Source: Amygdalobacter nucleatus (lineage in GTDB: Bacteria > Bacillota > Clostridia > Saccharofermentanales > Fastidiosipilaceae). From it: a DNA stretch of 64,000 nucleotides. The stretch spans positions 1,480,001 through 1,544,000 of the forward strand of contig NZ_JARFNM010000001.1 in NCBI RefSeq assembly GCF_029167365.1. Direction: 5' to 3'. A model generated the notes under the pieces. The model was not told the origin of the DNA. It saw only the letters and a program-made list of their open reading frames with translations, and ran no database searches. The position numbers and the translations under genes were made by a program. Shown in pieces: positions 1 to 64,000 of this stretch (within the stretch, counting starts at the first letter, position 1; each line of letters opens with the position of its first letter).

Positions 1-922
1 TCAAGCAATTCTGAATAATGGGTTGAAAAAATTAATGTTGCTCCATTTTTATTTACCAGCTTATTCATAAAGAATCTTGTAAGTGTAGCTACAATTTCAT
101 GATTAAAATGATTTTCAATCTCATCAACAATTAAATATCCGCCCTCTTCAAATACCATCATGGCGTTAATAAATATGTTGATGCCTTTAATTGTCCCAGA
201 TGAAAGATATTGTTCAAAAAGAAGTGGATTTGTAACAACAATTGCTTATCGACCATAAAATTTTAATTTTGCTTCTCCAGTATTTTTATCAAAGGAAATG
301 TTCTCAATGTTCGGATCCAAAAAAGCAATTAATTCATGCGGAAAGTTGCCAATTAGTCTCAATAAGTTTACGTTTGTTAACTTAATTAAATCCTTCAAGT
401 AAAAGCGTTGGTTCCTATTAATAGACAGTATGATACTGGTATCATCTTTCAAAAATTCGGCCTTATTATCTCTTTTTTTAGCCAATTGATCAGAATTAAA
501 CTTAAACAAATCTTGTTTTGTTTTTACCTTAGATTTTTTCTTTACCCATAAGCGTTCATCGTTGATAATATATCTACTTTCAATTTTATTATCTTTTGTT
601 CTGCTAATTTCTGATTCAAGCTTGCATACACCATTTTTAGGGTCAAAGAAATAGGCTATAATTTCTACATTTTCTGAATCTCGTAAAATATCTTTATTGC
701 TAATATTATTGATAGATTCGTCATTGATAAATTCGATAACAAAAGAAATTACTTTCAGTAAAGATGTTTTACCTGATGCGTTAATGCAACAATCGAAATG
801 ACATTATTAGTATAAATACTGTTAAAACATGGCGATACCATTTCGTTATTGTCACTAGAAACTCTCTGTTCTGCAAAGAAATCGATACCAACAGCTTCTT
901 TAAATAACGGTAAGCCTTTCAC
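1..922 (-). pseudogene. AAA-family ATPase (OLD/SMC-like), broken, runs off the window edge
   Basis: A GTG at 922 opens a reading frame that leads to a P-loop. The Walker A motif reads G-x-N-A-S-G-K-T only if one base is restored near 787-788, so a single-base deletion lies inside the motif. Downstream the frame stays open until an in-frame TAA at 246-248, then continues with a Walker B motif (YLIVDEIENHF) and the STHYSEL switch-histidine motif before leaving the window at base 1. This layout is typical of stand-alone AAA ATPases that accompany defence or abortive systems, but the partner is outside the window. Two independent lesions make function unlikely. The lesions are seen directly; the family is inferred from the motifs. 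Confidence 0.75.
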
Positions 923-962
923 AACAATTAGCCTTTTTCTTTCAATCTAGCAGTGTACTATC

Positions 963-1667
963 CTATTCCACATAATCTCTACATTCAGTCGAACTCATAT
1001 GGAAGAAGCGACGGAAAGAAGCAGAAAAATACGCTAAAGACTGGTAGCCGCAGCGGAGAGAAATTTCTTCGATGCCCAAATTACTGGAAATCAGCAAATT
1101 CTCAGCTAAGCGCATTCTTTCCCGATAGATGAAATCCTTGATATTCTCACCCATCGTCTCTTTGAAGCTATGGGAAAGATAGGAACGGCTCATGAACACC
1201 TCATTGGCCATCTGTTCTAAGCTGAGTGCTGTATCCAAATTGTCCCTTATATACCTAATTACTTTGTAAATTGCTCCGTGATGCTTGGCATGAATACTGT
1301 GTACCGCCAGCGCATAATCATAAATAATTTGTTGACCAGTTCTAACAAAATCATCCCAATTTTTAATCTCATGGAACAGAATGCCGTGCTGATAGCATAG
1401 CTGGTGAAAAGACACATCAAAGGCGTTTAAGAATATATGATAATGCGCCTGATTCATCGCATTGAGAAATACTCTGCAAAGTCTCCCTTCATTGGGGTGG
1501 TCCTTAATGAACAGAGCCTGTTGCAGCATTTTTTTATAAGCTATGTCCACTTTGCCTAAGATCGACAGCTCGCATATTTCTTGAAATCTATATAGGCGTT
1601 CATCAGCAACAAAGCCCTGATTTTCCATCAATGAATCCTGTTCGTATTGTTCTGTCAGGCGTGGCAA
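963..1667 (-). CDS. AraC-family transcriptional regulator, N-terminally truncated
   Basis: The last ~100 residues are a clear AraC/XylS DNA-binding domain with two helix-turn-helix units (LSLEQMANEVFMSRSYLSHSFKE and GIEEISLRCGYQSLAYFSASFRRFF). The preceding ~120 residues would be part of a sensor or linker region. The longest frame starts at a TTG (1667) with a stop codon immediately upstream and no good ribosome binding site; an internal ATG is the only other option. Full AraC regulators usually have a longer sensor domain, so the 5' end appears lost. Its 5' end overlaps the divergent gene at 1631 by 37 bases, and that gene is also 5'-truncated. It may be a pseudogene; the C-terminal domain identity is firm. 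Confidence 0.7.
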   Translation of the reverse strand: MPRLTEQYEQDSLMENQGFVADERLYRFQEICELSILGKVDIAYKKMLQQALFIKDHPNEGRLCRVFLNAMNQAHYHIFLNAFDVSFHQLCYQHGILFHEIKNWDDFVRTGQQIIYDYALAVHSIHAKHHGAIYKVIRYIRDNLDTALSLEQMANEVFMSRSYLSHSFKETMGENIKDFIYRERMRLAENLLISSNLGIEEISLRCGYQSLAYFSASFRRFFHMSSTECRDYVE

Positions 1668-2323
1668 TCAACTCGGTACTCATGGGTTTCACGACTTTAT
1701 TGCAACTTATATACAGTGATAGCTTGTCGGGTGTTTTAGCCTTTTTGAACGGTTCAATTTCAGCTTCGACTTGGTATGACGTGCGCTTGATTTTAGCTAA
1801 AGCGTTACAAGCAAAGTTCAACGTGCCTTATTTAGAGCTGAATTTTTATGGCTATCAGGCTTGCTTAAATAGTTCGGAACAAATTGCTAAGTTGCTTGAG
1901 CTTAACATTAAGTCGAATTTTAGGGAAAAAGTTGATAGTCGTTGTGCGCGCCTAAAAATGCTGCCTTACTATCTTCGTCAAACGAGTAAACCGCTTCTCA
2001 TCTACAGTGTAGCTAGAGAAGAAGTCAACTTGGGTTTAGCAGAAGCTCTCAAGCCATTTGGCTTGGAGTTTGCTGCGCAACTTGATTTAACGGCATCTGA
2101 AGAAGAACGCATTGCAGCTTGTCAAACGTGGCACGATGCGCTTGTCTTTGCCGATGAGGAGACTTTGGATTTACTTGATGCAAGTAATGAAAAGGTCTTA
2201 ATCAGTTTCCCGTGGTATCACACAAGTATTTATGCTGAGCATCTTCCCTTCATGGGGCTAAGAGGTATGGATTACATCTTAGAAAAAGTGATGCATTACA
2301 CAGCCAAACATTTTATTTTTTGA
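1631..2323 (+). pseudogene. 5'-truncated nitrogenase component-1-like protein (tentative)
   Basis: The 230-residue frame resembles the C-terminal half of nitrogenase component 1-type proteins: a segment like NGSISASTWYDVR, a middle domain ending in LLIYSVAREEVNLGLAEAL, and a terminal region with LISFPWYHTSIYAEHLPFMG followed by a helix. Proteins of this family normally exceed 400 residues, so the N-terminal half with the first cluster ligands is missing. The first ~12 codons are antisense to the truncated AraC gene, suggesting the frame starts at a deletion joint rather than at a true start. A flavodoxin follows 64 bases downstream, which would fit an electron donor for such an enzyme. Family assignment is from memory of the fold pattern and is uncertain. 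Confidence 0.4.
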
Positions 2324-2387
2324 GATAATTAAAAAGTTCGCATACTTAAAAGCTAATAGTTAACGTCAACATGAAAGAGGTATAAAA

Positions 2388-2975
2388 ATGAAATTCGCTA
2401 TTATCTATAGTTCACTCACAGGTTGTACAAAAAGAGTTGCCGAGGCTTTGTATGCCGGACTTGACCAGCTTAAAGCTTATCCAGAAATTTCTCAAATTGC
2501 AAAATCGATCGACAATTTTCGCAATAAACCAGATGTAAGTGATGCCGATATTGTAGCACTCGGTTATTTTGTTTCCCAAGCTAGTATGGAAGATGATTTG
2601 AAAAAGTTCCTACCTAATCTCAAGGGTAAGCGCGTTTTCGTCTTTTGCACTTTGGCTTATTTTGCCGAATCTGAGCATGCTTTCAAGTCCATCCAAAGTG
2701 GTGTTAATTTGGTGAAAGCAGCAGGCGCTGAGGTGATTGGTAGTTATGTCTGTAACGGAGCCCTCGCCCCAGACATCATTGCGCGGTTTAAGTCAATTGC
2801 AGAAAGCAAGATGGAGGAAAATTGGCCGATGCATCATCACGCTTTTACGCCAGAAAAAGGGCTTCGCTATGAGTTATTCAAAAACCATCCTACTAAGTTA
2901 GAATGTGAGCTTGCAAGTGAGCGCTTCAATGAGCGTGTGATTTTGTCGGAGAAAATCCTAAATTTGCATAAGTGA
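2388..2975 (+). CDS. Flavodoxin family protein
   Basis: The 195-residue protein starts with a beta strand and phosphate-binding loop typical of flavodoxins (AIIYSSLTGCTKRVAEAL, the T/S-x-T-G-x-T FMN loop at residues 8-13). Later strands (ADIVALGYFV, KRVFVFCTLAYF, AEVIGSYVC) fit the Rossmann-like fold, with aromatic loops near where FMN would sit. It is longer than electron-carrier flavodoxins (about 140-170) and has a C-terminal extension with a His cluster. The start has a good site (GAAAGAGG before ATAAAAATG). It follows the truncated nitrogenase-like gene, so it was probably its electron donor. A large inverted repeat follows it. Confidence 0.75.
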   Translation: MKFAIIYSSLTGCTKRVAEALYAGLDQLKAYPEISQIAKSIDNFRNKPDVSDADIVALGYFVSQASMEDDLKKFLPNLKGKRVFVFCTLAYFAESEHAFKSIQSGVNLVKAAGAEVIGSYVCNGALAPDIIARFKSIAESKMEENWPMHHHAFTPEKGLRYELFKNHPTKLECELASERFNERVILSEKILNLHK

Positions 2976-3020
2976 GCTCATAATAAGTTTGTGTTTAATT
3001 AAAAAGCACAGCTGAATTTA

Positions 3021-3088
3021 ACGAAATGTACCCTCTTTACTGCTATGTTTCCTGTTTAATGGGCAACGGTAAAGAGGGCATTTTGTAT
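3021..3088. terminator. Long imperfect hairpin after the flavodoxin gene
   Basis: The arms CCCTCTTTAC (3031-3040) and GTAAAGAGGG (3069-3078) are exact complements, extended outward by ACGAAATG (3021-3028) against CATTTTGT with one G-T pair. The loop is about 28 bases. It lies between the flavodoxin and the converging toxin-antitoxin pair, so it probably ends transcription from the plus strand. The T-tract is weak. Confidence 0.5.
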
Positions 3089-3149
3089 TAAAATATGATA
3101 TTCCGCTACACATTAAAATTAAAAGTGACAGTTAAGCACCTATCAACAC

Positions 3150-3431
3150 TTACATACTAAATAAATCAGCATGTGAACCCGTACGATTCAAAAACAAGAC
3201 AAGGTTACATCCATCAATACGATAAACTAACATCCAATCTGGCTTAATATGGCATTCACGAAAGCCAAACAAATCACCAAACTGTTCATGATCTCTATAT
3301 TTTTCGTCTAGTTTCTCACCATTAGCCAATTTATCCACGATTTTATTCAATAGATTGAGATCAAGCCCTCGCCGCTTTGCCAGCTTCAAATCTTTTTTGA
3401 AGCGCTTTGACAAAACGATCTGTAAACTCAT
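3150..3431 (-). CDS. yafQ: YafQ-type (RelE superfamily) mRNA interferase toxin
   Basis: The 93-residue protein has the YafQ layout: basic N-terminal helix (SKRFKKDLKLAKRRG), then RDHEQFGDLFGFRECHIKPDW, then a C-terminal LNRTGSHADLF. The histidines and aspartate of RDH, CHIKPDW and GSHADLF correspond to the catalytic residues known for the family, which cleaves mRNA at the ribosome. It overlaps the upstream antitoxin by four bases (ATGA), the usual order for dinJ-yafQ. The reading frame is intact and all expected residues are present, so this pair may be active. Confidence 0.9.
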   Translation of the reverse strand: MSLQIVLSKRFKKDLKLAKRRGLDLNLLNKIVDKLANGEKLDEKYRDHEQFGDLFGFRECHIKPDWMLVYRIDGCNLVLFLNRTGSHADLFSM

Positions 3432-3703
3432 CCAAGAACATCTTCCATTGCTTCCTTAAAATTAGCGTAACGCTTATAATTTTCAGGGTGTGCTTGCATC
3501 TCAGCATATTCTTTCAAGGTTGCCATAGTGTCAGCATTAGGAACATCTCGGGTAATTTTGAATGGAATAGCCTGTTCACGAACAGCTTGCCTAAGAAAAA
3601 TTGTCACCGCTGTTGTCAGATCCATACCCAAATCCTTAAGCAAAAGCTGCGCTGAACGCTTAAGATCAGCATCCAAATTGATATTGGTACTAACTTTAGC
3701 CAT
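3428..3703 (-). CDS. dinJ: DinJ/RelB-family antitoxin
   Basis: This is a ribbon-helix-helix antitoxin: MAKVSTNINLDADLKRSAQLLLKDLGMDLTTAV is the dimeric DNA-binding module and the C-terminal part wraps the toxin. The start chosen is the ATG at 3703 because GGAG lies 8-9 bases upstream; a longer frame from 3733 has no ribosome site. It would neutralise the adjacent YafQ and repress the shared promoter. Length (91 residues) is normal. Confidence 0.88.
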   Translation of the reverse strand: MAKVSTNINLDADLKRSAQLLLKDLGMDLTTAVTIFLRQAVREQAIPFKITRDVPNADTMATLKEYAEMQAHPENYKRYANFKEAMEDVLG

Positions 3704-3719
3704 AATCTCTACTCCTTTG

Positions 3720-3739
3720 TCATGTATTATCATTCATGA
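3720..3739. promoter_or_regulatory. Candidate operator of the dinJ-yafQ pair
   Basis: TCATG (3720-3724) and CATGA (3735-3739) form a short inverted repeat 17 bases upstream of the dinJ start, where ribbon-helix-helix antitoxins normally bind. The repeat is short, so the call is tentative. Confidence 0.35.
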
Positions 3740-3823
3740 TCTGAAAGTTATAGTTAAAAGTCAATAATCACACGCTTATTGCGCATATATGGAGCATATT
3801 TTACGCATATATCAGCAAAATAT

Positions 3824-4372
3824 CTACTCATCTAAAGCAGCCTGCAATTTCTTAATTAACTCCTGATCAAACTCGTTCTTAATCATATTCAACACTTTGT
3901 TGAAAGCTTTTGTTCCCTCAGCTTTGACCTTATAGGCTTGAACATCATCACCAATTTTAACAATCAGGCTATCATCACTAAAGGTTAGCGAATTAGCTCC
4001 GTCTATACTTTTTAATACATAAGAAATTACAACTGGCGCTAGTTCCGTTTGCTTGCTGAAATAAGTATTTTGCAATTCCTTCAATGCCCGTCTGAAATCA
4101 AAGGCCCTATCTCGAATTTGCTTGTGAATGCTGTTTAATTCCAATCTACTGCTATAAGTTATGGTCTGTGCTTCCTGTTTAATGTGACAATCAATACTTG
4201 CATCTAATTTCAGGAAATCAAAACCTAGTAGCATATCTTCTCGCTGTGCATAGGTTAGAGCTGGGGTTGGATTTGGCTGTGTGTTTGTAGTTTTAGGTAG
4301 CTTATTAGGCATTTGGCAAGCTGCTAAAGCTGAAACAAGCACTATTAAACTCAAGATTTTTCGTAACTGCAT
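3824..4372 (-). CDS. Hypothetical lipoprotein (sister of the next gene)
   Basis: The 182-residue protein has a lipoprotein signal (MQLRKILSLIVLVSALAAC, lipobox LAAC with Cys19), so it should be anchored on the outer face of the membrane. The mature part has an alternating beta/helical pattern ending in DDVQAYKVKAEGTKAFNKVLNMI. The adjacent upstream lipoprotein shares this ending, suggesting a tandem duplication. The two genes are two bases apart and should be one transcript. No known domain was recognised. Confidence 0.7.
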   Translation of the reverse strand: MQLRKILSLIVLVSALAACQMPNKLPKTTNTQPNPTPALTYAQREDMLLGFDFLKLDASIDCHIKQEAQTITYSSRLELNSIHKQIRDRAFDFRRALKELQNTYFSKQTELAPVVISYVLKSIDGANSLTFSDDSLIVKIGDDVQAYKVKAEGTKAFNKVLNMIKNEFDQELIKKLQAALDE

Positions 4373-4374
4373 GG

Positions 4375-4875
4375 CTAACTCTCTTTCTTATGGCGCAGAT
4401 TCTTATCAAAATAGGCTTTGGCAATCTGTTCTAGCTTATCAATGCGCCCTATGCTGACTACTTTTTTACGAATGAAGTTATTGAGTTGTTGTAAACTAGT
4501 TGAGCCGTTTGCTTTGAGCTTGTAACTGTGTAGCTCATCTGTCTGTTTATCTGCAAAGGCAATATATTTATTGTTGAATCCAAAGCTCGCACCATTTTCA
4601 AAATAAAGCTCATGCATTTCCCCACCATCAGGAAGCGAAGCAATCTCAAAGTCATTCTCTTTTAATTGCATAAGCACTTTTTTTAGTTCCTCAGCCTGTG
4701 TATCGCTAAGTCTAATTTTATAACTTATGGGTACAGGCGGAATTTGTAAGCCATATTCAAAAGCTTGAGCCTTACCATCTAAGCGAAAGCCATAAAATTC
4801 TTGTGAGTTTCTATGAGTACAAGCACTCAGACAGATTAAGCAAGCAATTAGCATCCAGGAAATTATTCTTTTCAT
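4375..4875 (-). CDS. Hypothetical lipoprotein (tandem paralogue)
   Basis: Starting from ATG 4875 (GGAG nine bases upstream), the 166-residue product has a lipoprotein signal with lipobox LSAC. The mature protein has an LxxxxYxxxL segment and a C-terminal YKLKANGSTSLQQLNNFI block that matches the neighbouring lipoprotein in position and pattern. Function is unknown; both may sense or bind a peptide or wall component. It is followed after two bases by its paralogue. Confidence 0.7.
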   Translation of the reverse strand: MKRIISWMLIACLICLSACTHRNSQEFYGFRLDGKAQAFEYGLQIPPVPISYKIRLSDTQAEELKKVLMQLKENDFEIASLPDGGEMHELYFENGASFGFNNKYIAFADKQTDELHSYKLKANGSTSLQQLNNFIRKKVVSIGRIDKLEQIAKAYFDKNLRHKKES

Positions 4876-5061
4876 AATTTTTAGCTCCGCATTCAGCATA
4901 ATAAATAATAATTTAACTATAGCATAGTCTTAGATTCAGCTCTAGTGTTAAGCGTTTTTGCAAATAAATAATCTGTAAACAAGGCTGCAAAGTTTCAAGC
5001 AAATAGTAAAGTTAATAAACTATGTTATAACTACAACATACTTATAAGGGAGGCGCTGCAG

Positions 5062-5346
5062 GTGCTTGTATTTGAGTGGGACGAAAATAAAAACAAGTTA
5101 AATCAGAAAAAGTACGGCATCAGTTTTGACGAAGCTAGAACCGTTTTTTATGACGAAGCAGCTATCGTCTTTGATAACCCTTAGCATTCTGGTTTCAAAG
5201 AAAGATTCATTATCTTGGGCATTAATTCTGAGGCGTAAGTTTGCATTGTCTGCCATTGTTATAGAGAAGATGATGACGTTATCAGAATCATATCGGCTCG
5301 CAAAGCCACAAAGAAAGAAGGTATCACATATGCTAAACGAATATGA
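5062..5346 (+). pseudogene. brnT: BrnT-family toxin with two in-frame stop codons
   Basis: A GTG at 5062 with GGAGG eight bases upstream opens a BrnT frame: FEWDENKNKLNQKKYGISFDEAR at the N-terminus and RIISARKATKKE at the C-terminus, the hallmark ends of this RelE-fold toxin. A TAG at 5182-5184 and a TAA at 5236-5238 interrupt the frame, but it otherwise stays open to 5346. The total of 94 codons fits the family. Both stops are in the middle of the toxin, so it should be inactive. Its 3' end overlaps the start of the antitoxin by 17 bases. Confidence 0.82.
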
Positions 5347-5566
5347 TATTGAAAAATTAAATCCTCGGCAAAATCCTTACGCTAAGGAACTGAAAAAACA
5401 GGTTACTATCAAAATCTCGCCCAATGTGATTGATTACTTCAAACAAGAAGCTATGCAAACAGGCATTCCCTATCAAACTTTAATCAATTTGTACCTGTTA
5501 GATTGTATCAACAAAAATAAAAAGCTCAATTTAACCTGGGAAAGCAAACAAAAATCTGCTGATTAA
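5330..5566 (+). CDS. brnA: BrnA-type antitoxin
   Basis: The 78-residue protein from ATG 5330 (GAAGG nine bases upstream) has the BrnA C-terminal ribbon-helix-helix: KQVTIKISPNVIDYFKQEAMQTGIPYQTLINLYLLD. BrnA binds BrnT and represses the operon. The frame is intact although the partner toxin is dead, so it would act only as a DNA-binding protein or as protection against related toxins. The longer frame from 5126 in the same phase runs through the toxin gene and is not the product. Confidence 0.85.
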   Translation: MLNEYDIEKLNPRQNPYAKELKKQVTIKISPNVIDYFKQEAMQTGIPYQTLINLYLLDCINKNKKLNLTWESKQKSAD

Positions 5567-5611
5567 CCTAAAGCATGAACAAATATTAATGGCTTGAAAT
5601 TCGTTATAGCC

Positions 5612-5650
5612 AAAAAGGCCGCACATATTCAAAAAGCATATGTGCGGCCT
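5612..5650 (-). terminator. Terminator of the padR-DUF1700-DUF4097 operon
   Basis: A perfect 13-bp stem (AGGCCGCACATAT at 5616-5628 with ATATGTGCGGCCT at 5638-5650) is followed on the minus strand by TTTTT. It sits 35 bases after the DUF4097 stop codon. It may also stop plus-strand transcription from brnA, though without a T-run on that side. Confidence 0.85.
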
Positions 5651-5684
5651 AGTCTTAGAAGAGCATTTTGCCTTAGCTTTTCCC

Positions 5685-6437
5685 TTACTTCTCAGCGCAA
5701 GAAAGGTTGATATTGCCAACATTTGTGTCTAAGTCAATATAGACTTTGTCGCTGCCTGTACCTTCTTGCATAAATTTAGGGTCAATATTGATTTTACCAA
5801 TATCGCTGTCTTTATGTATGACGTATGTCTTAGTTGGGTCATGCACTAGGCTGGCTTTTATAGCACCTACATCAGCATGCAGTTTCAATTTTTTAGTAAT
5901 TTGCAAATTACATAAATTAACTGCTCCGACATTACTGTCCACGCTTAAATCTTGAATAGCCATGTTTTCGATACTAACCAAACCAGCATTCATATTTAGA
6001 TCAACTTTATCAAGTAAATGTGGCACCTCCAAAACAATCTTTGAACCCATATTGCGTTTAAGCTTCGGAATGTCAAAAAATACAAGCTCCTTAATTTCCA
6101 GTTTTTTGTTGCCTTGGGTTATTTTTAAGCCACGCTTGTTGCCGGAATACTTAACTTGATAAACATTAGAGCTAGAAGGTCGAATTTCGACACTTGCGGC
6201 ATGAGCCTCTATTGCAATTTCATCTAAATAAGGTTTTATAGTATAGGTATCTACCTTCTCATAATCATGGTTAGAATCTGAATCGTTAATACGCATGTCA
6301 TTCATTATTTCTAGGGGTAAACGTCTATATATACTAGAACCTCCATTAATCAAGCCAATTAAACAGCAGGCTATACCGATTACTAAAAGTGTTAATGCTA
6401 TGCGAATCATCTTGTTGTTTACCACCTTTCGTGTCAT
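5685..6437 (-). CDS. DUF4097-family membrane-anchored beta-helix protein
   Basis: The 250-residue protein has an N-terminal membrane segment (residues ~10-30, MIRIALTLLVIGIACCLIGL) followed by a repetitive beta-strand domain with recurring D-L-N-x-N-A-G / S-V-D-S-N-V-G-A units, typical of DUF4097 (adhesin-like or LiaG-like) proteins. It should sit outside the membrane. The start at 6437 has GAGG eight bases upstream and overlaps the stop of the upstream gene by four bases. It is the third gene of a PadR-regulated operon; such operons often respond to envelope stress. Exact role unknown. Confidence 0.75.
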   Translation of the reverse strand: MTRKVVNNKMIRIALTLLVIGIACCLIGLINGGSSIYRRLPLEIMNDMRINDSDSNHDYEKVDTYTIKPYLDEIAIEAHAASVEIRPSSSNVYQVKYSGNKRGLKITQGNKKLEIKELVFFDIPKLKRNMGSKIVLEVPHLLDKVDLNMNAGLVSIENMAIQDLSVDSNVGAVNLCNLQITKKLKLHADVGAIKASLVHDPTKTYVIHKDSDIGKINIDPKFMQEGTGSDKVYIDLDTNVGNINLSCAEK

Positions 6438-7066
6438 TTGTTTTTCCTCACTTTCGCCATAAACGCTACTGTCAGTCGGCGGCTAACAGTTCGTATCAAC
6501 TGCCAAGCTTTCATTAGTAATGTGACCAAAAATAGCACACAGCTAAGTCCAATCAAGCCTAATCCGACAACGATAGCAATTTCTGCATATGTCGAACTGA
6601 AAATTCCAAGTACGCCATAATAAAAGATGCTAGCTAATACCCAAACAACAGCCACAATGCAAGCTAGAATTAACGCAATAATCGAAAAGCTGATAATGCA
6701 AGCTAAAAGTGCTATCAAAATGACCCCGATAGCAATAGGAATGCCGATGGGTGCTGCAACTAGGCAAGCTAGAATCAAACCGAAATGGCTTCTTCTACCT
6801 TCGATTCTAGTTTCGTGCTTGTTAATAAATTTCTTGCGCTTTTCTTTTTTCTCAGCCTGCTTGATGTCTTCAGTCAGCAATTTACTCAATATTTCAAAAG
6901 CTGCATCTTTCGGCGAACCTAATTCTTTGATTCTCTCTGCTTCGCCCTCTTTACCGACTGCATCAAAGCCTTCCTTGAAATAATTCAGCGCATCTTGATA
7001 ATCAGGTTCTGGCAATTTACGAAGATAACGGGCCAGTTCCGCCATATATTCTTCTCTATTCATCAT
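6434..7066 (-). CDS. DUF1700 (HAAS-domain) membrane protein
   Basis: The first ~75 residues (MMNREEYMAELARYLRKLPEPDYQDALNYFKEGFDAVG...ELGSPKDAA) are a HAAS signalling domain, the part that usually meets a PadR regulator. A basic linker is followed by four or so hydrophobic segments (from about residue 95 to 195). The ATG at 7066 is chosen because GGAGG lies nine bases upstream. It overlaps the end of padR by 11 bases and the start of the DUF4097 gene by four, so the three are co-translated. The family is known to be co-encoded with PadR-like regulators. Confidence 0.8.
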   Translation of the reverse strand: MMNREEYMAELARYLRKLPEPDYQDALNYFKEGFDAVGKEGEAERIKELGSPKDAAFEILSKLLTEDIKQAEKKEKRKKFINKHETRIEGRRSHFGLILACLVAAPIGIPIAIGVILIALLACIISFSIIALILACIVAVVWVLASIFYYGVLGIFSSTYAEIAIVVGLGLIGLSCVLFLVTLLMKAWQLIRTVSRRLTVAFMAKVRKNK

Positions 7067-7379
7067 ATGTTTTACCCTCCACAATAATAGCATCCAGTAC
7101 GCTTCTATACGTTTTCCATTCGCTTCGAAGCATAGCCAATTGCCCTTGGCCCTCTTCCGTTAAATGGTAGTATTTACGGCGTCTACCTTGAATTTCCTCT
7201 TCATATGTAGTCAAAAAGCTACTATTGACCAAACGCTTCAGAATTGGATACAGGGTTGATTCTTTGATGTCGGCAACTTGCTTAATTGAGCGGCTGATTT
7301 CATAGCCGTAGGAGTCAGCTTTAGCAACTATGGCTAAAATCATGCATTCAATCAGCTGTGCCGAAACACTGTAATACAT
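7056..7379 (-). CDS. PadR-family transcriptional regulator
   Basis: A 107-residue winged-helix protein: LIECMILAIVAKADSYGYEIS is the first helix-turn region and ESTLYPILKRLVNSSFL is the recognition helix typical of PadR, followed by a wing (RRRKYYHLTEEG). The ATG at 7379 is preferred because the AGGAG site lies 11 bases upstream; the upstream ATG at 7400 overlaps that site. It heads the operon with the HAAS and DUF4097 genes and most likely represses it via the palindrome just upstream. Confidence 0.88.
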   Translation of the reverse strand: MYYSVSAQLIECMILAIVAKADSYGYEISRSIKQVADIKESTLYPILKRLVNSSFLTTYEEEIQGRRRKYYHLTEEGQGQLAMLRSEWKTYRSVLDAIIVEGKTYDE

Positions 7380-7409
7380 GCCTGTTTTATCTCCTCCCAT
7401 ATATTTCTT

Positions 7410-7438
7410 TTCTATATATAAAAAATTTATATATAGAA
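7410..7438. promoter_or_regulatory. PadR operator: perfect 13-3-13 palindrome
   Basis: TTCTATATATAAA (7410-7422) and TTTATATATAGAA (7426-7438) are exact inverted repeats separated by three bases, 31 bases upstream of the padR start. The position over the likely promoter suggests autorepression. TATATATA-containing palindromes are common among PadR-type operators (known of the family); binding here is inferred. Confidence 0.7.
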
Positions 7439-7480
7439 TTTATGCATATAGTATGCCTGTGTCAAGAAATTGTCAAGCCC

Positions 7481-7510
7481 AAAAAAGAGGACATTTTCAT
7501 GTCCTCTTTT
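7481..7510. terminator. Bidirectional intrinsic terminator
   Basis: AAAAGAGGACA (7483-7493) and TGTCCTCTTTT (7500-7510) form an 11-bp stem with a 6-base loop. T-runs are present on both strands. It would end transcription of the ribbon-helix-helix gene on the minus strand. Confidence 0.8.
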
Positions 7511-7559
7511 AACTTATACTTTGTTTTTCTTAATAAATTTCTCGGCTGCCTTTGAATAT

Positions 7560-7835
7560 TTAACCTTGTAGGAGCTCATCTAAAGGTAATTCCTTTCCCT
7601 CCCAATCAGCGAAATTAATATTTAATGCTTCAATTTCTGTTTGTTCCTGTTTGCAAATATATCCACAGTTGGCATTGAGATATTACAACAAACTTGCATT
7701 TTCACTTCTGGCAATTTCTTTTAAAGCTGTGTCTCGCAAAAATTCAGGAAATGACATTCCCTGTTTCTTAGCATAATCATTGATAATTTCATAAATTGGA
7801 GCGGTCAAAGTAATACTTTTTCTAATCGTACTCAT
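7560..7835 (-). pseudogene. Ribbon-helix-helix antitoxin-like protein with a premature stop
   Basis: From ATG 7835 the frame encodes RKSITLTAPIYEIINDYAKKQGMSFPEFLRD, a ribbon-helix-helix (CopG-like) module, then meets TAA at 7683-7685 (codon 51). The same frame continues cleanly to 7560 with a plausible acidic tail (NFADWEGKELPLDELLQG), giving 91 codons in all. The stop is probably a mutated GAA. The 50-residue product could still dimerise and bind DNA. No toxin gene is next to it. Confidence 0.7.
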
Positions 7836-7930
7836 AGTTAACCTTTAGCCTCCTTAATACACACTATACTTATGGTGTGCATTAAACAATTTACTAATCC
7901 ATAAATCCACGCCAACAGTTTGCGCTCAAA

Positions 7931-9097
7931 TCACAGCAAATTTCCCACTATCGTGCCTAAATAATTGCCAATGATATAGCCAAACAGGCCTACAAAGATA
8001 CCTGGGCCAATCAAGGAAGACCAACCTTGCGAAATTGCCATGGCTGAAGCTGTAGCAGGACCTCCGATGTTAGCATTGGATGCGATAATTGCCTCTTCCA
8101 AACTGAAATTAAAGAGCTTGGCTGCACCGAATGAAAAAAGCATATTGAAGCAGACCATGATAAAGCAAAATACCAACAAAAGTGGCGCTGTTTCGACAAT
8201 CACCTGCAAACTAGCTGGTACACCAATCACCACAAAGAAAATCTCAATTAAGAAATTGCCAACTTCTGGCGCGCCTTTGATGCTTGCACAATATTTTGGG
8301 AAAATAGTTGCTAACAGCATCGTAATTGTCGTAATCAAAAGATAGGTATTGCCAAGTAGTTGCTGCAACAAATTACTCGCAAAAGTAGTAGTTGGAATTG
8401 TCTTAGCAAAATAATTAGCTAAGCTGTCACTGAAAGCCACAATTGTAACAGATACGGCAAATAATCTGGCTAAGTCTATGGCGTTAATTGATACTTTAAC
8501 TTTATTAACTGTTTCATTCTGTTCAGCTTTTAGATGGGAAAAATGGCGCTTAAAAAAGCCAATGCGAGGAATGGTCACCAGGATAATAAAATACAAGGCC
8601 ATATTGAAATTGTCCGCAACTGTCGTAGCTGACACTAACGTCTTATCTAGCTTAAACACTTGCGCCAAAGCTACGAAATTGACGCCACCACCGATATATG
8701 AGCCTGTCATCATACCAGCGATATGATTTAATTGTGGGATAAAAGCCTGTAAAAGCACATGGCCCACAACCGCACCTACTATCGTACCAAGGGCGCCAAC
8801 TATGAACAATAGTAAGCTTCGCCCAGCTTCTTGAAAGATACGGCGTAAATCACTTTGAAAAAGCAGCATCGGTATGGATAAGGGTATGACATAGGTCCAG
8901 ATATTGTCGTATACCGTTGATTCTAAAGGTAAGATACGCAAATTAGTCAGTAAGGCTGCACCTAATAAGCCAATCACTGCCGCTGAAAGCTTTTGCGCCC
9001 ATTTGTAGTTTTTTTCTAATTGCAGAGCGATTAAAGTTAAAATTAAAAGTATGGCCCAAATTAGCCAAGTTTGTTCGGCTTGAATTACTGTCTGCAT
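7931..9097 (-). CDS. DUF819-family integral membrane protein (putative permease)
   Basis: The 388-residue protein has about ten hydrophobic segments and the glycine-rich MMTGSYIGGGVNFVALAQ block and a second, related NANIGGPATASAMA block near the C-terminus. This duplicated pattern is typical of DUF819 (YjcL-like) membrane proteins, which resemble anion or amino-acid permeases in layout. The ATG at 9097 is chosen for GGAG six bases upstream; an ATG at 9109 overlaps that site. It stands alone. Substrate unknown. Confidence 0.8.
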   Translation of the reverse strand: MQTVIQAEQTWLIWAILLILTLIALQLEKNYKWAQKLSAAVIGLLGAALLTNLRILPLESTVYDNIWTYVIPLSIPMLLFQSDLRRIFQEAGRSLLLFIVGALGTIVGAVVGHVLLQAFIPQLNHIAGMMTGSYIGGGVNFVALAQVFKLDKTLVSATTVADNFNMALYFIILVTIPRIGFFKRHFSHLKAEQNETVNKVKVSINAIDLARLFAVSVTIVAFSDSLANYFAKTIPTTTFASNLLQQLLGNTYLLITTITMLLATIFPKYCASIKGAPEVGNFLIEIFFVVIGVPASLQVIVETAPLLLVFCFIMVCFNMLFSFGAAKLFNFSLEEAIIASNANIGGPATASAMAISQGWSSLIGPGIFVGLFGYIIGNYLGTIVGNLL

Positions 9098-9227
9098 ATC
9101 TTTCTCCATATTGAAATAATTAACTTGCAGCTAAAATACAAATATTGTCTAATTATATTGATTCTTGTATCCTCTAGCAAGTTACAACTTTGTTAAAGGT
9201 CAAGTATTCACCTTTTTGTTTCGCTCG

Positions 9228-10476
9228 TTACAAATCTAAACTATCCTTGTTTAACAAAAAGTCAAACAAATTTATGGTAAGTATGCCGTTCTCATCCCAA
9301 TATGGTTTTATGCGATCTTTTACAACTAGAATTTTTTTGAACGAATCAGCGATATTTAGCAAAGATGCTTTTTCTTGATTTATTTTTTCGACGTCAGGAA
9401 GACTATATGCTGACTGGACATAATATCTTTTACTGCCACGATTAACTACAAAGTCAACCTCAAGCTGTTTCTTAACATCACAACCATTAGAATTTTCTCT
9501 TTTTACGACCATTCCTACATCAACCATATAGCCACGGTATCTTAGTTCGTTATAAATAATATTTTCCATCAAGTGAGTTGCTTCAACTTGTCTAAAATTT
9601 AAGCGTGCATTTCTCAGTCCTATATCTTCAAAATATATTTTGTAGGGTGTTCCAATATATTTTCTACCTTTTACGTCATATCTATACACTTTGTTCAGCA
9701 TAAATGAATCTTCAAAATAGCCGATAAACTTATCGATTGTATTAGCTGAAATTTTTGTGTTTTTTATTGATTGGAAAGTAGCAGCTAGTTTGTTTGGGTT
9801 TGTAAGCGTGGAAATACCTGACGCCAAAATATTGAGTAAATCTTCTAATTCAGTAGTTATGCATATATCGTACCTGTGAACAACATCACGTAAATAGACA
9901 TTTTCTAATTGCCCTTTCAGATAATTCATCTTATCTTCATCCGACTGCATTAAAACCTGTGCTGGTAAGCCGCCATACACCTGGTATTCAGCAAAGGCAT
10001 CTTCCTTATCGCCAGCGTAAGCTTCGAGAAATTCAGAAAATACCAAAGGCATAACATGCACTTCATCTCCTCTGCCTGCAAATTCAGTGATGACATCTTT
10101 AGATAGAAATTTAGAATTACTACCAGTAACATAAACATCAAAATTAGCTTGACGTAAAAAGCCGTTTAATACTTGCTCAAACGATGCCAACAATTGAACT
10201 TCATCTAAGAGAATATAAAATTTTTCATTATCATTTGTTTCGCTCATGATATAGTTTAAAAACTTTTTGGGATCAACTAATCTTTCGCCACTGAGAACAT
10301 CTAAGCTCATTAAATCTTCGCCGATTTTTAATAAATCTCGGCCTGAGTCAAAGGCAAATTTGATGATATGGCTTTCTTCAACACCGCTTTCAACTAAATG
10401 GTTATAAAAAAGTTTATTAAGTAGATAAGTCTTTCCACTTCTTCTGATTCCAGTAATAATCACGCTTTATTTCCAT
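9228..10476 (-). pseudogene. DUF4143 AAA ATPase with a damaged 5' end
   Basis: From GTG 10463 the frame has Walker A (GIRRSGKTYLL), Walker B (FYILLDEVQ), a sensor region (VYVTGSNSKFLSKD) and a C-terminal DUF4143 nuclease-like domain (LEVDFVVNRG). Family members usually start ~25 residues before the P-loop. Here an ATG at 10476 with an upstream AAGG site starts MEIKRDYY, the expected family beginning, but it is out of phase with the P-loop. The bases GTGATTATTAC serve both as the end of the MEIKRDYY part and the start of the I-I-T-G part, so a deletion between short repeats probably removed ~70 bases. The GTG product (411 residues) may survive in shortened form. Confidence 0.65.
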
Positions 10477-10494
10477 AGATACGCGCCTTTCCTA

Positions 10495-10529
10495 TTTAGA
10501 ATTATTTCCACAACGGAATAAATTCTAAA
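10495..10529. promoter_or_regulatory. Inverted repeat upstream of the DUF4143 gene, copy 1
   Basis: TTTAGAATTATTTCC (10495-10509) faces GGAATAAATTCTAAA (10515-10529) around a 5-base centre. The same element recurs at 10617. The position 20-50 bases upstream of the ATPase gene suggests an operator. Confidence 0.5.
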
Positions 10530-10616
10530 CAAACTATACAAGATGTGGCATTTAAACTCAATCCTATTTATAGAGCGTGATGCTTCTCTTTATTCCATAA
10601 ATCTAGGTCTTCTCTA

Positions 10617-10651
10617 TTTAGAATTACTTCCATAACGGAACAAATTCTAAA
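10617..10651. promoter_or_regulatory. Inverted repeat, copy 2
   Basis: TTTAGAATTACTTCC faces GGAACAAATTCTAAA, the same palindrome as at 10495-10529 with few changes and the same spacing. The centres are 122 bases apart. No frame covers the interval, which otherwise shows nothing. Confidence 0.5.
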
Positions 10652-10666
10652 TAGCCTATATTACCA

Positions 10667-11478
10667 TCAAAGGCAGGCCTCTAAAATCGCATCTTCAATT
10701 TGCTTTAAAGCTAAAGCTGGGAAGTCTTTACGTAGTCTAGGTTCAAGTTGAAATGTCTTATTTTCAACAAATATTTCATCCTGACCTGGCAAAATACGTT
10801 CTAAGACATGCACAATTTGCTTACAAAGCGGCAAAAAATCAGCATACCAATTAAGTTAAAGAGAAAATGTCCAACTACTACTGTCATTAATTTGTTCAAA
10901 GCGAAATAGTCACTGATACCAATCAGGCAATAAACAAATGGCTCAATTAAAATTAAGAAGAGCAATGAAACTATGACATTAAAAATTAAATGAAAGAGTG
11001 AAATTCGTTTAGCCGACAAACTAGCTGTACTTAAACAAGCTAACGCCCCTGTGACAGTTGTACCAATGTTAGCACCAAAAGTTAAACCGACAGCTGCATA
11101 AAGTGTAATAACCTCTTTGCTATATAAAACTTGAATAATACCAACAACTGCAGATGAAGATTGCACAACGCCTGTGATAAGCGCACCTGCTAAAGTAGCT
11201 AGTAAAGGATAAGCAGAGAACTTAACAATTAAGCTCTGAAATCCATCGACATATTGTAAATCTTGCAAAGCATTTCCCATCATTTCTAAGCCTGTAAACA
11301 GCAGGCTCACTATCGCGCCTAGAATCGGATTGGAGGTATATTTTTCGATGTAATAACGGAATTTGCTGCCGGCAAACTTCGTCAAGTTGTCGCCCATCAG
11401 ATGCATACCATAGAGAAAAAGTGCTAAACCGCCAGCAATGTACTGCTAATTAATTTCTGCCAAGCTTATACCTGTCAT
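10667..11478 (-). pseudogene. Na+/phosphate symporter (NptA/PNaS type), heavily decayed
   Basis: An ATG at 11478 with GGAG upstream starts MTGISLAEIN, then an in-frame TAG occurs where the family often has Trp, followed by QYIAGGLALFLYGMHLMGD, a typical PNaS N-terminus. The next part jumps from the first helices directly to the second half (the first QSSSA repeat is missing; only GVVQSSSAVVG and GLTFGANIGTT remain), so ~130 residues were deleted. A frameshift near 10840 then moves the reading frame to HVLERILPGQDE, which ends at 10667 without the PhoU-like tail. At least three lesions make it non-functional. Confidence 0.82.
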
Positions 11479-11571
11479 ATGAAACTCCTATACAATTTTC
11501 AAAACACCGACACCCTGTCGGCCAATACAATTTTTATATAAGAAAAAAGCAAATTTTTTCAGCACGTTTTT

Positions 11572-12243
11572 TCAACACTCTTTAGGTAAGCGTTCTAACA
11601 ATTCAGCTTCTTCCATAACCTGCTTTAAGCGTTCTATGCAAACTTGATGTTCATGCTTTCTCGCCACGCACTGATAGCGCCCGAACAACAAGATTGAATG
11701 ATGCGATTGGCGCCACAAGCTAGGTGGCAAAACTTTGGTCATTTTCTTCTCTACGTCTAAAACAGAAGCGTCCTTCTCAACAAACTGGAACCGTTTACAG
11801 ATACGTTCCACATGTGTGTCCACCGCAAAGGCTGGGATATCGAAAGCATTGGCCAAAACAACGTTAGCTGTCTTTCTCCCCACTCCGCTCAATGAGGTAA
11901 GTTCTTCTCTCGTCTGAGGCACTTCACCATTAAATTTGCTAATTAGCTGGCTAGATAATTGTTTGAGATATTTCGCTTTATTTTTGTACAAGCCAATTGT
12001 TTTGATATATGCACTAATGCTCTCTTCACTCGCCTCACTCATGGCTTTAGCTTTCGGATAGGCATTAAATAGATCGGGCGTTACTTTGTTGACGGCTTTG
12101 TCGGTTGTTTGCGCACTCAAAACAACTGCACATAACAATTCAAAGCTGTTTGTAAAGTTGAGCTCGGAGCGATCTTGTGGATACAGAGTAATCATGGCGT
12201 CAACAATTCTACAAATTTCTTGGGCTGTGTACAATTTTGGCAT
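11572..12243 (-). CDS. nth: Endonuclease III with an incomplete iron-sulfur motif
   Basis: The 223-residue DNA glycosylase/AP lyase removes oxidised pyrimidines. The helix-hairpin-helix with the catalytic lysine (LSGVGRKTANVVL) and the catalytic aspartate (FAVDTHVERI) are intact. The C-terminal cluster loop normally has C-x6-C-x2-C-x5-C. Here it reads C-V-A-R-K-H-E-H-Q-V-C, with His at the second ligand position and Gln at the fourth; only two of four cysteines remain. The enzyme therefore probably lacks a normal [4Fe-4S] cluster. The start is supported by AGGAG before ATG. Confidence 0.92.
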   Translation of the reverse strand: MPKLYTAQEICRIVDAMITLYPQDRSELNFTNSFELLCAVVLSAQTTDKAVNKVTPDLFNAYPKAKAMSEASEESISAYIKTIGLYKNKAKYLKQLSSQLISKFNGEVPQTREELTSLSGVGRKTANVVLANAFDIPAFAVDTHVERICKRFQFVEKDASVLDVEKKMTKVLPPSLWRQSHHSILLFGRYQCVARKHEHQVCIERLKQVMEEAELLERLPKEC

Positions 12244-12353
12244 AGCTTCTCCTTGGCTTTTCTGATAATTTTCTAATGTTGCTCTATGTTGTTAAGTTCT
12301 ATTTCTGTGTCGTTGAGTTCTGTCTGCTTTGCCTAATTTCTAACTAAAAGCAA

Positions 12354-13004
12354 TCAGTACAAGCGCATTAAGAGTAATTCTCCCTGGCCAACTTTAACTT
12401 CAGCTACCTGTCCTTTTAATACCTCATTACTGGTGGCATATTGTTCAGCACAATTAATGCAACCGTTAGTAAGTGGGAATTTGGCGCCCGTGATATTAAT
12501 TTGGCTGGCATCGCCGTTTACAGTCAGTAACGAAAAGTAAGCAAATTTATCACTGATTTTACAGCCAGCTCGGCCAATAATTTCATACTCTGCATAGTCA
12601 TCCACCAAAAGCACTTGGCAGCCGTGCTTGTATAAATAAAGCAAAAGCGCAATATTAGCCAGACTGTGATCCATGCGCTCACCAATCAAGCCTATCAAAA
12701 CAAATTGGCGATAGCCTCGTTTAAGCATAATTTTGGCGGCATACATGCTATCAGTGTCATCTTTGGCTCTCGGCAATGTGATAATTTCAGAGGCATATTT
12801 TCGCGCAATAGCTATAGCTTCAGTTGCCTTAAAGCTATCAAAGTCGCCCACGATCAAATTAGGTTTAGCGCCTAATTGTTCTTGATGTCGCAAAGCGCCA
12901 TCACAATAGGCATAAAAGTCTGTCTCAGCAAGATAAGTTTTGCAACTTGCATAATTTTTAATATTGGCTGCGCCCACTATAACGCAGCGCCTAGTTTCTT
13001 GCAT
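12354..13004 (-). CDS. thiN: Thiamine pyrophosphokinase
   Basis: The 216-residue protein transfers pyrophosphate from ATP to thiamine to give thiamine diphosphate in the cytoplasm. Motifs are intact: YCDGALRH, PNLIVGDFDSF and DDTDSMYA (ATP and Mg2+ binding), then LIGLIGERMDHSLANIALL, and a C-terminal beta domain that holds thiamine. The start at 13004 has GAGG six bases upstream; a longer frame to 13046 lacks a site. It lies downstream of the pyr operon in the same direction but is separated by a likely terminator region. Confidence 0.9.
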   Translation of the reverse strand: MQETRRCVIVGAANIKNYASCKTYLAETDFYAYCDGALRHQEQLGAKPNLIVGDFDSFKATEAIAIARKYASEIITLPRAKDDTDSMYAAKIMLKRGYRQFVLIGLIGERMDHSLANIALLLYLYKHGCQVLLVDDYAEYEIIGRAGCKISDKFAYFSLLTVNGDASQINITGAKFPLTNGCINCAEQYATSNEVLKGQVAEVKVGQGELLLMRLY

Positions 13005-13155
13005 AGTTTCCTCTCTATCCCATAAGCTGCTTTCAGTTTCTTTCAATTATAACGCATGCCTGTTTACGAAATTGTGATTTACTCCAAGAATTGTGCCTTT
13101 CTTGTATACTAACTCCGACGCAAGCTCTCACATTTTTAAGCCTGTCGCTAATAAA

Positions 13156-13195
13156 ATAAGCTCAACCATCTTCAGAATGAAAACAGCTGAGCTAT
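13156..13195 (-). terminator. Possible terminator after pyrE
   Basis: AGCTCA (minus strand) and TGAGCT are complementary across a ~22-base loop, followed by TTATTTTATT. It lies 32 bases after the pyrE stop. The stem is short, so the call is weak. Confidence 0.4.
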
Positions 13196-13226
13196 GTTTT
13201 ACATTTATCTCTTAATGCATGGATTA

Positions 13227-13802
13227 TTACATTTTGCGGCTACCTGGTTTAACGACTGGTAATTTGCCATCACGGCACAATGGGCACTCGCCTGCCTCAT
13301 AAGCCTTAACTTGTAAGCTGATAGCTGGATATAAGGGTTTGGCTGTAAATTGGCCGTTACTGCGATCAACAATTGACGCAATGCCCACAACTTCGCCGCC
13401 TTGTTGAGCTACTACTGCTGCACTCTCCAACGAAGATTTACCCGTTGTGACTACATCTTCTACAATCAACACTTTTTCACCCCGCTTAACCTGGAAGCCA
13501 CGGCGGAAGGTCATGATATTATTTTCACGTTCGGTAAACATAGCACGTACGCCTAAGCTGCGGGCTAATTCATAAGCCACAATTATACCGCCCATAGCTG
13601 GTCCTACCACACAATCCACCTTTACATTTGCTTCAGTCAAACGTTCCTTGATCACTTGGCAAATTGTGGCTAAACGCTCAGGGTACATGCAAACCTGCGC
13701 ACATTGAATATAGCGATCGCTATGCTTACCAGAGGACAGCAAAAAATGTCCCTCCAACAAGCTATGACTTTGTTTTAATAATTCCAAAACTTGATTTTCC
13801 AT
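13227..13802 (-). CDS. pyrE: Orotate phosphoribosyltransferase
   Basis: The 191-residue enzyme joins orotate to PRPP to form OMP. The PRPP-binding signature VLIVEDVVTTGKSS is intact, as is the N-terminal FLLSSGKHSDRYIQ loop. It is the last gene of pyrBICFKDE. Unusually for PyrE it carries two cysteines near the end (ECPLC). The gene follows pyrD by 18 bases with its own ribosome site. Confidence 0.95.
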   Translation of the reverse strand: MENQVLELLKQSHSLLEGHFLLSSGKHSDRYIQCAQVCMYPERLATICQVIKERLTEANVKVDCVVGPAMGGIIVAYELARSLGVRAMFTERENNIMTFRRGFQVKRGEKVLIVEDVVTTGKSSLESAAVVAQQGGEVVGIASIVDRSNGQFTAKPLYPAISLQVKAYEAGECPLCRDGKLPVVKPGSRKM

Positions 13803-13820
13803 ATTTCCTCCGTTCAGGCA

Positions 13821-14720
13821 CTAAATAATGCCTCTTATTTCACTTAAATCGTTAATTTTTTCCTGCCGCATAAAATTGGCAATGCCCTGAATGATTTTGG
13901 GCATAACTGTTAAATCCAAAAAATTAGCTGTGCCAACTTGCACTGCCGTTGCACCAGCCATGATAAATTCAATTGCATCGTTGGCATCCATAATGCCGCC
14001 CATACCAATAACTGGCACATTAACTGTCTTACAAACATCACGCACCATACGCAAAGCAATTGGTTTGATACAGGCGCCTGACAAACCCGCTGTCACATTA
14101 TCAAAGACAGCACGGCGCTTATGTATGTCAATTGCCAAAGCATTGAACGTGTTTACTAAGGATAAGCAATCAGCTCCAGCTTCAACACAAGTGGCTGCCA
14201 TCGCTTTTATATCCTCAGCATTTGGGGAAAGCTTCACCATGAGAATTTTGTTGGTATGCTGTCTAACTTGTTTGACAATTTCATAAGCACTGTCGCATTT
14301 AATGCCAAAAGCCATACCGCCTTCTTTCACGTTGGGGCAAGAAATGTTAAGTTCAATAATTTTAATCGCCGTTTTTTCCAACATATCGATTGATAACAAA
14401 TAATCCTCAATTTTGCTGCCACCTACATTAGCGATAATCTCTGTCCCTAATGTCTGCATATACGGCAGCTCTGTCTGAACAAATGTCGGTACTGACGGAT
14501 TTTGTAAGCCGATACTGTTCATAATCCCGCTACTTGTTTCGTAAATTCTCAGGCCAGTATTGCCAGGTTTGCCGTAGTATGTTAAGCCTTTAGTAGAAAT
14601 ACCGCCAAGTACACTCACATCATAGTATTCAGCATATTCACGGCCAAAACCAAAAGTACCAGAAGCAGCTATCACAGGATTTTTGAGCTTTACTTTGCAA
14701 ATATCAACTTGCATATTCAT
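13821..14720 (-). CDS. pyrD: Dihydroorotate dehydrogenase B, catalytic subunit
   Basis: The 299-residue class 1B enzyme oxidises dihydroorotate to orotate with FMN and passes electrons to PyrK and NAD+. The N-terminal [16 protein letters not shown], the catalytic-cysteine motif [11 protein letters not shown] and the FMN phosphate loop VIGMGGI are present. The ATG at 14720 has GGAGG seven bases upstream and overlaps the pyrK stop as ATGA. Pairing with pyrK confirms the NAD-dependent heterotetramer. Confidence 0.95.
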
Positions 14721-15472
14721 AAGCACACCTCCTCTGCCGCAAAAACTGGCCCATCCTTGCAGACTCTTCGCATACCCAAATTCGTGACACAGCTACAAGC
14801 CAAGCAAGCGCCGATGCCACAAGCCATGCGATTTTCCAAAGATAGATAGACTTTGGCCCGTAAATGTAATTGTTGCAATGCTTTCATCATGACAGTCGGT
14901 CCACAACAATAAACATAATCATAAGTATCTGTAATTAAATCAGTGACAAAGCCACGCTGACCGACGCTACCATCATTCGTAGCAATGAAGGTCTGAGACA
15001 CATAATCTGCACACTCAGCTACACCGTAAACAGTTTTGCGGAAACCTGCATACAGATCTATTTGCCACTTAGACTGTCGATTGGCAGCTTGAGCAGCTTT
15101 AGCTAAGTAGGGAAATGGTGCTATGCCAATGCCGCCTGCAACCAGTGCGATTTTGCAAGGTGTATTAGGATCTGGCAAGCGAAAGCCGTTACCCAAAGGT
15201 CCCAAAACGTCAACACCATCGCCTACTTTTTTAGTTGCTAACTCACTTGTGCCTTTACCAACCACAGCATATAAGAAAGTCAGTGTATCAGGCGTCCGAT
15301 CGTAAATACTGATTGGTCTAGGTAACATATTGCGATCACTAAAGCCCTTCAGCATGAAAAACTGACCAGCCTTAACTTCCCGCTTACAAGCTACTGTCAG
15401 CGCATAAATTCCTTGGCTGACTGCCTGATTTTGCAAAATTTTGACTTGTTCGTATGCTTGTTTAAGCGCCAT
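14717..15472 (-). CDS. pyrK: Dihydroorotate dehydrogenase B, electron-transfer subunit
   Basis: The 251-residue protein carries FAD, NAD and a [2Fe-2S] cluster. RPISIYDR is the FAD motif, [10 protein letters not shown] the NAD-binding loop, and the C-terminal run [14 protein letters not shown]...RRVC gives the four cluster cysteines. The ATG at 15472 is chosen because GAGG lies six bases upstream; the longer frame to 15544 is antisense-free but sits inside pyrF. It overlaps pyrF by 11 bases. Confidence 0.95.
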
Positions 15473-16328
15473 AAATATCCTCTCGCATTTTAACAACTGC
15501 TTCACGGGTATAGTTAGAGAACTTAGCTTCGCTCTCGCCACCATCTGGGAATTTTTGATAGTACTTTATGATGCCACGCGAGGAATTGACCACGCCGCCG
15601 TTAAAATCCTGTAAGTAAGTGCGAATATTTTCCGCCTTAGCACCTTGGGCGCCATAGCCTGGGAGCAGGAAGAATTGCTTAGGGTAGCGTTTGCGAATAG
15701 AAGCAGCTTCCTCCGCATGCGTAGCCCCGACCACCAAGCCTAAAGGTGAATAAGGTTCATTGTCTAATTCTTCAGTTAAGCGTAACAGGTCATCGCCAAC
15801 TTTGTAGTACAAAGGTTCACCGTGGTAATCTAAGCATTCAATATCGCTAGCCCCAGGGTTGGAGGTTCTAAGCAAGACAAAGGCTCCTTTGTCACCACGC
15901 TTCAAGTAATCCAAATAAGGTGTTACGCTGTCTAGTCCCATATAAGGACTCAAGGTCACAAAATCAGCTGCAAATTCGCCTGTAAAGTGAGCTTTTGCGT
16001 ATTCTTTGGCTGTGGCTGCAATGTCACCACGCTTGATGTCACCAATGCTGAGCAATTTATGTTCTTTTAAATATTGCAATGTGCGAATATAAGCACGTAA
16101 GCCGGCTAAGCCGTTAGCTTCATAGTAAGCAATTTGTAATTTGTAAATAGCAGCAATATCTTGCGTGGCCTCAATGATGGCCAGATTGTATGCTAAAAGT
16201 TGTTCCTCAACACCGCTATATTTTTGTTTGATATAGTCGGGTATATAGTCTAGATGGCTATCCAAACCGACACAGACAAAACCTTTTTTGGCAATTGCTT
16301 CATACAAGCGAGCTGTGATTAAACTCAT
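15462..16328 (-). CDS. pyrF: Orotidine 5'-phosphate decarboxylase (type 2)
   Basis: The 288-residue enzyme converts OMP to UMP. The active-site motif SIGDIKRGDIAATA marks the longer, type 2 subfamily; the phosphate-binding LLPGYGAQG and VNSSRGI loops follow. It overlaps the end of pyrC by four bases and the start of pyrK by 11, indicating translational coupling through the operon. Confidence 0.95.
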   Translation of the reverse strand: MSLITARLYEAIAKKGFVCVGLDSHLDYIPDYIKQKYSGVEEQLLAYNLAIIEATQDIAAIYKLQIAYYEANGLAGLRAYIRTLQYLKEHKLLSIGDIKRGDIAATAKEYAKAHFTGEFAADFVTLSPYMGLDSVTPYLDYLKRGDKGAFVLLRTSNPGASDIECLDYHGEPLYYKVGDDLLRLTEELDNEPYSPLGLVVGATHAEEAASIRKRYPKQFFLLPGYGAQGAKAENIRTYLQDFNGGVVNSSRGIIKYYQKFPDGGESEAKFSNYTREAVVKMREDIYGA

Positions 16329-17521
16329 AATTCAACACCCTTTCTATACTTTATGACGCCGTCTTTCATTGTCCAAACTACTTCACCCTGATAGCTCTTA
16401 TTGATAAAAGGCGTATTCTTGCTCTTGGAATGCAAGTTGGCTGGTTCAATGGTTCGTACAGCATCTAAGTCAATTAAAACTAAGTCTGCCTGATATCCTA
16501 AGCACAGGCGGCCTTTTTTGATTTTTAAAATTTCAGCACCTTTCGCACTCATCAGCTCTGACAGCTTTTGCAAACTGATGCCGTGTTCAAGCACCAAGCT
16601 AGTGTAAAGTACGGAAAACGCTGTTTCTAAGCCTACTAAGCCAGGCGCGCCCTCTTGTTTGTCCTGTTCGCTATGCGGCGCATGATCAGTCCCGATAATG
16701 TCAACTAAACCATTCTTAATGCCCTCAATTAAAGCCAATCTATCTTTGGCATGGCGAATAGGTGGATGGACTTTGTAAGGATTATCTGAAAGCGCTAAGT
16801 GATGAGGAGTAACTTCCACAATCACGTCTGTCCCCTTAGCTTTAGCTTGTGCCACCAGCTCTAATGATTTAGCTGTACTCATGTGACAGAGGTAAAGTGA
16901 CGCTTTCAGTTTTTCTGCCAAAAGTAAATCACGCACCAACATACTTTCTTCGGCTAAGCCGCTTTCATCTGGTGCAAAAGCTGGATTTTCCTCATGCACT
17001 TGCACTAATTTGTCGTTAGCTTTGGCAGCTTGCAAAGCCTTTAGCATCACTTGATCAGAGCTAATGCCACGTCCATCATCAGATAATAGGAGACCATGGC
17101 AATTAGCAAAATCTGTTAATTCTTTTCCCTCTAAGCCATAAGTCACTGCCTGTGCTTGATAAACATCGATCAAGTCTAATGCTTTAGCCCGTTTCATGAT
17201 TTCCAGCTGTTTCTCTGCTGTATCACAAACTGGCTTAGTATTGGCCATCAAATTGACTGTGGTGTAGCCACCAGCTAAAGCAGCTTTAGAACCTGTTTTT
17301 AAATCCTCTTTGTAAGTCAGACCTGGATCGCGGAAATGGGCATGTAAATCGACAAAGGCTGGCAACAGTGTTAAGCCATTTACATCAATTATCTCTGCCT
17401 CTAGGTTATCGAAAGCTGTTACAGATCCGATAGCCAAAATTTGACCGTCTTTTAAGAGTAACGAGCCAGCCATATTCATTACGGCATCTACTAAGTGGGC
17501 ATTTTTAATGACAGTTAGCAC
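16325..17521 (-). CDS. pyrC: Dihydroorotase (class I)
   Basis: The 398-residue zinc enzyme closes carbamoyl aspartate to dihydroorotate. Metal ligands are visible in DLHAHFRDPG, the VHEEN and LCHMSTA segments and GTDHAPHS; MANTKPVCD is also typical. The start is taken as GTG 17521, six bases after GGAGG; the ATG at 17536 overlaps that site. The GTG overlaps the pyrI stop (GTGCTAA). Confidence 0.93.
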   Translation of the reverse strand: MLTVIKNAHLVDAVMNMAGSLLLKDGQILAIGSVTAFDNLEAEIIDVNGLTLLPAFVDLHAHFRDPGLTYKEDLKTGSKAALAGGYTTVNLMANTKPVCDTAEKQLEIMKRAKALDLIDVYQAQAVTYGLEGKELTDFANCHGLLLSDDGRGISSDQVMLKALQAAKANDKLVQVHEENPAFAPDESGLAEESMLVRDLLLAEKLKASLYLCHMSTAKSLELVAQAKAKGTDVIVEVTPHHLALSDNPYKVHPPIRHAKDRLALIEGIKNGLVDIIGTDHAPHSEQDKQEGAPGLVGLETAFSVLYTSLVLEHGISLQKLSELMSAKGAEILKIKKGRLCLGYQADLVLIDLDAVRTIEPANLHSKSKNTPFINKSYQGEVVWTMKDGVIKYRKGVEL

Positions 17522-17949
17522 TCTTGGCCTCCACATTTATATAAGTTGTCGCAATAGTGGCAACGGTAAATTACGGTTTTAGGATTCATTAGGTGGAAAT
17601 GTTGTTTAATATTTTGATGATTGCTTATGCAACGTGGATTTTTGCATTTGATAAAGTCGTAAACTTCGTTCGGAAATTGTACTTTGTATTTGTTGACTAC
17701 CTGCTCATCTTTGATTTCATTAATGGTAATTTGTGGATCTAGCAAGCTCAAAATACTGTAATCAAGCTCTCCAGCCTGTTCGATTTTTAAAATGTCTTTT
17801 TTGCCTTCTTTAGCCGAGCTAACGTTCATCAGCAAAGCAACACTGTAAGGTGATTTAGCTAAATCTAACAATTGGTAAATGCGGTAGCCTAAACCAGCTT
17901 TGATATGATCGATAACAACTCCGTTCGTAATACTATTGACTGTCAACAT
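17515..17949 (-). CDS. pyrI: Aspartate carbamoyltransferase regulatory subunit
   Basis: The 144-residue subunit binds nucleotides (N-terminal NGVVIDHIKAGLGYRIYQLL) and zinc (C-terminal CKNPRC and CHYCD, giving C-x4-C and C-x2-C). It joins PyrB trimers into the allosteric dodecamer that responds to CTP and ATP. It starts one base after the pyrB stop region (sharing a base), so production of the two subunits is coupled. Confidence 0.95.
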   Translation of the reverse strand: MLTVNSITNGVVIDHIKAGLGYRIYQLLDLAKSPYSVALLMNVSSAKEGKKDILKIEQAGELDYSILSLLDPQITINEIKDEQVVNKYKVQFPNEVYDFIKCKNPRCISNHQNIKQHFHLMNPKTVIYRCHYCDNLYKCGGQEC

Positions 17950-18869
17950 TATTTTACCTCCAATAAGCGCAAGATAAGTGCCATACGTACGTACATACCA
18001 TTTTTAACCTGATTAAAATATTTGGCGCGTGGATCTTGGTCAACTTCTTCAGCAATTTCATTCACACGCGGTAGTGGGTGCAGAATAATCATGTCTGATT
18101 TAGCTTTGGCTAGTTTTGCCAAATTCAAGATGTAACTATCTTTCAAGCGAATGTAGTCTGCTTCGTTGAAGAAACGTTCTTTCTGGACCCGAGTCATGTA
18201 CAAAATATCTAGTTCATCAATCACTTCATCTAGGCTGCTAACTTCTTTGTACTCCAAATTGTTTTCGTTCAAGAAAATACGCAAGTAATCTGGAATTTGT
18301 AATTCTTTGGGCGAGATGAAAATGAATTTGTTACCCTTAAATTTGCTTAGCGTTTGGACTAAGGAATGAACTGTACGACCGAATTTCAAGTCGCCGCATA
18401 AGCCAATCACATTATTTTCCAAGCTGTGTTTGTGCTCGTAAATTGTCAGTAAATCCGTTAATGTCTGAGTTGGGTGTTGGTGTCCACCATCACCAGCGTT
18501 AATAAAAGGTACTGGGCTAACTTCTGCTGCTAAAGTGCCTGCTCCCTCATGCGGATGGCGCATAGCAATGATGTCTGTATATGAGCTCACTGTCCGAATG
18601 GTATCTTTGAGGCTCTCGCCTTTAGTTGTCGATGAGACGTTAGGCTCTGGAATAGTCACAACTGAGCCACCTAAGCGTAACATAGCTGCTTCAAAGCTTA
18701 AGCGTGTCCGAGTAGATGGTTCAAAGAACAAAGAGCCTAAGACTTTGCCGTGACATAAGTCAAGATATTGTTCTGGCTGTTTAGCGATTGCTTCGCCTAA
18801 TTTTACAATGTCCAAAAGCTCACTTGCACTCAAGTCAGCATTCGTGACTAAATTCCTGAATTTTCGCAT
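17949..18869 (-). CDS. pyrB: Aspartate carbamoyltransferase catalytic subunit
   Basis: The 306-residue enzyme condenses carbamoyl phosphate and aspartate. The carbamoyl phosphate loop [15 protein letters not shown], the 80s-loop [11 protein letters not shown], the MRHPHEGA and [10 protein letters not shown] motifs and the terminal LPRVNEI are intact. The ATG at 18869 has AGGAGG just upstream; the frame extends to 18935 without another site. A leader ORF ends 16 bases upstream. It opens the operon and follows an attenuator. Confidence 0.96.
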
Positions 18870-18885
18870 GTTTCCTCCTCGTTTT

Positions 18886-19212
18886 CTACATGTCAACTTC
18901 ATAAGCTTTGCAAAACGGCATTGCTCGTCGGCCAACTTCTATGACTAATAAAAAAGGGAAATGAAAAATCATTTCCCTCTGAATTAAATATAAGCTCATT
19001 AAATAGTGAATTAAGAAAAAATGTTGCTTTATAAAAGCGTTTGGCTCTCTATGAAAGTGATGGGTAATAAAAAAGCCAACTACCAAAGGAATAAGGAAGT
19101 CAGCTTCAGAATAATTATCATTACAATCAATGGAAAAAGGGGGAATAGTATCTAGTGGCTGTAATCGTCTGATCAAGCTACAATTCAAACGTTGCCTGTT
19201 CGTTCTGTTCAT
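18886..19212 (-). CDS. 108-codon pyr leader ORF spanning the attenuator
   Basis: The frame begins at ATG 19212 with a strong ribosome site (GGAGG, seven bases before ATG) and ends at TAG 18886-18888, 16 bases before pyrB. It has no recognisable domain; it runs straight through the terminator at 18955-18978, with codons such as MIFHFPFLL on the hairpin. The arrangement matches the E. coli pyrBI leader, where a ribosome close behind the polymerase prevents the terminator from forming when UTP is low. The product may have no function itself. The sequence arrangement is seen; the mechanism is inferred. Confidence 0.6.
18949..18978 (-). terminator. pyr attenuator (intrinsic terminator inside the leader)
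   Basis: AGGGAAATGA and TCATTTCCCT form a perfect 10-bp stem with a 4-base loop (18955-18978), followed on the minus strand by TTTTTTATT. It sits 80 bases upstream of pyrB, inside the translated leader ORF, so ribosome position can control it. Confidence 0.85.
19008..19038 (-). promoter_or_regulatory. Candidate pause hairpin and U-rich tract in the pyr leader
   Basis: GCTTTTATAAAGC forms a short hairpin on the minus strand (19026-19038), followed by ACATTTTTTCTTAATT. A pause hairpin followed by a U-rich stretch is the UTP-sensing element in the enterobacterial pyrBI leader. It is ~40 bases upstream of the terminator. Function here is inferred. Confidence 0.4.
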
Positions 19213-19240
19213 GCCTTATCCTCCCTGCACATTGCTGATC

Positions 19241-19270
19241 ATTCTAACTAAATATGGCTTTAGTTGTAAA
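19241..19270 (-). promoter_or_regulatory. Probable pyr promoter
   Basis: On the minus strand TTTACA (19265-19270) and TAGAAT (19241-19246) are separated by 18 bases, close to the vegetative sigma consensus. Transcription would start ~10 bases before the leader ribosome site. Confidence 0.55.
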
Positions 19271-19376
19271 GGATATTTAATAGTTAGCTCTATTTTTTCA
19301 CTTGTTGTCACATTTGTTGCGGGTGTTTTGACACTGCTTTCAAGCCTTAGGCAAAATTGCAATTGATTTAGTCAAC

Positions 19377-19418
19377 CAAAAAGCCGCCAGCGGAGGGTGC
19401 TAGCAGCTTAGAAAGCTG
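19377..19418 (-). promoter_or_regulatory. Mutually exclusive antiterminator/terminator hairpins
   Basis: On the minus strand AGCTGCTAGC and GCTGGCGGCT pair over 10 bp (two G-U pairs) around the loop ACCCTCC (19382-19408), followed by TTTTT: a good terminator. An upstream hairpin CAGCTT-TCT-AAGCTG (19404-19418) uses the same AGCTG bases, so only one can form. This is the classic attenuator design. It might instead simply end the upstream glutaredoxin transcript. Confidence 0.55.
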
Positions 19419-19421
19419 TTA

Positions 19422-19445
19422 TTAATAAAATTCTAATTTCTTCAT
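19422..19445 (-). CDS. Seven-residue leader peptide (MKKLEFY)
   Basis: ATG AAG AAA TTA GAA TTT TAT TAA starts seven bases after GGGAG and stops four bases before the antiterminator/terminator pair. Too short to be a protein of its own, it fits a cis-acting leader peptide whose translation decides which hairpin forms. Codons near the end are Leu-Glu-Phe-Tyr. The good ribosome site is the main support. Confidence 0.45.
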   Translation of the reverse strand: MKKLEFY

Positions 19446-19601
19446 ACAAATTCTCCCTCGTGTTTGTTAACTTCAAGTGCGCTATGTTTAACAAGCAAAA
19501 ATAGACTTTGACTAGTGCCAAAGCCGCAGTTTTAGTGGAATTTGCGCAATTTTTACGGCTTAATTTTAGTTTGGAAATCTCTTTTTCATCTACGTTTCAG
19601 A

Positions 19602-19910
19602 TTAGCAGCCTGTTCCATCCAAAGAGCAAGCTTGCCCTTTAATTACATCCGCTTCTGTTCTTTGCTTAAGGCCAACTACAGCTGGATTTAGGCTAACTGT
19701 CCCATCTTCTAACATAAAGCACGGAATGCCGATACTACCAGCTTTTTTCGCCTCTAAAAAAGCTTCTAACTTATCTCGCAAGCTCAAAAACTCACGCAAG
19801 TTCCTAACGTTTGCACCAATATCAATTATTTGAAAATTGGCATTGTCCTTAATTTGTTCATCAACAAAGACGCAATCAGGACACGTCGGCATACCATATA
19901 CTTTGATCAT
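19602..19910 (-). CDS. Glutaredoxin-like thiol-disulfide protein
   Basis: The 102-residue protein has a thioredoxin-fold start with a CPDC redox motif at residues 10-13 (VYGMPTCPDCVFVDEQI) and a cis-proline region SIGIPCFMLEDG. The C-terminus has two further cysteines (QACSLDGTGC). It should act in the cytoplasm as a small disulfide reductant. It stands alone between the pyr leader and the purine permease. Confidence 0.75.
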   Translation of the reverse strand: MIKVYGMPTCPDCVFVDEQIKDNANFQIIDIGANVRNLREFLSLRDKLEAFLEAKKAGSIGIPCFMLEDGTVSLNPAVVGLKQRTEADVIKGQACSLDGTGC

Positions 19911-20010
19911 ATTTCACCCTTTCTTGAAACTAATTCAACGAGCTAAGGTCATTGAAATTAATTCAGTAGAACTAGCCCTATTCTCTAACAAACAGACCAA
20001 TTTAACAAGT

Positions 20011-20040
20011 AAAAAGCCCTATGACACTAGGCCATAGGGC
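20011..20040 (-). terminator. Terminator after the purine permease gene
   Basis: GCCCTATG (20016-20023) and CATAGGGC (20033-20040) form an 8-bp stem, followed on the minus strand by TTTTTAC, 30 bases past the permease stop. Confidence 0.8.
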
Positions 20041-20069
20041 AAAAGGAAGTTAGACGCTATTTTCTTCTC

Positions 20070-21500
20070 TTAAAGTAAAGCCAAAATTAAGAAATTCAAA
20101 GCAAACAATGCTGTTGCTAACCACAAAATCGGATGAACCTCTTTAGCCTTGCCTTGAGTAACTTTAACTAAGCAATAACTGATAAAGCCAAAGGCGATAC
20201 CATATGAAATGCTGTATGCAAAGCCCATGAAAATGGCAGCAAAGAAAGCCGGAATTGCTTCGGCCAAATTCTTCCAATCAATCTCTTTCAAAGCAGATAG
20301 CATCATGACGCCCACCATAATCAAAACAGGAGCTGTTGCTTCAGCTGGCACAATACCAACTACTGGTGCTAAGAAAATGCTCAAAGCAAATAAGATAGAT
20401 ACGACAACAGATGTTAACCCTGTACGGCCACCAGCACCGATACCAGCAGCTGATTCTACGTAAGTTGTTGTGTTAGATGTACCGAAGATAGCACCGATTG
20501 ATGTAGCGATAGCATCTGCGAACAAGGCACGATCCAATTTGGTCTTAAAGCCACTTGATTTAAGCATGGAAGCTTCATCTTCAGCGCTAAAGATACCTGA
20601 TACACGGCCTGTACCAATGAAAGTACCGATTGTATCAAACGTATCTGACAAAGAAAAGGCGAAGATTGTCATCAAGATTTTCAATAATTTGCTTGGGTCA
20701 TTGAACAAAGATTGCAAACCAGGGTTACCAAATGCAGCGCCGAAAGTGATGCCTAATTCTTTGAAGGCCTGTGTAACACCATTAGATATGCTCAATTTGT
20801 CAATCTGCGTTACACCAAATGGAATACCCAGCAAAGTGGTTGCTGCGATTGAGAAAATAACGGCGCCCTTGACTTTAAGCACAAGTAAAACAATGGTAAT
20901 TGCAATACCTAACAAGGCTAATAAAACATGTGGGGTATTAAAGTTGACTAAGCTAGGCACGGCAGCAGAATTGGCAACAACTGTCGCATCTGCTGGTGTT
21001 TTACCTAAGAAAGCATAAGTACCAGGATTAGCTGTAAAGCTTAATAAGCCTGCGTTTTTCAAGCCGATATAAGCTACGAACACGCCGATACCACCACCAA
21101 TTGCATTTTGCAAGCTGCTTGGTATGGAGCTTATCAATAATTTACGGATCTTACTCACGGTAATCAAAATGTTGACGAGGCCGCACAAGAAAACCATTGC
21201 TAGAGCTTCTTGCCATTTGAAGCCAAGGCCGAAGCAAACGGTGTATGTGAAGAAAGCATTCAAGCCCATGCCAGCAGCTTGAGCATACGGAACATTAGCA
21301 AATAGGCCCATGACCAACGTGCCGATAATTGCAGCGATGATAGTGGCTAGGAAAACGCCACCAACTGGCATACCTGTTTGTGACAAAATGGCGGGGTTAA
21401 CGAATAAAATGTAAGACATTGCAAAAAATGTCGTTACGCCAGCGACAATTTCGCGTGAAATTGTGGTGTTGTTTTCTTTTAACTTGAAGAACTTTTCCAT
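20070..21500 (-). CDS. pbuG: Purine (guanine/hypoxanthine) permease, AzgA/PbuG type
   Basis: The 476-residue protein is an NCS2-family purine permease with ~12-14 membrane segments. Diagnostic stretches are GVTTFFAMSYILFVNP near the start, AAGMGLNAFFTYTV, and the central SDTFDTIGTFIGTGR and GTSNTTTYVESAAGIG. AzgA-like members import guanine, hypoxanthine or adenine. The ATG at 21500 is chosen for AGGAG nine bases upstream. A guanine riboswitch lies in its leader, which fits guanine or hypoxanthine uptake. Confidence 0.92.
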   Translation of the reverse strand: MEKFFKLKENNTTISREIVAGVTTFFAMSYILFVNPAILSQTGMPVGGVFLATIIAAIIGTLVMGLFANVPYAQAAGMGLNAFFTYTVCFGLGFKWQEALAMVFLCGLVNILITVSKIRKLLISSIPSSLQNAIGGGIGVFVAYIGLKNAGLLSFTANPGTYAFLGKTPADATVVANSAAVPSLVNFNTPHVLLALLGIAITIVLLVLKVKGAVIFSIAATTLLGIPFGVTQIDKLSISNGVTQAFKELGITFGAAFGNPGLQSLFNDPSKLLKILMTIFAFSLSDTFDTIGTFIGTGRVSGIFSAEDEASMLKSSGFKTKLDRALFADAIATSIGAIFGTSNTTTYVESAAGIGAGGRTGLTSVVVSILFALSIFLAPVVGIVPAEATAPVLIMVGVMMLSALKEIDWKNLAEAIPAFFAAIFMGFAYSISYGIAFGFISYCLVKVTQGKAKEVHPILWLATALFALNFLILALL

Positions 21501-21575
21501 GAAAAATAACTCCTTTTGCCTTGCGGGCGAATTTATACCAAAAACTCGCGCAATACAAAACAAAGCTATCGTAAA

Positions 21576-21644
21576 ACCAATAGTCAAACGAGCATAAGGC
21601 GTTTGGTAGAAACTTTGGGACCATACCTCCCAGATTATATTGGC
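21576..21644 (-). promoter_or_regulatory. Guanine-class purine riboswitch aptamer
   Basis: On the minus strand the leader contains CCAATATAATC, a hairpin with loop GGTATGG, the invariant AGTTTCTACC, a second hairpin with loop CCTTATGC, and GACTATTGG. These match the purine aptamer core: P1 (CCAATA/TATTGG), P2, P3 and the two kissing loops. The C in GACTA is the base that pairs with guanine rather than adenine. It lies 76 bases before the purine permease start. The expression platform was not resolved. Confidence 0.93.
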
Positions 21645-21678
21645 AAGTTGTTTGAATACTTGGCAATATTAACATCAA

Positions 21679-21815
21679 TTAATTAAAGTCGCAAGCTAAA
21701 CCAATTCGATAACGCCACAGGCCTTTATAATTTCCGACCAATGCTTTTCCCACTACTTTGGGATTATTATATTGCGAAATTCCTGCAATTTTATTGATAA
21801 TTCTAATCGTAATTT
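21679..21815 (-). pseudogene. RelE-type toxin fragment
   Basis: A 45-codon minus-strand frame reads IINKIAGISQYNNPKVVGK then ALVGNYKGLWRYRIG and stops at 21679. KALVGNYKGLWRYRIG is the central signature of RelE toxins, but both the N-terminal helix and the C-terminal catalytic strand are missing. It lies just downstream of a broken ribbon-helix-helix antitoxin, so the pair was once a relBE module. It ends 35 bases before the guanine riboswitch. Confidence 0.7.
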
Positions 21816-21876
21816 GTTTGTATAGTTATTTTATTTGTCTAGTTATTTTATTTGCCGAGCTACTTTATTGGTAAAC

Positions 21877-22123
21877 TCAATCTTCCATTGCATAAGCTTC
21901 AGCCTTCACCTGTTCAAAAGGTACAGTTTCTAATTTGCCAGCCTTATAATCTTCCACATCTTGCATTATTTCGTAGCGCAGCATCAATTCTACAATACAT
22001 CAATTCTTCAATATTATCTTCAATTAGTTCACGTAAATAGTAAGATTTAGTCCTACCAGTTTCAGCCACAAGACGCTTCAATTTTTCGTTAGTTGCATCG
22101 CTTAATCTTATTGTTGTTACCAT
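21877..22123 (-). pseudogene. RelB-type antitoxin broken by a 16-base insertion
   Basis: From ATG 22123 (GGAGG just upstream) the frame encodes TTIRLSDATNEKLKRLVAE and then TGRTKSYYLRELIEDNIEEL, a ribbon-helix-helix antitoxin. The phase then shifts. Removing 16 bases bounded by the direct repeat GAATTGATG restores a frame that continues MLRYEIMQDVEDYKAGKLE to the stop at 21877. So a short imperfect duplication inactivated it. A RelE remnant follows. Confidence 0.75.
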
Positions 22124-22436
22124 GCAATCCTCCGCTCATATTGCATTCATGCAAATACAGCATAAAACTAAAGCTAAAGCTAAAATTTCGCAAATTCTGC
22201 CAAACATAAATCCAGCTTTACTAAAAATTAATTCTAGCAGCCGATAATTCCCTGCTTGAAATATATTTTTGTGCTAAGCAAGTTCGCTTATTTTATTTTA
22301 AATTTAGGCATAAACTATGGACTTAAACAACTTACTTAAAGAATAAGAAGGGCACTTAACTTGCTAAGCAATCTGCGACGATGCATATAACAAGCAATCT
22401 TTTACGTTTTTAGAATAGAAGGAGTTTTTTCAAATA
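22124..22436. other. Intergenic, nothing recognised
   Basis: An AT-rich 313-base stretch between the antitoxin remnant and the ATPase remnant. No frame with coding features, RNA or clear repeat was seen. The lost 5' part of the ATPase gene would have lain here or beyond. Confidence 0.5.
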
Positions 22437-23346
22437 ATTGCTAAGCATATAGCGCAAAAATTGGAGCTTGCTCCAGACTCAATCATGACAGGCGATGAAG
22501 TTTCAGATTTGACTAATCGCCAGCTAGCAATTCAAGCTCAAGATTGCAGTATTTTCGCTGAGATTGACCCCAACCAAAAAGAGGATATTATCGTGACTTT
22601 GAAGTCGAATAATAATGTTGTGGGCTATATGGGCGATGGTATCAACGATGTGCTGCCATTCAATGTGCCGATGTAGGTATTTCGGTTAATACAGCCCAAG
22701 ATACAGCCAAAGTGGCTGCTAAAATCATTCTCTTGAAGCAAGATTTGCAGGTTTTGATTGACGGCATAAAAGAGGGTCGCCGCACCTTTGCCAATACCCT
22801 GAAATACATCTTCCTAAGCAAATTCTGTTGACCAATCTGTTGACTTATTTTCCGTCTCTGCAAATTGCCAGCGATAATGTGAACAAAGAATGAGTAAATG
22901 ACCCAGTTAGAATGGATCTTGATTTTATTAAAAAGTTCATCTTCACTTTCGGCATAATTTCGTCTGTTTTTGACTTTATAACTTTCTTTATCCTCTTGTT
23001 CGTCTTCCAAGCTTCACCTGTTAGCCTCCATACAGCTTGGTTTGTTGAAGCTGTCATATCAGCCACGCTCGCCATGTTAATTGTTAGAACGCCACGGCCA
23101 TTTGTAAAATCAAAGCCCAACCAAAAGCTCTTTTATTCTATCGCGCTAGTCGATGCATTGGTTGTCTATTTACCATTTTCACCACTAAAAGACATGCTCG
23201 GTTTTGTTGAGCCAGCTCCTAGTTTGTTGTTAGGTATTGTTTTGATTGTCTTAGCTTATGTGCTGCTCCTAGAGCTAGTAAAGCAGAAATTTTATAAACA
23301 TAATAGTTTGCAAAGGCACTTCTTTTTCCTGAAAAAGTTCTACTAG
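22437..23346 (+). pseudogene. Mg2+-type P-type ATPase (MgtA-like), C-terminal remnant
   Basis: The segment starts inside the P domain (SIMTGDEVSDL, FAEIDPNQKEDI, VVGYMGDGIND, the hinge motif). A frameshift near 22660 leads to ADVGISVNTAQDTAKVAAK and RRTFANTLKYIF. A second shift near 22825 leads to LLTNLLTYFPSLQIASDNV, a TGA at 22891-22893, then the last membrane helices (IKKFIFTFGIISSVFDF, TAWFVEAVISATLAML, RTPRPF). The order is that of type IIIB Mg2+ ATPases. The N-terminal ~600 residues with the phosphorylated Asp are absent. Confidence 0.82.
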
Positions 23347-23352
23347 CACTAT

Positions 23353-23391
23353 CTAAAAAATCCACCTGCCAGACTACCAGACAGATGGATT
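23353..23391 (-). terminator. Terminator after the SDR gene
   Basis: AATCCA and TGGATT (23359-23391) enclose an interrupted stem with CCTG/CAG, followed on the minus strand by TTTTTTAG. It is 32 bases after the SDR stop codon. Confidence 0.6.
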
Positions 23392-23422
23392 CTGCTTACA
23401 CTACAAGCTTGTTTCGACATTA

Positions 23423-24184
23423 CTAATACTTAAAGCTGGACCAACCGCCATCAACAGGCAAGGCAACGCCTGTGACGAATGAAGCTTCTTCTGAGCCCAA
23501 AAAGATAGCAGCTGCTGAAAGTTCATCCCCCTCACCAGCTCTAGCTATCGGTTGAATATGCTTCACCTGCTCTTGGAACTCGGGTGTATCAAACAAGCCC
23601 TCTGTTAATTCAGTTCTGAAAAAGCCTGGGCAAATAGCGTTGACCGTGATACCTTTACTACCTAATTCAGCTGCCGCTGCCCGCGTGTAGCTGATAACAC
23701 CAGCTTTGGTGGCATGATAAGCAGCTTGTCCACGGCTAGTGCCCATAAGTCCGTACACGGAAGAAATATTGATAATTCGGCCATAGCCTTTAGCAATCAT
23801 GGCTGGCAAATAAGCACGGCTCACTTTGAACACTGATGTTAAATCAGTAGCTACCGTGAAATCCCATGCCTCATTAGTCATAGTATCCACTGAACCACCC
23901 TTACTAGATCCAGCGCAATTTACAAGAACATCAACTTTACCAAAAGTAGCCAAAACCTGCTCTGCCGCTTGCGTAATTTGTTCATCACTCGTAACATCGC
24001 ACACAACCGGCAAAGCTCTGACTCCATAGCTTTCTAACTCTTTAGCTAAGCTCTGAAGGCGCTCAAATCTTCTGGCGCTGACAGCCACATCTGCTCCCTG
24101 TTTGGCAAAAGCCACGGCCATGTAGCGACCTAAGCCCGACGAAGCTCCTGAAACTACAACTACCTTACCTTTGTAATCAAACAT
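23423..24184 (-). CDS. SDR-family NAD(P)-dependent oxidoreductase (FabG-like)
   Basis: The 253-residue protein is a classical short-chain dehydrogenase: cofactor loop SGASSGLGR, NCAGSSKGG (NNAG-like), catalytic serine in INISSVYG, and the Y-x3-K pair in AAYHATKAG; PVDGGWS closes it. An Ala-Arg-Arg segment after the second strand favours NADP(H). Members include ketoacyl-ACP reductase and gluconate 5-dehydrogenase; a lone gene leaves the substrate open. The ATG at 24184 is seven bases after GGAGG. Confidence 0.88.
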   Translation of the reverse strand: MFDYKGKVVVVSGASSGLGRYMAVAFAKQGADVAVSARRFERLQSLAKELESYGVRALPVVCDVTSDEQITQAAEQVLATFGKVDVLVNCAGSSKGGSVDTMTNEAWDFTVATDLTSVFKVSRAYLPAMIAKGYGRIINISSVYGLMGTSRGQAAYHATKAGVISYTRAAAAELGSKGITVNAICPGFFRTELTEGLFDTPEFQEQVKHIQPIARAGEGDELSAAAIFLGSEEASFVTGVALPVDGGWSSFKY

Positions 24185-24252
24185 TTTCATCCCTCCCAAT
24201 TTTTACGCACACAAAAATTCTCTATACAAATTGTGACTCAAATCACATTTAA

Positions 24253-24686
24253 TTACAATCCATTAAGGCCTTTGTTCTCTTCCAAAATACTTAAATAATA
24301 AGTAGGTTCATCAAATAAACGATTCAAAATTTCAGAATACTGTTTTGTTGGTATATCTCCATCTGCATAGCGCGTAAATGTATGCTCGCCCCAGCCTAAT
24401 AGTATTGATAGAGGACGTTTGCAAATTGCATAGCGTTCAGGAATTGCTTGAATCTTTTAAAGTGAGATAATTCCGTTCTCTTTACGATAAACATCATAAA
24501 GCGCTTTCAAATTAGAATCACCAATTTCTGGAACATCTACATACGCTCCACATTTGGCACATTTGGCTTCCTTACCAATATTGCGGTAGTGAAAGTAACG
24601 GATTTTCCAGTCATTTTCTTTTCTTCTACGATGTACTGAACATCGTCTCTGCATTCTTCGCAAAACACACTACTTACGTTCATCAT
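24253..24686 (-). pseudogene. Zinc-finger/HTH antitoxin (MqsA/YgiT-type), frameshifted and with a stop
   Basis: ATG 24686 (GGTGAGTT upstream) opens FCEECRDDVQYIVEEKKMTGK, the first half of a two-cysteine-pair zinc finger. One missing A in a run near 24607 shifts the phase; the other frame then reads IRYFHYRNIGKEAKCAKCG. A TAA follows EN-G-I-I-S-L where GAA would be expected, and beyond it comes a helix-turn-helix (KRPLSILLGWGEHTFTRYADG) ending at 24253. The layout is that of MqsA/YgiT-type antitoxins with a C-terminal Xre-like HTH. No toxin gene is adjacent. Confidence 0.68.
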
Positions 24687-24773
24687 AACTCACCCCTTAA
24701 GCTCCTATCGAAATAGATAATCAATCAGCTTGCTTCGCTCTCTATACTAATTAGTACATTTTACAGATGCCAT

Positions 24774-25946
24774 CTAAAAATTCTGGTACTTTTTCAAGTC
24801 TTTGAAATTAACATATTCAACGCCATTCAGTTTTGGATAAGATTGGCCTGTGTAAATAATTTTAGGATTCTTGGCAGTTTTTTCCGCTTCCACAAAAGAT
24901 AGTAAGTGCCTTGAAAATGACCTATTAGGAGTCATTGCCGTTTTTATTTCAAATGGATATAAAATATCTTCTTTCCTTACAATCAAATCAACTTCAACTC
25001 CCTTTTCAGTTCGCATATAGAATAGATTAGGATTTTGGTTTTCATTCAGCCGAGATTTTAAGACCTCAGAAACAATTAAATTTTCAAAAAGATTGCCTCT
25101 TAATGGGTCTCTATTTGCTTGATTTTCCGTTTTGATTCCTAATAAGTATGAAGCCAAGCCTATTTCAGTGAAATAAATTTTAGGGGATTTAATCTGGCGT
25201 TTCGCAATATTAGAAAAATAAGGTTGCAATTTATAAACGATATACGAAGCTTCAAGCACCGATAACCATTCAGATAAAGTCGTAGATGAAACCCCAACTT
25301 CTCCTGATAAAGCAGCAAAATTTACAACTTGGCCCACTCTACCTGCAAGCAAAGTTAGAAATCTGAGAAATTTATCCAGGTTCTTAATTTCTAACATAGC
25401 ACGTAAATCTTTTTCGACATAGGTATTCAAATAATCACGATAATAAACTAGGCTTTCTCTCGCATTTTCCCTATATAGTTCCGGCATAAAGCCCTTAATT
25501 AATAAATTATCCGTAGATAATCCCTCTAAGACCCCTTCCTCTGCAAGTTCAGCCATACTTAGCGGCAGTAAAGTTAAAATACTGGTTCTGCCTGCTAATG
25601 ATTGGTCAATCTCTTTTTGCAAACTTGGTTGGTGACTTCCCGTCAGAATAAAGCGGCCGTTCTTAGCTCTATCTTCATCAACCATAGCTTGTATCGCTGA
25701 AAGAAGTTCAGGCACGCGTTGAACTTCATCGATAATTAGTGGTTCTTTATAGGTTGCAAAAAAGCCTCTGTAATCTTCGATGGCTAACATCCTATTAACA
25801 GGATCTTCTAAATTGACATAAGTGTATTCTTTGAAACAATCTTTCACCAATGTGGTTTTCCCAGACTGTCTAGGTCCAATTATTGTTACCACAGGCACTT
25901 GCTTTGTAAGTTGAATTAATTTGCTCGCTATTTTTCGTTTGATCAT
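24774..25946 (-). CDS. DUF4143 AAA ATPase
   Basis: The 390-residue protein has Walker A in IIGPRQSGKTTLV, Walker B in PLIIDEVQRVPE, the sensor FILTGSHQPSLQKE and a C-terminal DUF4143 domain with the nuclease-like GVEVDLIVRKEDILYPFEIK. The frame is complete. The family is common in anaerobes; most members have no established role, though an ATP-dependent DNA- or protein-handling role is likely. It is a distant relative of the damaged copy at 9228. Confidence 0.85.
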   Translation of the reverse strand: MIKRKIASKLIQLTKQVPVVTIIGPRQSGKTTLVKDCFKEYTYVNLEDPVNRMLAIEDYRGFFATYKEPLIIDEVQRVPELLSAIQAMVDEDRAKNGRFILTGSHQPSLQKEIDQSLAGRTSILTLLPLSMAELAEEGVLEGLSTDNLLIKGFMPELYRENARESLVYYRDYLNTYVEKDLRAMLEIKNLDKFLRFLTLLAGRVGQVVNFAALSGEVGVSSTTLSEWLSVLEASYIVYKLQPYFSNIAKRQIKSPKIYFTEIGLASYLLGIKTENQANRDPLRGNLFENLIVSEVLKSRLNENQNPNLFYMRTEKGVEVDLIVRKEDILYPFEIKTAMTPNRSFSRHLLSFVEAEKTAKNPKIIYTGQSYPKLNGVEYVNFKDLKKYQNF

Positions 25947-26196
25947 ACATGGCTCCCCTTAGATAAATTTATTGTGCGAATTTAGGGCGTTATTTTCAAG
26001 TTATGCTTGAATAAAACGCCCATTTTGCTAAAAGAAGCTTTTCTTCACCTGAAGCAGCCAATTGTTTCAGTCCCCAAAGTGCGCTTACTTCCTATATTTA
26101 GGCATAATAAATGCACCTCCTTAGTTGGTTCTATTCTTAGACCAAATTCAGAGGTGCAATTCCGTAGCTAGAAAGTTATTTAACTAGATGATTAAA
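25947..26196. other. Intergenic between the DUF4143 gene and pepC
   Basis: The minus strand shows a short possible frame after an AGGAGG site (MPKYRK, then stop) and, in another phase, a coding-like stretch (LKQLAASGEEKLLLAKWA). This could be debris of an unidentified gene. A long hairpin at 26111-26160 covers the ribosome site. Confidence 0.3.
26111..26160 (-). terminator. Nested hairpin after pepC
   Basis: TGCACCTC and GAGGTGCA enclose an inner stem TTGGT/ACCAA. On the minus strand it is followed by TTTATTAT, 37 bases after the pepC stop. It may end the galT-pepC transcript; it also masks a ribosome site. Confidence 0.5.
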
Positions 26197-27540
26197 TTAC
26201 ATAACTAAAGCCAAAGCACCAAATGGATCCCAAGGTTCCAATGCCTTTGGTTGTTCAGTTAAGGCTGCTTGATATTCAGCTGGTACGTACTTCTTGTCGA
26301 CCATGATCTGATATGTGTATTCATCAAACCAAGCATCTGTCATTGAGTAAATACCGTCTTTACCAGCATCCTTACCCCATGAGTTTTCAACCTTCCAGTT
26401 CAAGATCTTGCCATCTTCTGCAAGATCAACACCAGCTAAGACCATAGCGTGAGTTAAGAGTGAATCGCAATAATCCAAGCGCTCTGCCTTGTTCAACTTA
26501 GAGCCATTGCCAACTGTTAAGTCGTAATTATAAATGTCTAAGTCCATGATACCATTCTTGCTGAGCAAACGTTTGCCAACATCGCAACCGAACCAAACTG
26601 GATGACCATCTTTGATTGAAGCGACTGCTGCTTGTTTCAAGACCTCAATTGGTACGTTCAGATAGCAAATTGGAGCTGCTTCCTTGACTGTACCTAAGAA
26701 TTTGACTGTGTAAGTATGGCCATATGGCTTATCTTCAGTTGGAGCATTGATCAAGGAAACCATGTCCTTCAAGTTCCAACCAACATACTTCTCAAAGAAC
26801 TCTTGTGGTGTAGTTTCAGGCAAGCGAACGAACTTCTTATCCTTGTTACGATAGGAATATGAGAATTTTACAGGTGGCTGACCTAAGCATTTAACTAAGA
26901 GATTGTAGACAGCATAGAGCATATCTGTCTTTCTTTCTCTTAACTCAGTAGCTGTTTTGCCCTCTTTTTGGTGAGCTGTTCTCAATTCATGAGCGTAGCT
27001 GCGCAATAAGCTGGTCAAATAAGTATCCATGCCACCTGAATTAGAAGAATGGAAAGTTTCAGGCATCAATTCTTTAGGTACGCAACCATACTTAGCTAAA
27101 ATACCCTTGAACATATCCCATTGGCCACCATCTTGCACTGGAGCTTGCAACAAATGATTGATCAAGCGTGAATCTTTTTTTTCATCCAAGGTCTCAAGAA
27201 TAGATTCTAGGAAATAGTTAGCTTTCTCAAGTTTGTCGTAGAAGAAAGTATAAGCCTGAGAAAATTCGAATGTTTCCATGTTGAAATGTTCCATAATACT
27301 CAAGCGAGCAACATTCAAAGCAGAGAACATCCAGCAACGGCCAGAAGCTTTTTGGTTTGTGATTTTACCAATCTTAGGCTCTTCGGAGAAGACAAAGTTA
27401 TGGCGACGGATAGCGTTTTGATTAACAGAAGCTTCATATAAGCCAACTTTAGCAATTGCACCTGCTACTGCTTGGCTCTGTAAATCTTTACCATAACGCT
27501 CTTGAAAAGCGGTTAAAGTTTTTTGATCAATATTAAGCAT
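26197..27540 (-). CDS. pepC: C1-family aminopeptidase (bleomycin hydrolase)
   Basis: The 447-residue cysteine peptidase removes N-terminal residues from peptides in the cytoplasm and normally forms a hexamer. The catalytic triad is visible: Cys in NQKASGRCWMFSALN, His in LLTHAMVLAG and Asn in WKVENSWG. Length is that of PepC. It follows galT by 50 bases and is probably co-transcribed, although the two functions are unrelated. Confidence 0.95.
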   Translation of the reverse strand: MLNIDQKTLTAFQERYGKDLQSQAVAGAIAKVGLYEASVNQNAIRRHNFVFSEEPKIGKITNQKASGRCWMFSALNVARLSIMEHFNMETFEFSQAYTFFYDKLEKANYFLESILETLDEKKDSRLINHLLQAPVQDGGQWDMFKGILAKYGCVPKELMPETFHSSNSGGMDTYLTSLLRSYAHELRTAHQKEGKTATELRERKTDMLYAVYNLLVKCLGQPPVKFSYSYRNKDKKFVRLPETTPQEFFEKYVGWNLKDMVSLINAPTEDKPYGHTYTVKFLGTVKEAAPICYLNVPIEVLKQAAVASIKDGHPVWFGCDVGKRLLSKNGIMDLDIYNYDLTVGNGSKLNKAERLDYCDSLLTHAMVLAGVDLAEDGKILNWKVENSWGKDAGKDGIYSMTDAWFDEYTYQIMVDKKYVPAEYQAALTEQPKALEPWDPFGALALVM

Positions 27541-27590
27541 ATGTTTATCCTTTCTATGTTTGCTTTAGTAAACGATTATAAACTGTTTGT

Positions 27591-29153
27591 TTAGATACTC
27601 GCAAGCTTGCTAACAGCTTCAAAGAAGCGCTTAACCCCAGCTTCACCAGCTTGATTCAGCTTGTAAACGCCGGCATCTTCTAGGCAGCCTTTGAAGACAA
27701 GGCCTGTTTCTTTAGCCAAAATAGCCTGACCTGTTTCAGATTTGAAAGCTTTAGCGCCATACTTAGCCAATAATTCTCCTGCCCACTTAGCATGAATAGC
27801 CAAGCGTGGATCATTCTCACCTGTCTCACCTTTAGCAAGCAACACTTGCAAATCGTGAAGTTCGCTCTTTAAGCGAGCTGGTAGGACAGCCAAGCCCATG
27901 ACCTCAATCAGGCCGATATTTTCTTTTTTGATATGATGCTTATCAGCATGTGGATGGTAAACGCCCAAAGGATGCTCATCGGTCGTTAAATTGTTACGCA
28001 GAACTAGATAAAGTTCATACTTACCCTCATGTTTCCTTGCAATTGGCGTGATGGTGTTATGTTTCTCTAGATTTTTGCCCTCGCCTGTACTTGCATAAAT
28101 ATTCAACTCAGCATCTGTATATGTCCGCCAAGCTTGCAATATCAAGCTAGCCAGTTCAGATACAGGCTTTCTGGCTTTGGCAGATAGGCGAATGACACTA
28201 AGTGGCCAGTTAAGGTATGCCACTTCTACATCAGGGTATTTAGCCAAACCAGGCAGATTGAAAAGCACTTTTGCCCTTTGCATTGGGAAAGTGTAATGTC
28301 CGCCTTGGAAATGGTCATGTGAAAGGATTGAGCCACCTACAATTGGCAAATCAGCGTTGGAGCCGATGCAATAGTGTGGGAATTGATCGATGAAATCGAG
28401 CAAGCGTTCAAATGTTAAATTGCAAATTTTCATCGGGCGATGTTCTGCACTCAAGACAATACAATGCTCATTGTAATAAACATAAGGTGAATATTGGAAA
28501 TACCAGCGCTCATTAGCTAATTCTAATGGCAAAATGCGGTGATTGCTTCGACCTGGATAGTTAAGGCGACCAGCATAGCCCATAGACTCTTTGCAGAGCA
28601 TACATTTAGGATAAGAACTGGCTTTTTGTTGAGCAGCCTGCTTAATTGCACGTGGATCTTTCTCTGGTTTGGACAAGTTGATTGTAATATCAAGTGGGCC
28701 ATACTCTGTGTCTGTCTGCCATTTGACATCTTTAGAGATACGATAGCGGCGAATGTAGTCACTTTCCTGACTAAAATGGTAGAAATAGTCAGTGGCTGCC
28801 TTGGGTGACTCAGCATACAAAGCTTGGAACTTGCGCTTAACTTCACTTGGGCGAGGCAAAAGGCAATTCATCAGCTGACTGTCAAATAAGTCACTCAAGA
28901 CAACAGAGGTTGTATCAACTAAATTTAAGCTGTCAGCTTCAACTAGTAAGCCCTGCAATATATCAGCCAAGCTTAACTCATTGAGTTCAGCTAGCTCTGT
29001 TTCTGACAATTCAGGGGCCTGATAATCTGTCTGCTTAAAAACAGCTAACAAGCGATTAAGGGCATAAATTTCATCTTCGTCACTTTCTAAGAGTTGCTCG
29101 CGCCTACCATAGGCAACTAAAGCGGCTAAATAATAATTCAAGCGATCGTCCAT
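27591..29153 (-). CDS. galT: UDP-glucose-hexose-1-phosphate uridylyltransferase (class II)
   Basis: The 520-residue enzyme exchanges UMP between UDP-glucose and galactose-1-phosphate (Leloir pathway). The long Firmicutes-type layout is clear, with the active histidine motif in ILSHDHFQGGHYTFPM and a CMLCKESMGYAGRLNYPGRSNH region that may bind metal. The ATG at 29153 is five bases after AAGGAG; a frame upstream to 29171 lacks one. galK and galE are not in the window. Confidence 0.93.
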   Translation of the reverse strand: MDDRLNYYLAALVAYGRREQLLESDEDEIYALNRLLAVFKQTDYQAPELSETELAELNELSLADILQGLLVEADSLNLVDTTSVVLSDLFDSQLMNCLLPRPSEVKRKFQALYAESPKAATDYFYHFSQESDYIRRYRISKDVKWQTDTEYGPLDITINLSKPEKDPRAIKQAAQQKASSYPKCMLCKESMGYAGRLNYPGRSNHRILPLELANERWYFQYSPYVYYNEHCIVLSAEHRPMKICNLTFERLLDFIDQFPHYCIGSNADLPIVGGSILSHDHFQGGHYTFPMQRAKVLFNLPGLAKYPDVEVAYLNWPLSVIRLSAKARKPVSELASLILQAWRTYTDAELNIYASTGEGKNLEKHNTITPIARKHEGKYELYLVLRNNLTTDEHPLGVYHPHADKHHIKKENIGLIEVMGLAVLPARLKSELHDLQVLLAKGETGENDPRLAIHAKWAGELLAKYGAKAFKSETGQAILAKETGLVFKGCLEDAGVYKLNQAGEAGVKRFFEAVSKLASI

Positions 29154-29331
29154 GTTACTCCTTAGGTTCATTCACATTCAAATGAGGTGTTTTTTTGCAT
29201 AAAAGTATATGCACGAGTAATTGTATATCTTTTTCACCTAAGTATAAATAAAACCAACATGCCTACTTTGAACTGCACTACCTGAATTGCTTCTTTCTTA
29301 GTCCAGCTTCTTTCGTAAAATAAAGTAGGCC

Positions 29332-29793
29332 TCACCACTTACTGAGCGATTGACGGAATTTGTCCTTACGCTCCTCTTCTAAGTCTAAAATATTCCACAC
29401 AATCCCTTTCAAAATGACTAGCATCCCCACAAAATAAGCCATCTTTATTGAGTAAAGTTCTTCGTAATTAGCTAATTTATGCCATTTTAAAATTGCAAAA
29501 ACTAACGCCAATGCTAGATGTAAATAAAGAACCTTGTAGACAAAGCCGAATATGTAGGCACGCCTGATTGCTTTCTCACTTGTAAGGCTGCATGCCTGTT
29601 TGGCTAGATAATAATTACTACACAGATACAAGTCCAAACAAGCTACTAGCAAAATTGAAGAAATATGTCTAACTGGCCAGATAGCGCTCGAAATTAGCAA
29701 AGAGAGCATGATAATTACATTACCTTCAACTAAAGCACATTTTGCTTCTTTATAATTAAGCTCTGGCTCATTCTGGTAACAAAGGATATACAT
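29332..29793 (-). CDS. Small membrane protein, paralogue of the 54962-55429 pseudogene
   Basis: The 153-residue protein starts MYILCYQNEPELNYKEAK and has about four hydrophobic segments separated by short basic loops (KQACSLTSEKAIRRAYI), ending in a charged tail. The pseudogene at 54962 has the same start (MHILCYWDEPELNYQEAK), the RRAHI block and helix order, so they form a family. No known domain was recognised. The gene stands alone here. Confidence 0.6.
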   Translation of the reverse strand: MYILCYQNEPELNYKEAKCALVEGNVIIMLSLLISSAIWPVRHISSILLVACLDLYLCSNYYLAKQACSLTSEKAIRRAYIFGFVYKVLYLHLALALVFAILKWHKLANYEELYSIKMAYFVGMLVILKGIVWNILDLEEERKDKFRQSLSKW

Positions 29794-30130
29794 ATTTGGC
29801 CCCTTCGTTTATTAAGATTTACTAGATGAATAACACCCTGACAATAAATTCACCTTAAGCCCAACTTCTTGCAGTTAGTTTTACCATTTGTTAACTCTTC
29901 AGAATAATAAATGCTCAATTAGGGAAAGTCAATCCATTTCATTAACAGCTAATTCATTTTAGCTTGTTTACACAGATTACCCACACCATCTTTATGCCAT
30001 ATGAACAACATAAGGCCATTTAAGCCAGATTATCTCCCTTTGTTACGCTAAATACACCACTTGTTTACATCTTTCCATACACGAAAATTTTGGGTAATGT
30101 TACAATTAACTCGAGTATTGAGGTTTGAAA
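29794..30130. other. Divergent intergenic region, nothing firm
   Basis: AT-rich spacer of 337 bases with divergent neighbours. A TTTCCA/TAATGT pair 17 bases apart near 30070-30100 may be the promoter of the MMPL operon, but support is weak. Confidence 0.3.
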
Positions 30131-32236
30131 ATGAAAAAAGTGGCGCAAACAATTTTGAAACACAGCAAGTTAATCATTGCCATTTATGTTGTTTTAGCAA
30201 TTATTTCTGTTTTTGGCATGTTGCAAGTCAAAGTCCAGTACGATTTGAGCCTTTATCTTCCACCTGAAAGTAATTCGACTGTTGGCTTAAAGTATTTATC
30301 TAACGAATTTCATGATGCAATTCCCAACTTGTATGTCGCAACACCTGTCAAAGATCTTAAGGCAGCCTTAGCTTTCAAAGAAGAACTAAAAACATATAAC
30401 GGCGTTGTATCCGTGCGCTATCTCGATGACATAGCTGACATTAGCCTACCTTTGAACTTGCAAAACCAAACTTTCGTATCTAACTACTACAAAAATGGTT
30501 TAGCGCGCTATGAATTAGTCGTTAAGAGTGAAAATTACGGAACTTATATCGCCAAAATGCGCAACGACTTTCAGCCCCGTCCCCTCTATCTAACTGGGCA
30601 AGCCCTCGATATGGGCAGCGCTAACACGGCAGTTAAAAGTGAAGTTAGTCGCATCATGTTATTTGCCGTACCTTTCGCCCTCTTCGTTCTCTACTTAATT
30701 AGCTCAAGTCTGTTTGAACCGCTTCTATTTGTCTTAACAATTTTTGCCGCCGTGCTCTTTAATATGGGCAGCAATTTCTTCAAAGGCGATATTTCTTTCA
30801 TTACGCAATCAATCGCTGGTATCATGCAATTAGCAGTTTCAATGAACTATGCTGTATTTTTGCTCCATCAGTTCAAGGAAGCTATCAATGAGGGCAAAGA
30901 TCTCTTAGAAGCACTTGAGTTAGCCATTCTCCGCAGCTTCTCTAGCATTACCTCATCAGCCGTGACAACGTTCTTCGGTTTTGTGGTACTCGTTCTCATG
31001 GCTTTCCGTTTAGGCCTCGATATGGGCTTAGTTTTGGCCAAGGGTATTATCTTTAGCTTGATCTGCGTCATTACACTTTTGCCTTGCTTAATCAAGGAGC
31101 TAGCCCCTTTAATTAAGAAATTTTCCTTTAAGCCAGTTTTTCGGGCCGAGCGTTTCCAATTCTTGCCCAAAATTGCTAAAGCGGTGCGCTATCCCTATTT
31201 AATCTTAGCCATTTTATTGTTGCCATTAGCTTTCATTGCGCAAAAGCGAACAGATATTTCCTATGGCATGGGTAATTTGCCAGAAAACTCGCAAGCTTAT
31301 AAAGATCGTGCCATCGTCGAACAGAATTTCGGTCGCTCGCTATTATATGCAATAATAGTCGACCGTGAAGACTCAGCTAAAGTGCCAGATTTAGTCAAAG
31401 AAATTAAGCAGCTAAAAGATGTCAATGCCGTTATAAGTTACAGTGAAATGGTAGGACCAGATGTGCCAAAGCAGGTGTTGCCAGCTAATTTAATTAAGCA
31501 ATTAGTTGCAGCAAATTATGAGCGCATTATTGTCCAGAGTAAGCTTGTGCCAGATAGTCATCCAGCTTTCAAATTAGCGCGCAATTTGCGCAAAGTTTGC
31601 GCTAAGCACACAGAGCATCCTTTCTATACAGTGGGTGAATCCTTCTCGCTTTTGGACATGAAAGATACAATCGAACGAGACAATATCATCATCAATTACT
31701 TCATCATCATCTCAGTAGCTCTGGTCTTGCTCTTAACCTTCTCCAACTTCACGCTACCGCTACTAATTGTCTTGACTATCGAATTTTCTATCTGGCTTAA
31801 TTTGGCTATTCCCTACTTCCAAGCTACACGCTTGAATTTCATCGGTTATCTCGTTGTCAATACTTTCCAACTCGGCGCTACTGTCGATTATGGTATCCTA
31901 TTAAGTGAAAAGTATCTCCGCTATAGAAAGCTAGGCTCCAAAGAAGATGCCTTTAAGCGCTGTATAAGCGAAGCTACAGCTTCCCTCTTAGCACCTGCGC
32001 TCATTTTAAGTGGTTGTGGCTTTATCCTATCCGTCATTTCTTCGCTCCAAGCTGTAAGTGAAATTGGCCAGGTTTTAGGCCGCGGAGCTTTGCTTTCGCT
32101 ATTTAACGTGTTAATTCTCTTGCCGAATTTGCTCTATCTGTTCGATTGGCCAATTCAGCACAGTAATTTTAATCTCATGACTATTCATACTAAACTTAAG
32201 CAAAAATTGCATCGCAAACAGAAAGGTCAGGCCTGA
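30131..32236 (+). CDS. MMPL-family (RND) transporter
   Basis: The 701-residue protein has the two-half RND layout: a first helix (residues ~10-35), a periplasm-like domain, five or six helices (from about 180 to 330), a second domain and a second helix bundle (about 510-690). GQALDMGSAN and the SSD-like helices fit MMPL proteins, which move lipids, peptides or hydrophobic compounds. The ATG at 30131 has GAGG seven bases upstream; the TTG six bases earlier is unlikely. It lacks the long helical extracellular insert seen in some relatives, and the next gene encodes one. Cargo unknown. Confidence 0.85.
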   Translation: MKKVAQTILKHSKLIIAIYVVLAIISVFGMLQVKVQYDLSLYLPPESNSTVGLKYLSNEFHDAIPNLYVATPVKDLKAALAFKEELKTYNGVVSVRYLDDIADISLPLNLQNQTFVSNYYKNGLARYELVVKSENYGTYIAKMRNDFQPRPLYLTGQALDMGSANTAVKSEVSRIMLFAVPFALFVLYLISSSLFEPLLFVLTIFAAVLFNMGSNFFKGDISFITQSIAGIMQLAVSMNYAVFLLHQFKEAINEGKDLLEALELAILRSFSSITSSAVTTFFGFVVLVLMAFRLGLDMGLVLAKGIIFSLICVITLLPCLIKELAPLIKKFSFKPVFRAERFQFLPKIAKAVRYPYLILAILLLPLAFIAQKRTDISYGMGNLPENSQAYKDRAIVEQNFGRSLLYAIIVDREDSAKVPDLVKEIKQLKDVNAVISYSEMVGPDVPKQVLPANLIKQLVAANYERIIVQSKLVPDSHPAFKLARNLRKVCAKHTEHPFYTVGESFSLLDMKDTIERDNIIINYFIIISVALVLLLTFSNFTLPLLIVLTIEFSIWLNLAIPYFQATRLNFIGYLVVNTFQLGATVDYGILLSEKYLRYRKLGSKEDAFKRCISEATASLLAPALILSGCGFILSVISSLQAVSEIGQVLGRGALLSLFNVLILLPNLLYLFDWPIQHSNFNLMTIHTKLKQKLHRKQKGQA

Positions 32237-32237
32237 T

Positions 32238-35045
32238 ATGAGTAAATTGAAGCATAAAACAAATTGCAAAAAGCAAACTAAGGGAGTAGAAACGACCAAC
32301 CAAATAAATTTACGCTACAAAATCTTGGCCTTTATCCTCGCCTTGTTGATGATTCTCGGCCTATTTAGTAGCCTGCCACTCTTTGCCCTCAATGAAACAG
32401 AGGCAAAAGGTGCCAAGCAGATAGATGAAGCAGCTCTTAAAAAAGCGAAGGCCAAACTCAAAGATGAAGTTGCCAAGTTACCATACACCAAAGAAGAACT
32501 GATTTATGTCAGTTTGGATCCTAATAATAAAGCAGACAGTAAGTGCCTAACGCCAACAGTCTACGTGGTCAATTATTTCGAGGCCAAGCAAGATTGCACT
32601 GTCACTGATTTTGGCAACTATGCAGAAGTGCACAACTTACAGCCAAGCAAAGAATGGAACGTCAGTAAGGAAAATGGCCAAAGTAAGATTGAGTTCAAAT
32701 TAAAGAAAGGCGAATTTTTCTATTATCAGGGTCAGCTAAATGATATTGCCTTGCCTTGGCAAATTGCCTATCAATATACTTTAGATGGCAAAGTGCTAAG
32801 TCCCGCTGAAATTGCACACAAAGATGGGCATTTCAAGTTGGAAATGAGCATCAAGCCAAATCTAAAAGCCGACACATCATTCTATGATAGTTACATCTTG
32901 CAATTACAATTTGCCCTGCCTTTGGCTAATTTCAGCAACATCAAAGCCAAAGATGCACAAATTAGTATTGCAGCTAACAAGACAAATGTCGTTTTCATGC
33001 AATTGCCTAAGCAAACTAAGACCTATGTTATCGAAGCAGATGCTAAGGATATTAATCTGCCAAGTAGCAACCTTACTGCTCTGCCTATCACGTTTGACTT
33101 AGAGGCAGATGGTTTGTTAGGCAAGCAGATGGGCCAACTTAAAGCTTTGGAAAATGGCATTGGCCAACTTAACAGCGCTTCTAATCAGCTGAACAATGGT
33201 TATAGCAAGCTGAGCAACGGTATTTGTGAATTAAATATCGGCAGTCAAAAATTAGCTAATGGCGGTATTGAACTTGGCGATGGTGCCATCAAATTTAGCT
33301 CTGGCTTACAGCAATACCAAGCTGGTTTACAGCAATATTTAGCTGGTGTCGGGCAATTAAATTCAGGTATGCAAGAAGTCAAAGCCGGCTTATCCAAAGC
33401 TGAATTACAAAGTTATATGTCCTTACTGCAAGATTTGCAAAAATATCTGACAGAATTGCCAGAGGGCAAAGAAATTAGCTTAGAAGAATTAGAAACAAAA
33501 CTGGACATTTTAACCGATACGCTTGAGAAATTCTTAACTCTATTAAAGCAAAACCAAGACTTACTCTCTAAAATATTAAGCTTGAAAGTCCCACCACTGG
33601 ACGTTGCACAAATGGAAAAAGCGCTTAACGGTATTACTGAAACGGTAAACGAGCTAGCTAATATGGTCGATAAGTTACCTGACATACTTGCTTTGCCTAA
33701 CAGAAATGGAGTTACACCGAAGCCAAATAGCGCTTCTAAGCCTGCTGTGACGCCTTCTGCGAAGTCTGCTGAAACACCAGATGGGAAGCTGGCTGTGAAA
33801 CCTGATACGACACCTTCGGTTAATGCCGTGACTCCTGATGTGAAACCTTCCGTGGCGCCAGATGCAAAGCCTTCAGCGGCGACTGATACTAAGCCTTCCG
33901 TGACACCTGCTGAAACACCAGATGGAAAGCTGGCTGTGAAACCTGACATAACGCCTTCCGTAGAACCGGATGCAAAGCCATCAGCGATGCCTGATACTCA
34001 GCCTGCTGCGAAACGTGATATGGCACCCTCCGTGACACCTAACGTGCAAGCAGAAGCAACACCAAATGGAAATTCAGCTATTACGAACGAGGCTAAATCT
34101 GCTACCAGTGAAGCCAAAGCTGTTATGTCAAACACTGCCTTTACACCAACAAGCTTTGCCACACCTAAAAAGCAAACTTTTGTAGCCACAAGCTTGAGTA
34201 GCCTAGGTCCTAAGCCTAATCCACCTTTTTCTTTGCATGATCTCAAAGCAAAGCTTCACAATTTGGCTACTGAGCTCAATAAGCTCCAAGCCCAAATGAA
34301 AGAAATAAGCAGCTTTGTGGAAGCAATCAAGAAACTAAAAGCCAGTTTGCCTGATAAGGCGCTGAATGTAGAAGAGCTAATTACTAAACTCAACACGACT
34401 ATTGAACAGCTGAAAAAGGCTAAAGAGCTAATTCACAAATTAAGAGCTGAGAAAAATGATGCAAAATTGCCAAGTGCCAAGGAGATTGCTGAAATTCTAG
34501 ATAACATTCCCAAACTGATTGACGGGTTAAATCAACTGGCTGACGGTAGCTCAAAGCTCGCTCTAAACGGCGCCATCTTATCTGAAAAAGGCGGCGAATT
34601 AGTAGCTGGAGCCAATCAATTAACTGGCGGTATCTTAATGTATGTTGATGGTACATTTAAGCTATCTAAAGGCGTCAGCAAGCTAGCTGACGGTGCCATC
34701 AAGCTAGAGCAAGGTTTCCAAGCTTTCCAAGCTGGATTCAATAAGTTAAGTCAAGCTACAAACGGTATGAGTGAGACGGCTAAGCAAAAGATGACACAAA
34801 TGATCAACGATTTATTGGGTCAAAATTTCAGCGCCCATTCTTTTATCTCAGACAAAAACCAAAAGCACACAATCAGTCAATTCGTCTTTATTTTCCCCGG
34901 CACAAGTGCTAGCGAAAATGCAAAAACGCCTGAGCCAAGCCAACAAGCTGAAAGTTCCTCAAGCAATGCCAATGTTGCGCCCAATAAAGATAGCTCATTC
35001 TGGCAAAAATTAAAGGCCTTGTTTAAGCCTGCAAGCAACGATTAA
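32238..35045 (+). CDS. Large secreted/anchored helical protein partner of the MMPL transporter
   Basis: The 935-residue protein has one N-terminal hydrophobic helix (about residues 30-50) and no other obvious membrane segment. Residues ~300-380 and ~760-850 hold short repeats of the type Q-L-N-x-G-x-x-K-L-x-x-G (for example LNNGYSKLSNGICEL, KLALNGAILSEKG, LADGAIKLEQG), like the helical domain in YhgE/Pip and some MMPL proteins. Between them is a ~150-residue Pro/Thr/Ala/Lys-rich linker. Its ATG is one base after the transporter's stop (TGATATG), so the two are coupled. Role inferred: an external scaffold for the transporter. Confidence 0.6.
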   Translation: MSKLKHKTNCKKQTKGVETTNQINLRYKILAFILALLMILGLFSSLPLFALNETEAKGAKQIDEAALKKAKAKLKDEVAKLPYTKEELIYVSLDPNNKADSKCLTPTVYVVNYFEAKQDCTVTDFGNYAEVHNLQPSKEWNVSKENGQSKIEFKLKKGEFFYYQGQLNDIALPWQIAYQYTLDGKVLSPAEIAHKDGHFKLEMSIKPNLKADTSFYDSYILQLQFALPLANFSNIKAKDAQISIAANKTNVVFMQLPKQTKTYVIEADAKDINLPSSNLTALPITFDLEADGLLGKQMGQLKALENGIGQLNSASNQLNNGYSKLSNGICELNIGSQKLANGGIELGDGAIKFSSGLQQYQAGLQQYLAGVGQLNSGMQEVKAGLSKAELQSYMSLLQDLQKYLTELPEGKEISLEELETKLDILTDTLEKFLTLLKQNQDLLSKILSLKVPPLDVAQMEKALNGITETVNELANMVDKLPDILALPNRNGVTPKPNSASKPAVTPSAKSAETPDGKLAVKPDTTPSVNAVTPDVKPSVAPDAKPSAATDTKPSVTPAETPDGKLAVKPDITPSVEPDAKPSAMPDTQPAAKRDMAPSVTPNVQAEATPNGNSAITNEAKSATSEAKAVMSNTAFTPTSFATPKKQTFVATSLSSLGPKPNPPFSLHDLKAKLHNLATELNKLQAQMKEISSFVEAIKKLKASLPDKALNVEELITKLNTTIEQLKKAKELIHKLRAEKNDAKLPSAKEIAEILDNIPKLIDGLNQLADGSSKLALNGAILSEKGGELVAGANQLTGGILMYVDGTFKLSKGVSKLADGAIKLEQGFQAFQAGFNKLSQATNGMSETAKQKMTQMINDLLGQNFSAHSFISDKNQKHTISQFVFIFPGTSASENAKTPEPSQQAESSSSNANVAPNKDSSFWQKLKALFKPASND
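33768..33950 (+). repeat. Internal DNA repeat in the Pro/Thr-rich linker
   Basis: A ~40-base segment starting at 33768 (encoding AETPDGKLAVKPD) recurs with three changes at 33909, 141 bases further on. The intervening and following codons repeat D-x-K-P-S-x units. Such repeats allow length change by slippage. Confidence 0.75.
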
Positions 35046-35188
35046 TCTAGGGCTTGGCCCACAAATAGTGATTATGCCTGTAGGCCTGCAAACATTAGTT
35101 AGGCTTTAGCAAGTTCAGAGTAGAGTTAATCTTACTGAAATATACGAATGTTATACTTAGCTGATATTGTCATTTTAGGAGCAAATTT

Positions 35189-36553
35189 ATGCTTTTTACA
35201 AAACTAACTAAGCGTAAACTTAGTCTAATTTTAACATGTAGTATCTGCCTCAATTTGCTTGCAGCTTGCGAACAAAAAAGGAACGTTGAACCAACGAATT
35301 TACCGAGCTTGCATGCCGAAAGCATTGACCTAAACAGTGTTTACAAGCCAACAGAAAAGGATGAGGCAGCTGAGTCTATGAATGATGATGCAGAAAAACG
35401 TATGCAAGAATTGGAAAAGCTCATCACAGCTTATCTGGCCAAAAAAGATTTAAGCTCCGACCACCTGGCCATCGAATTGTATAACTTCAAGCGTAAAGAA
35501 CATTATGCACTCAATGCCGACAAGTATTTCACAGCCGCAAGCACCTATAAATTTCCTTTAGCCGTTATTTACTACGACCTCATGCGGCAAGGCAAGGTGC
35601 AAAAAGGCAGCCAATTCAAAATTACGGAAGCTGAATTAGCCGAGGAAGATAGCGCTTACAGACGAAGTGCCATAGGTAGCATTATCTGTGTTGAAGATCT
35701 CCTAAATCCCATGATTTTGCATTCAGACAACACAGCTGCCCACGTCCTATTTGAGGAATTAGGCGGCTTTCAGCGTTACAAAGAAATGGTATGTGAAACT
35801 ATCAGCATTAACAAAGATCCGAACTATATAAGCGAGGGCAATAAGATAAACGCCCAAATTCTCAGTGCTTTTGCCAAAAAAGTCTACGAAAATCAAAGTG
35901 ATTACAAAACTCTATTAGCCAACATGCAAAAGGCTGAGCCTATCCATTATTTGAACTTCTTGCCAGCTATGCACAATATCATGTGGCAAAAATATGGTTC
36001 ATATGCAGAAGCATTAAATTCAGTTGGTCTCAAATTAGATGGTCCAGAGCAATATTCCTTGGTTGTGTTGACCAATTTAGGCCGAAATGGCGAGCCAGTA
36101 GTCGGTGAACTTGGTGCCTTAGTCTACGCTTTTTACCACCCAGATAAACTAAAAGCAGATGAAATCATCAATAAAGCCGAGCACTTCGTAGCTTATTATC
36201 AACCAGCATCTGATACGCAGCCAGTTGCAAATCATGCCCAATTTGACCAAAGCGTCCCTGTTAATAACATAAACGAAACTCCTAATCCAAATAATGGAGC
36301 AGCTGAAGCTGAGGTTAAAGTTGACGGCACTTCCGAACCGCTTGTTGATAACAAAAATGAAGCTGTTGATAAGGATAGCAATCAGAAGGCAGATGCTACT
36401 GAATTTCAAGTAGAAGAAGTAGCAAATGACACAAACGAGCAAGCTCAAGCTGAAAATGCCGCAGCTAAAGACGTTACAGATGGAAATTCAAGCACTGCTT
36501 CTGATACTCACGATGCTGCTAGTAATAGCAATGACGCTTCTAGTAATAACTAA
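35189..36553 (+). CDS. Lipoprotein serine hydrolase, class A beta-lactamase fold
   Basis: The 454-residue protein has a lipoprotein signal (lipobox LAAC). The catalytic domain contains the S-x-x-K motif in AASTYKFPLAV, the SDN motif in LHSDNTAAHVL and a K-Y-G in MWQKYGSY in place of K-T-G. These are the marks of Beta-lactamase2-type serine hydrolases, which may cut peptidoglycan rather than beta-lactams. A ~110-residue Asn/Asp/Glu/Ala-rich tail follows (from about 345). It lies after the MMPL locus in the same direction and likely works at the cell surface. Confidence 0.75.
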   Translation: MLFTKLTKRKLSLILTCSICLNLLAACEQKRNVEPTNLPSLHAESIDLNSVYKPTEKDEAAESMNDDAEKRMQELEKLITAYLAKKDLSSDHLAIELYNFKRKEHYALNADKYFTAASTYKFPLAVIYYDLMRQGKVQKGSQFKITEAELAEEDSAYRRSAIGSIICVEDLLNPMILHSDNTAAHVLFEELGGFQRYKEMVCETISINKDPNYISEGNKINAQILSAFAKKVYENQSDYKTLLANMQKAEPIHYLNFLPAMHNIMWQKYGSYAEALNSVGLKLDGPEQYSLVVLTNLGRNGEPVVGELGALVYAFYHPDKLKADEIINKAEHFVAYYQPASDTQPVANHAQFDQSVPVNNINETPNPNNGAAEAEVKVDGTSEPLVDNKNEAVDKDSNQKADATEFQVEEVANDTNEQAQAENAAAKDVTDGNSSTASDTHDAASNSNDASSNN

Positions 36554-36654
36554 GTAGTCGTTACTGTTTGTTTAAGCCTTTGACTTAACTTTGCCTCAAA
36601 TCTGTTATATATTTAAATTGTATAAGCAATTATCTAAAAGAAAGTAGGCCTAAC

Positions 36655-37365
36655 ATGGCGGAATTAGAAAAACCAAATGAAGTAGCTGAAGAAAATAGCG
36701 TAAAAGACGCTACAAGGATTGCATCTAATGCAGTTGTTGAACAAGTTAAGGATGCACCAGCTGAAGCTGTACACGACAAAGCTGTATCTGAAAATAAAGA
36801 AGCTATGCCAGGCACTACAACCGACACTAGCGTAGATAGTAAATCTGAACCAGAAGGTTCACCAAAAGAAAAAGCTAACGCACAAGAAACTAACGCTACA
36901 AAATCAGAAACAAAAGTAGAAAAAGAATCAACGCCTGTTTTTACAAGCTCAGATGTAAGGACTGAGTCTACCCATTCTGGCTCTTTCTTCTTACGTCTAT
37001 TATTCATATTAGTAGCTGTCATTGCTTTGCCACTCTGTTTGGCTTTCGCTTTGACTGGACTTAGCTTGATCTTAGCTACATTAGCGCTTTTCTTTGCTTG
37101 TTTTGTCGCAGTAACTGGTGTCTTTTACCATGACTTCTTGACTTTTTTCCAAATAAACTCACTTGATAGAATGATAAGCTTTGATGCTATCCCTTATCTT
37201 CAGCAATATTACGATCTGTTACCTGAGCCATATCGCTTTGCTCTAGCAATTGTTATCGTGATTTTAGCTGCATTCTTTGTGCTGGGATTGGCTTTCCTCT
37301 TCCTAAAATTGGCTAAGTCAATCTGGCATGGCATGGGCAACTGGCGTTGGAAATTAAGCAAATAA
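36655..37365 (+). CDS. Acidic membrane protein, unknown function
   Basis: The 236-residue protein has an N-terminal ~115-residue low-complexity, acidic part rich in Glu, Lys, Ala and Thr, then two strong hydrophobic segments (about 118-160), a loop, and a third (about 200-222), ending in a basic tail (WHGMGNWRWKLSK). Its composition resembles the tail of the preceding lipoprotein. No family was recognised; it closes the plus-strand envelope locus. Confidence 0.6.
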   Translation: MAELEKPNEVAEENSVKDATRIASNAVVEQVKDAPAEAVHDKAVSENKEAMPGTTTDTSVDSKSEPEGSPKEKANAQETNATKSETKVEKESTPVFTSSDVRTESTHSGSFFLRLLFILVAVIALPLCLAFALTGLSLILATLALFFACFVAVTGVFYHDFLTFFQINSLDRMISFDAIPYLQQYYDLLPEPYRFALAIVIVILAAFFVLGLAFLFLKLAKSIWHGMGNWRWKLSK

Positions 37366-37380
37366 AATTATATGTTGTCG

Positions 37381-37520
37381 CACAAAAAGCTCACTTGCGC
37401 ACACAACAGATGGGTGTCAAAAGCCCGTCATCAGTACGTTAGGCGTACTAAAAGCTAGCTTGGCTATAAGTGCAACTTAACACATGGCTCATCGGCACGC
37501 AAAATCTCTAATTGATGAGC
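37381..37520. other. Hairpin-rich non-coding segment
   Basis: About five inverted repeats lie close together: GTTGTcGCAC/GCGCacACAAC (37384-37418), GATGGG/CCC (37420-37442), AGTACG/CGTACT (37433-37452), AGCTAGC and GCTCATC/GATGAGC (37483-37520). No coding frame runs through. It could be a structured RNA or just remnants; no known RNA family was recognised. Confidence 0.4.
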
Positions 37521-37528
37521 AAAAAAGC

Positions 37529-37575
37529 AACTCCCAATTATGTATCCAGACTGTTCTGGTCATAACTGGGAGTTT
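37529..37575. terminator. Bidirectional terminator between the envelope locus and glyS
   Basis: AACTCCCA-ATTATG and CATAA-CTGGGAGTT form a strong stem. T-rich tails are present on both sides (TTTTATTATT on the plus strand, TTTTTT on the minus strand), so it can serve both converging transcripts. Confidence 0.85.
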
Positions 37576-37601
37576 TATTATTAAGCTAATTTTTCGTGCT
37601 T

Positions 37602-39047
37602 TTACAACAAGTTATTGACTTGCAAATGCTCATCCAACCAAGCTGTTAAAGCTTTGATTGGCACTCTAACCTGACTCATCGTATCACGCTCACGAATTGT
37701 CACAGCCTCATCCTCAGCTGATTCAAAGTCGTAAGTTACACAATATGGTGTACCAATCTCATCTTGACGGCGATAACGCTTACCAATGGACTGACGGCTA
37801 TCAAATTCGCAGCTGAAATGCTTAGCTAAGTCACGATAAATTGGCATAGCAGCATCTTTCAGCTTATTGCTGAGTGGCAATACGGCAACTTTAATCGGAG
37901 CTAAGGACGGATGGAAGTGCATGACCGTTCTTGTTTCGCCATTCTCTAATTGTTCATCTTCATAAGCTGAACACAACACAGCCAAAGTCAAACGATCAGC
38001 GCCCAAAGATGGCTCAACAACATAAGGAATGTATTTCTCATTTGTCTCTGCATCAAAGTAGCTCAAATCTTGTTTGGCAAAAGTCTGATGTTGCTTAAGG
38101 TCATAATCTGTGCGGTCAGCAATACCCCAAATTTCGCCCCAACCGAATGGGAACAAAAATTCAGCATCGCTGGTAGCTTGTGAATAGAAGCTTAATTCTT
38201 CTTGGCTGTGGTCACGGAAACGTAACTCATCGGCTCTTAAGCCCAAATCAAGCAAGAACTTGTAGCAATAATCTTTCCAATATTTGAACCACTCCAAAGA
38301 CGTACCTGGCTTACAGAAGAACTCTAGCTCCATCTGCTCAAATTCACGCGTACGGAAAGTAAAATTACCTGGTGTAATTTCATTACGGAAAGACTTACCA
38401 ATCTGACAAATACCAAATGGTAGCTTCAAACGCATAGCTCTCTGTACATTCAAGAAATTAACGAAGATACCTTGAGCTGTTTCTGGCCGCAAATAAAGCT
38501 CCGTTGCACTGTCCTCTGTTACACCCTGATGTGTCTTAAACATCATATTGAAGCGGCGAATTGGCGTATAGTCTAACTTACCGCAATTTGGGCAAACGAT
38601 ATTATAAGTTTCAATATATTGACTGAGTTGCTCGTTGCTAGCACCTTCAATTTGTAAATCAGCTAGTTCCGGTTGAGCCTCAGCATTTGCTTTAACAAAG
38701 TCCTCAACCAAGTTATCAGCTCTGTAACGGCTCTTACAAGTCTTACAGTCAATCAATGGGTCATTAAAATTGCCAACGTGACCTGACGCCTGCCAGACAG
38801 TTGGATTCATCAAGATAGCGGCATCCAAGCCCACATTGTATTCATTCTCAAGATTGAAACGTTTCCACCAAGCAGCTTTCAAATTGTTCTTGAGGAGTAC
38901 GCCCAATGGGCCGTAATCCCAAGCATTGGCTAAGCCACCATAAATATCAGAACCAGGGAAAACAAAGCCACGTGTTTTGCAAAGTGCGACTAACTTCTCC
39001 ATGGTTAAGCCATTTTTGTTTTGGCCTTTAATCTTCTCAATAGGCAT
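37602..39047 (-). CDS. glyS: Glycyl-tRNA synthetase (alpha2 type)
   Basis: The 481-residue class II synthetase charges tRNA-Gly. Motifs: [14 protein letters not shown] at the start, CPNCG zinc pair in the insert, motif 2 in [21 protein letters not shown], the [13 protein letters not shown] loop and [10 protein letters not shown] motif 3. It is the single-chain archaeal/Firmicutes-type enzyme rather than the GlyQ/GlyS heterotetramer. The ATG at 39047 is eight bases after AAGGAAG and follows rpoZ by 13 bases. Confidence 0.95.
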
Positions 39048-39060
39048 ATGTCAAGCTTCC

Positions 39061-39519
39061 TTACTCGTCGTATTCGTTTGAATCTGCATCTTCGTCATCA
39101 AGCTCAGCACTGATCATATCTTCCAAGCTCTCAGTGTTTGCTTGATCCATAACATCGGAATTAGGCTCTGGCTCGTTCTCAGCTTCAGCAGCTGGGGCTA
39201 TAGCTTCAGTTGGCTTGACGAACGTTTCAGCATTAGCTTTCTCTTCCATATCTTGGAAGCGTTGCTCACGTTCTTGACGCTTACGCGCTACTACCTCTGG
39301 CTTCAAAGGAATAGCTGGACGTACTGGTTGCATAACAGCAACAACTGTATCATCAGCGAACTCTTCACAGGCTACACTAACCTCATTTTTGCTGTCAGTT
39401 TTCAAAAGTGGCAGACCACCGTTCACTAATTGGCGACTGCGTTTGGAAATAGCAATTGCTAAGCAATAACGATTTTCGACATGTTTGAGTAATTTCTCAA
39501 TAGGTGGATCAACTAACAT
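39061..39519 (-). CDS. rpoZ: RNA polymerase omega subunit with long acidic tail
   Basis: Residues 1-65 match omega: PPIEKLLKHVENRYCLAIAISKRSRQL and the following ACEEFADDTVV. Omega usually has 60-100 residues; here ~85 more follow, basic at first (RKRQEREQRF) and then Glu/Asp/Ala-rich, ending DDEDADSNEYDE. Omega helps assemble the polymerase. The start has AAGGAG seven bases upstream. It precedes glyS as a likely operon. Confidence 0.85.
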   Translation of the reverse strand: MLVDPPIEKLLKHVENRYCLAIAISKRSRQLVNGGLPLLKTDSKNEVSVACEEFADDTVVAVMQPVRPAIPLKPEVVARKRQEREQRFQDMEEKANAETFVKPTEAIAPAAEAENEPEPNSDVMDQANTESLEDMISAELDDEDADSNEYDE

Positions 39520-39583
39520 CTTTTCGCTCCTTCTGACACGTACACTAAGTTAATATTATAATTTTTCTAAAGCAATAAGTCAA

Positions 39584-39655
39584 AGTTTCGACGTAAATTG
39601 TGCTTGACAAGTTTCGACGTAAATTGTGCTTGACAAGCTTCGACGTGCATCTTGC
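39584..39655 (+). repeat. 26-bp tandem repeat carrying -35 boxes
   Basis: The unit AGTTTCGACGTAAATTGTGC TTGACA repeats with 26-base spacing (starts 39584, 39610, 39636; third copy diverges after GACGT). Two copies end in a perfect TTGACA (39604-39609 and 39630-39635). Confidence 0.85.
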
Positions 39656-39658
39656 TAT
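39630..39658 (+). promoter_or_regulatory. Promoter formed by the repeat
   Basis: TTGACA (39630-39635) and TGCTAT (39653-39658) are exactly 17 bases apart. It points toward tmcAL, 170 bases downstream. Confidence 0.5.
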
Positions 39659-39783
39659 TAATCAGTGATAATTTCACCCCTGTAACTAACCAATTAAAAT
39701 TTCAGCTCTGCTTATTCAAACAGAACAAGCTAGGCGCGTAATAATTAATTATCCTAGTTGAGCTTCTTTTCACTTCGCTTATC

Positions 39784-39804
39784 ACTGTATAATTAGTATA
39801 CAGT
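39784..39804. promoter_or_regulatory. Palindrome over a TATAAT box upstream of tmcAL
   Basis: ACTGTATA (39784-39791) and TATACAGT (39797-39804) are exact inverted repeats, with TATAAT (39788-39793) overlapping the left arm. It suggests a repressed promoter for tmcAL. Confidence 0.5.
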
Positions 39805-39827
39805 TTTAATAGTCGGAGTAAATTAAA

Positions 39828-41291
39828 TTGAAAGTTGCAGCTTTAATCGTCGAATACAATCCTTTACATAACGGTCACTTATACCAAATCAAGGCCGCAC
39901 GTTCTTTAGTTGGGCCTAGAGGTACCATCATTGCCATCATGTCTGGCAGCTTTTGTCAGCGGGGCGAGCTTGCCTGTTTAGACAAAGGGACACGGGCCAA
40001 GCTGGCTGTCGAATTAGGCGTTGATTTGGTGCTGGAGCTACCTGCCTTAGCTGTCCTAGCCTCGGCCAATTATTTTGCCAAAGCGGCTATCAGCCTAATT
40101 AACAGTTTGAATTGTGTCGATTATGTCGTTGTAGGCATCGAAAGTGAACAGCCGAATTTGCTTCAAGCTCTAGCTGAATTACTTAGCGAACTTAATCCTG
40201 ACGTAAGCTTAGGCAAAATAAACAACCCCTCTGACTTTGCCCTAGCTCTAAAAGCCAAACTTAAAGCTGGCCAGGCTTATCCGCTTGCTTTAAGTGATTT
40301 ACTCGGAAGCTCCCCCTATCTTGAGCAATTAAAGGCCAAACTAAATACTGACTGTAAGTTAGATGACCTTAATAATGAAATAACTGATACATTACAAAAA
40401 GCCAATAACATTCTGGCCTTAAGCTATCTACAAGCCAAATTAACCTTGCCTAAGCCTAGCAATGCCTGGCAATTCAAGTTCTTAAAGCGCCAAACTGGAC
40501 CTGACTTTAATAGCGCGCATCAAATTCGTAAGCTTATCCAAGCCAATACTGGCTCTATCAGCAATCTGTTGGCTAACTTACTGCCTTATCTGCCAGCTTT
40601 GAGTCTGGCCAAAATCATCCAAGCAGCCCAAGCTGAGGCGCTTATGACTGAAGCTAATCTAGCCGAGCCACTTCTAGGCGAGTTAGCTAAAACTAGCTTG
40701 CTTAGGGATAAAGCCGCCAAGCAAATTGATGTTAAAAGATTAGATGCTACAAGCTTCGACGTTGCAAGCTTAGACATTAAAAGCTCAAGCACGCCAACCT
40801 TAACTAATAGCCAAATTAGCTTTGCTAACCGCTTTCAAATAGAAAGCAAACAACTTGCCAAATATCTGTCTAGCGAAGCTATAGATATGCCCAAATTGCT
40901 AGCTAACGAGCTGAGTCACAAGAGCTTAACTCTGGCTAATTGCAAACGTAAATTGCTATTAAATTTATTAAATTTGCCGAATTATTCATTGGCAGAATTG
41001 AACGAATTAACTAGCCACGCTCACTATCTCCGCGTCCTAGCATATAGTAATTATCCTGGTCGGGCTTTGTTAAAGCGCTTATCACAAACAGCTACTTGTC
41101 CAATCATCATGCGTTTCAGTGATTTTTATGAAAAACAAAATTACCCTCTGAGTGAAACGGCTTTTTACGAAACGGCTGATGCAGATTATCGGGCAACTAA
41201 CTATTACGCCTGTCTCAGTCACAATCCTAACGCTTTGGATAACAAGCTAGTTCTCACGCCGATCAAGGTTAAGCGAAAGAAGCATCAATAA
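39828..41291 (+). CDS. tmcAL: tRNA(Met) cytidine acetate ligase
   Basis: The 487-residue protein adds acetate to the wobble cytidine of elongator tRNA-Met. The nucleotidyltransferase signature is VEYNPLHNGHLYQI at the start, with the later IMSGSFCQRGE, the LELPALAVLASA loop and the C-terminal ISTLSK-like domain. Family members are ~390-420 residues; here inserts around residues 95-190 and 280-350 (Ser/Leu/Lys-rich) lengthen it. The start is TTG with GGAG nine bases upstream. Confidence 0.85.
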   Translation: MKVAALIVEYNPLHNGHLYQIKAARSLVGPRGTIIAIMSGSFCQRGELACLDKGTRAKLAVELGVDLVLELPALAVLASANYFAKAAISLINSLNCVDYVVVGIESEQPNLLQALAELLSELNPDVSLGKINNPSDFALALKAKLKAGQAYPLALSDLLGSSPYLEQLKAKLNTDCKLDDLNNEITDTLQKANNILALSYLQAKLTLPKPSNAWQFKFLKRQTGPDFNSAHQIRKLIQANTGSISNLLANLLPYLPALSLAKIIQAAQAEALMTEANLAEPLLGELAKTSLLRDKAAKQIDVKRLDATSFDVASLDIKSSSTPTLTNSQISFANRFQIESKQLAKYLSSEAIDMPKLLANELSHKSLTLANCKRKLLLNLLNLPNYSLAELNELTSHAHYLRVLAYSNYPGRALLKRLSQTATCPIIMRFSDFYEKQNYPLSETAFYETADADYRATNYYACLSHNPNALDNKLVLTPIKVKRKKHQ

Positions 41292-41304
41292 AGCCCCTAA
41301 CTCT

Positions 41305-41330
41305 GTGCTATGTTAAAAAGACATAGCACT
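41305..41330 (+). terminator. Hairpin after tmcAL
   Basis: GTGCTATGT (41305-41313) and ACATAGCAC (41321-41329) form a perfect 9-bp stem 14 bases after the stop. No direct T-run follows, though TTTTTT occurs ~30 bases on. Confidence 0.5.
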
Positions 41331-41415
41331 TAAAAAGTCACGAGCTTTTTTAGAATAGAGGCTTAATTTCTAGAGCTTTATTTCTGAAGCTTTATGCTGA
41401 CGCCTGAGACTTAAT

Positions 41416-43275
41416 TTATAAGCTTTTCCTCGCTAAATATTTGGCTAATGGGCCAAAGTAGAACACCAACAATGCCAGCATATAAACGCACTGCCAAATT
41501 GTCACAATTAACGCCATATTGCCTTCCTTAAAGTCGAATGTAAATGTGAAGCCATTACCCACAAAGACAAGCAAAACTAAAGGTAAAGCTACGATCAGTA
41601 GGCCACCGAAATTGATCAGTATGCGCTTAAAGCCTTTCAATTGCCTGACTAATTCTGTTTCCAAATCGAAATCAAATTTGGCCGTATAGGCTGCCACAAT
41701 TAAAGCACTCACCAATATGGAAATTTGCAATGCCAAAGTATAGGCAATAATCAAAGCAGCTAAGCTAAATTGCATGCCAAAGCAAAGCAAGCAAACAACG
41801 ACGCCAAGTATGATCATTGCTTCGATAATGGCACAATAGTAAATAAAGCCACGTTTCAATTTCACTTGTAAATACGTCTGCATCTTCAAAGGCATAGTTC
41901 TATAAAAGATGAAGTTACGGCCATCACGCAAAATTTCAGCATTTGCCATTGAACTCAGATTAGTCAAAACTAAGGCAAAGGTAATAGCAATAAGAATGCC
42001 AAACACCGCCCCATTCTTGAAGCTAACCTCAGCCAACGCCGTCTTATTCTGCGCAATGAACTTAGCAACATCAGCCAATTTAAAGCCATTTTTGCTAGCA
42101 GCTCCTATACCACCAATAAAGAAGCAGACAACTATGTAAAGCGGCATCAACAAAGGTGTTAATGTAAAGTTAGTAAACAAGTTTGGGGTTCGCTTAACTA
42201 AGCACTTATCAACGTAGGCCAAACTCTTATATGGCGAACGCACTTTCAATTCAGTCTTAATTTCTTGCCTAGTCATTACCTTTTTAGCACTATTACCAGC
42301 ACCCTGTAAGCTTCTGATAATTGGCAAATAATTAGCGCTGGCATATTTGAATAAAGCAACCAAGAGTAACTCTACCACTATAACACTTAAGGCTAGGTAT
42401 AAATAAGCCGTAACGGTATTAGCGCCAAAAATTTGTTCGGCCAAAAAGCCCGGCAAACTAAACAAGTTAAAAACGTTAAGTAAAATTTTGCCCCAAATCG
42501 AATTGGCTGTCATAAAAGTGTTAGTAATAGCTAAAGCAGAACCTGTGTTTTTGCTAAAATTGGCAACGAGCTGCGAGCCTGCACCAATACAGATGAAGAA
42601 GACAAGCATCACGCTACTAGCTACTTTAACAAAGCGATCACGATTTTTGAAAAATTTCACCTTGCTGATTAGGAGAAAGAGCAAGAAGAGTAAAACGATT
42701 TTGGATGAAATACAGCAGAGAATAACGTAAATCACACCTCTAACAACTAGATCAGCTGAATAGTGACCGCTCCAAGCCGCGCCTAAGAACAAAGCCAAAA
42801 ATATTGGTAAATCTAAAAGCATATTGCCATAGGCAAATTGCCAGAATTTGGCTTTGACCAAATCACGATCCTTAAATGGCAAAGTCATGTAATAAATGAC
42901 ATCATCACTCATAAATAACATGCTTATGCTACTTGTAAAGGAAAGGAACAAAGTCGTCATAAACAGTGTCATGGTGACCATCTTAGCTAATACAAGCGGC
43001 CCTGCAGCTTCGCCCATGCTTAAACCAAGCATGGCAAATAAAAAGGCTAAAAAGCAAATACCTAAAAGCAACTGAATGACTTTGGTTGGAATAAAAGCAA
43101 GCTTTCTTTTAATGAACTGCCAAATAGAATTGGTTTGTAATTTCAGAGCCAAATTGCTTCTGTTTTCTGCCTTATTAGAAACGGCACTTTTGGTAAAAGC
43201 ATCCATCTCGCCGTTAAAAACGCTATATAGCAAAGCTCGGAAGGGGGTGCGAACTTTTAATATTTTCTTGTCCAT
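41416..43275 (-). CDS. ABC-2-type exporter permease
   Basis: The 619-residue membrane protein has about twelve hydrophobic segments in two sets of six, with a charged cytoplasmic loop around residues 320-380 (MTRQEIKTELKVRSPYKSL). The layout resembles large Firmicutes exporter permeases paired with a single ATPase. It follows the ATPase gene by 54 bases. The substrate is unknown. Confidence 0.75.
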   Translation of the reverse strand: MDKKILKVRTPFRALLYSVFNGEMDAFTKSAVSNKAENRSNLALKLQTNSIWQFIKRKLAFIPTKVIQLLLGICFLAFLFAMLGLSMGEAAGPLVLAKMVTMTLFMTTLFLSFTSSISMLFMSDDVIYYMTLPFKDRDLVKAKFWQFAYGNMLLDLPIFLALFLGAAWSGHYSADLVVRGVIYVILCCISSKIVLLFLLFLLISKVKFFKNRDRFVKVASSVMLVFFICIGAGSQLVANFSKNTGSALAITNTFMTANSIWGKILLNVFNLFSLPGFLAEQIFGANTVTAYLYLALSVIVVELLLVALFKYASANYLPIIRSLQGAGNSAKKVMTRQEIKTELKVRSPYKSLAYVDKCLVKRTPNLFTNFTLTPLLMPLYIVVCFFIGGIGAASKNGFKLADVAKFIAQNKTALAEVSFKNGAVFGILIAITFALVLTNLSSMANAEILRDGRNFIFYRTMPLKMQTYLQVKLKRGFIYYCAIIEAMIILGVVVCLLCFGMQFSLAALIIAYTLALQISILVSALIVAAYTAKFDFDLETELVRQLKGFKRILINFGGLLIVALPLVLLVFVGNGFTFTFDFKEGNMALIVTIWQCVYMLALLVFYFGPLAKYLARKSL

Positions 43276-43329
43276 TTTCTGATCCTTTATCTACCTGGAA
43301 TGAATATTAGTGCTCTTAGCTGCCTAAAA

Positions 43330-44082
43330 TCACTCAGCTTGGGCTACTTCTACACTGTCCTCGTTGTTGGTCAACTCTAAGAACAGGTCTTCTAAGGAAG
43401 CATCTTCATTCATATTGGCTCTCAGCTCAGCAACTGTGCCAACGAAAACAATTTGGCCTTTGTTGATTACGCAAATTCGGTCAACTAATTTCTCGGCCAC
43501 TTCCAAAACGTGGGTTGAGAATAAGACGATATTGCCTTTGTCTGCATGTTCACGCATCTTCTGTTTCATCTCAAAAGCTGAGCGTGGATCCAAGCCAACC
43601 ATCGGTTCATCCAAGATCCAAACTTTCGGATTGATTAGTAAGGCACCCATGACCATCATCTTCTGGCGCATACCATGGGAATAGCTGTTTATTTCTGAAG
43701 CTAAATCTTTCTCCATGCCAAAGTTAACTACCAGTTGATTAATTCTTTCCATGCGTTCTTTGGCTGGCACTTGATAAACGTCGGCCATGAAGCGCAAAAA
43801 CTCATAACCTTTCAAGCGTAAGAGGTTGTCTGGGCTATCGCTGACATAAGCAAACTCGCGTTTGTAGTTCTCTTGATCTTCTTGCAATTTTTTGCCATTG
43901 ATTGTAATTTCGCCCTCATCTTGTTGCAAGATACCGACGATCATTTTGAGCAAGGTACTCTTGCCGGCACCGTTCGGGCCCAAGATACCCATAATCTCGC
44001 CATCATTAATCTGCAAATTCATATTGTTGCAGGCTTTCTTCTTGCCGTCATAAGATTTGCTTAAATTACGAATTTCAATCAT
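43330..44082 (-). CDS. ABC transporter ATP-binding protein
   Basis: The 250-residue ATPase has Walker A GPNGAGKSTLL, the signature SYSHGMRQK, Walker B VWILDEPMVGLDP and the H-loop LFSTHVLEVAE. It belongs to the drug/lantibiotic-export-like family. The ATG at 44082 is five bases after GGAGG. With the downstream permease it makes a complete exporter. Confidence 0.93.
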   Translation of the reverse strand: MIEIRNLSKSYDGKKKACNNMNLQINDGEIMGILGPNGAGKSTLLKMIVGILQQDEGEITINGKKLQEDQENYKREFAYVSDSPDNLLRLKGYEFLRFMADVYQVPAKERMERINQLVVNFGMEKDLASEINSYSHGMRQKMMVMGALLINPKVWILDEPMVGLDPRSAFEMKQKMREHADKGNIVLFSTHVLEVAEKLVDRICVINKGQIVFVGTVAELRANMNEDASLEDLFLELTNNEDSVEVAQAE

Positions 44083-44094
44083 AAAAACCTCCAC

Positions 44095-44411
44095 TACAAC
44101 GCACTTTAAGCGCCATAGTCTTAACCTCTTTTAGTTCATTATTGTTTAATATCGTTATGATATCACTTTTACGTCTTAAAGCAAATTACAGTAGCTTAAA
44201 GCTTGTTGACAATCATGTTACAAGCAAAGTGAAATGTAGGCGGCCAGTAGGTCAGCAACTTTTTCTAGGGACTTTTGCAGAATAGCAGACAAAAAGAGAG
44301 GTCAAAACTGAAATGCTTCATCAAAGTTGGGACAATAAATAAAAGACTTATGCAAGCATGGACTGACATTAAAGATTTTTGCGTGTCAGTCCTATTCGTT
44401 TTATTTTAATT
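44095..44411. other. Intergenic region with one hairpin
   Basis: A 317-base spacer. GGACTGACA (44360-44368) and TGTCAGTCC (44384-44392) form a 9-bp stem followed on the plus strand by a T-rich tail (TATTCGTTTTATTTT), a likely terminator. No gene was seen ending there on the plus strand; it may also end the ECF remnants on the minus strand. Confidence 0.4.
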
Positions 44412-44832
44412 AAGTCTTTTCAACTATTTTTCAAAAAGCTCAATATACGGTCCTCATTCCCAGAAGCACTAATTTTTTTATTCTCAATTTCTGAAAGCAA
44501 ATAGGCCGTATTGCAAGTTTTAAACATAAGCTCTATATCATGAGTTATGAGTATAACAGGTGTTTCGTTGATTTTCGCTTTAATGGCATCAGCAACAAGA
44601 TCATTCGTTTATGATCCAATCCTGCCGTTGGTTCATCCAGAATTACCAGCTTTGAATCTTTAAGAAAAGCTATAAGAAGTGCCAGCCTCTGCTTTTCCCC
44701 ACCTGATAGATCATGTGGATTCAAAGTTCGTTTATCCCACAATTCCATTTGGACTAAATATTTTTTAACCTTGGCTAAATACGCTTGATCTTTAAACTTG
44801 TTTTTAGGAATAAGCTCCTTTTCAACTTTCAA
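44412..44832 (-). pseudogene. ECF transporter ATPase fragment (EcfA), frameshifted
   Basis: The fragment has the ABC signature LSGGEKQRLALL and Walker B LVILDEPTAGLDHKRM but no Walker A. A one-base shift near 44610 moves the frame to DLVADAIKAKINETP and then VILITHDIELMF (H-loop region), which ends at 44412. The N-terminal ~half is missing; its first codons directly follow the EcfT remnant, so one deletion joined the two genes. Confidence 0.78.
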
Positions 44833-45209
44833 ATGCTTTATAAAGCATAGGAACTAAATAAATTTCAAGGCTATGAATCGGTTTAAAAATGCTAATTCCC
44901 ATGTTTCTAGCCTTTAAGCCTTCCCTGATGGCTGATAAATACTCTTTGTATTCAGGTATAAACCTAAAAAATATAGCCACACCTATGCACAATGTATTTG
45001 GTAAATGAATGCTTCTTAGAGAATATATCATTGTTGAAGTTCCAAAGCCTGACAATATAGTGGCCAATATCCATATAGGAAAAAATCTAAGTATGATAAG
45101 TACCATAGCATACAAAGCACCTATCCAACCATACATAGAAAACTGATTTGAAGTCAACGATACTAATCCAAATAAGGCAATATAAGCTAAAAAAGTTGAA
45201 AACGCTAGG
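44822..45209 (-). pseudogene. ECF transporter transmembrane subunit fragment (EcfT)
   Basis: The readable frame has several hydrophobic segments and the EcfT-type stretch FFRFIPEYKEYLSAIREGLKARNMG, a coupling helix, followed by LEIYLVPMLYKAFE. It stops there and joins EcfA sequence. The N-terminus also lacks a proper start and begins right after the V-ATPase terminator. It is non-functional. Confidence 0.72.
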
Positions 45210-45247
45210 AAAATAAAATCGGCGTAGCTGGTATTACCAATACGCCG
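45210..45247 (-). terminator. Terminator of the V-ATPase operon
   Basis: CGGCGTA and TACGCCG (45220-45247) form a 7-bp stem with inner TGGTA/TACCA pairing, followed on the minus strand by ATTTTATTTT. It is ~70 bases after the ntpD stop. Confidence 0.8.
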
Positions 45248-45317
45248 ATTATTTAAAGAATCAAATTTCTAAGTGAAGCCACCTAATGACTCCCTTGTAT
45301 TCTCTCACGCTTGAAAT

Positions 45318-46007
45318 TTATGCTTTCTCAGCTTGTTCTTCTAAGTAAGCTAAGCGTTGCTTCATTTCCGCTGCCACAATCATATCTTTGACTTTCATCA
45401 AACGAGTCTGATTAGCCAATTCGCTCTCTGACAACTTACTCTGAATTTCCTTAATCATAGCTTGCAAATCAGGAATCATCACATGCTCCAAGGAATTAAC
45501 ACGCCGTCTTGTGCGTTCAATTTCAGCTGCCATCAACTCAAGGCTCTTTTCTTTCTCAGCTAGTTTAATCATGGTTGGCAAAACTAAAGCTAACTTATCT
45601 ACAGCATCGTCCAACTCACTAGTAGTTGTAGCTAAGCTGTATGGGAAGCTTTGACCTTCTGTGCTAGCATTGATTGAAGTCAAAGGTTCAAAGCAAGGTG
45701 TTTCGACGGCCATAATGCGCTTAACACTAACTTTAAACTCCAAGCTAGAAGCATTTTGCAAACTTGCTTCTTGTAATTGCTTAGGTCCCATCGTAGCACG
45801 TGCCAAGCCCATCGCTGAACTAGCCTGTGCAAGCAAACGTTCCATCTCATGGCGCATGGCCAAAGTGTCATCGACTAAAGCCAAGAAATTTTTCATCAGG
45901 CCATCACGCTTATCTTTGAGCATAGCATGACCTTTACAAGCAGTTACCAGTTGCCGCTTTAACCGCATCAATTCCATACGGTTGGGACTAACCCTTTTAT
46001 TTGCCAT
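45318..46007 (-). CDS. ntpD: V-type ATPase subunit D
   Basis: The 229-residue subunit is the central stalk that turns inside the A3B3 ring. Long N- and C-terminal helices form the coiled coil (RVSPNRMELMRLKRQLVTACKG at the start, RRRVNSLEHVMIPDLQAMI near 180). Length is typical. It is the last gene of ntpFIKECGABD. Confidence 0.93.
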   Translation of the reverse strand: MANKRVSPNRMELMRLKRQLVTACKGHAMLKDKRDGLMKNFLALVDDTLAMRHEMERLLAQASSAMGLARATMGPKQLQEASLQNASSLEFKVSVKRIMAVETPCFEPLTSINASTEGQSFPYSLATTTSELDDAVDKLALVLPTMIKLAEKEKSLELMAAEIERTRRRVNSLEHVMIPDLQAMIKEIQSKLSESELANQTRLMKVKDMIVAAEMKQRLAYLEEQAEKA

Positions 46008-46075
46008 TTCTTGCTTCCTTTCTTAAAAGTTGTTAGATAGCCGGCTAAAAGCTAACTCCTAGCCGGTCAATATAA

Positions 46076-47455
46076 CTAATCTTTCTTCTCGATGTAGTAC
46101 TTATCGATGTACTCTTGGTGAATACGTTTCAACTCTTCCTTAGGTAAGATACTCAAGAGCTCCCAACCAATGTTAAGTGTTTCTTCAATGCTTCGCTCAA
46201 CATTATTACCTTGGTTGAGGTACTTTTGCTCAAATTGCTTCGAGAACTCAGCAAACAACTTATCTGTTTCAGACAAAGCACTTTCACCTAAGATAGTTGC
46301 CAACTCCAAAGCTTCCTTACCACGCGAATAAGCTGCGAACAATTGGTTCATCGTATCGGCATGATCCTCACGTGTCTTGCCTTTACCAATACCTTTATCT
46401 TTCAAACGAGACAAAGATGGCAGAACATCAATTGGTGGGGTAATGTTGGAATTGTGCAAAGTACGATCCAAAATGATCTGGCCTTCTGTGATGTAACCAG
46501 TCAAGTCAGGAACTGGGTGTGTCTTATCATCATCAGGCATAGTCAAAATAGGCATCATGGTGATTGAACCTTTGTTGCCACGCAAACGACCAGCACGTTC
46601 ATACAAGCTAGCTAAGTCTGTGTAGAGGTAACCTGGATAACCACGACGGCCAGGCACTTCCTTACGAGCAGCAGAAACTTCACGCAAAGCATCAGCGTAG
46701 TAAGTCATATCAGTCATGATGACCAAAACCTGCATGCCAAGGTCAAAAGCCAAATATTCAGCTGTTGTCAAAGCCAAACGTGGTGTAGAAATACGCTCGA
46801 TAGCTGGCTGATCAGCCAAGTTCAAGAACAAAACTGTTCTCTCGATAGCACCTGTCTTTTTGAAGTCTGAAATAAAGAAATCAGCCTCTTCAAATGTGAT
46901 ACCCATTGCAGCAAAGACAACGGCGAATTGCTCATCTTTACCAAGAACCTTAGCTTGTCTAGCAATCTGAGCTGCCAAAGCAGCATGTGGCAAACCAGAA
47001 GCTGAGAAAATAGGCAACTTCTGACCACGAACTAGAGTATTCAGGCCATCGATAGCTGAAACACCTGTTTGAATGAACTCATTCGGATAGTCACGAGCAG
47101 CTGGATTCATCGGGCTGCCGTTAATATCTAACATTTTTTCAGGCACTGGCTCAGGGATATTGTCGATTGCTTTACCAGAACCGTTAAAGACACGACCGAG
47201 CATATCACGGGAAACGCCTAACTCTTGGCCGTGACCTAAGAAGCGAACTTGATTGTCTTCAATATTGATGCCTATGGCACTCTCAAACAGCTGTACTAGA
47301 GCGTTTTCACCGTTAATCTCAAGCACACGGCAACGTCTAATCTCACCGTTAGCCAGCTTTATCTCGCCTAATTCATCATACTTAACGCCAGAAACACCTT
47401 TAACCAACATCAAAGGGCCGGCAACTTCTGCTATTGTGCGATAATCTTTAGCCAT
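46076..47455 (-). CDS. ntpB: V-type ATPase subunit B
   Basis: The 459-residue non-catalytic subunit alternates with A in the head. It lacks a full P-loop (ASGLPH where A has GPFGSGKT) and has [35 protein letters not shown], the B-type signature. The ATG at 47455 is five bases after GGAG. It follows ntpA closely. Confidence 0.95.
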
Positions 47456-47465
47456 ATTCACTCCT

Positions 47466-49250
47466 TTAATATTTGCTGCTTAAGCTGCTAATTGATTGCT
47501 TAAGTTCATTTTGTAAGCGTTCATAATTAGCCTTAATTCCAGCCTCAGGCACCAATTTGAAACGACCGATTGGTTCCAGCTCAGGTAAGCTCTGTAAGCT
47601 ATGCAAATCAACGCCACGCTTCAAAGCCTCTAAGCCCTCATGATATAGCGTAATGATCAAATCAAGCATATAGAACTGTTTCTGGAGAGATGTGTAAGTA
47701 TCAATCTCATCGAATGAGTTCTGGTGCAAGAAGTCTTCACGAATCATACGGCAAATTTGCATCTTGTACTGGTCGCTAAGTGGTAAGGAATCAGAACCGA
47801 CCAACTTAACAATCTCCTCTAACTTAGCTTCATCTTGCAACAATTGCATAGCTAAGCGACGATTAGCTGACCATTTAGCATCAACATTTTCATCCATCCA
47901 ACCTAAGACTTTGGAATCATACAAGGAATATGATTGCAACCAGTTAATAGCTGGGAAGTGACGACGGTAAGCCAAAGCTGAGTCCAAACGCCAGAATACT
48001 TTAACAATACGCAAAGTAGCTTGTACGACTGGGTCAGACATGTCACCACCTGGAGGCGAAACAGCGCCAATAGCTGTCAAGACGCCCTCTTTGCCTTCAC
48101 TGCCTAAGCAAGTAACCATACCTGCACGCTCATAGAACTGAGCTAGACGTGAACCTAAGTAAGCTGGGTAACCTTCTTCACCAGGCATCTCTTCCAAACG
48201 ACCAGACATTTCACGCAAAGCCTCAGCCCAACGCGAAGTTGAGTCAGCCATGATGGAAACAGAATAGCCCATATCACGGTAATACTCAGCAATCGTCATA
48301 CCTGTATAAATAGAAGCTTCACGAGCAGCAACTGGCATATCGGATGTGTTAGCAATCAAAATTGTCCGCTCCATCAAGCTCTTACCAGTCTTTGGATCAA
48401 TCAGCTCAGGGAACTCATTCAAAACGTCCGTCATCTCATTGCCACGTTCACCGCAACCAATGTAAACAACAACGTCACTAGCTGCCCACTTAGCTAATTG
48501 GTGCTGAGTAACTGTTTTACCAGAACCGAAAGGTCCAGGGATAGCAGCTGTACCACCCTTAGTAATTGGGAAGAAAGCATCGATAACACGCTGGCCTGTA
48601 ATAAGTGGCTCAGATGGTGCTAACTTCTCAGCATATGGACGAGGCTTACGCACTGGCCATCTCTGCAGCATTTGTACTTTATGTTCATTACCTTCACTAT
48701 CTTTGAGTGTAGCAATATCATCAACAATTGTGTGTTCGCCAGCTGGTACAACTGAAACAACTTCCAACTCACCTTTTAGTGTCGGTGGAACCATAATATA
48801 GTGCTTGATCAAGGATGTTTCTTGCACTGTACCCAAAACATCACCAGCCTGCACTTTCTGACCAGCCTTAGCTACTGGCTCAAAAGCCCACAATTTTTCT
48901 CTATCCAGCTTATCAACTTTAACGCCACGCTTGATATTGTTACCAAAGCGTTTGTACATGACATCAAGTGGTCTTTGAATACCATCGAACATGTTACCCA
49001 TCAAGCCTGGTGCCAAATCACAGGCTAAAGGATAGCTTGTGGAAACAACAGGTTCACCTGGGCCTAAGCCAGCTGTCTCTTCATAAACCTGAATGGAGGC
49101 CAAATCACCGTGAATTTCGATGACTTCGCCGATTAGTTTTTTATCGGAAACCTCAACAACATCGAACATTTCAGCATCTCGCATGCCAGAAGCAACTACG
49201 AGTGGACCTGAAACTTTGAGGATTTTACCTTGACTAACTTTCTTTGCCAT
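47466..49250 (-). CDS. ntpA: V-type ATPase catalytic subunit A
   Basis: The 594-residue subunit hydrolyses ATP. Walker A is [11 protein letters not shown], followed by [15 protein letters not shown] (with the catalytic Glu) and [32 protein letters not shown]. The A-specific non-homologous region lies at about 110-200. All motifs are intact. Confidence 0.97.
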
Positions 49251-49276
49251 AAATACTCCTTAATCTCCCAAGTGAT

Positions 49277-49618
49277 CTACTTTTGCTCTTTCTTGTTAAT
49301 GTCAAAGCCAATAGCTCGACGCACAGCTTCATGCAGATTGATCTCTGCTAATCCTGAAGGCTTTGCGGAACCTGGGATTGGCACGATAACGGGCAAGGCC
49401 TGATCTTTGTAATGCGCAATTACATGCTGGCAAACAGGCACGAGATCCTCTGTCAGATAAATTGCGGCATATTTTTCACTTTCACAAGCCGTCCTTAAGA
49501 GTTCATCTGCTTTTTGCTCAGCTGTCAGGGCTAAGACTTCCAGCCCCAAGCCTGCAAAGCCAGCTACAACACTCGGATTGCCTAGCACAGCCATTTTTCT
49601 AATACTTTCCTGTGCCAT
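49277..49618 (-). CDS. ntpG: V-type ATPase subunit F
   Basis: The 113-residue subunit has a Rossmann-like start (MAVLGNPSVVAGFAGLGLEV) and LPVIVPIPG in the middle, both typical of F (NtpG), which sits on the stalk with D and may regulate it. It lies between ntpC and ntpA in the expected order. Confidence 0.9.
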   Translation of the reverse strand: MAQESIRKMAVLGNPSVVAGFAGLGLEVLALTAEQKADELLRTACESEKYAAIYLTEDLVPVCQHVIAHYKDQALPVIVPIPGSAKPSGLAEINLHEAVRRAIGFDINKKEQK

Positions 49619-49621
49619 ATC

Positions 49622-50812
49622 TTAGTCCACCTTTCTCAGAAGTTCAGCAGCCTGTGTATTTTTATCACTAGACCTTAAAGCTAACATCAGTTGCAAGTTC
49701 TTCACTTCAAACATATTCTCCAAATAAAGGCCCGCCACAGCGTCACAACCGTAAGTATTAGCTCTACCTCTAACTGCCAAGCGCAATAACAACTCATCGG
49801 CCGCTTTACTAAAGTGCCAACGTTCTCCTGGCTCAGCCCAATAAGCTAAGGCTTGTAACAAACTTGCACTCTGCTTGTTTTGATAAAGCTGAGTTAGACT
49901 CTTAAATACCAAATTAAAATCGTAACTAGCATTCATAGCTGGCAGCAATTTCGGATAAAGTTCAGCTATCTCAGTAACGCTAACTTCGCCACCTGGTACT
50001 AAAGCTGAAACAAGCTCGTTTGCTGTCATATGGGCACTCAAGGCACGCATGACTGTCTGCAAATTAGCAGCATCAGCTTGTAAAGCCAAATAGTCTAAAA
50101 TATATTCCCGCTCTGACTTGGTGTTAGCCGACTTTGCCAGCTCAGCTAAATAGATAAAGTACAGCTGATCAATTCTGCGTGTGACTATACCTATCTCATG
50201 TGCATTGTAATAGACCTGCAAAATTGAGATTAATTCACAAGCTAACTTTTTGGGTAAAACTTGGCAATTACTGTTCTTGTTGATTAGCCTCAACACATCT
50301 TGCCAAAGTTTCTGCACATCCCAATTACCTGCTGTCAACAAATTAGCTTGCAAGCGAGTTGGAATAGTCTGTTCCTGCAAAATATTAGCTATATTGTTAT
50401 TCTGCTGTTGCTGTTCAGCTTGATAGAGCAAAACGTTTTTCAGCAACCACTTCAGGTTGTGAAAATCATTGGGTAACGCCATTGCCACTGGCAAGGTGTT
50501 GCGATTTGTGACTCGTTTGAGCATCTCTAAATCAGTTGTTCGCTTCAATTCCAGGCGCTCTTCTAATGTATCAGCAGCTGGATAACCTGCATGGTCTAAA
50601 GCTTCATGCAAACGTTTCAGCTCAACATGTGGATCAGCAAAGCTCAGCAATGTTTCTTTAGGCAAGCGTAGATTAGCTTTTGCGCGCAAACGACCAGTAG
50701 CATGCGCAAAACTTATTTCATTCTTCGCCTTACGCTGCCATGTCTGTCGCAAATTTAAGCCTGTACTTGCTAATAGCTGCTCGACATCTGCTCGACATTT
50801 TGCACTTGTCAT
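49622..50812 (-). CDS. ntpC: V-type ATPase subunit C
   Basis: The 396-residue subunit is the funnel that connects the stalk to the membrane ring (C/d type). It is almost wholly helical with three repeats of a helical unit, and contains LKWLLKN and ENMFEVKNLQLMLALR, typical segments. It is longer than the ~330-350 of relatives. It is three bases from ntpG. Confidence 0.88.
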   Translation of the reverse strand: MTSAKCRADVEQLLASTGLNLRQTWQRKAKNEISFAHATGRLRAKANLRLPKETLLSFADPHVELKRLHEALDHAGYPAADTLEERLELKRTTDLEMLKRVTNRNTLPVAMALPNDFHNLKWLLKNVLLYQAEQQQQNNNIANILQEQTIPTRLQANLLTAGNWDVQKLWQDVLRLINKNSNCQVLPKKLACELISILQVYYNAHEIGIVTRRIDQLYFIYLAELAKSANTKSEREYILDYLALQADAANLQTVMRALSAHMTANELVSALVPGGEVSVTEIAELYPKLLPAMNASYDFNLVFKSLTQLYQNKQSASLLQALAYWAEPGERWHFSKAADELLLRLAVRGRANTYGCDAVAGLYLENMFEVKNLQLMLALRSSDKNTQAAELLRKVD

Positions 50813-50830
50813 TTTTCTCCACCTTCCAGC

Positions 50831-51415
50831 TTATTTAAGCAATTCCTGCTTAATAATTTGCAAAAGATCATATTGGTTAGCACGAACTAACTCTTCGAAG
50901 CTATAATCTTCGCAAATCTCAGCCTCCTGTAACATCACGCCACCAACTAATTTATCGCTATGTTCAACCGTTACATTAGCGTAACTAGCTGACCGTTTCT
51001 CTAAAGCAGATAATAACTTGGGTGCTAATTCTTTATCATTTTGCGCTAGAATCAACTTGCTATCAGCTTCAGTCGTTTCAGGCAAAACGCTTAGATAGTA
51101 ATCTAACTTTTCATTCTCAGGCATAGCTGCCAATTTATTAAGCAAGGCAGCCAACAATTCATCAATTATTTCCTGATTTGCTTCAAGTTGAATACGCTTA
51201 CGCTCCAAATTAACTTTAGCTTGTAGGCGTTGTTCTTCCTGTGCTGCATATTGTTCTTGCCACTTAGCTTCCTTAGTCTGCTCTTTCAAGATTTGTTGAG
51301 CATAACTATCTTGTAGCTTCACAATTTCAGCTTGGGTTGCAGCGTTGAGCTCAGCAAGTTCAGCTTGTAAGTCGCTGTCTAAGCGCTGCTTAATTTTGTC
51401 AATTCCTTGTATCAT
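50831..51415 (-). CDS. ntpE: V-type ATPase subunit E
   Basis: The 194-residue subunit has a long N-terminal coiled coil (residues ~1-90, rich in Glu, Gln and Ala) and a compact C-terminal domain (DKLVGGVMLQEAEICEDYSFEEL) that binds the head. With NtpF it forms the peripheral stalk. Confidence 0.9.
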   Translation of the reverse strand: MIQGIDKIKQRLDSDLQAELAELNAATQAEIVKLQDSYAQQILKEQTKEAKWQEQYAAQEEQRLQAKVNLERKRIQLEANQEIIDELLAALLNKLAAMPENEKLDYYLSVLPETTEADSKLILAQNDKELAPKLLSALEKRSASYANVTVEHSDKLVGGVMLQEAEICEDYSFEELVRANQYDLLQIIKQELLK

Positions 51416-51489
51416 TACAAACCTCTTTCACTTTGCTTTAGCATGAACTCAAACTTCTTGTTTGAGCTAACCAACGAGCAAACAAAGGC

Positions 51490-51984
51490 TTAAATCATAA
51501 ACATTGTAAAGACGCTGACGAGCAAAGCGAAGATGGCGTATGTTTCAACCATAGCTGCCAAGACGATAGCTTTGGACTGTGTTTCAGGGCGAGCAGAAAC
51601 GAGTGTAACACCATCAGCAGCAACATTTGCCTGAGAAATAGCTGAATAGTAACCAACAAAGGCTGTTGGCAAGCAAGCTACTAGCATCAAAGCGCCACGC
51701 TCTAAGCTAACATTCATACCGCCTGTGAAAACACCGGCTCTAAACAAAGAGATGAACCAAACGATCAAGCCGTAAATACCCTGAGAACCTGGGATAGCTT
51801 GCAGAATGATCAACTTACCATAACGGCTAGGATCTTCAGCTAATGAACCGCTTGCGACGGAACCTACAATACCAACACCTTTAGCTGAACCGATACCAGC
51901 ACCTAAGGCTGCTAATGCACCACCCAAAATAGCTAAAGTATTACCGTTGAGAAGTGTGCTCAAATACTCTGTGAATGTATTCAT
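51490..51984 (-). CDS. ntpK: V-type ATPase proteolipid subunit K (Na+-binding type)
   Basis: The 164-residue subunit has four membrane helices and forms the rotor ring. The ion-binding residues can be matched to Enterococcus hirae NtpK: I64, S67 and Q68 in LQAIPGSQG, Y71, Q118 in SAISQANVAADG and E147 in AAMVETYAI. Gln and Glu in this pattern point to Na+ rather than H+. SD AGGAGG lies before the ATG. Confidence 0.93.
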   Translation of the reverse strand: MNTFTEYLSTLLNGNTLAILGGALAALGAGIGSAKGVGIVGSVASGSLAEDPSRYGKLIILQAIPGSQGIYGLIVWFISLFRAGVFTGGMNVSLERGALMLVACLPTAFVGYYSAISQANVAADGVTLVSARPETQSKAIVLAAMVETYAIFALLVSVFTMFMI

Positions 51985-52025
51985 TTTTTCCTCCTATTTA
52001 AGCCTTCGCTTAAAAATTCTATTCC

Positions 52026-52044
52026 GATTAGGCTTTACCTAATC
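52026..52044 (-). other. Hairpin in the ntpI-ntpK gap
   Basis: GATTAGG and CCTAATC (7-bp perfect stem, 5-base loop) lie in the 127-base gap upstream of ntpK. The K subunit is needed in ~10-fold excess, so it may protect or mark the mRNA. No T-run follows. Confidence 0.45.
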
Positions 52045-52111
52045 TGTTTACTTAATTAACTGTTCCTATGTTCATAAGTAAAAGTCGGAACGAAGCTTCT
52101 ACTTAGAGGTC

Positions 52112-54217
52112 TTAAGCTCGGCGCAAACGCTCGATCAAAGACGGTTGTTGAATTTTTTCTTCCGTATACTTCGTATGAACTGATAACGGCTTAAACAGCT
52201 TACCACCGCCATCATAGAAGTGGCCAAAGAATTCGACGTAGTGCAAACGAGTTGTATGCACATAAGCAGACAGGCCTGACAGCATGATGTTCATCGTATG
52301 CCCCAAAAGCAAGATTACAATCGTAACAAAGCAATTTGGGAAGCCAAAGCCAATCATCTTAGCAAACATATTGACAACCATGGCAATAACGCTTGTTGAT
52401 AAAACTAAGGCCGTGATACGTGTATAGGACAAAATATCACCGACAAAGCCTGTGATGTCATACAACTTCAAAATGCCTGAAATCAGCTGAGAAATAGGGT
52501 TCTTGCTGTTCTTCTTCGATAAGAAAACGATAACAAAGATTGCAGCGTAACAGAGCCACTTGCCCCAAGCCAACCCAGCTGCCATGCAACCAATACCGCC
52601 AAAGATAAAGAACCACGGTGCTATTTCGGTGAAAGCTGTACGCGGATCGCCATTTCTGCACAATTTGTAGATATTAAGAATCATACCAATTGCAATGTGA
52701 GCCATACCGAGTGCAACTGAAGTTGCCATGATCAGCATTGGATCTTTGAACGGGTCAGCAAATAGAGGTTGCAAAGTAAACTTGCCGTAGGTTAAAGCAG
52801 TTGGTAAATCGCCAAAGAATGAGCCATATGCCAAGCCCCAAAGGATAGCAAAGAAGCCGCCACCTGCAAATATCCACATAAAGCGGCGAGAATTGCCATG
52901 CACTTTGTTGGTCAAAATCAGATAGAGTGCCGCGCAGAAGAAGATCAAGCCATAGCCAATATCTGATAGCATTGCACCAAAGAAGAAGGCATAGCCTGGT
53001 GCCAAAATCCAAGTTGGATCAATATCCGTCTTGTAATCTGGCATTGAGAACTCTTCAATCACGCTCTCATAAGGGCGAACTTGTCGGTTGTTATTCAGCA
53101 AAACCGGTACATCTTCGTCCTCTGCAATAGCAATATCAGCACAAACAGCACTGTAATTTGCTTCAATTTCTCTATATAAGTCCTTGGTCAAATTCGTTGG
53201 CACAAAAGCTTCCAAGACAAAGATTTTATCAGCTGCACTGAGTTGGCAAATAGCTTCAAGGCGCTCTGCCTGAATGCGATAGAAGTCAGCCAAAACACGC
53301 CACTTAGCTGTATGTTTGGTTAAGTCTAAGCGCTTAGTGCGTAAATCAGTCAACTGTTGTTCAATAGCTTTAGCCTCAGCTTGAGCTGATTTGTAAGTAG
53401 CTAAGAAATCAATGCCTGTTTCAGGTACAACTGTGGTCAAAGTTGGTAGAGCCTTAAAAGCAAAAGTGTTCAATAAGCGCTCTACATCAGCTTGTTCACT
53501 ACGTAAGCAAGCTAACAATACAAGCACTTCTTCTGTGCCGATATCTATTGTCTGGAACGCAATTATGCACGGGCTATCGTTAGCTACTTGGCAAAAGTCA
53601 GCCAACACTTCTTGGTTACGCAAAGTACCAACAAAGCATGCAAAACGGCTCTTAGCTTGTAGCTCTGGGATTTGCAAATTCTGATAAGTTGCAAGTTGTT
53701 TAACCAAACCAGTTTGTTTGTTGAGTTCTACTTGTAATTGGTCTATCTGCAAACTTAATTGAGCAAAATCAGAGGCTGTCTTCAGAACTTCTGTCTGCTC
53801 TTTGGTCATGCTAATGTATTCTTCGTGTTCAACCTGCTCTTTTTGTTTGAAGAGCGAAGATTTCTCAGGTTTAACCAAGCCTGAAAGGGTGATTTGCTTA
53901 TCCAAAAAATCGATTCTGCGCTGACATTCAAGGGAAAGTGCGGCAAAATCGACATCTGCAAGCTTAAAAGCTGTTAATTTGTAAGCTTGTGGATTAGCTA
54001 AATGATTAATTTCATCTGCAAATACTCGCTCAAAATCAGCATTGTCATTGGCTTTGGCTGTCTTAGCAGCTTGTTCCGTTTGTTCAGTCAAGGCCTGTTC
54101 AAGTTCTTCATTGCGCCGAACTTCCAATACTCCCTGCTTACTTAAATAGTTGATAATGGCCGGCAATTCTGTTTTCAAGCCGATCAGCTGCATTTTGGAC
54201 AGTTTAACGATCGCCAT
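52112..54217 (-). CDS. ntpI: V-type ATPase subunit I (a)
   Basis: The 701-residue stator subunit has a soluble N-terminal half with long helical arms (to about residue 390) and a C-terminal half with seven to eight membrane helices. The segment DILSYTRITALVLSTSVIAMVVN carries the essential arginine facing the K ring. It overlaps ntpF by 14 bases. Confidence 0.93.
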   Translation of the reverse strand: MAIVKLSKMQLIGLKTELPAIINYLSKQGVLEVRRNEELEQALTEQTEQAAKTAKANDNADFERVFADEINHLANPQAYKLTAFKLADVDFAALSLECQRRIDFLDKQITLSGLVKPEKSSLFKQKEQVEHEEYISMTKEQTEVLKTASDFAQLSLQIDQLQVELNKQTGLVKQLATYQNLQIPELQAKSRFACFVGTLRNQEVLADFCQVANDSPCIIAFQTIDIGTEEVLVLLACLRSEQADVERLLNTFAFKALPTLTTVVPETGIDFLATYKSAQAEAKAIEQQLTDLRTKRLDLTKHTAKWRVLADFYRIQAERLEAICQLSAADKIFVLEAFVPTNLTKDLYREIEANYSAVCADIAIAEDEDVPVLLNNNRQVRPYESVIEEFSMPDYKTDIDPTWILAPGYAFFFGAMLSDIGYGLIFFCAALYLILTNKVHGNSRRFMWIFAGGGFFAILWGLAYGSFFGDLPTALTYGKFTLQPLFADPFKDPMLIMATSVALGMAHIAIGMILNIYKLCRNGDPRTAFTEIAPWFFIFGGIGCMAAGLAWGKWLCYAAIFVIVFLSKKNSKNPISQLISGILKLYDITGFVGDILSYTRITALVLSTSVIAMVVNMFAKMIGFGFPNCFVTIVILLLGHTMNIMLSGLSAYVHTTRLHYVEFFGHFYDGGGKLFKPLSVHTKYTEEKIQQPSLIERLRRA

Positions 54218-54530
54218 GCTCTAAGCACCTCCCGTAGAGTTTGCTCAATACAGTCGTAAACTCCTTGCGGGCTTGTTCTTGTTGTTGTCTGCAATCGAGC
54301 TGTGCCTGTTTGCGAACTTTATTAAGTTGTTCTTCACCTGTTAGCTTAAGCTGTTCTACGAATGCTTGCCGTTTATCACGCAATTCTTCGCGTGTCTTAG
54401 CTAGCTTGGACTCAGCTGCCTGTTTGGCAGCTTTGATTTTGGCTTGGGCAGCCTCAGTGGCAGCCTGCAACGATTGATCCATATTTGTTTCAATCTCAGT
54501 AATCTGCTTGACTAAATCAAGATTTCCCAT
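54204..54530 (-). CDS. ntpF: V-type ATPase subunit G/H (peripheral stalk)
   Basis: The 108-residue protein is almost one long coiled coil rich in Ala, Lys, Gln and Glu (AATEAAQAKIKAAKQAAESK). It pairs with NtpE in the peripheral stalk. It is the first gene of the operon; GAGG lies just upstream of the ATG. Confidence 0.85.
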   Translation of the reverse strand: MGNLDLVKQITEIETNMDQSLQAATEAAQAKIKAAKQAAESKLAKTREELRDKRQAFVEQLKLTGEEQLNKVRKQAQLDCRQQQEQARKEFTTVLSKLYGRCLEHGDR

Positions 54531-54961
54531 GCTAAACCTCTTTCAACAAGTAAATTGTCTAAAGTTACAAATAGCTTTGTAAATTCGTCTTTACCTTGTC
54601 CATTTTAACAAAACTTATCATTTTATACAAAGATATGCTCATATTGGCAAGCTAGACAACAAATTTCACAAATTATGCCCTTTAGTTTGTACCATCAACT
54701 AAACAAACATCACAACAATTGAAGCAAGTTGAATTTTTGCGCTGTTTTATGCATTCAGGTATTACCCATACCGTAATTATGTCCAAGCAAAAGCCAGCAT
54801 TGCTTAAATAAATCACATAAGGCTCTGCAAGCGTAATTATGCAGAGCCTCGAAAGATAGCACTAGATTGTTAATTTCCCATCGCATACGACCTATCAAGT
54901 CTATAAATAACTTGAAATTAAGCCCTAAATACTCCGTCACTTAACGTCTTCTGCAACCTTT
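54531..54961. other. Upstream region of the V-ATPase operon
   Basis: A 431-base spacer. The only clear structure is a perfect 10-bp stem AGGCTCTGCA/TGCAGAGCCT (54820-54849). Tail bases on the minus strand are T-rich but interrupted. No gene was seen; the ntp promoter must lie in the first ~150 bases. Confidence 0.4.
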
Positions 54962-55429
54962 TCACCTCTTTACCAACTTCTCACGCCTTTTAGCTTTTAA
55001 CCGAAAGTAGCGCTTAGTTTTAAGAACATAACGTCCTATATCACCGAAATTGAAGCTTAGCCCAATTAAGTACAGCCATTTCAATGCAGCCATGTTTCTC
55101 TCCGCATTCACGTTATGCCATCTTACAAGCTGAAATGCCAAACCGATTGCGATATGTAAAAAAAGCAGCCTGTAAGCAAAGCCCTATATATGCGCACGCC
55201 TAAGCATTGGCCCATCAGCCAAGTTGCGAGCTTTACGACTAAAATAATAAGCTGTGCTAAGGTATAAGCTATGCAAAGCAAATATCAATATCACGGCATA
55301 CGCCTTACCTTGCCAAACAGCAACATAAAATGCTATAGCTAACGCATTTACAATATTCAGCTCATACAGCGATTGTTTTGCTTCTTGATAATTCAGTTCC
55401 GGTTCATCCCAGTAACAAAGTATATGCAT
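54962..55429 (-). pseudogene. Small membrane protein (paralogue of 29332-29793) with a TAG
   Basis: From ATG 55429 the frame reads MHILCYWDEPELNYQEAK, several hydrophobic segments and RRAHI, then a TAG at 55184-55186. It continues in frame (GFAYRLLFLHIAIGLAF...) to TGA at 54962, with 155 residues overall and the same helix order as the intact paralogue. A single nonsense codon breaks it. Five bases separate it from the preceding gene. Confidence 0.8.
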
Positions 55430-55434
55430 AACGT

Positions 55435-55994
55435 TTAGGCTCCTAAACTTCTCGGACGAATTGGGTCAAACCAATCGCCATCATAAGGACCACAAATTAC
55501 CCTTTTCCCATTTTCATCAACTGCATAAAATGTTATTCCTAGATTTATTGCTTTATGGTAATAGGAATTAGAATAACTTGAATAATATTCACCTTTACTA
55601 GAATACTGCGTATATCCAACATATAATCTAGGACCATATGGGCTGTTAAAATTAAACACCGTACCCAAAGCAGCCATAATAGCCTTTAACGTGCCTGCTT
55701 CAATATACAAGCCGCCGAGCCAAAGAGCAACACCTCCAATTTGCTTCCAAGGGATTTCTATGTACTGACGTAATCCCGTTGAATAATCAATATCAGGTAT
55801 TTCATACGGATTATCCGGTGTAACAGGTCCTCTTAAAGCAATTTCTTGTTGCAACTGTAATAAGCCTTCTCTAGCTTCTTCACTGACAGTAGCATAATTA
55901 TTACATACAGCATCTGAATCAGCAGCAAAAATGCATTTACTAAAATTAGCAATCACAAAAAGTCCAACAAGACCCAACGATAAAAGTTTTTCAT
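55435..55994 (-). pseudogene. Small secreted protein with a frameshifted signal peptide
   Basis: The frame from 55977 (TTG) gives a signal-like start but has no ribosome site. An AAGGAG followed by ATG at 55994 starts ATG AAA AAC in another phase. Adding one A to the run of five joins the phases to give a good signal peptide (MKKLLSLGLVGLFVIANFSK). The remaining ~160 residues are Tyr/Ser/Gly-rich with a beta pattern. It precedes the TAG-interrupted membrane gene. Function unknown; it could be phase-variable. Confidence 0.6.
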
Positions 55995-56040
55995 AAAATT
56001 ATCTCCTTAAGTGATAAAAAGTAAATATCGACAACGTGCA

Positions 56041-56063
56041 CAGGAATTTCACTTAAATTCCTG
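56041..56063. other. Hairpin in the 273-base spacer upstream
   Basis: CAGGAATTT and AAATTCCTG form a perfect 9-bp stem with a 5-base loop. No T-run on either strand; perhaps an operator or the end of the amylase transcript. Confidence 0.4.
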
Positions 56064-56267
56064 CCTATATAATGGTCCTGTCTTATATTTCATAGGATAG
56101 ATCCGTTCCATATGATCTCCCTCCGCATATCTCATTTTCATTATAACACAAGCAAAATCAATGACATTAGATTTTTCTATATGAATAATTCATCCTATGG
56201 ATTAACAGCCTTCAGCCTAACATCATCTATAAGAACAGTTGTACCTCCAAATTATCAAGTAAACTGC

Positions 56268-58532
56268 TTACCAATTGCAAGTAACCTCTATTACTTCATC
56301 GCTTATGCTACCTATGAACAACTTATGGTTGTTTCCATTTTGCCATATAATATTTTGATTAGCACGTTTCAGTGCTTTCCATACAATATTTTCTCCACCA
56401 GGCAAATCCAAGCTCAACTCCCAATTGGGGTAATTAGGACATAACGCTGGACCTGCTGCATAATTAGCTTGCCATTCGCCAAGTTCAGCAATATTGCCAG
56501 ATATATACACAGACTCTCCCCATATAGTATCAACACCCAAAACGTTAAACCTAACCTTTTGCAATTCCTGTATATCCTCTTTCGACCATACACACTTAAA
56601 CGCACAATCTCTGTCTTTAATTTGCATAATATGATTATTACAAGTTTCCCAATCAGCCTCTCCATTAGCCCGTTTTTGCACAAACTTAAATTCAATTTCA
56701 GAATTAACTGGACAATTAAAGGTTGCTCTGAGTTGGGAAGAATTAAAACGCTCTGTGCATACTGCATTCAAGATATCCCAGTTTCCTAGTTCACCTATAT
56801 TACCAGTTACAACCGAACTATTATCTACATCTTTTATGTATAAATTAACTGGCACCGTATCAAGTCTTTGGTTTCGGCTAACTTTATATAATTTGTATGA
56901 ATTAGCTGGTATATCTAAGCAAACTTTTCTGTCTCTGGATACGCTAATTCTATCACTAGAGTTCGCAATATTTTCTAATACGGTCTTTGCCGGCAAATTG
57001 CTTTCAGCAACTAATGGTACTAAAACGCTGCGGCGTCTGTTACTCTTGTTGAAAGCACAAATTATCTCTGCGTCTGTTTCGCGCTCAATAGTTCTTGAAA
57101 AAGCATAAAAGTCCGGTTCTGACCACATCTCATTCTGTTTACCATAACACAAAGCTTTATTTGTTTCTCTATAATAATTAAGCTTAGCAATAAGCTTATA
57201 TGTATCTGTGCTGGTATCAAAATAGTCTTTTATAATATTGCCTTGTTCATCACGGCTAACCATTGACCAACGATTCCATATATCAGGCATACCATACATT
57301 AAAACTCCATTTGCGTTACCACGATTTTGCTCAGTTCCTTGGAAGACCACAGGATTGCCTCGTACTGAAAATAAAAACGCTAATGCATTTTGCAATTTTA
57401 CTTTATCTCCACCCGCTTCTGTCAAAAATCTGTTACGGTCATGGTTATCAATAAATGTCACCATTTCATTAGCTGATTTTCCGTAAAGATAGTCTTGGTC
57501 TAAAACAGCTTTTATAGTATCTGAAAAGCTTTGATTATGTGCAAACGAATTAACTATCGCTTGAAACATAGGGAAATCAAGCATACCTGTTTCACCATTG
57601 TCACCTACCCACTTAGATATAAAGTTTACATCCATATCAAAATTTTCGCCAAAAGTAGGAACATTTAACGCTGCCTGTAGCTCATGTATATCAGAAGGTC
57701 TCATACATTTTGCTGCATCAACCCTTGCATAATCGGCATGCAAATAATCAAACCAATATTTATTGGCATCTATAACTGCTTGTTTTACATCTGATAAGTC
57801 AAAATTCAAATCGTCAAGTTCACCAAGGTCGTGATTTTCAAGCATCTTTGTACTTTCCTCTGTATGCGGATGCTCATGTGCCCAATCAATTTGTCCTAGA
57901 TTATGATACCAATCAATTCTATTAAATGGCGCAGCTGGTTGTAATTGTGTTCCAGGTTTATAATTTGTCGCATTTGAATAATGAGCATCTGCACCAATCC
58001 CTTTGATATAGTCACCTATGTGGTTAGGAACTACATCAATAATCACTTTCAATCCATGTGCATGACACTCTTCCACAAGTCTTTTCAAAATAGATTTGCT
58101 AACTTCTGGATTTTCTGCTCCAAAATAACGATTTGCTCTATAGGCATCATAAATATGATAGCCATGATAAGCCGTTGGTCCCTGCGCACCATTTTCATCT
58201 GGTACACTCCACAATTGAACATCCATAATAGGCGAAATCCAAATTGCTGTATATCCCATACCCTTTATGTAAGGTATCTTTTCGATAATGCCCTGCCAAT
58301 CGCCACCTTTCATATAACGCATATCGTCTTCACTGTTTTCTTGATAACGCAGAGCCTCACCTTGAGCATTATTCGATGGATCACCATCATAAAAACGATC
58401 CGTCATAATCTGATAAATTCGTTCACCCTGTAAACTATCATGGCTCGCATCAACATGTATAGATGTCAAATCAACAATCAAGAATGACAATATCAACATG
58501 GTAGCGAATAAAAATTTCTTGATACGTTTCAT
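56268..58532 (-). CDS. Secreted GH13 alpha-amylase with two starch-binding modules
   Basis: The 754-residue enzyme has a signal peptide (KKFLFATMLILSFLIVDL), then a GH13 barrel. Conserved regions: VIIDVVPNH (I), DYARVDAAKCM (II, nucleophile Asp), TFGENFD (III, acid/base Glu) and FIDNHDRNRF (IV). After the barrel come two CBM20-like modules (NIGELGNWDIL and NIAELGEWQAN are the starch-binding marks). It should cut starch outside the cell. The ATG at 58532 lies just after the stop of the upstream gene. Confidence 0.92.
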   Translation of the reverse strand: MKRIKKFLFATMLILSFLIVDLTSIHVDASHDSLQGERIYQIMTDRFYDGDPSNNAQGEALRYQENSEDDMRYMKGGDWQGIIEKIPYIKGMGYTAIWISPIMDVQLWSVPDENGAQGPTAYHGYHIYDAYRANRYFGAENPEVSKSILKRLVEECHAHGLKVIIDVVPNHIGDYIKGIGADAHYSNATNYKPGTQLQPAAPFNRIDWYHNLGQIDWAHEHPHTEESTKMLENHDLGELDDLNFDLSDVKQAVIDANKYWFDYLHADYARVDAAKCMRPSDIHELQAALNVPTFGENFDMDVNFISKWVGDNGETGMLDFPMFQAIVNSFAHNQSFSDTIKAVLDQDYLYGKSANEMVTFIDNHDRNRFLTEAGGDKVKLQNALAFLFSVRGNPVVFQGTEQNRGNANGVLMYGMPDIWNRWSMVSRDEQGNIIKDYFDTSTDTYKLIAKLNYYRETNKALCYGKQNEMWSEPDFYAFSRTIERETDAEIICAFNKSNRRRSVLVPLVAESNLPAKTVLENIANSSDRISVSRDRKVCLDIPANSYKLYKVSRNQRLDTVPVNLYIKDVDNSSVVTGNIGELGNWDILNAVCTERFNSSQLRATFNCPVNSEIEFKFVQKRANGEADWETCNNHIMQIKDRDCAFKCVWSKEDIQELQKVRFNVLGVDTIWGESVYISGNIAELGEWQANYAAGPALCPNYPNWELSLDLPGGENIVWKALKRANQNIIWQNGNNHKLFIGSISDEVIEVTCNW

Positions 58533-58536
58533 ATCA

Positions 58537-60270
58537 CTATTCTTCAACCTCCCAAACAGCATAACCATATGCTGTCATCTTGCGTGTTGACGCATCATAG
58601 CCATAGCTTAAAGTTGGTTTAGTTTCTGGCAATCTCATAAACGCGTCACTTTCTTGCTCTGATGCATTAAGTGCAACAACCACGCTCCATTTTCCTAATT
58701 CACGCGCAAAAACGAACTTGCCCTTGTCATCGTAATCAAGCACACGCAATCTACCATCAATTAAGCAAGCATTACGCTTACGCAAGCTTATCAACTGACG
58801 GAATAGTTCACGCTCATCGCTAACTGCTTGTTGCCACGGCATAGCACCCCGCCACGTATACTCAGTTTCGCCCTGCATCCCAAGTTCATCGCCATAGAAC
58901 ACACACGGCGCACCTATAGATGTAAATAAGCAAATTTCAGCTAAGTAAAAACGTTCAGGGCATAGGCATAAGCTTCTAAAGCGGCTAACATCATGGCTGT
59001 CCAGCAAATTCAATTGTCCTTGCACCATTGGAAAAGGATAACGCCAATTCATGCTTATCAGACGACTATTAAACTCACTGCCATTTATCTTCCCACTTGC
59101 CAAAAAGTCTCGGCAATTTTTGCGAAAATCATAATTCATAGTCGAATCAAACATATCACCCTGCAGCCAGCGTTCGGCACTTTCCCAAATTTCAGCAATC
59201 AACACACTATCTGGCTTTGTTCGCTTAGCCACTTTGCGAAACTCACGCCAAAAATCCTTATCCACTTCATTGGCAACATCTAAACGCCAGCCATCAACAT
59301 CAAATTCTTCCAACCAATAACGACAAACATCTAAAAAATAAGCTCGCACTTCTGGATTAGAACTATTTAATTTAGGCATTTTGGGTTCATAAGCAAAACA
59401 CGAATAACTTGGTTTTTCTCCATTCTCTGGGCGAACGACTGGAAACTCCAATTTATAGAACCAATCTTTATACCGTGACTTCTCACCATTTTTAACGACA
59501 TCATCAAAGGCAAAGAAGTACCAACTACAATGATTAAAGACGCCGTCTATTATCACATGCATGCCAAGCGCATGTGCCGCTTGTACTAGCTCTCTAAAAT
59601 CGCTATCTGTCCCCAAATTAGGCGATACATGATAGTAATCAAGCAAGTCATAGCGGTGATACTCAGCTGCTGTAAAAATAGGGTTCAAATATAAGCAATT
59701 AAAGCCTAAATTAGCAATATAATCCAGATTGGCAATTATCCCTCGCAGCGTTCCACCCAAACGCGTATGCAAAGTTTGCCCGCTTTTCTCGTCAAGCAGC
59801 GTTTCTGACTGACCACTTATTTCCCGTTTAGCACTAGCGAAACTATCTGGAAAAATATTGTAGACAACAGCTTCCTTGAGCCAGCGAGGTACATCGCTAA
59901 GCTCCTCTCTCCGAATAAAGGGATACTGATAATACTCGCTACGTTCACTTGGCAAATATGTAGCTAAAATACCTGCATATAAATATAACTTTTCATCGCT
60001 AGCTTCCAGTTCAAAGTAATAGCAGATACGGTCTAATTCGCTCCTAATAGTTACTTCATAATAATCAAATCTTTCATCACTAGCTACCTTTTCCATGCCC
60101 TTTGCACGAAATTTCACTTGAGGCAACGGGTCTACCCGATCGCCATAGTATAAAGTACATTTGCATAAATCTTGCTTAGCTGTTTGCAAACGAATGGTTA
60201 AGCAATACTCAGCCGGAGCATAAGCAAATTGCGATAATGGCTGATGATATACAGCCTGTCTATTGATCAT
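58537..60270 (-). CDS. Intracellular GH13 enzyme (neopullulanase/cyclomaltodextrinase type)
   Basis: The 577-residue protein has no signal peptide. An N-terminal ~120-residue beta domain (CBM34-like) precedes the barrel with VIIDGVFNH (I), DGWRLDVANEV (II), IAEIWES (III) and LLDSHDVSRF (IV). This is the layout of enzymes that cleave imported maltodextrins, cyclodextrins or pullulan pieces. It sits between malG and the secreted amylase in the same operon. Confidence 0.9.
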   Translation of the reverse strand: MINRQAVYHQPLSQFAYAPAEYCLTIRLQTAKQDLCKCTLYYGDRVDPLPQVKFRAKGMEKVASDERFDYYEVTIRSELDRICYYFELEASDEKLYLYAGILATYLPSERSEYYQYPFIRREELSDVPRWLKEAVVYNIFPDSFASAKREISGQSETLLDEKSGQTLHTRLGGTLRGIIANLDYIANLGFNCLYLNPIFTAAEYHRYDLLDYYHVSPNLGTDSDFRELVQAAHALGMHVIIDGVFNHCSWYFFAFDDVVKNGEKSRYKDWFYKLEFPVVRPENGEKPSYSCFAYEPKMPKLNSSNPEVRAYFLDVCRYWLEEFDVDGWRLDVANEVDKDFWREFRKVAKRTKPDSVLIAEIWESAERWLQGDMFDSTMNYDFRKNCRDFLASGKINGSEFNSRLISMNWRYPFPMVQGQLNLLDSHDVSRFRSLCLCPERFYLAEICLFTSIGAPCVFYGDELGMQGETEYTWRGAMPWQQAVSDERELFRQLISLRKRNACLIDGRLRVLDYDDKGKFVFARELGKWSVVVALNASEQESDAFMRLPETKPTLSYGYDASTRKMTAYGYAVWEVEE

Positions 60271-60300
60271 TTTTGTTTATTCCTTTCAATCCAACTTTAT

Positions 60301-61137
60301 TCAGCCCTTAACACCGCCACTGGCTAAGCCAGATACAACATGTTTCTGAATATAAAAGAAAACAAATAATACAGGTATTGAAGTTAAAATTGCGGCTGCT
60401 GCAAACAAAGGCCAGTTTCTAGAATAATCTGTCGCCTGCAAGGAAAACAAACCAAGGGCCAAAGTATAATTAGTTTCTCCGGTGATAAATACTGTCGCAA
60501 AAATATATTCATTCCAAGCTGTAATGAACACCAAAACTGCTGTAACAATGATATTTGGCATAGCTAAAGGCATGATGATTTTCTTAATCAATTGCAAATC
60601 ATTAGCGCCATCAATACGTGCCGCTTCCTCCATATCAACCGATATACTATCGAAATAGCCTTTCATGCTCCAGAAAGCAAAAATTGCAATCGTGCCGCTA
60701 TAAATCATGACCAAGCCACCTAGTGTATTTATAAGATGTAAAATTTTCATCATACGATAGATAGCAAACATCGAAAGAATTGTTGGAAAAGCATTCAACA
60801 GTAAAAGCAAATTCCCCAAGCGTTCTTTGCCGCTAAATTTATAGCGCGAAAAAGAATAGGCCGCCGGAATTGTAATGCCTAAGGTAAGCACAACTGTCAA
60901 TAAACTTAAAATAACGGAATTTTTCAACCAGGCTAAAAACGGCTTATCGCGAACAATAGCAAGATAGTTAGCTAAAGTAAGTTGTTTAGGAAATAAGCTT
61001 AATTCACTAGAGAACAAACTATTCGAGCCATTTACAGATACGGAAAACGCATAAATAATCGGTATCAGAGTTATAATGCACAATATTATTAAAAACGCAT
61101 TGACCAAAGCTAGCTTTAAGTGACGATACTTAAACAT
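60301..61137 (-). CDS. malG: Maltodextrin ABC transporter permease MalG
   Basis: The 278-residue protein has six hydrophobic segments and the EAA loop MEEAARIDGANDLQLIKKIIMPLAMP, which contacts the ATPase. It begins just after malF (one base apart). Confidence 0.92.
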   Translation of the reverse strand: MFKYRHLKLALVNAFLIILCIITLIPIIYAFSVSVNGSNSLFSSELSLFPKQLTLANYLAIVRDKPFLAWLKNSVILSLLTVVLTLGITIPAAYSFSRYKFSGKERLGNLLLLLNAFPTILSMFAIYRMMKILHLINTLGGLVMIYSGTIAIFAFWSMKGYFDSISVDMEEAARIDGANDLQLIKKIIMPLAMPNIIVTAVLVFITAWNEYIFATVFITGETNYTLALGLFSLQATDYSRNWPLFAAAAILTSIPVLFVFFYIQKHVVSGLASGGVKG

Positions 61138-62034
61138 TTATGCCACCTCTTTCTCTTTAGTTGTGCTTTTTTGCATAGCGAAATACAAAATAATAATCAG
61201 CAAGGAAACTAAGCCGGTAATAGCAGCTGAGAAGCCGTAGTTACTTGTTATAAACGCCTTATCATAAACGTAGGTAATTATCGTATTTATATCCGCACCT
61301 GTCTTAGAACCAGTTTGCATCGTCATCAAATAAACAATATCAAATTGCTTAAAATTGGTGAATGCAGTCATGATGATGACGGGCGATAAAATAGGCAAAA
61401 TTACAGGGGCAGTAATTGAAAAATGCATTTTCCAGAAACTAGCTCCATCAATTTTTGCCCCCTCGTATATACTCTTATCAACACTCTGAATAGCCGCATC
61501 AATCATCGTAAACATATAAGGCAAACCTAGCCATAAGTTGACAACTAGGCAACTCACAAACGCATTCATGTTAGTTGACAGAAAGTTAATTGGCGCAAAT
61601 CCCAGTGCTTTAACAAGCTGATTTAAGAAGCCAAACTCTGTGTTAAACATACCCATCCGCCAAAGCAAAATGGAAACGTAACCTGGCATAGCCCAAGGGA
61701 AAATCAATAACGTTTTGTAGACGCGTTTCAATCTTAATCCCTGTGCATTCAAGGCTAATGCAATCATAAAGCCAATAAACAACATCAAAAATACATTTAG
61801 TGCTGTCCATAGTAACGTTCGTAGAACCGCTGGCGCAAAGCCGGAATCTAACTTAAATAATGCCTTTGCGTAGTTGGCCACACCTACAAAATGAAAATTT
61901 TGCCAATGGTACACACTCATATTCGTAAAAGAAATATAAATCGTGTAAGCGAGCGGAAAAACAACTAGCAATAAAATAAAAATGAGAAATGGTAACTGAT
62001 GCAACCAAGGTTTTAACTTATTCACTCTATGCAT
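61138..62034 (-). CDS. malF: Maltodextrin ABC transporter permease MalF
   Basis: The 298-residue protein has six hydrophobic segments and an EAA loop YEGAKIDGASFWKMHFSITAPV. The ATG at 62034 is five bases after GGAGG. It lacks the large extra domain of enteric MalF, like other Gram-positive homologues. Confidence 0.92.
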   Translation of the reverse strand: MHRVNKLKPWLHQLPFLIFILLLVVFPLAYTIYISFTNMSVYHWQNFHFVGVANYAKALFKLDSGFAPAVLRTLLWTALNVFLMLFIGFMIALALNAQGLRLKRVYKTLLIFPWAMPGYVSILLWRMGMFNTEFGFLNQLVKALGFAPINFLSTNMNAFVSCLVVNLWLGLPYMFTMIDAAIQSVDKSIYEGAKIDGASFWKMHFSITAPVILPILSPVIIMTAFTNFKQFDIVYLMTMQTGSKTGADINTIITYVYDKAFITSNYGFSAAITGLVSLLIIILYFAMQKSTTKEKEVA

Positions 62035-62100
62035 ATCGCCCTCCACCTATGCATAAAGCCGACAAGTACAAAGGGGTAATACTTGCCGGCTAAGTAGCTA

Positions 62101-63393
62101 TTACTTCATACTTTCAATTTGTTCAATTGCTTGTTTCTGATATTTAGCACAAGCTTCCTTAACATCTTTACCGTTTTTATTAACTTCTGCTAATAATCCG
62201 TCTGTTGCTCCCCACATGACATCCATTTCAGGAATATTGGGCATTGGCACAAGTGTTTTAGCCATCTCTTGCAAGATGGAAATCATTTCATTCTTGCTGA
62301 CCTCAGCATCTTTGTACGCCAAATTATTAGCTGGTGCACAATTAGCAACTTTTGCCAACTCAATACCTACTTCAGGGTTAATTGCTGCTAACAAAACTTC
62401 TTTGACAGCATCCTTTTTATTGTCTGCAGCTTGCTTAATGACTTGCAAGCCTTGCACACCAGAAAATGGCTTTAACGGCTCACCGTTAGGCAAAGTAGGC
62501 ATAGGCGCAATACCATAATTTAATTTAGCTGCTTTCAAACCAGGAATAAGCCATGGCCCACCAATAATACTTGCTGATTTACCTTCAGTAAATAAAGTAG
62601 TAACTGTGTTATATTCACCATCAGCTGGCATGTACTGAACAAATTGCTTATGGTATTCCAAAGCTTTCTGTGTTTCTGGTAAATCCAAGCCTGGTTTCTT
62701 ATCAGTGTTAATCATATATCCGCCAAAGCCATGCAACCAAGGTGCAATACAATAAGACGTAGAATGTTGTTCGACAAGCACATATTTATTATCTTTTGTT
62801 TCAGCCTTAGCCTTTGCCAACAGCTCATCTGTTGTCTTGGGTGCTTCTTGCATTAAATCTTTGTTGTAAATAAACAACAGTGATTCAAAGTATAATGGCA
62901 ACTGATATTTTTCATTCTTATAAGTACCAGCTTGCAAAGTCATAGGAATTAAATCTTTCAAGTCATCATCACTCAAAAGTTTGTTCACTGGTTCAATAAT
63001 CCCCATCTCGGCAAACACACCGACTTTATCATGTGCCCACAAAAACATATCTGGAGCAGTCTTGGGATCATCGCTGACTAATTTCAATGATTCAGATAAA
63101 TTTTCCTTGCGTTCCATCTTCACTGTTGCATTCTTCAATAAAGAATTGAGCTTCTTTTCCAAAGCATCGGCAATTGTTGCATCAGCTGAATGCCAAACTG
63201 TAATGGTCGTCTTTTCTCCAGAAGTAGATTTCTCACCCGATTTTGTTGCCTCTGCTTCAGTTTTTGCTGTACTTTCTGCTGTTTTTGAGGTAGCACTATC
63301 AGTTTTTTCAGTTTTATCCACTTGTTTTGTACAAGCAGTTAAGCTTCCAACTGCTAGAGCTGTTACCATAAATAGACTAAGAAGTTTTTTCAT
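62101..63393 (-). CDS. malE: Maltodextrin-binding lipoprotein
   Basis: The 430-residue protein has a lipoprotein signal (lipobox LTAC) and a ~40-residue Thr/Ser/Glu/Lys-rich spacer. The remainder is a class 1 carbohydrate-binding protein with TITVWHSADA, DMFLWAHDKVG, LPLYFESLLFIYNKDLM and GGPWLIPGLKAAK, typical of maltose-binding relatives. It delivers sugar to MalFG. Confidence 0.9.
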   Translation of the reverse strand: MKKLLSLFMVTALAVGSLTACTKQVDKTEKTDSATSKTAESTAKTEAEATKSGEKSTSGEKTTITVWHSADATIADALEKKLNSLLKNATVKMERKENLSESLKLVSDDPKTAPDMFLWAHDKVGVFAEMGIIEPVNKLLSDDDLKDLIPMTLQAGTYKNEKYQLPLYFESLLFIYNKDLMQEAPKTTDELLAKAKAETKDNKYVLVEQHSTSYCIAPWLHGFGGYMINTDKKPGLDLPETQKALEYHKQFVQYMPADGEYNTVTTLFTEGKSASIIGGPWLIPGLKAAKLNYGIAPMPTLPNGEPLKPFSGVQGLQVIKQAADNKKDAVKEVLLAAINPEVGIELAKVANCAPANNLAYKDAEVSKNEMISILQEMAKTLVPMPNIPEMDVMWGATDGLLAEVNKNGKDVKEACAKYQKQAIEQIESMK

Positions 63394-63423
63394 ACTCCAC
63401 CTCTTTCAATTTGGCAAGTTTAA

Positions 63424-63436
63424 GAAAACGTTTTAC
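63424..63436. promoter_or_regulatory. LacI/MalR-type operator, site 1
   Basis: GAAAACGTTTTAC contains the palindrome AAAACGTTTT, 31 bases upstream of malE. The same 13-mer with one change occurs exactly 100 bases further on. Confidence 0.65.
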
Positions 63437-63523
63437 TTTTTAAACTCATGCCATATAATTGTTGTTATACTGATACTAGGAAATAAACCACTTTTAATCA
63501 AGGGCACATTCTGCACAATTTGA

Positions 63524-63536
63524 GAAAGCGTTTTAC
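63524..63536. promoter_or_regulatory. LacI/MalR-type operator, site 2
   Basis: GAAAGCGTTTTAC, one base different from site 1, lies 21 bases upstream of the divergent lacI-family gene. The two sites could be joined by a DNA loop. Confidence 0.65.
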
Positions 63537-63556
63537 TTAAAAGAGGATCTTAAAAT

Positions 63557-64000
63557 ATGACGATAAAAGATATAGCTAAATTAGCTGGTGTATCAATTTC
63601 AACTGTTAGTAAAGTTATAAACAACAAATTGTATGTTTCGCCTGATACTAGGAAACACGTGCAAACAATTATCGAACGCTATAATTACCAAGCCAACAGC
63701 ACTGCTCAAAATCTCGCCCAACGCAAGACTTTACGTATCGCATATCTCGATAAATTTATCCGCAACATACCTTTCGAAAATCCGCATATGTTCAATATTA
63801 TGCTTGGTGCAGAAGCCAAATTACAAAATAAAGGCTATCAACTATCGCTCATAAATCTAGCGGGTGGTCAAACAATTAAGCAATTATTAGCTAATTTGTT
63901 GGCTGCTAGACAATTTGACGGAATCTTGATTAACAGCGCTTGTGTGGACTCAAAATTAGAAAAATGCATACTTAGTTACGATTTACCCACAGTTTGTATT
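63557..64000 (+). CDS. LacI-family transcriptional regulator (partial)
   Basis: The visible 148 residues start with a LacI helix-turn-helix (MTIKDIAKLAGVSISTVSKVINN) and the hinge helix (ANSTAQNLAQ), followed by the start of a periplasmic-binding-like sensor. It is cut by the window end. Divergent from malE and flanked by two operator-like sites, it is most likely the maltodextrin repressor (MalR). The ATG has GAGG ten bases upstream. Confidence 0.9.
   Translation, partial: MTIKDIAKLAGVSISTVSKVINNKLYVSPDTRKHVQTIIERYNYQANSTAQNLAQRKTLRIAYLDKFIRNIPFENPHMFNIMLGAEAKLQNKGYQLSLINLAGGQTIKQLLANLLAARQFDGILINSACVDSKLEKCILSYDLPTVCI

Follow-up and report, generated by a model that had tools for sequence, protein, structure and literature searches.

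An MMPL transporter and an exported helical protein form a conserved gene pair in Bacillota

Which genes of a four-gene envelope locus in Amygdalobacter nucleatus belong together, and what might their products do? Envelope partners are known to be required by the RND pumps of mycobacteria and Gram-negative bacteria and, to our knowledge, little has been established about the arrangement of MMPL export in single-membrane bacteria. The locus lies within a 64,000-nucleotide stretch of DNA (the window; RefSeq assembly GCF_029167365.1, contig NZ_JARFNM010000001.1, positions 1,480,001 to 1,544,000), part of a genome of 1.6 Mb in 3 contigs. All four ORFs are present and read in the same direction: an MMPL/RND-type transporter of 701 aa (30131..32236, + strand), an exported helical protein of 935 aa, here called the partner (32238..35045, + strand), a serine-hydrolase lipoprotein (35189-36553) and an acidic membrane protein (36655-37365) that matches no family. 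The families guessed for these genes in a preliminary description, made from sequence alone, were borne out by Pfam and NCBIfam, which returned MMPL (E 7e-40), the TIGR03057 heptad repeat (E 2e-13) and Beta-lactamase2 (E 2e-20). That description had also read TGATATG at the first junction as an overlap of stop and start; the MMPL stop occupies 32234-32236 and the partner starts at 32238, so that one base lies between them. The junction in relatives is most often a 4-nt overlap. Promoter and terminator scans gave site numbers no higher than in shuffled sequences.

A two-gene unit and its neighbours

The MMPL and the helical protein are an obligate two-gene unit that is very widespread in bacteria. 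We searched 291 genomes of the class for MMPL homologues and for the partner N-domain (alignment A3) and matched the coordinates. The N-domain was found in 72 genomes, about a quarter, every one of which carries an MMPL of the ~700-residue type. Seventy-three of the 74 partner copies lie directly downstream of an MMPL on the same strand, and in the single exception partner and MMPL lie on separate contigs. These counts uphold the earlier view that the two proteins belong together. An MMPL was found without a partner in three class genomes: at a contig end (G287), followed by a broken partner reading frame (G003), and with no partner (G120).

A second, independent scan queried the GTDB contig collection with an MMPL alignment. 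Eighty loci were kept, 79 of them with downstream sequence, and a partner was found downstream in 76 of these 79, by ORF calling in 68 and by six-frame profile search in 8. It lies ~1.5 kb further downstream in one locus (L130), and no partner was found nearby in three others (L081, L083 and L137), despite an MMPL of the same type. Across the phylum sample, the partner N-domain occurs in 48 of 398 genomes (12%). Titles of metagenome-assembled genomes add Coriobacteriales and one Anaerolineaceae bacterium, assignments that are by title alone and could reflect contamination. The pair is missing from some genomes of the window's own family. The open-access literature that we searched yielded no description of an MMPL/heptad-partner pair, in keeping with the initial impression that the system was not a recognised one. 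The pair is without a name, and apart from the MMPL family itself, Pfam and NCBIfam cover only the partner's repeat.

The conservation of gene order proposed as a check thus held strictly for the MMPL and its partner and failed for the two genes that follow. The lipoprotein has, as first described, a beta-lactamase-type site; it carries the lipobox LLAAC and the motifs STYK and SDN, and is class-A-beta-lactamase-like. KTG may be replaced by KYG, and the protein ends in a long acidic tail. In the same family, seven further loci have the pair with neither the hydrolase nor the acidic protein, and across all the other loci examined these two genes never adjoin the pair. The closest homologue of the hydrolase (41%) comes from a genome (G299) where no MMPL was detected, and the family's other genomes contain no homologue of the acidic protein. 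Given this lack of co-occurrence, and gaps of 143 nt between partner and lipoprotein and 101 nt between lipoprotein and acidic gene, the last two genes stand apart from the pair and are mere neighbours of it.

Anatomy and predicted fold of the partner

We examined AlphaFold models of the window partner (mean pLDDT 63.5) and of a compact orthologue of 515 aa (mean pLDDT 88.3). The window partner, whose features all lie on the + strand, opens with a hydrophobic helix that may be a signal peptide or an anchor (residues 20-44; 32295..32369); many relatives have AxA sites in their N-termini and some have a lipobox. A beta-domain follows (residues 83-283; 32484..33086; pLDDT mostly >90), and then two helical arms of xxxLxxG heptads, detected by TIGR03057 and modelled with short breaks. 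The arms are equal in length, at 195 aa each (residues 290-484, 33105..33689; residues 666-860, 34233..34817). Between them lies a disordered insert rich in Pro, Thr and Ala (residues ~486-663; 33693..34226; pLDDT <50), with a tandem repeat at 33846-33902. After the second arm come a C-terminal strand (residues 879-886; 34872..34895; pLDDT ~79-90) that is conserved among relatives with the consensus SFxSxKNxxVxxVQFV, and an amphipathic tail helix (residues 921-928; 34998..35021) whose motif, FWxKLxxLF, is found in 50 of 53 aligned partners. The compact orthologue has the same order, with the beta-domain at residues 33-217, helices at 226-328 and 348-455, the strand at 473-482 and the tail helix at 503-510. 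Both models thus share a beta-domain, two long helices, a closing strand and a tail helix, and together predict a compact base carrying a long antiparallel helical hairpin or rod, with the C-terminal strand predicted to complete the beta-domain.

The core of the partner is the beta-domain with its closing strand and tail, since two orthologues keep these parts while nearly lacking the coil (L103:8398-9366, 322 aa; L110:3456-4370, 304 aa). In the aligned set, the length of the middle part ranges between 116 and 636 residues. This variation, and the position of the Pro/Thr insert, bear on the earlier suggestion that a long Pro/Thr linker could cross the wall. Because the insert is disordered and lies between the two arms, it is better described as the tip of the hairpin than as a wall-crossing tether; it is local to this protein and not conserved among relatives, and we set the linker aside as a main idea. 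With coils ranging from almost none to ~640 residues, spanning the wall is not a general requirement, which speaks against a simple tube across the wall as the rule for every species.

The heptad arrays are a secure assignment (TIGR03057, 49.8 bits against a cut-off of 18.6, in 7 stretches), the heptad repeat being the sole model above its cut-off among the 25 NCBIfam matches listed. Such arrays form a long extracytoplasmic rod in YhgE/Pip and EsaA/YueB, and the first comparison of the partner's helical repeats with those of YhgE/Pip was correct for the repeat itself. It does not extend to the rest of the protein: the C-terminus consists of a strand followed by a short tail helix, long hydrophobic helices are absent beyond residue 44, and membership of YhgE/Pip was rejected since the C-terminal multi-pass membrane domain is absent.

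What the base resembles emerged from structure rather than sequence comparison. Searches of the N-domain against Pfam and PDB sequences gave nothing convincing, with no adaptin chain among the PDB sequence matches. Fourteen N-domains had no match to PF00928 (Adap_comp_sub) or to MmpS in Pfam at E up to 10, and four partners had none to MmpS in NCBIfam at E up to 0.1. With Foldseek, the best 27 matches of the window model were adaptor mu domains or the COPI delta domain, and the 31 top matches of the orthologue model were likewise adaptor mu domains or domains related to them; the best E was 1.7e-6 with either model. VIA-align gave Z up to 11.5 for the window model, with an alignment of ~200 residues that extends from model residue 76 to 888, a reach that places the strand after the coil within the mu-homology match. 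It gave Z up to 11.2 for the orthologue model, where helical hairpins, RipA and Smc among them, reach equal or higher scores by way of the coil. The mu-homology alignments as a whole have Z of 10-11.5 over ~180-205 residues, with rmsd mostly ~4 to 6 and identity of 5-14%. The predicted models, which come from one family, thus have the two-part beta-sandwich of a mu-homology domain, and we regard this as a likeness of fold and make no claim of descent. A viral structure library gave no useful match. MmpS-like and EsaA structures are absent among the fold matches listed, an absence that excludes nothing.

The pump, its regulator and its sister class

The transporter is a clear MMPL protein (PF03176, 137 bits against a cut-off of 20.5, in two stretches), and the MMPL profile also matches the MmpL4 and MmpL5 structures (E 1e-35 to 1e-23). 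It has no counterpart to ~200 residues of the second extracytoplasmic domain of MmpL4, and the coiled-coil insert found in mycobacterial MmpL4/5 is missing from it. In MmpL3, proton relay depends on Tyr-Asp pairs (PMC10171966). The window pump keeps the TM10 pair, D586-Y587 (31886..31891, + strand), and has an AAC codon for Asn239 at the TM4 position (30845..30847, + strand), where Asp is found in 124 of 124 relatives. The Asp-Tyr pairs of both helices are present in the other members of the family, and Asn239 is a matter of mechanism rather than of MMPL membership. The coupling of this particular pump may be altered or lost, or the codon may contain an erroneous base. The window MMPL has an end branch of 1.46 in the MMPL tree, against a median of 0.39.

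TetR-type genes, detected by profile, lie at most 1.7 kb upstream of the pair in 52 of 74 loci, 47 of them on the opposite strand, and in most relatives the pair is probably under the control of a TetR-type repressor. The profile found no such gene near the pair in the window, and the pair of G024 likewise lies outside a TetR context. With no TetR gene nearby and Asn in place of the TM4 Asp, the window copy could be uncoupled or altered. Upstream of the MMPL, on the opposite strand, a gene for a small membrane protein that matches no family (29332-29793) stands where the TetR-type gene sits in many relatives.

Not all related pumps have the heptad partner. Sister MMPLs of ~770-850 residues have a different downstream coiled-coil partner in 21 of 21 loci (L052, L174-L193), and in three genomes (L042, L043, L044) this partner and the MMPL are fused into a single ORF of 1912-2003 aa. 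The sister partner combines a signal peptide with GLUG-like repeats (a weak match, E 0.007) and a helical region, in most cases together with a membrane helix at the C-terminus. Two other MMPLs, of 1347-1402 aa (L040, L041), have what look like repeats, ~700-740 residues in all, within the second extracytoplasmic domain; homology to the partner N-domain was sought in the PD2 inserts of large MMPLs and none was found. Sister-class and long-insert pumps form one clade in the MMPL tree (support 99), apart from the heptad-partner pumps, and partner type tracks the tree (6 changes, against 26.8 in shuffles). The fusion, which occurs in the sister class and not in the window MMPL's family, provides, by analogy, the strongest indirect argument for an action of such partners on the pump.

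Possible function and comparison with known systems

We suggest that the locus probably encodes a two-component efflux system or lipid exporter in which the coiled-coil/MmpS-like part is provided in trans. The MMPL would be a proton-driven RND-type pump taking an amphipathic compound or lipid from the membrane, and the second protein its dedicated extracytoplasmic partner. The beta-domain and amphipathic tail would sit on the outer face of pump and membrane, from which the helical hairpin would project into the wall as a rod, ~29 nm long in the window species on the assumption that each arm of 195 residues forms a single straight helix. As the pump is without ~200 residues where MmpL5 has its coil, the partner could supply in trans both the coiled-coil that MmpL4/5 have built in and the part played there by the MmpS adaptor. 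The TetR-type repressor points to inducible efflux of toxic amphiphiles, fatty acids for example.

The same pair could instead export an envelope lipid or glycolipid for wall or membrane building, the rod positioning the pump or handing over the lipid. In favour are the export of envelope lipids by MmpL3 and other MmpLs, the wide distribution of the pair, and its occasional occurrence outside a TetR context, of which the window and G024 are examples. However, the adjacency of a TetR-type regulator in most loci, the patchy presence of the pair (72 of 291 genomes) and its absences within a single family are more readily explained by an accessory inducible pump than by an essential builder, and we consider this alternative unlikely. 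A role for the partner as a surface fibre or scaffold, similar to YueB/EsaA, relying on the MMPL only for placement or export and taking no part in transport, would account for a long heptad rod of variable length outside a Gram-positive-type cell. We judge it improbable, given that the partner was not found without an MMPL and that coil-less versions persist beside the pump, so that the rod cannot be the essential part. As for the transport and wall-remodelling system of four genes that was first envisaged, the shared direction and close spacing in the window genome are in its favour, but only the first two genes co-occur in relatives. With the hydrolase and acidic genes not adjacent to the pair in other loci, an acidic protein without family homologues, and the intergenic gaps described above, such a system is very improbable.

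Building on the two-component exporter that we favour, we tentatively put forward a broader picture, in which the pair would represent an undescribed class of two-part MMPL exporters in a large part of Bacillota. The mu-homology-like base would dock on the pump and carry an exchangeable rod into the wall, and in sister pumps unrelated rods would have evolved, or been fused to the pump, to fill the same role. If this is true, a domain otherwise known from eukaryotic coat adaptors would serve as the base of a bacterial exporter. A natural test is offered by the occurrence of both coil-less and long-coil partners next to the same pump, and by the fused partner of the sister class; the coil-less partners of L103 and L110 are ideal for structure work.

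Each known system shares some of these features. The xxxLxxG arrays of YhgE/Pip and EsaA/YueB are also found in the partner, which, unlike those proteins, has an obligate MMPL neighbour and no C-terminal multi-pass membrane domain. The base has the predicted fold of eukaryotic mu-homology domains (AP mu subunits, COPI delta, FCHo and SGIP1), but it belongs to an exported bacterial protein, has no Pfam match, and has a hairpin inserted before the last strand. FarE/FarR of Staphylococcus aureus is likewise a Gram-positive MMPL/RND pump, for unsaturated fatty acids, with a divergent TetR regulator; the paper mentions no heptad or coiled-coil partner (PMC12671165), and the window copy differs in having no regulator nearby. 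The mycobacterial MmpL4/MmpL5 pumps with MmpS4/MmpS5 are also alike, combining an MMPL pump, an extracytoplasmic antiparallel coiled-coil and a beta-domain partner from the same operon; the coiled-coil of MmpL5 is essential and forms a tube in models, and MmpS5 bridges the subunits (PMC12501195). The coiled-coil is inside the pump in MmpL4/5, whereas here it is in a separate partner that has no detectable sequence relation to MmpS and whose beta-domain resembles mu-homology domains, and the hosts are Clostridia and other Bacillota rather than mycobacteria.
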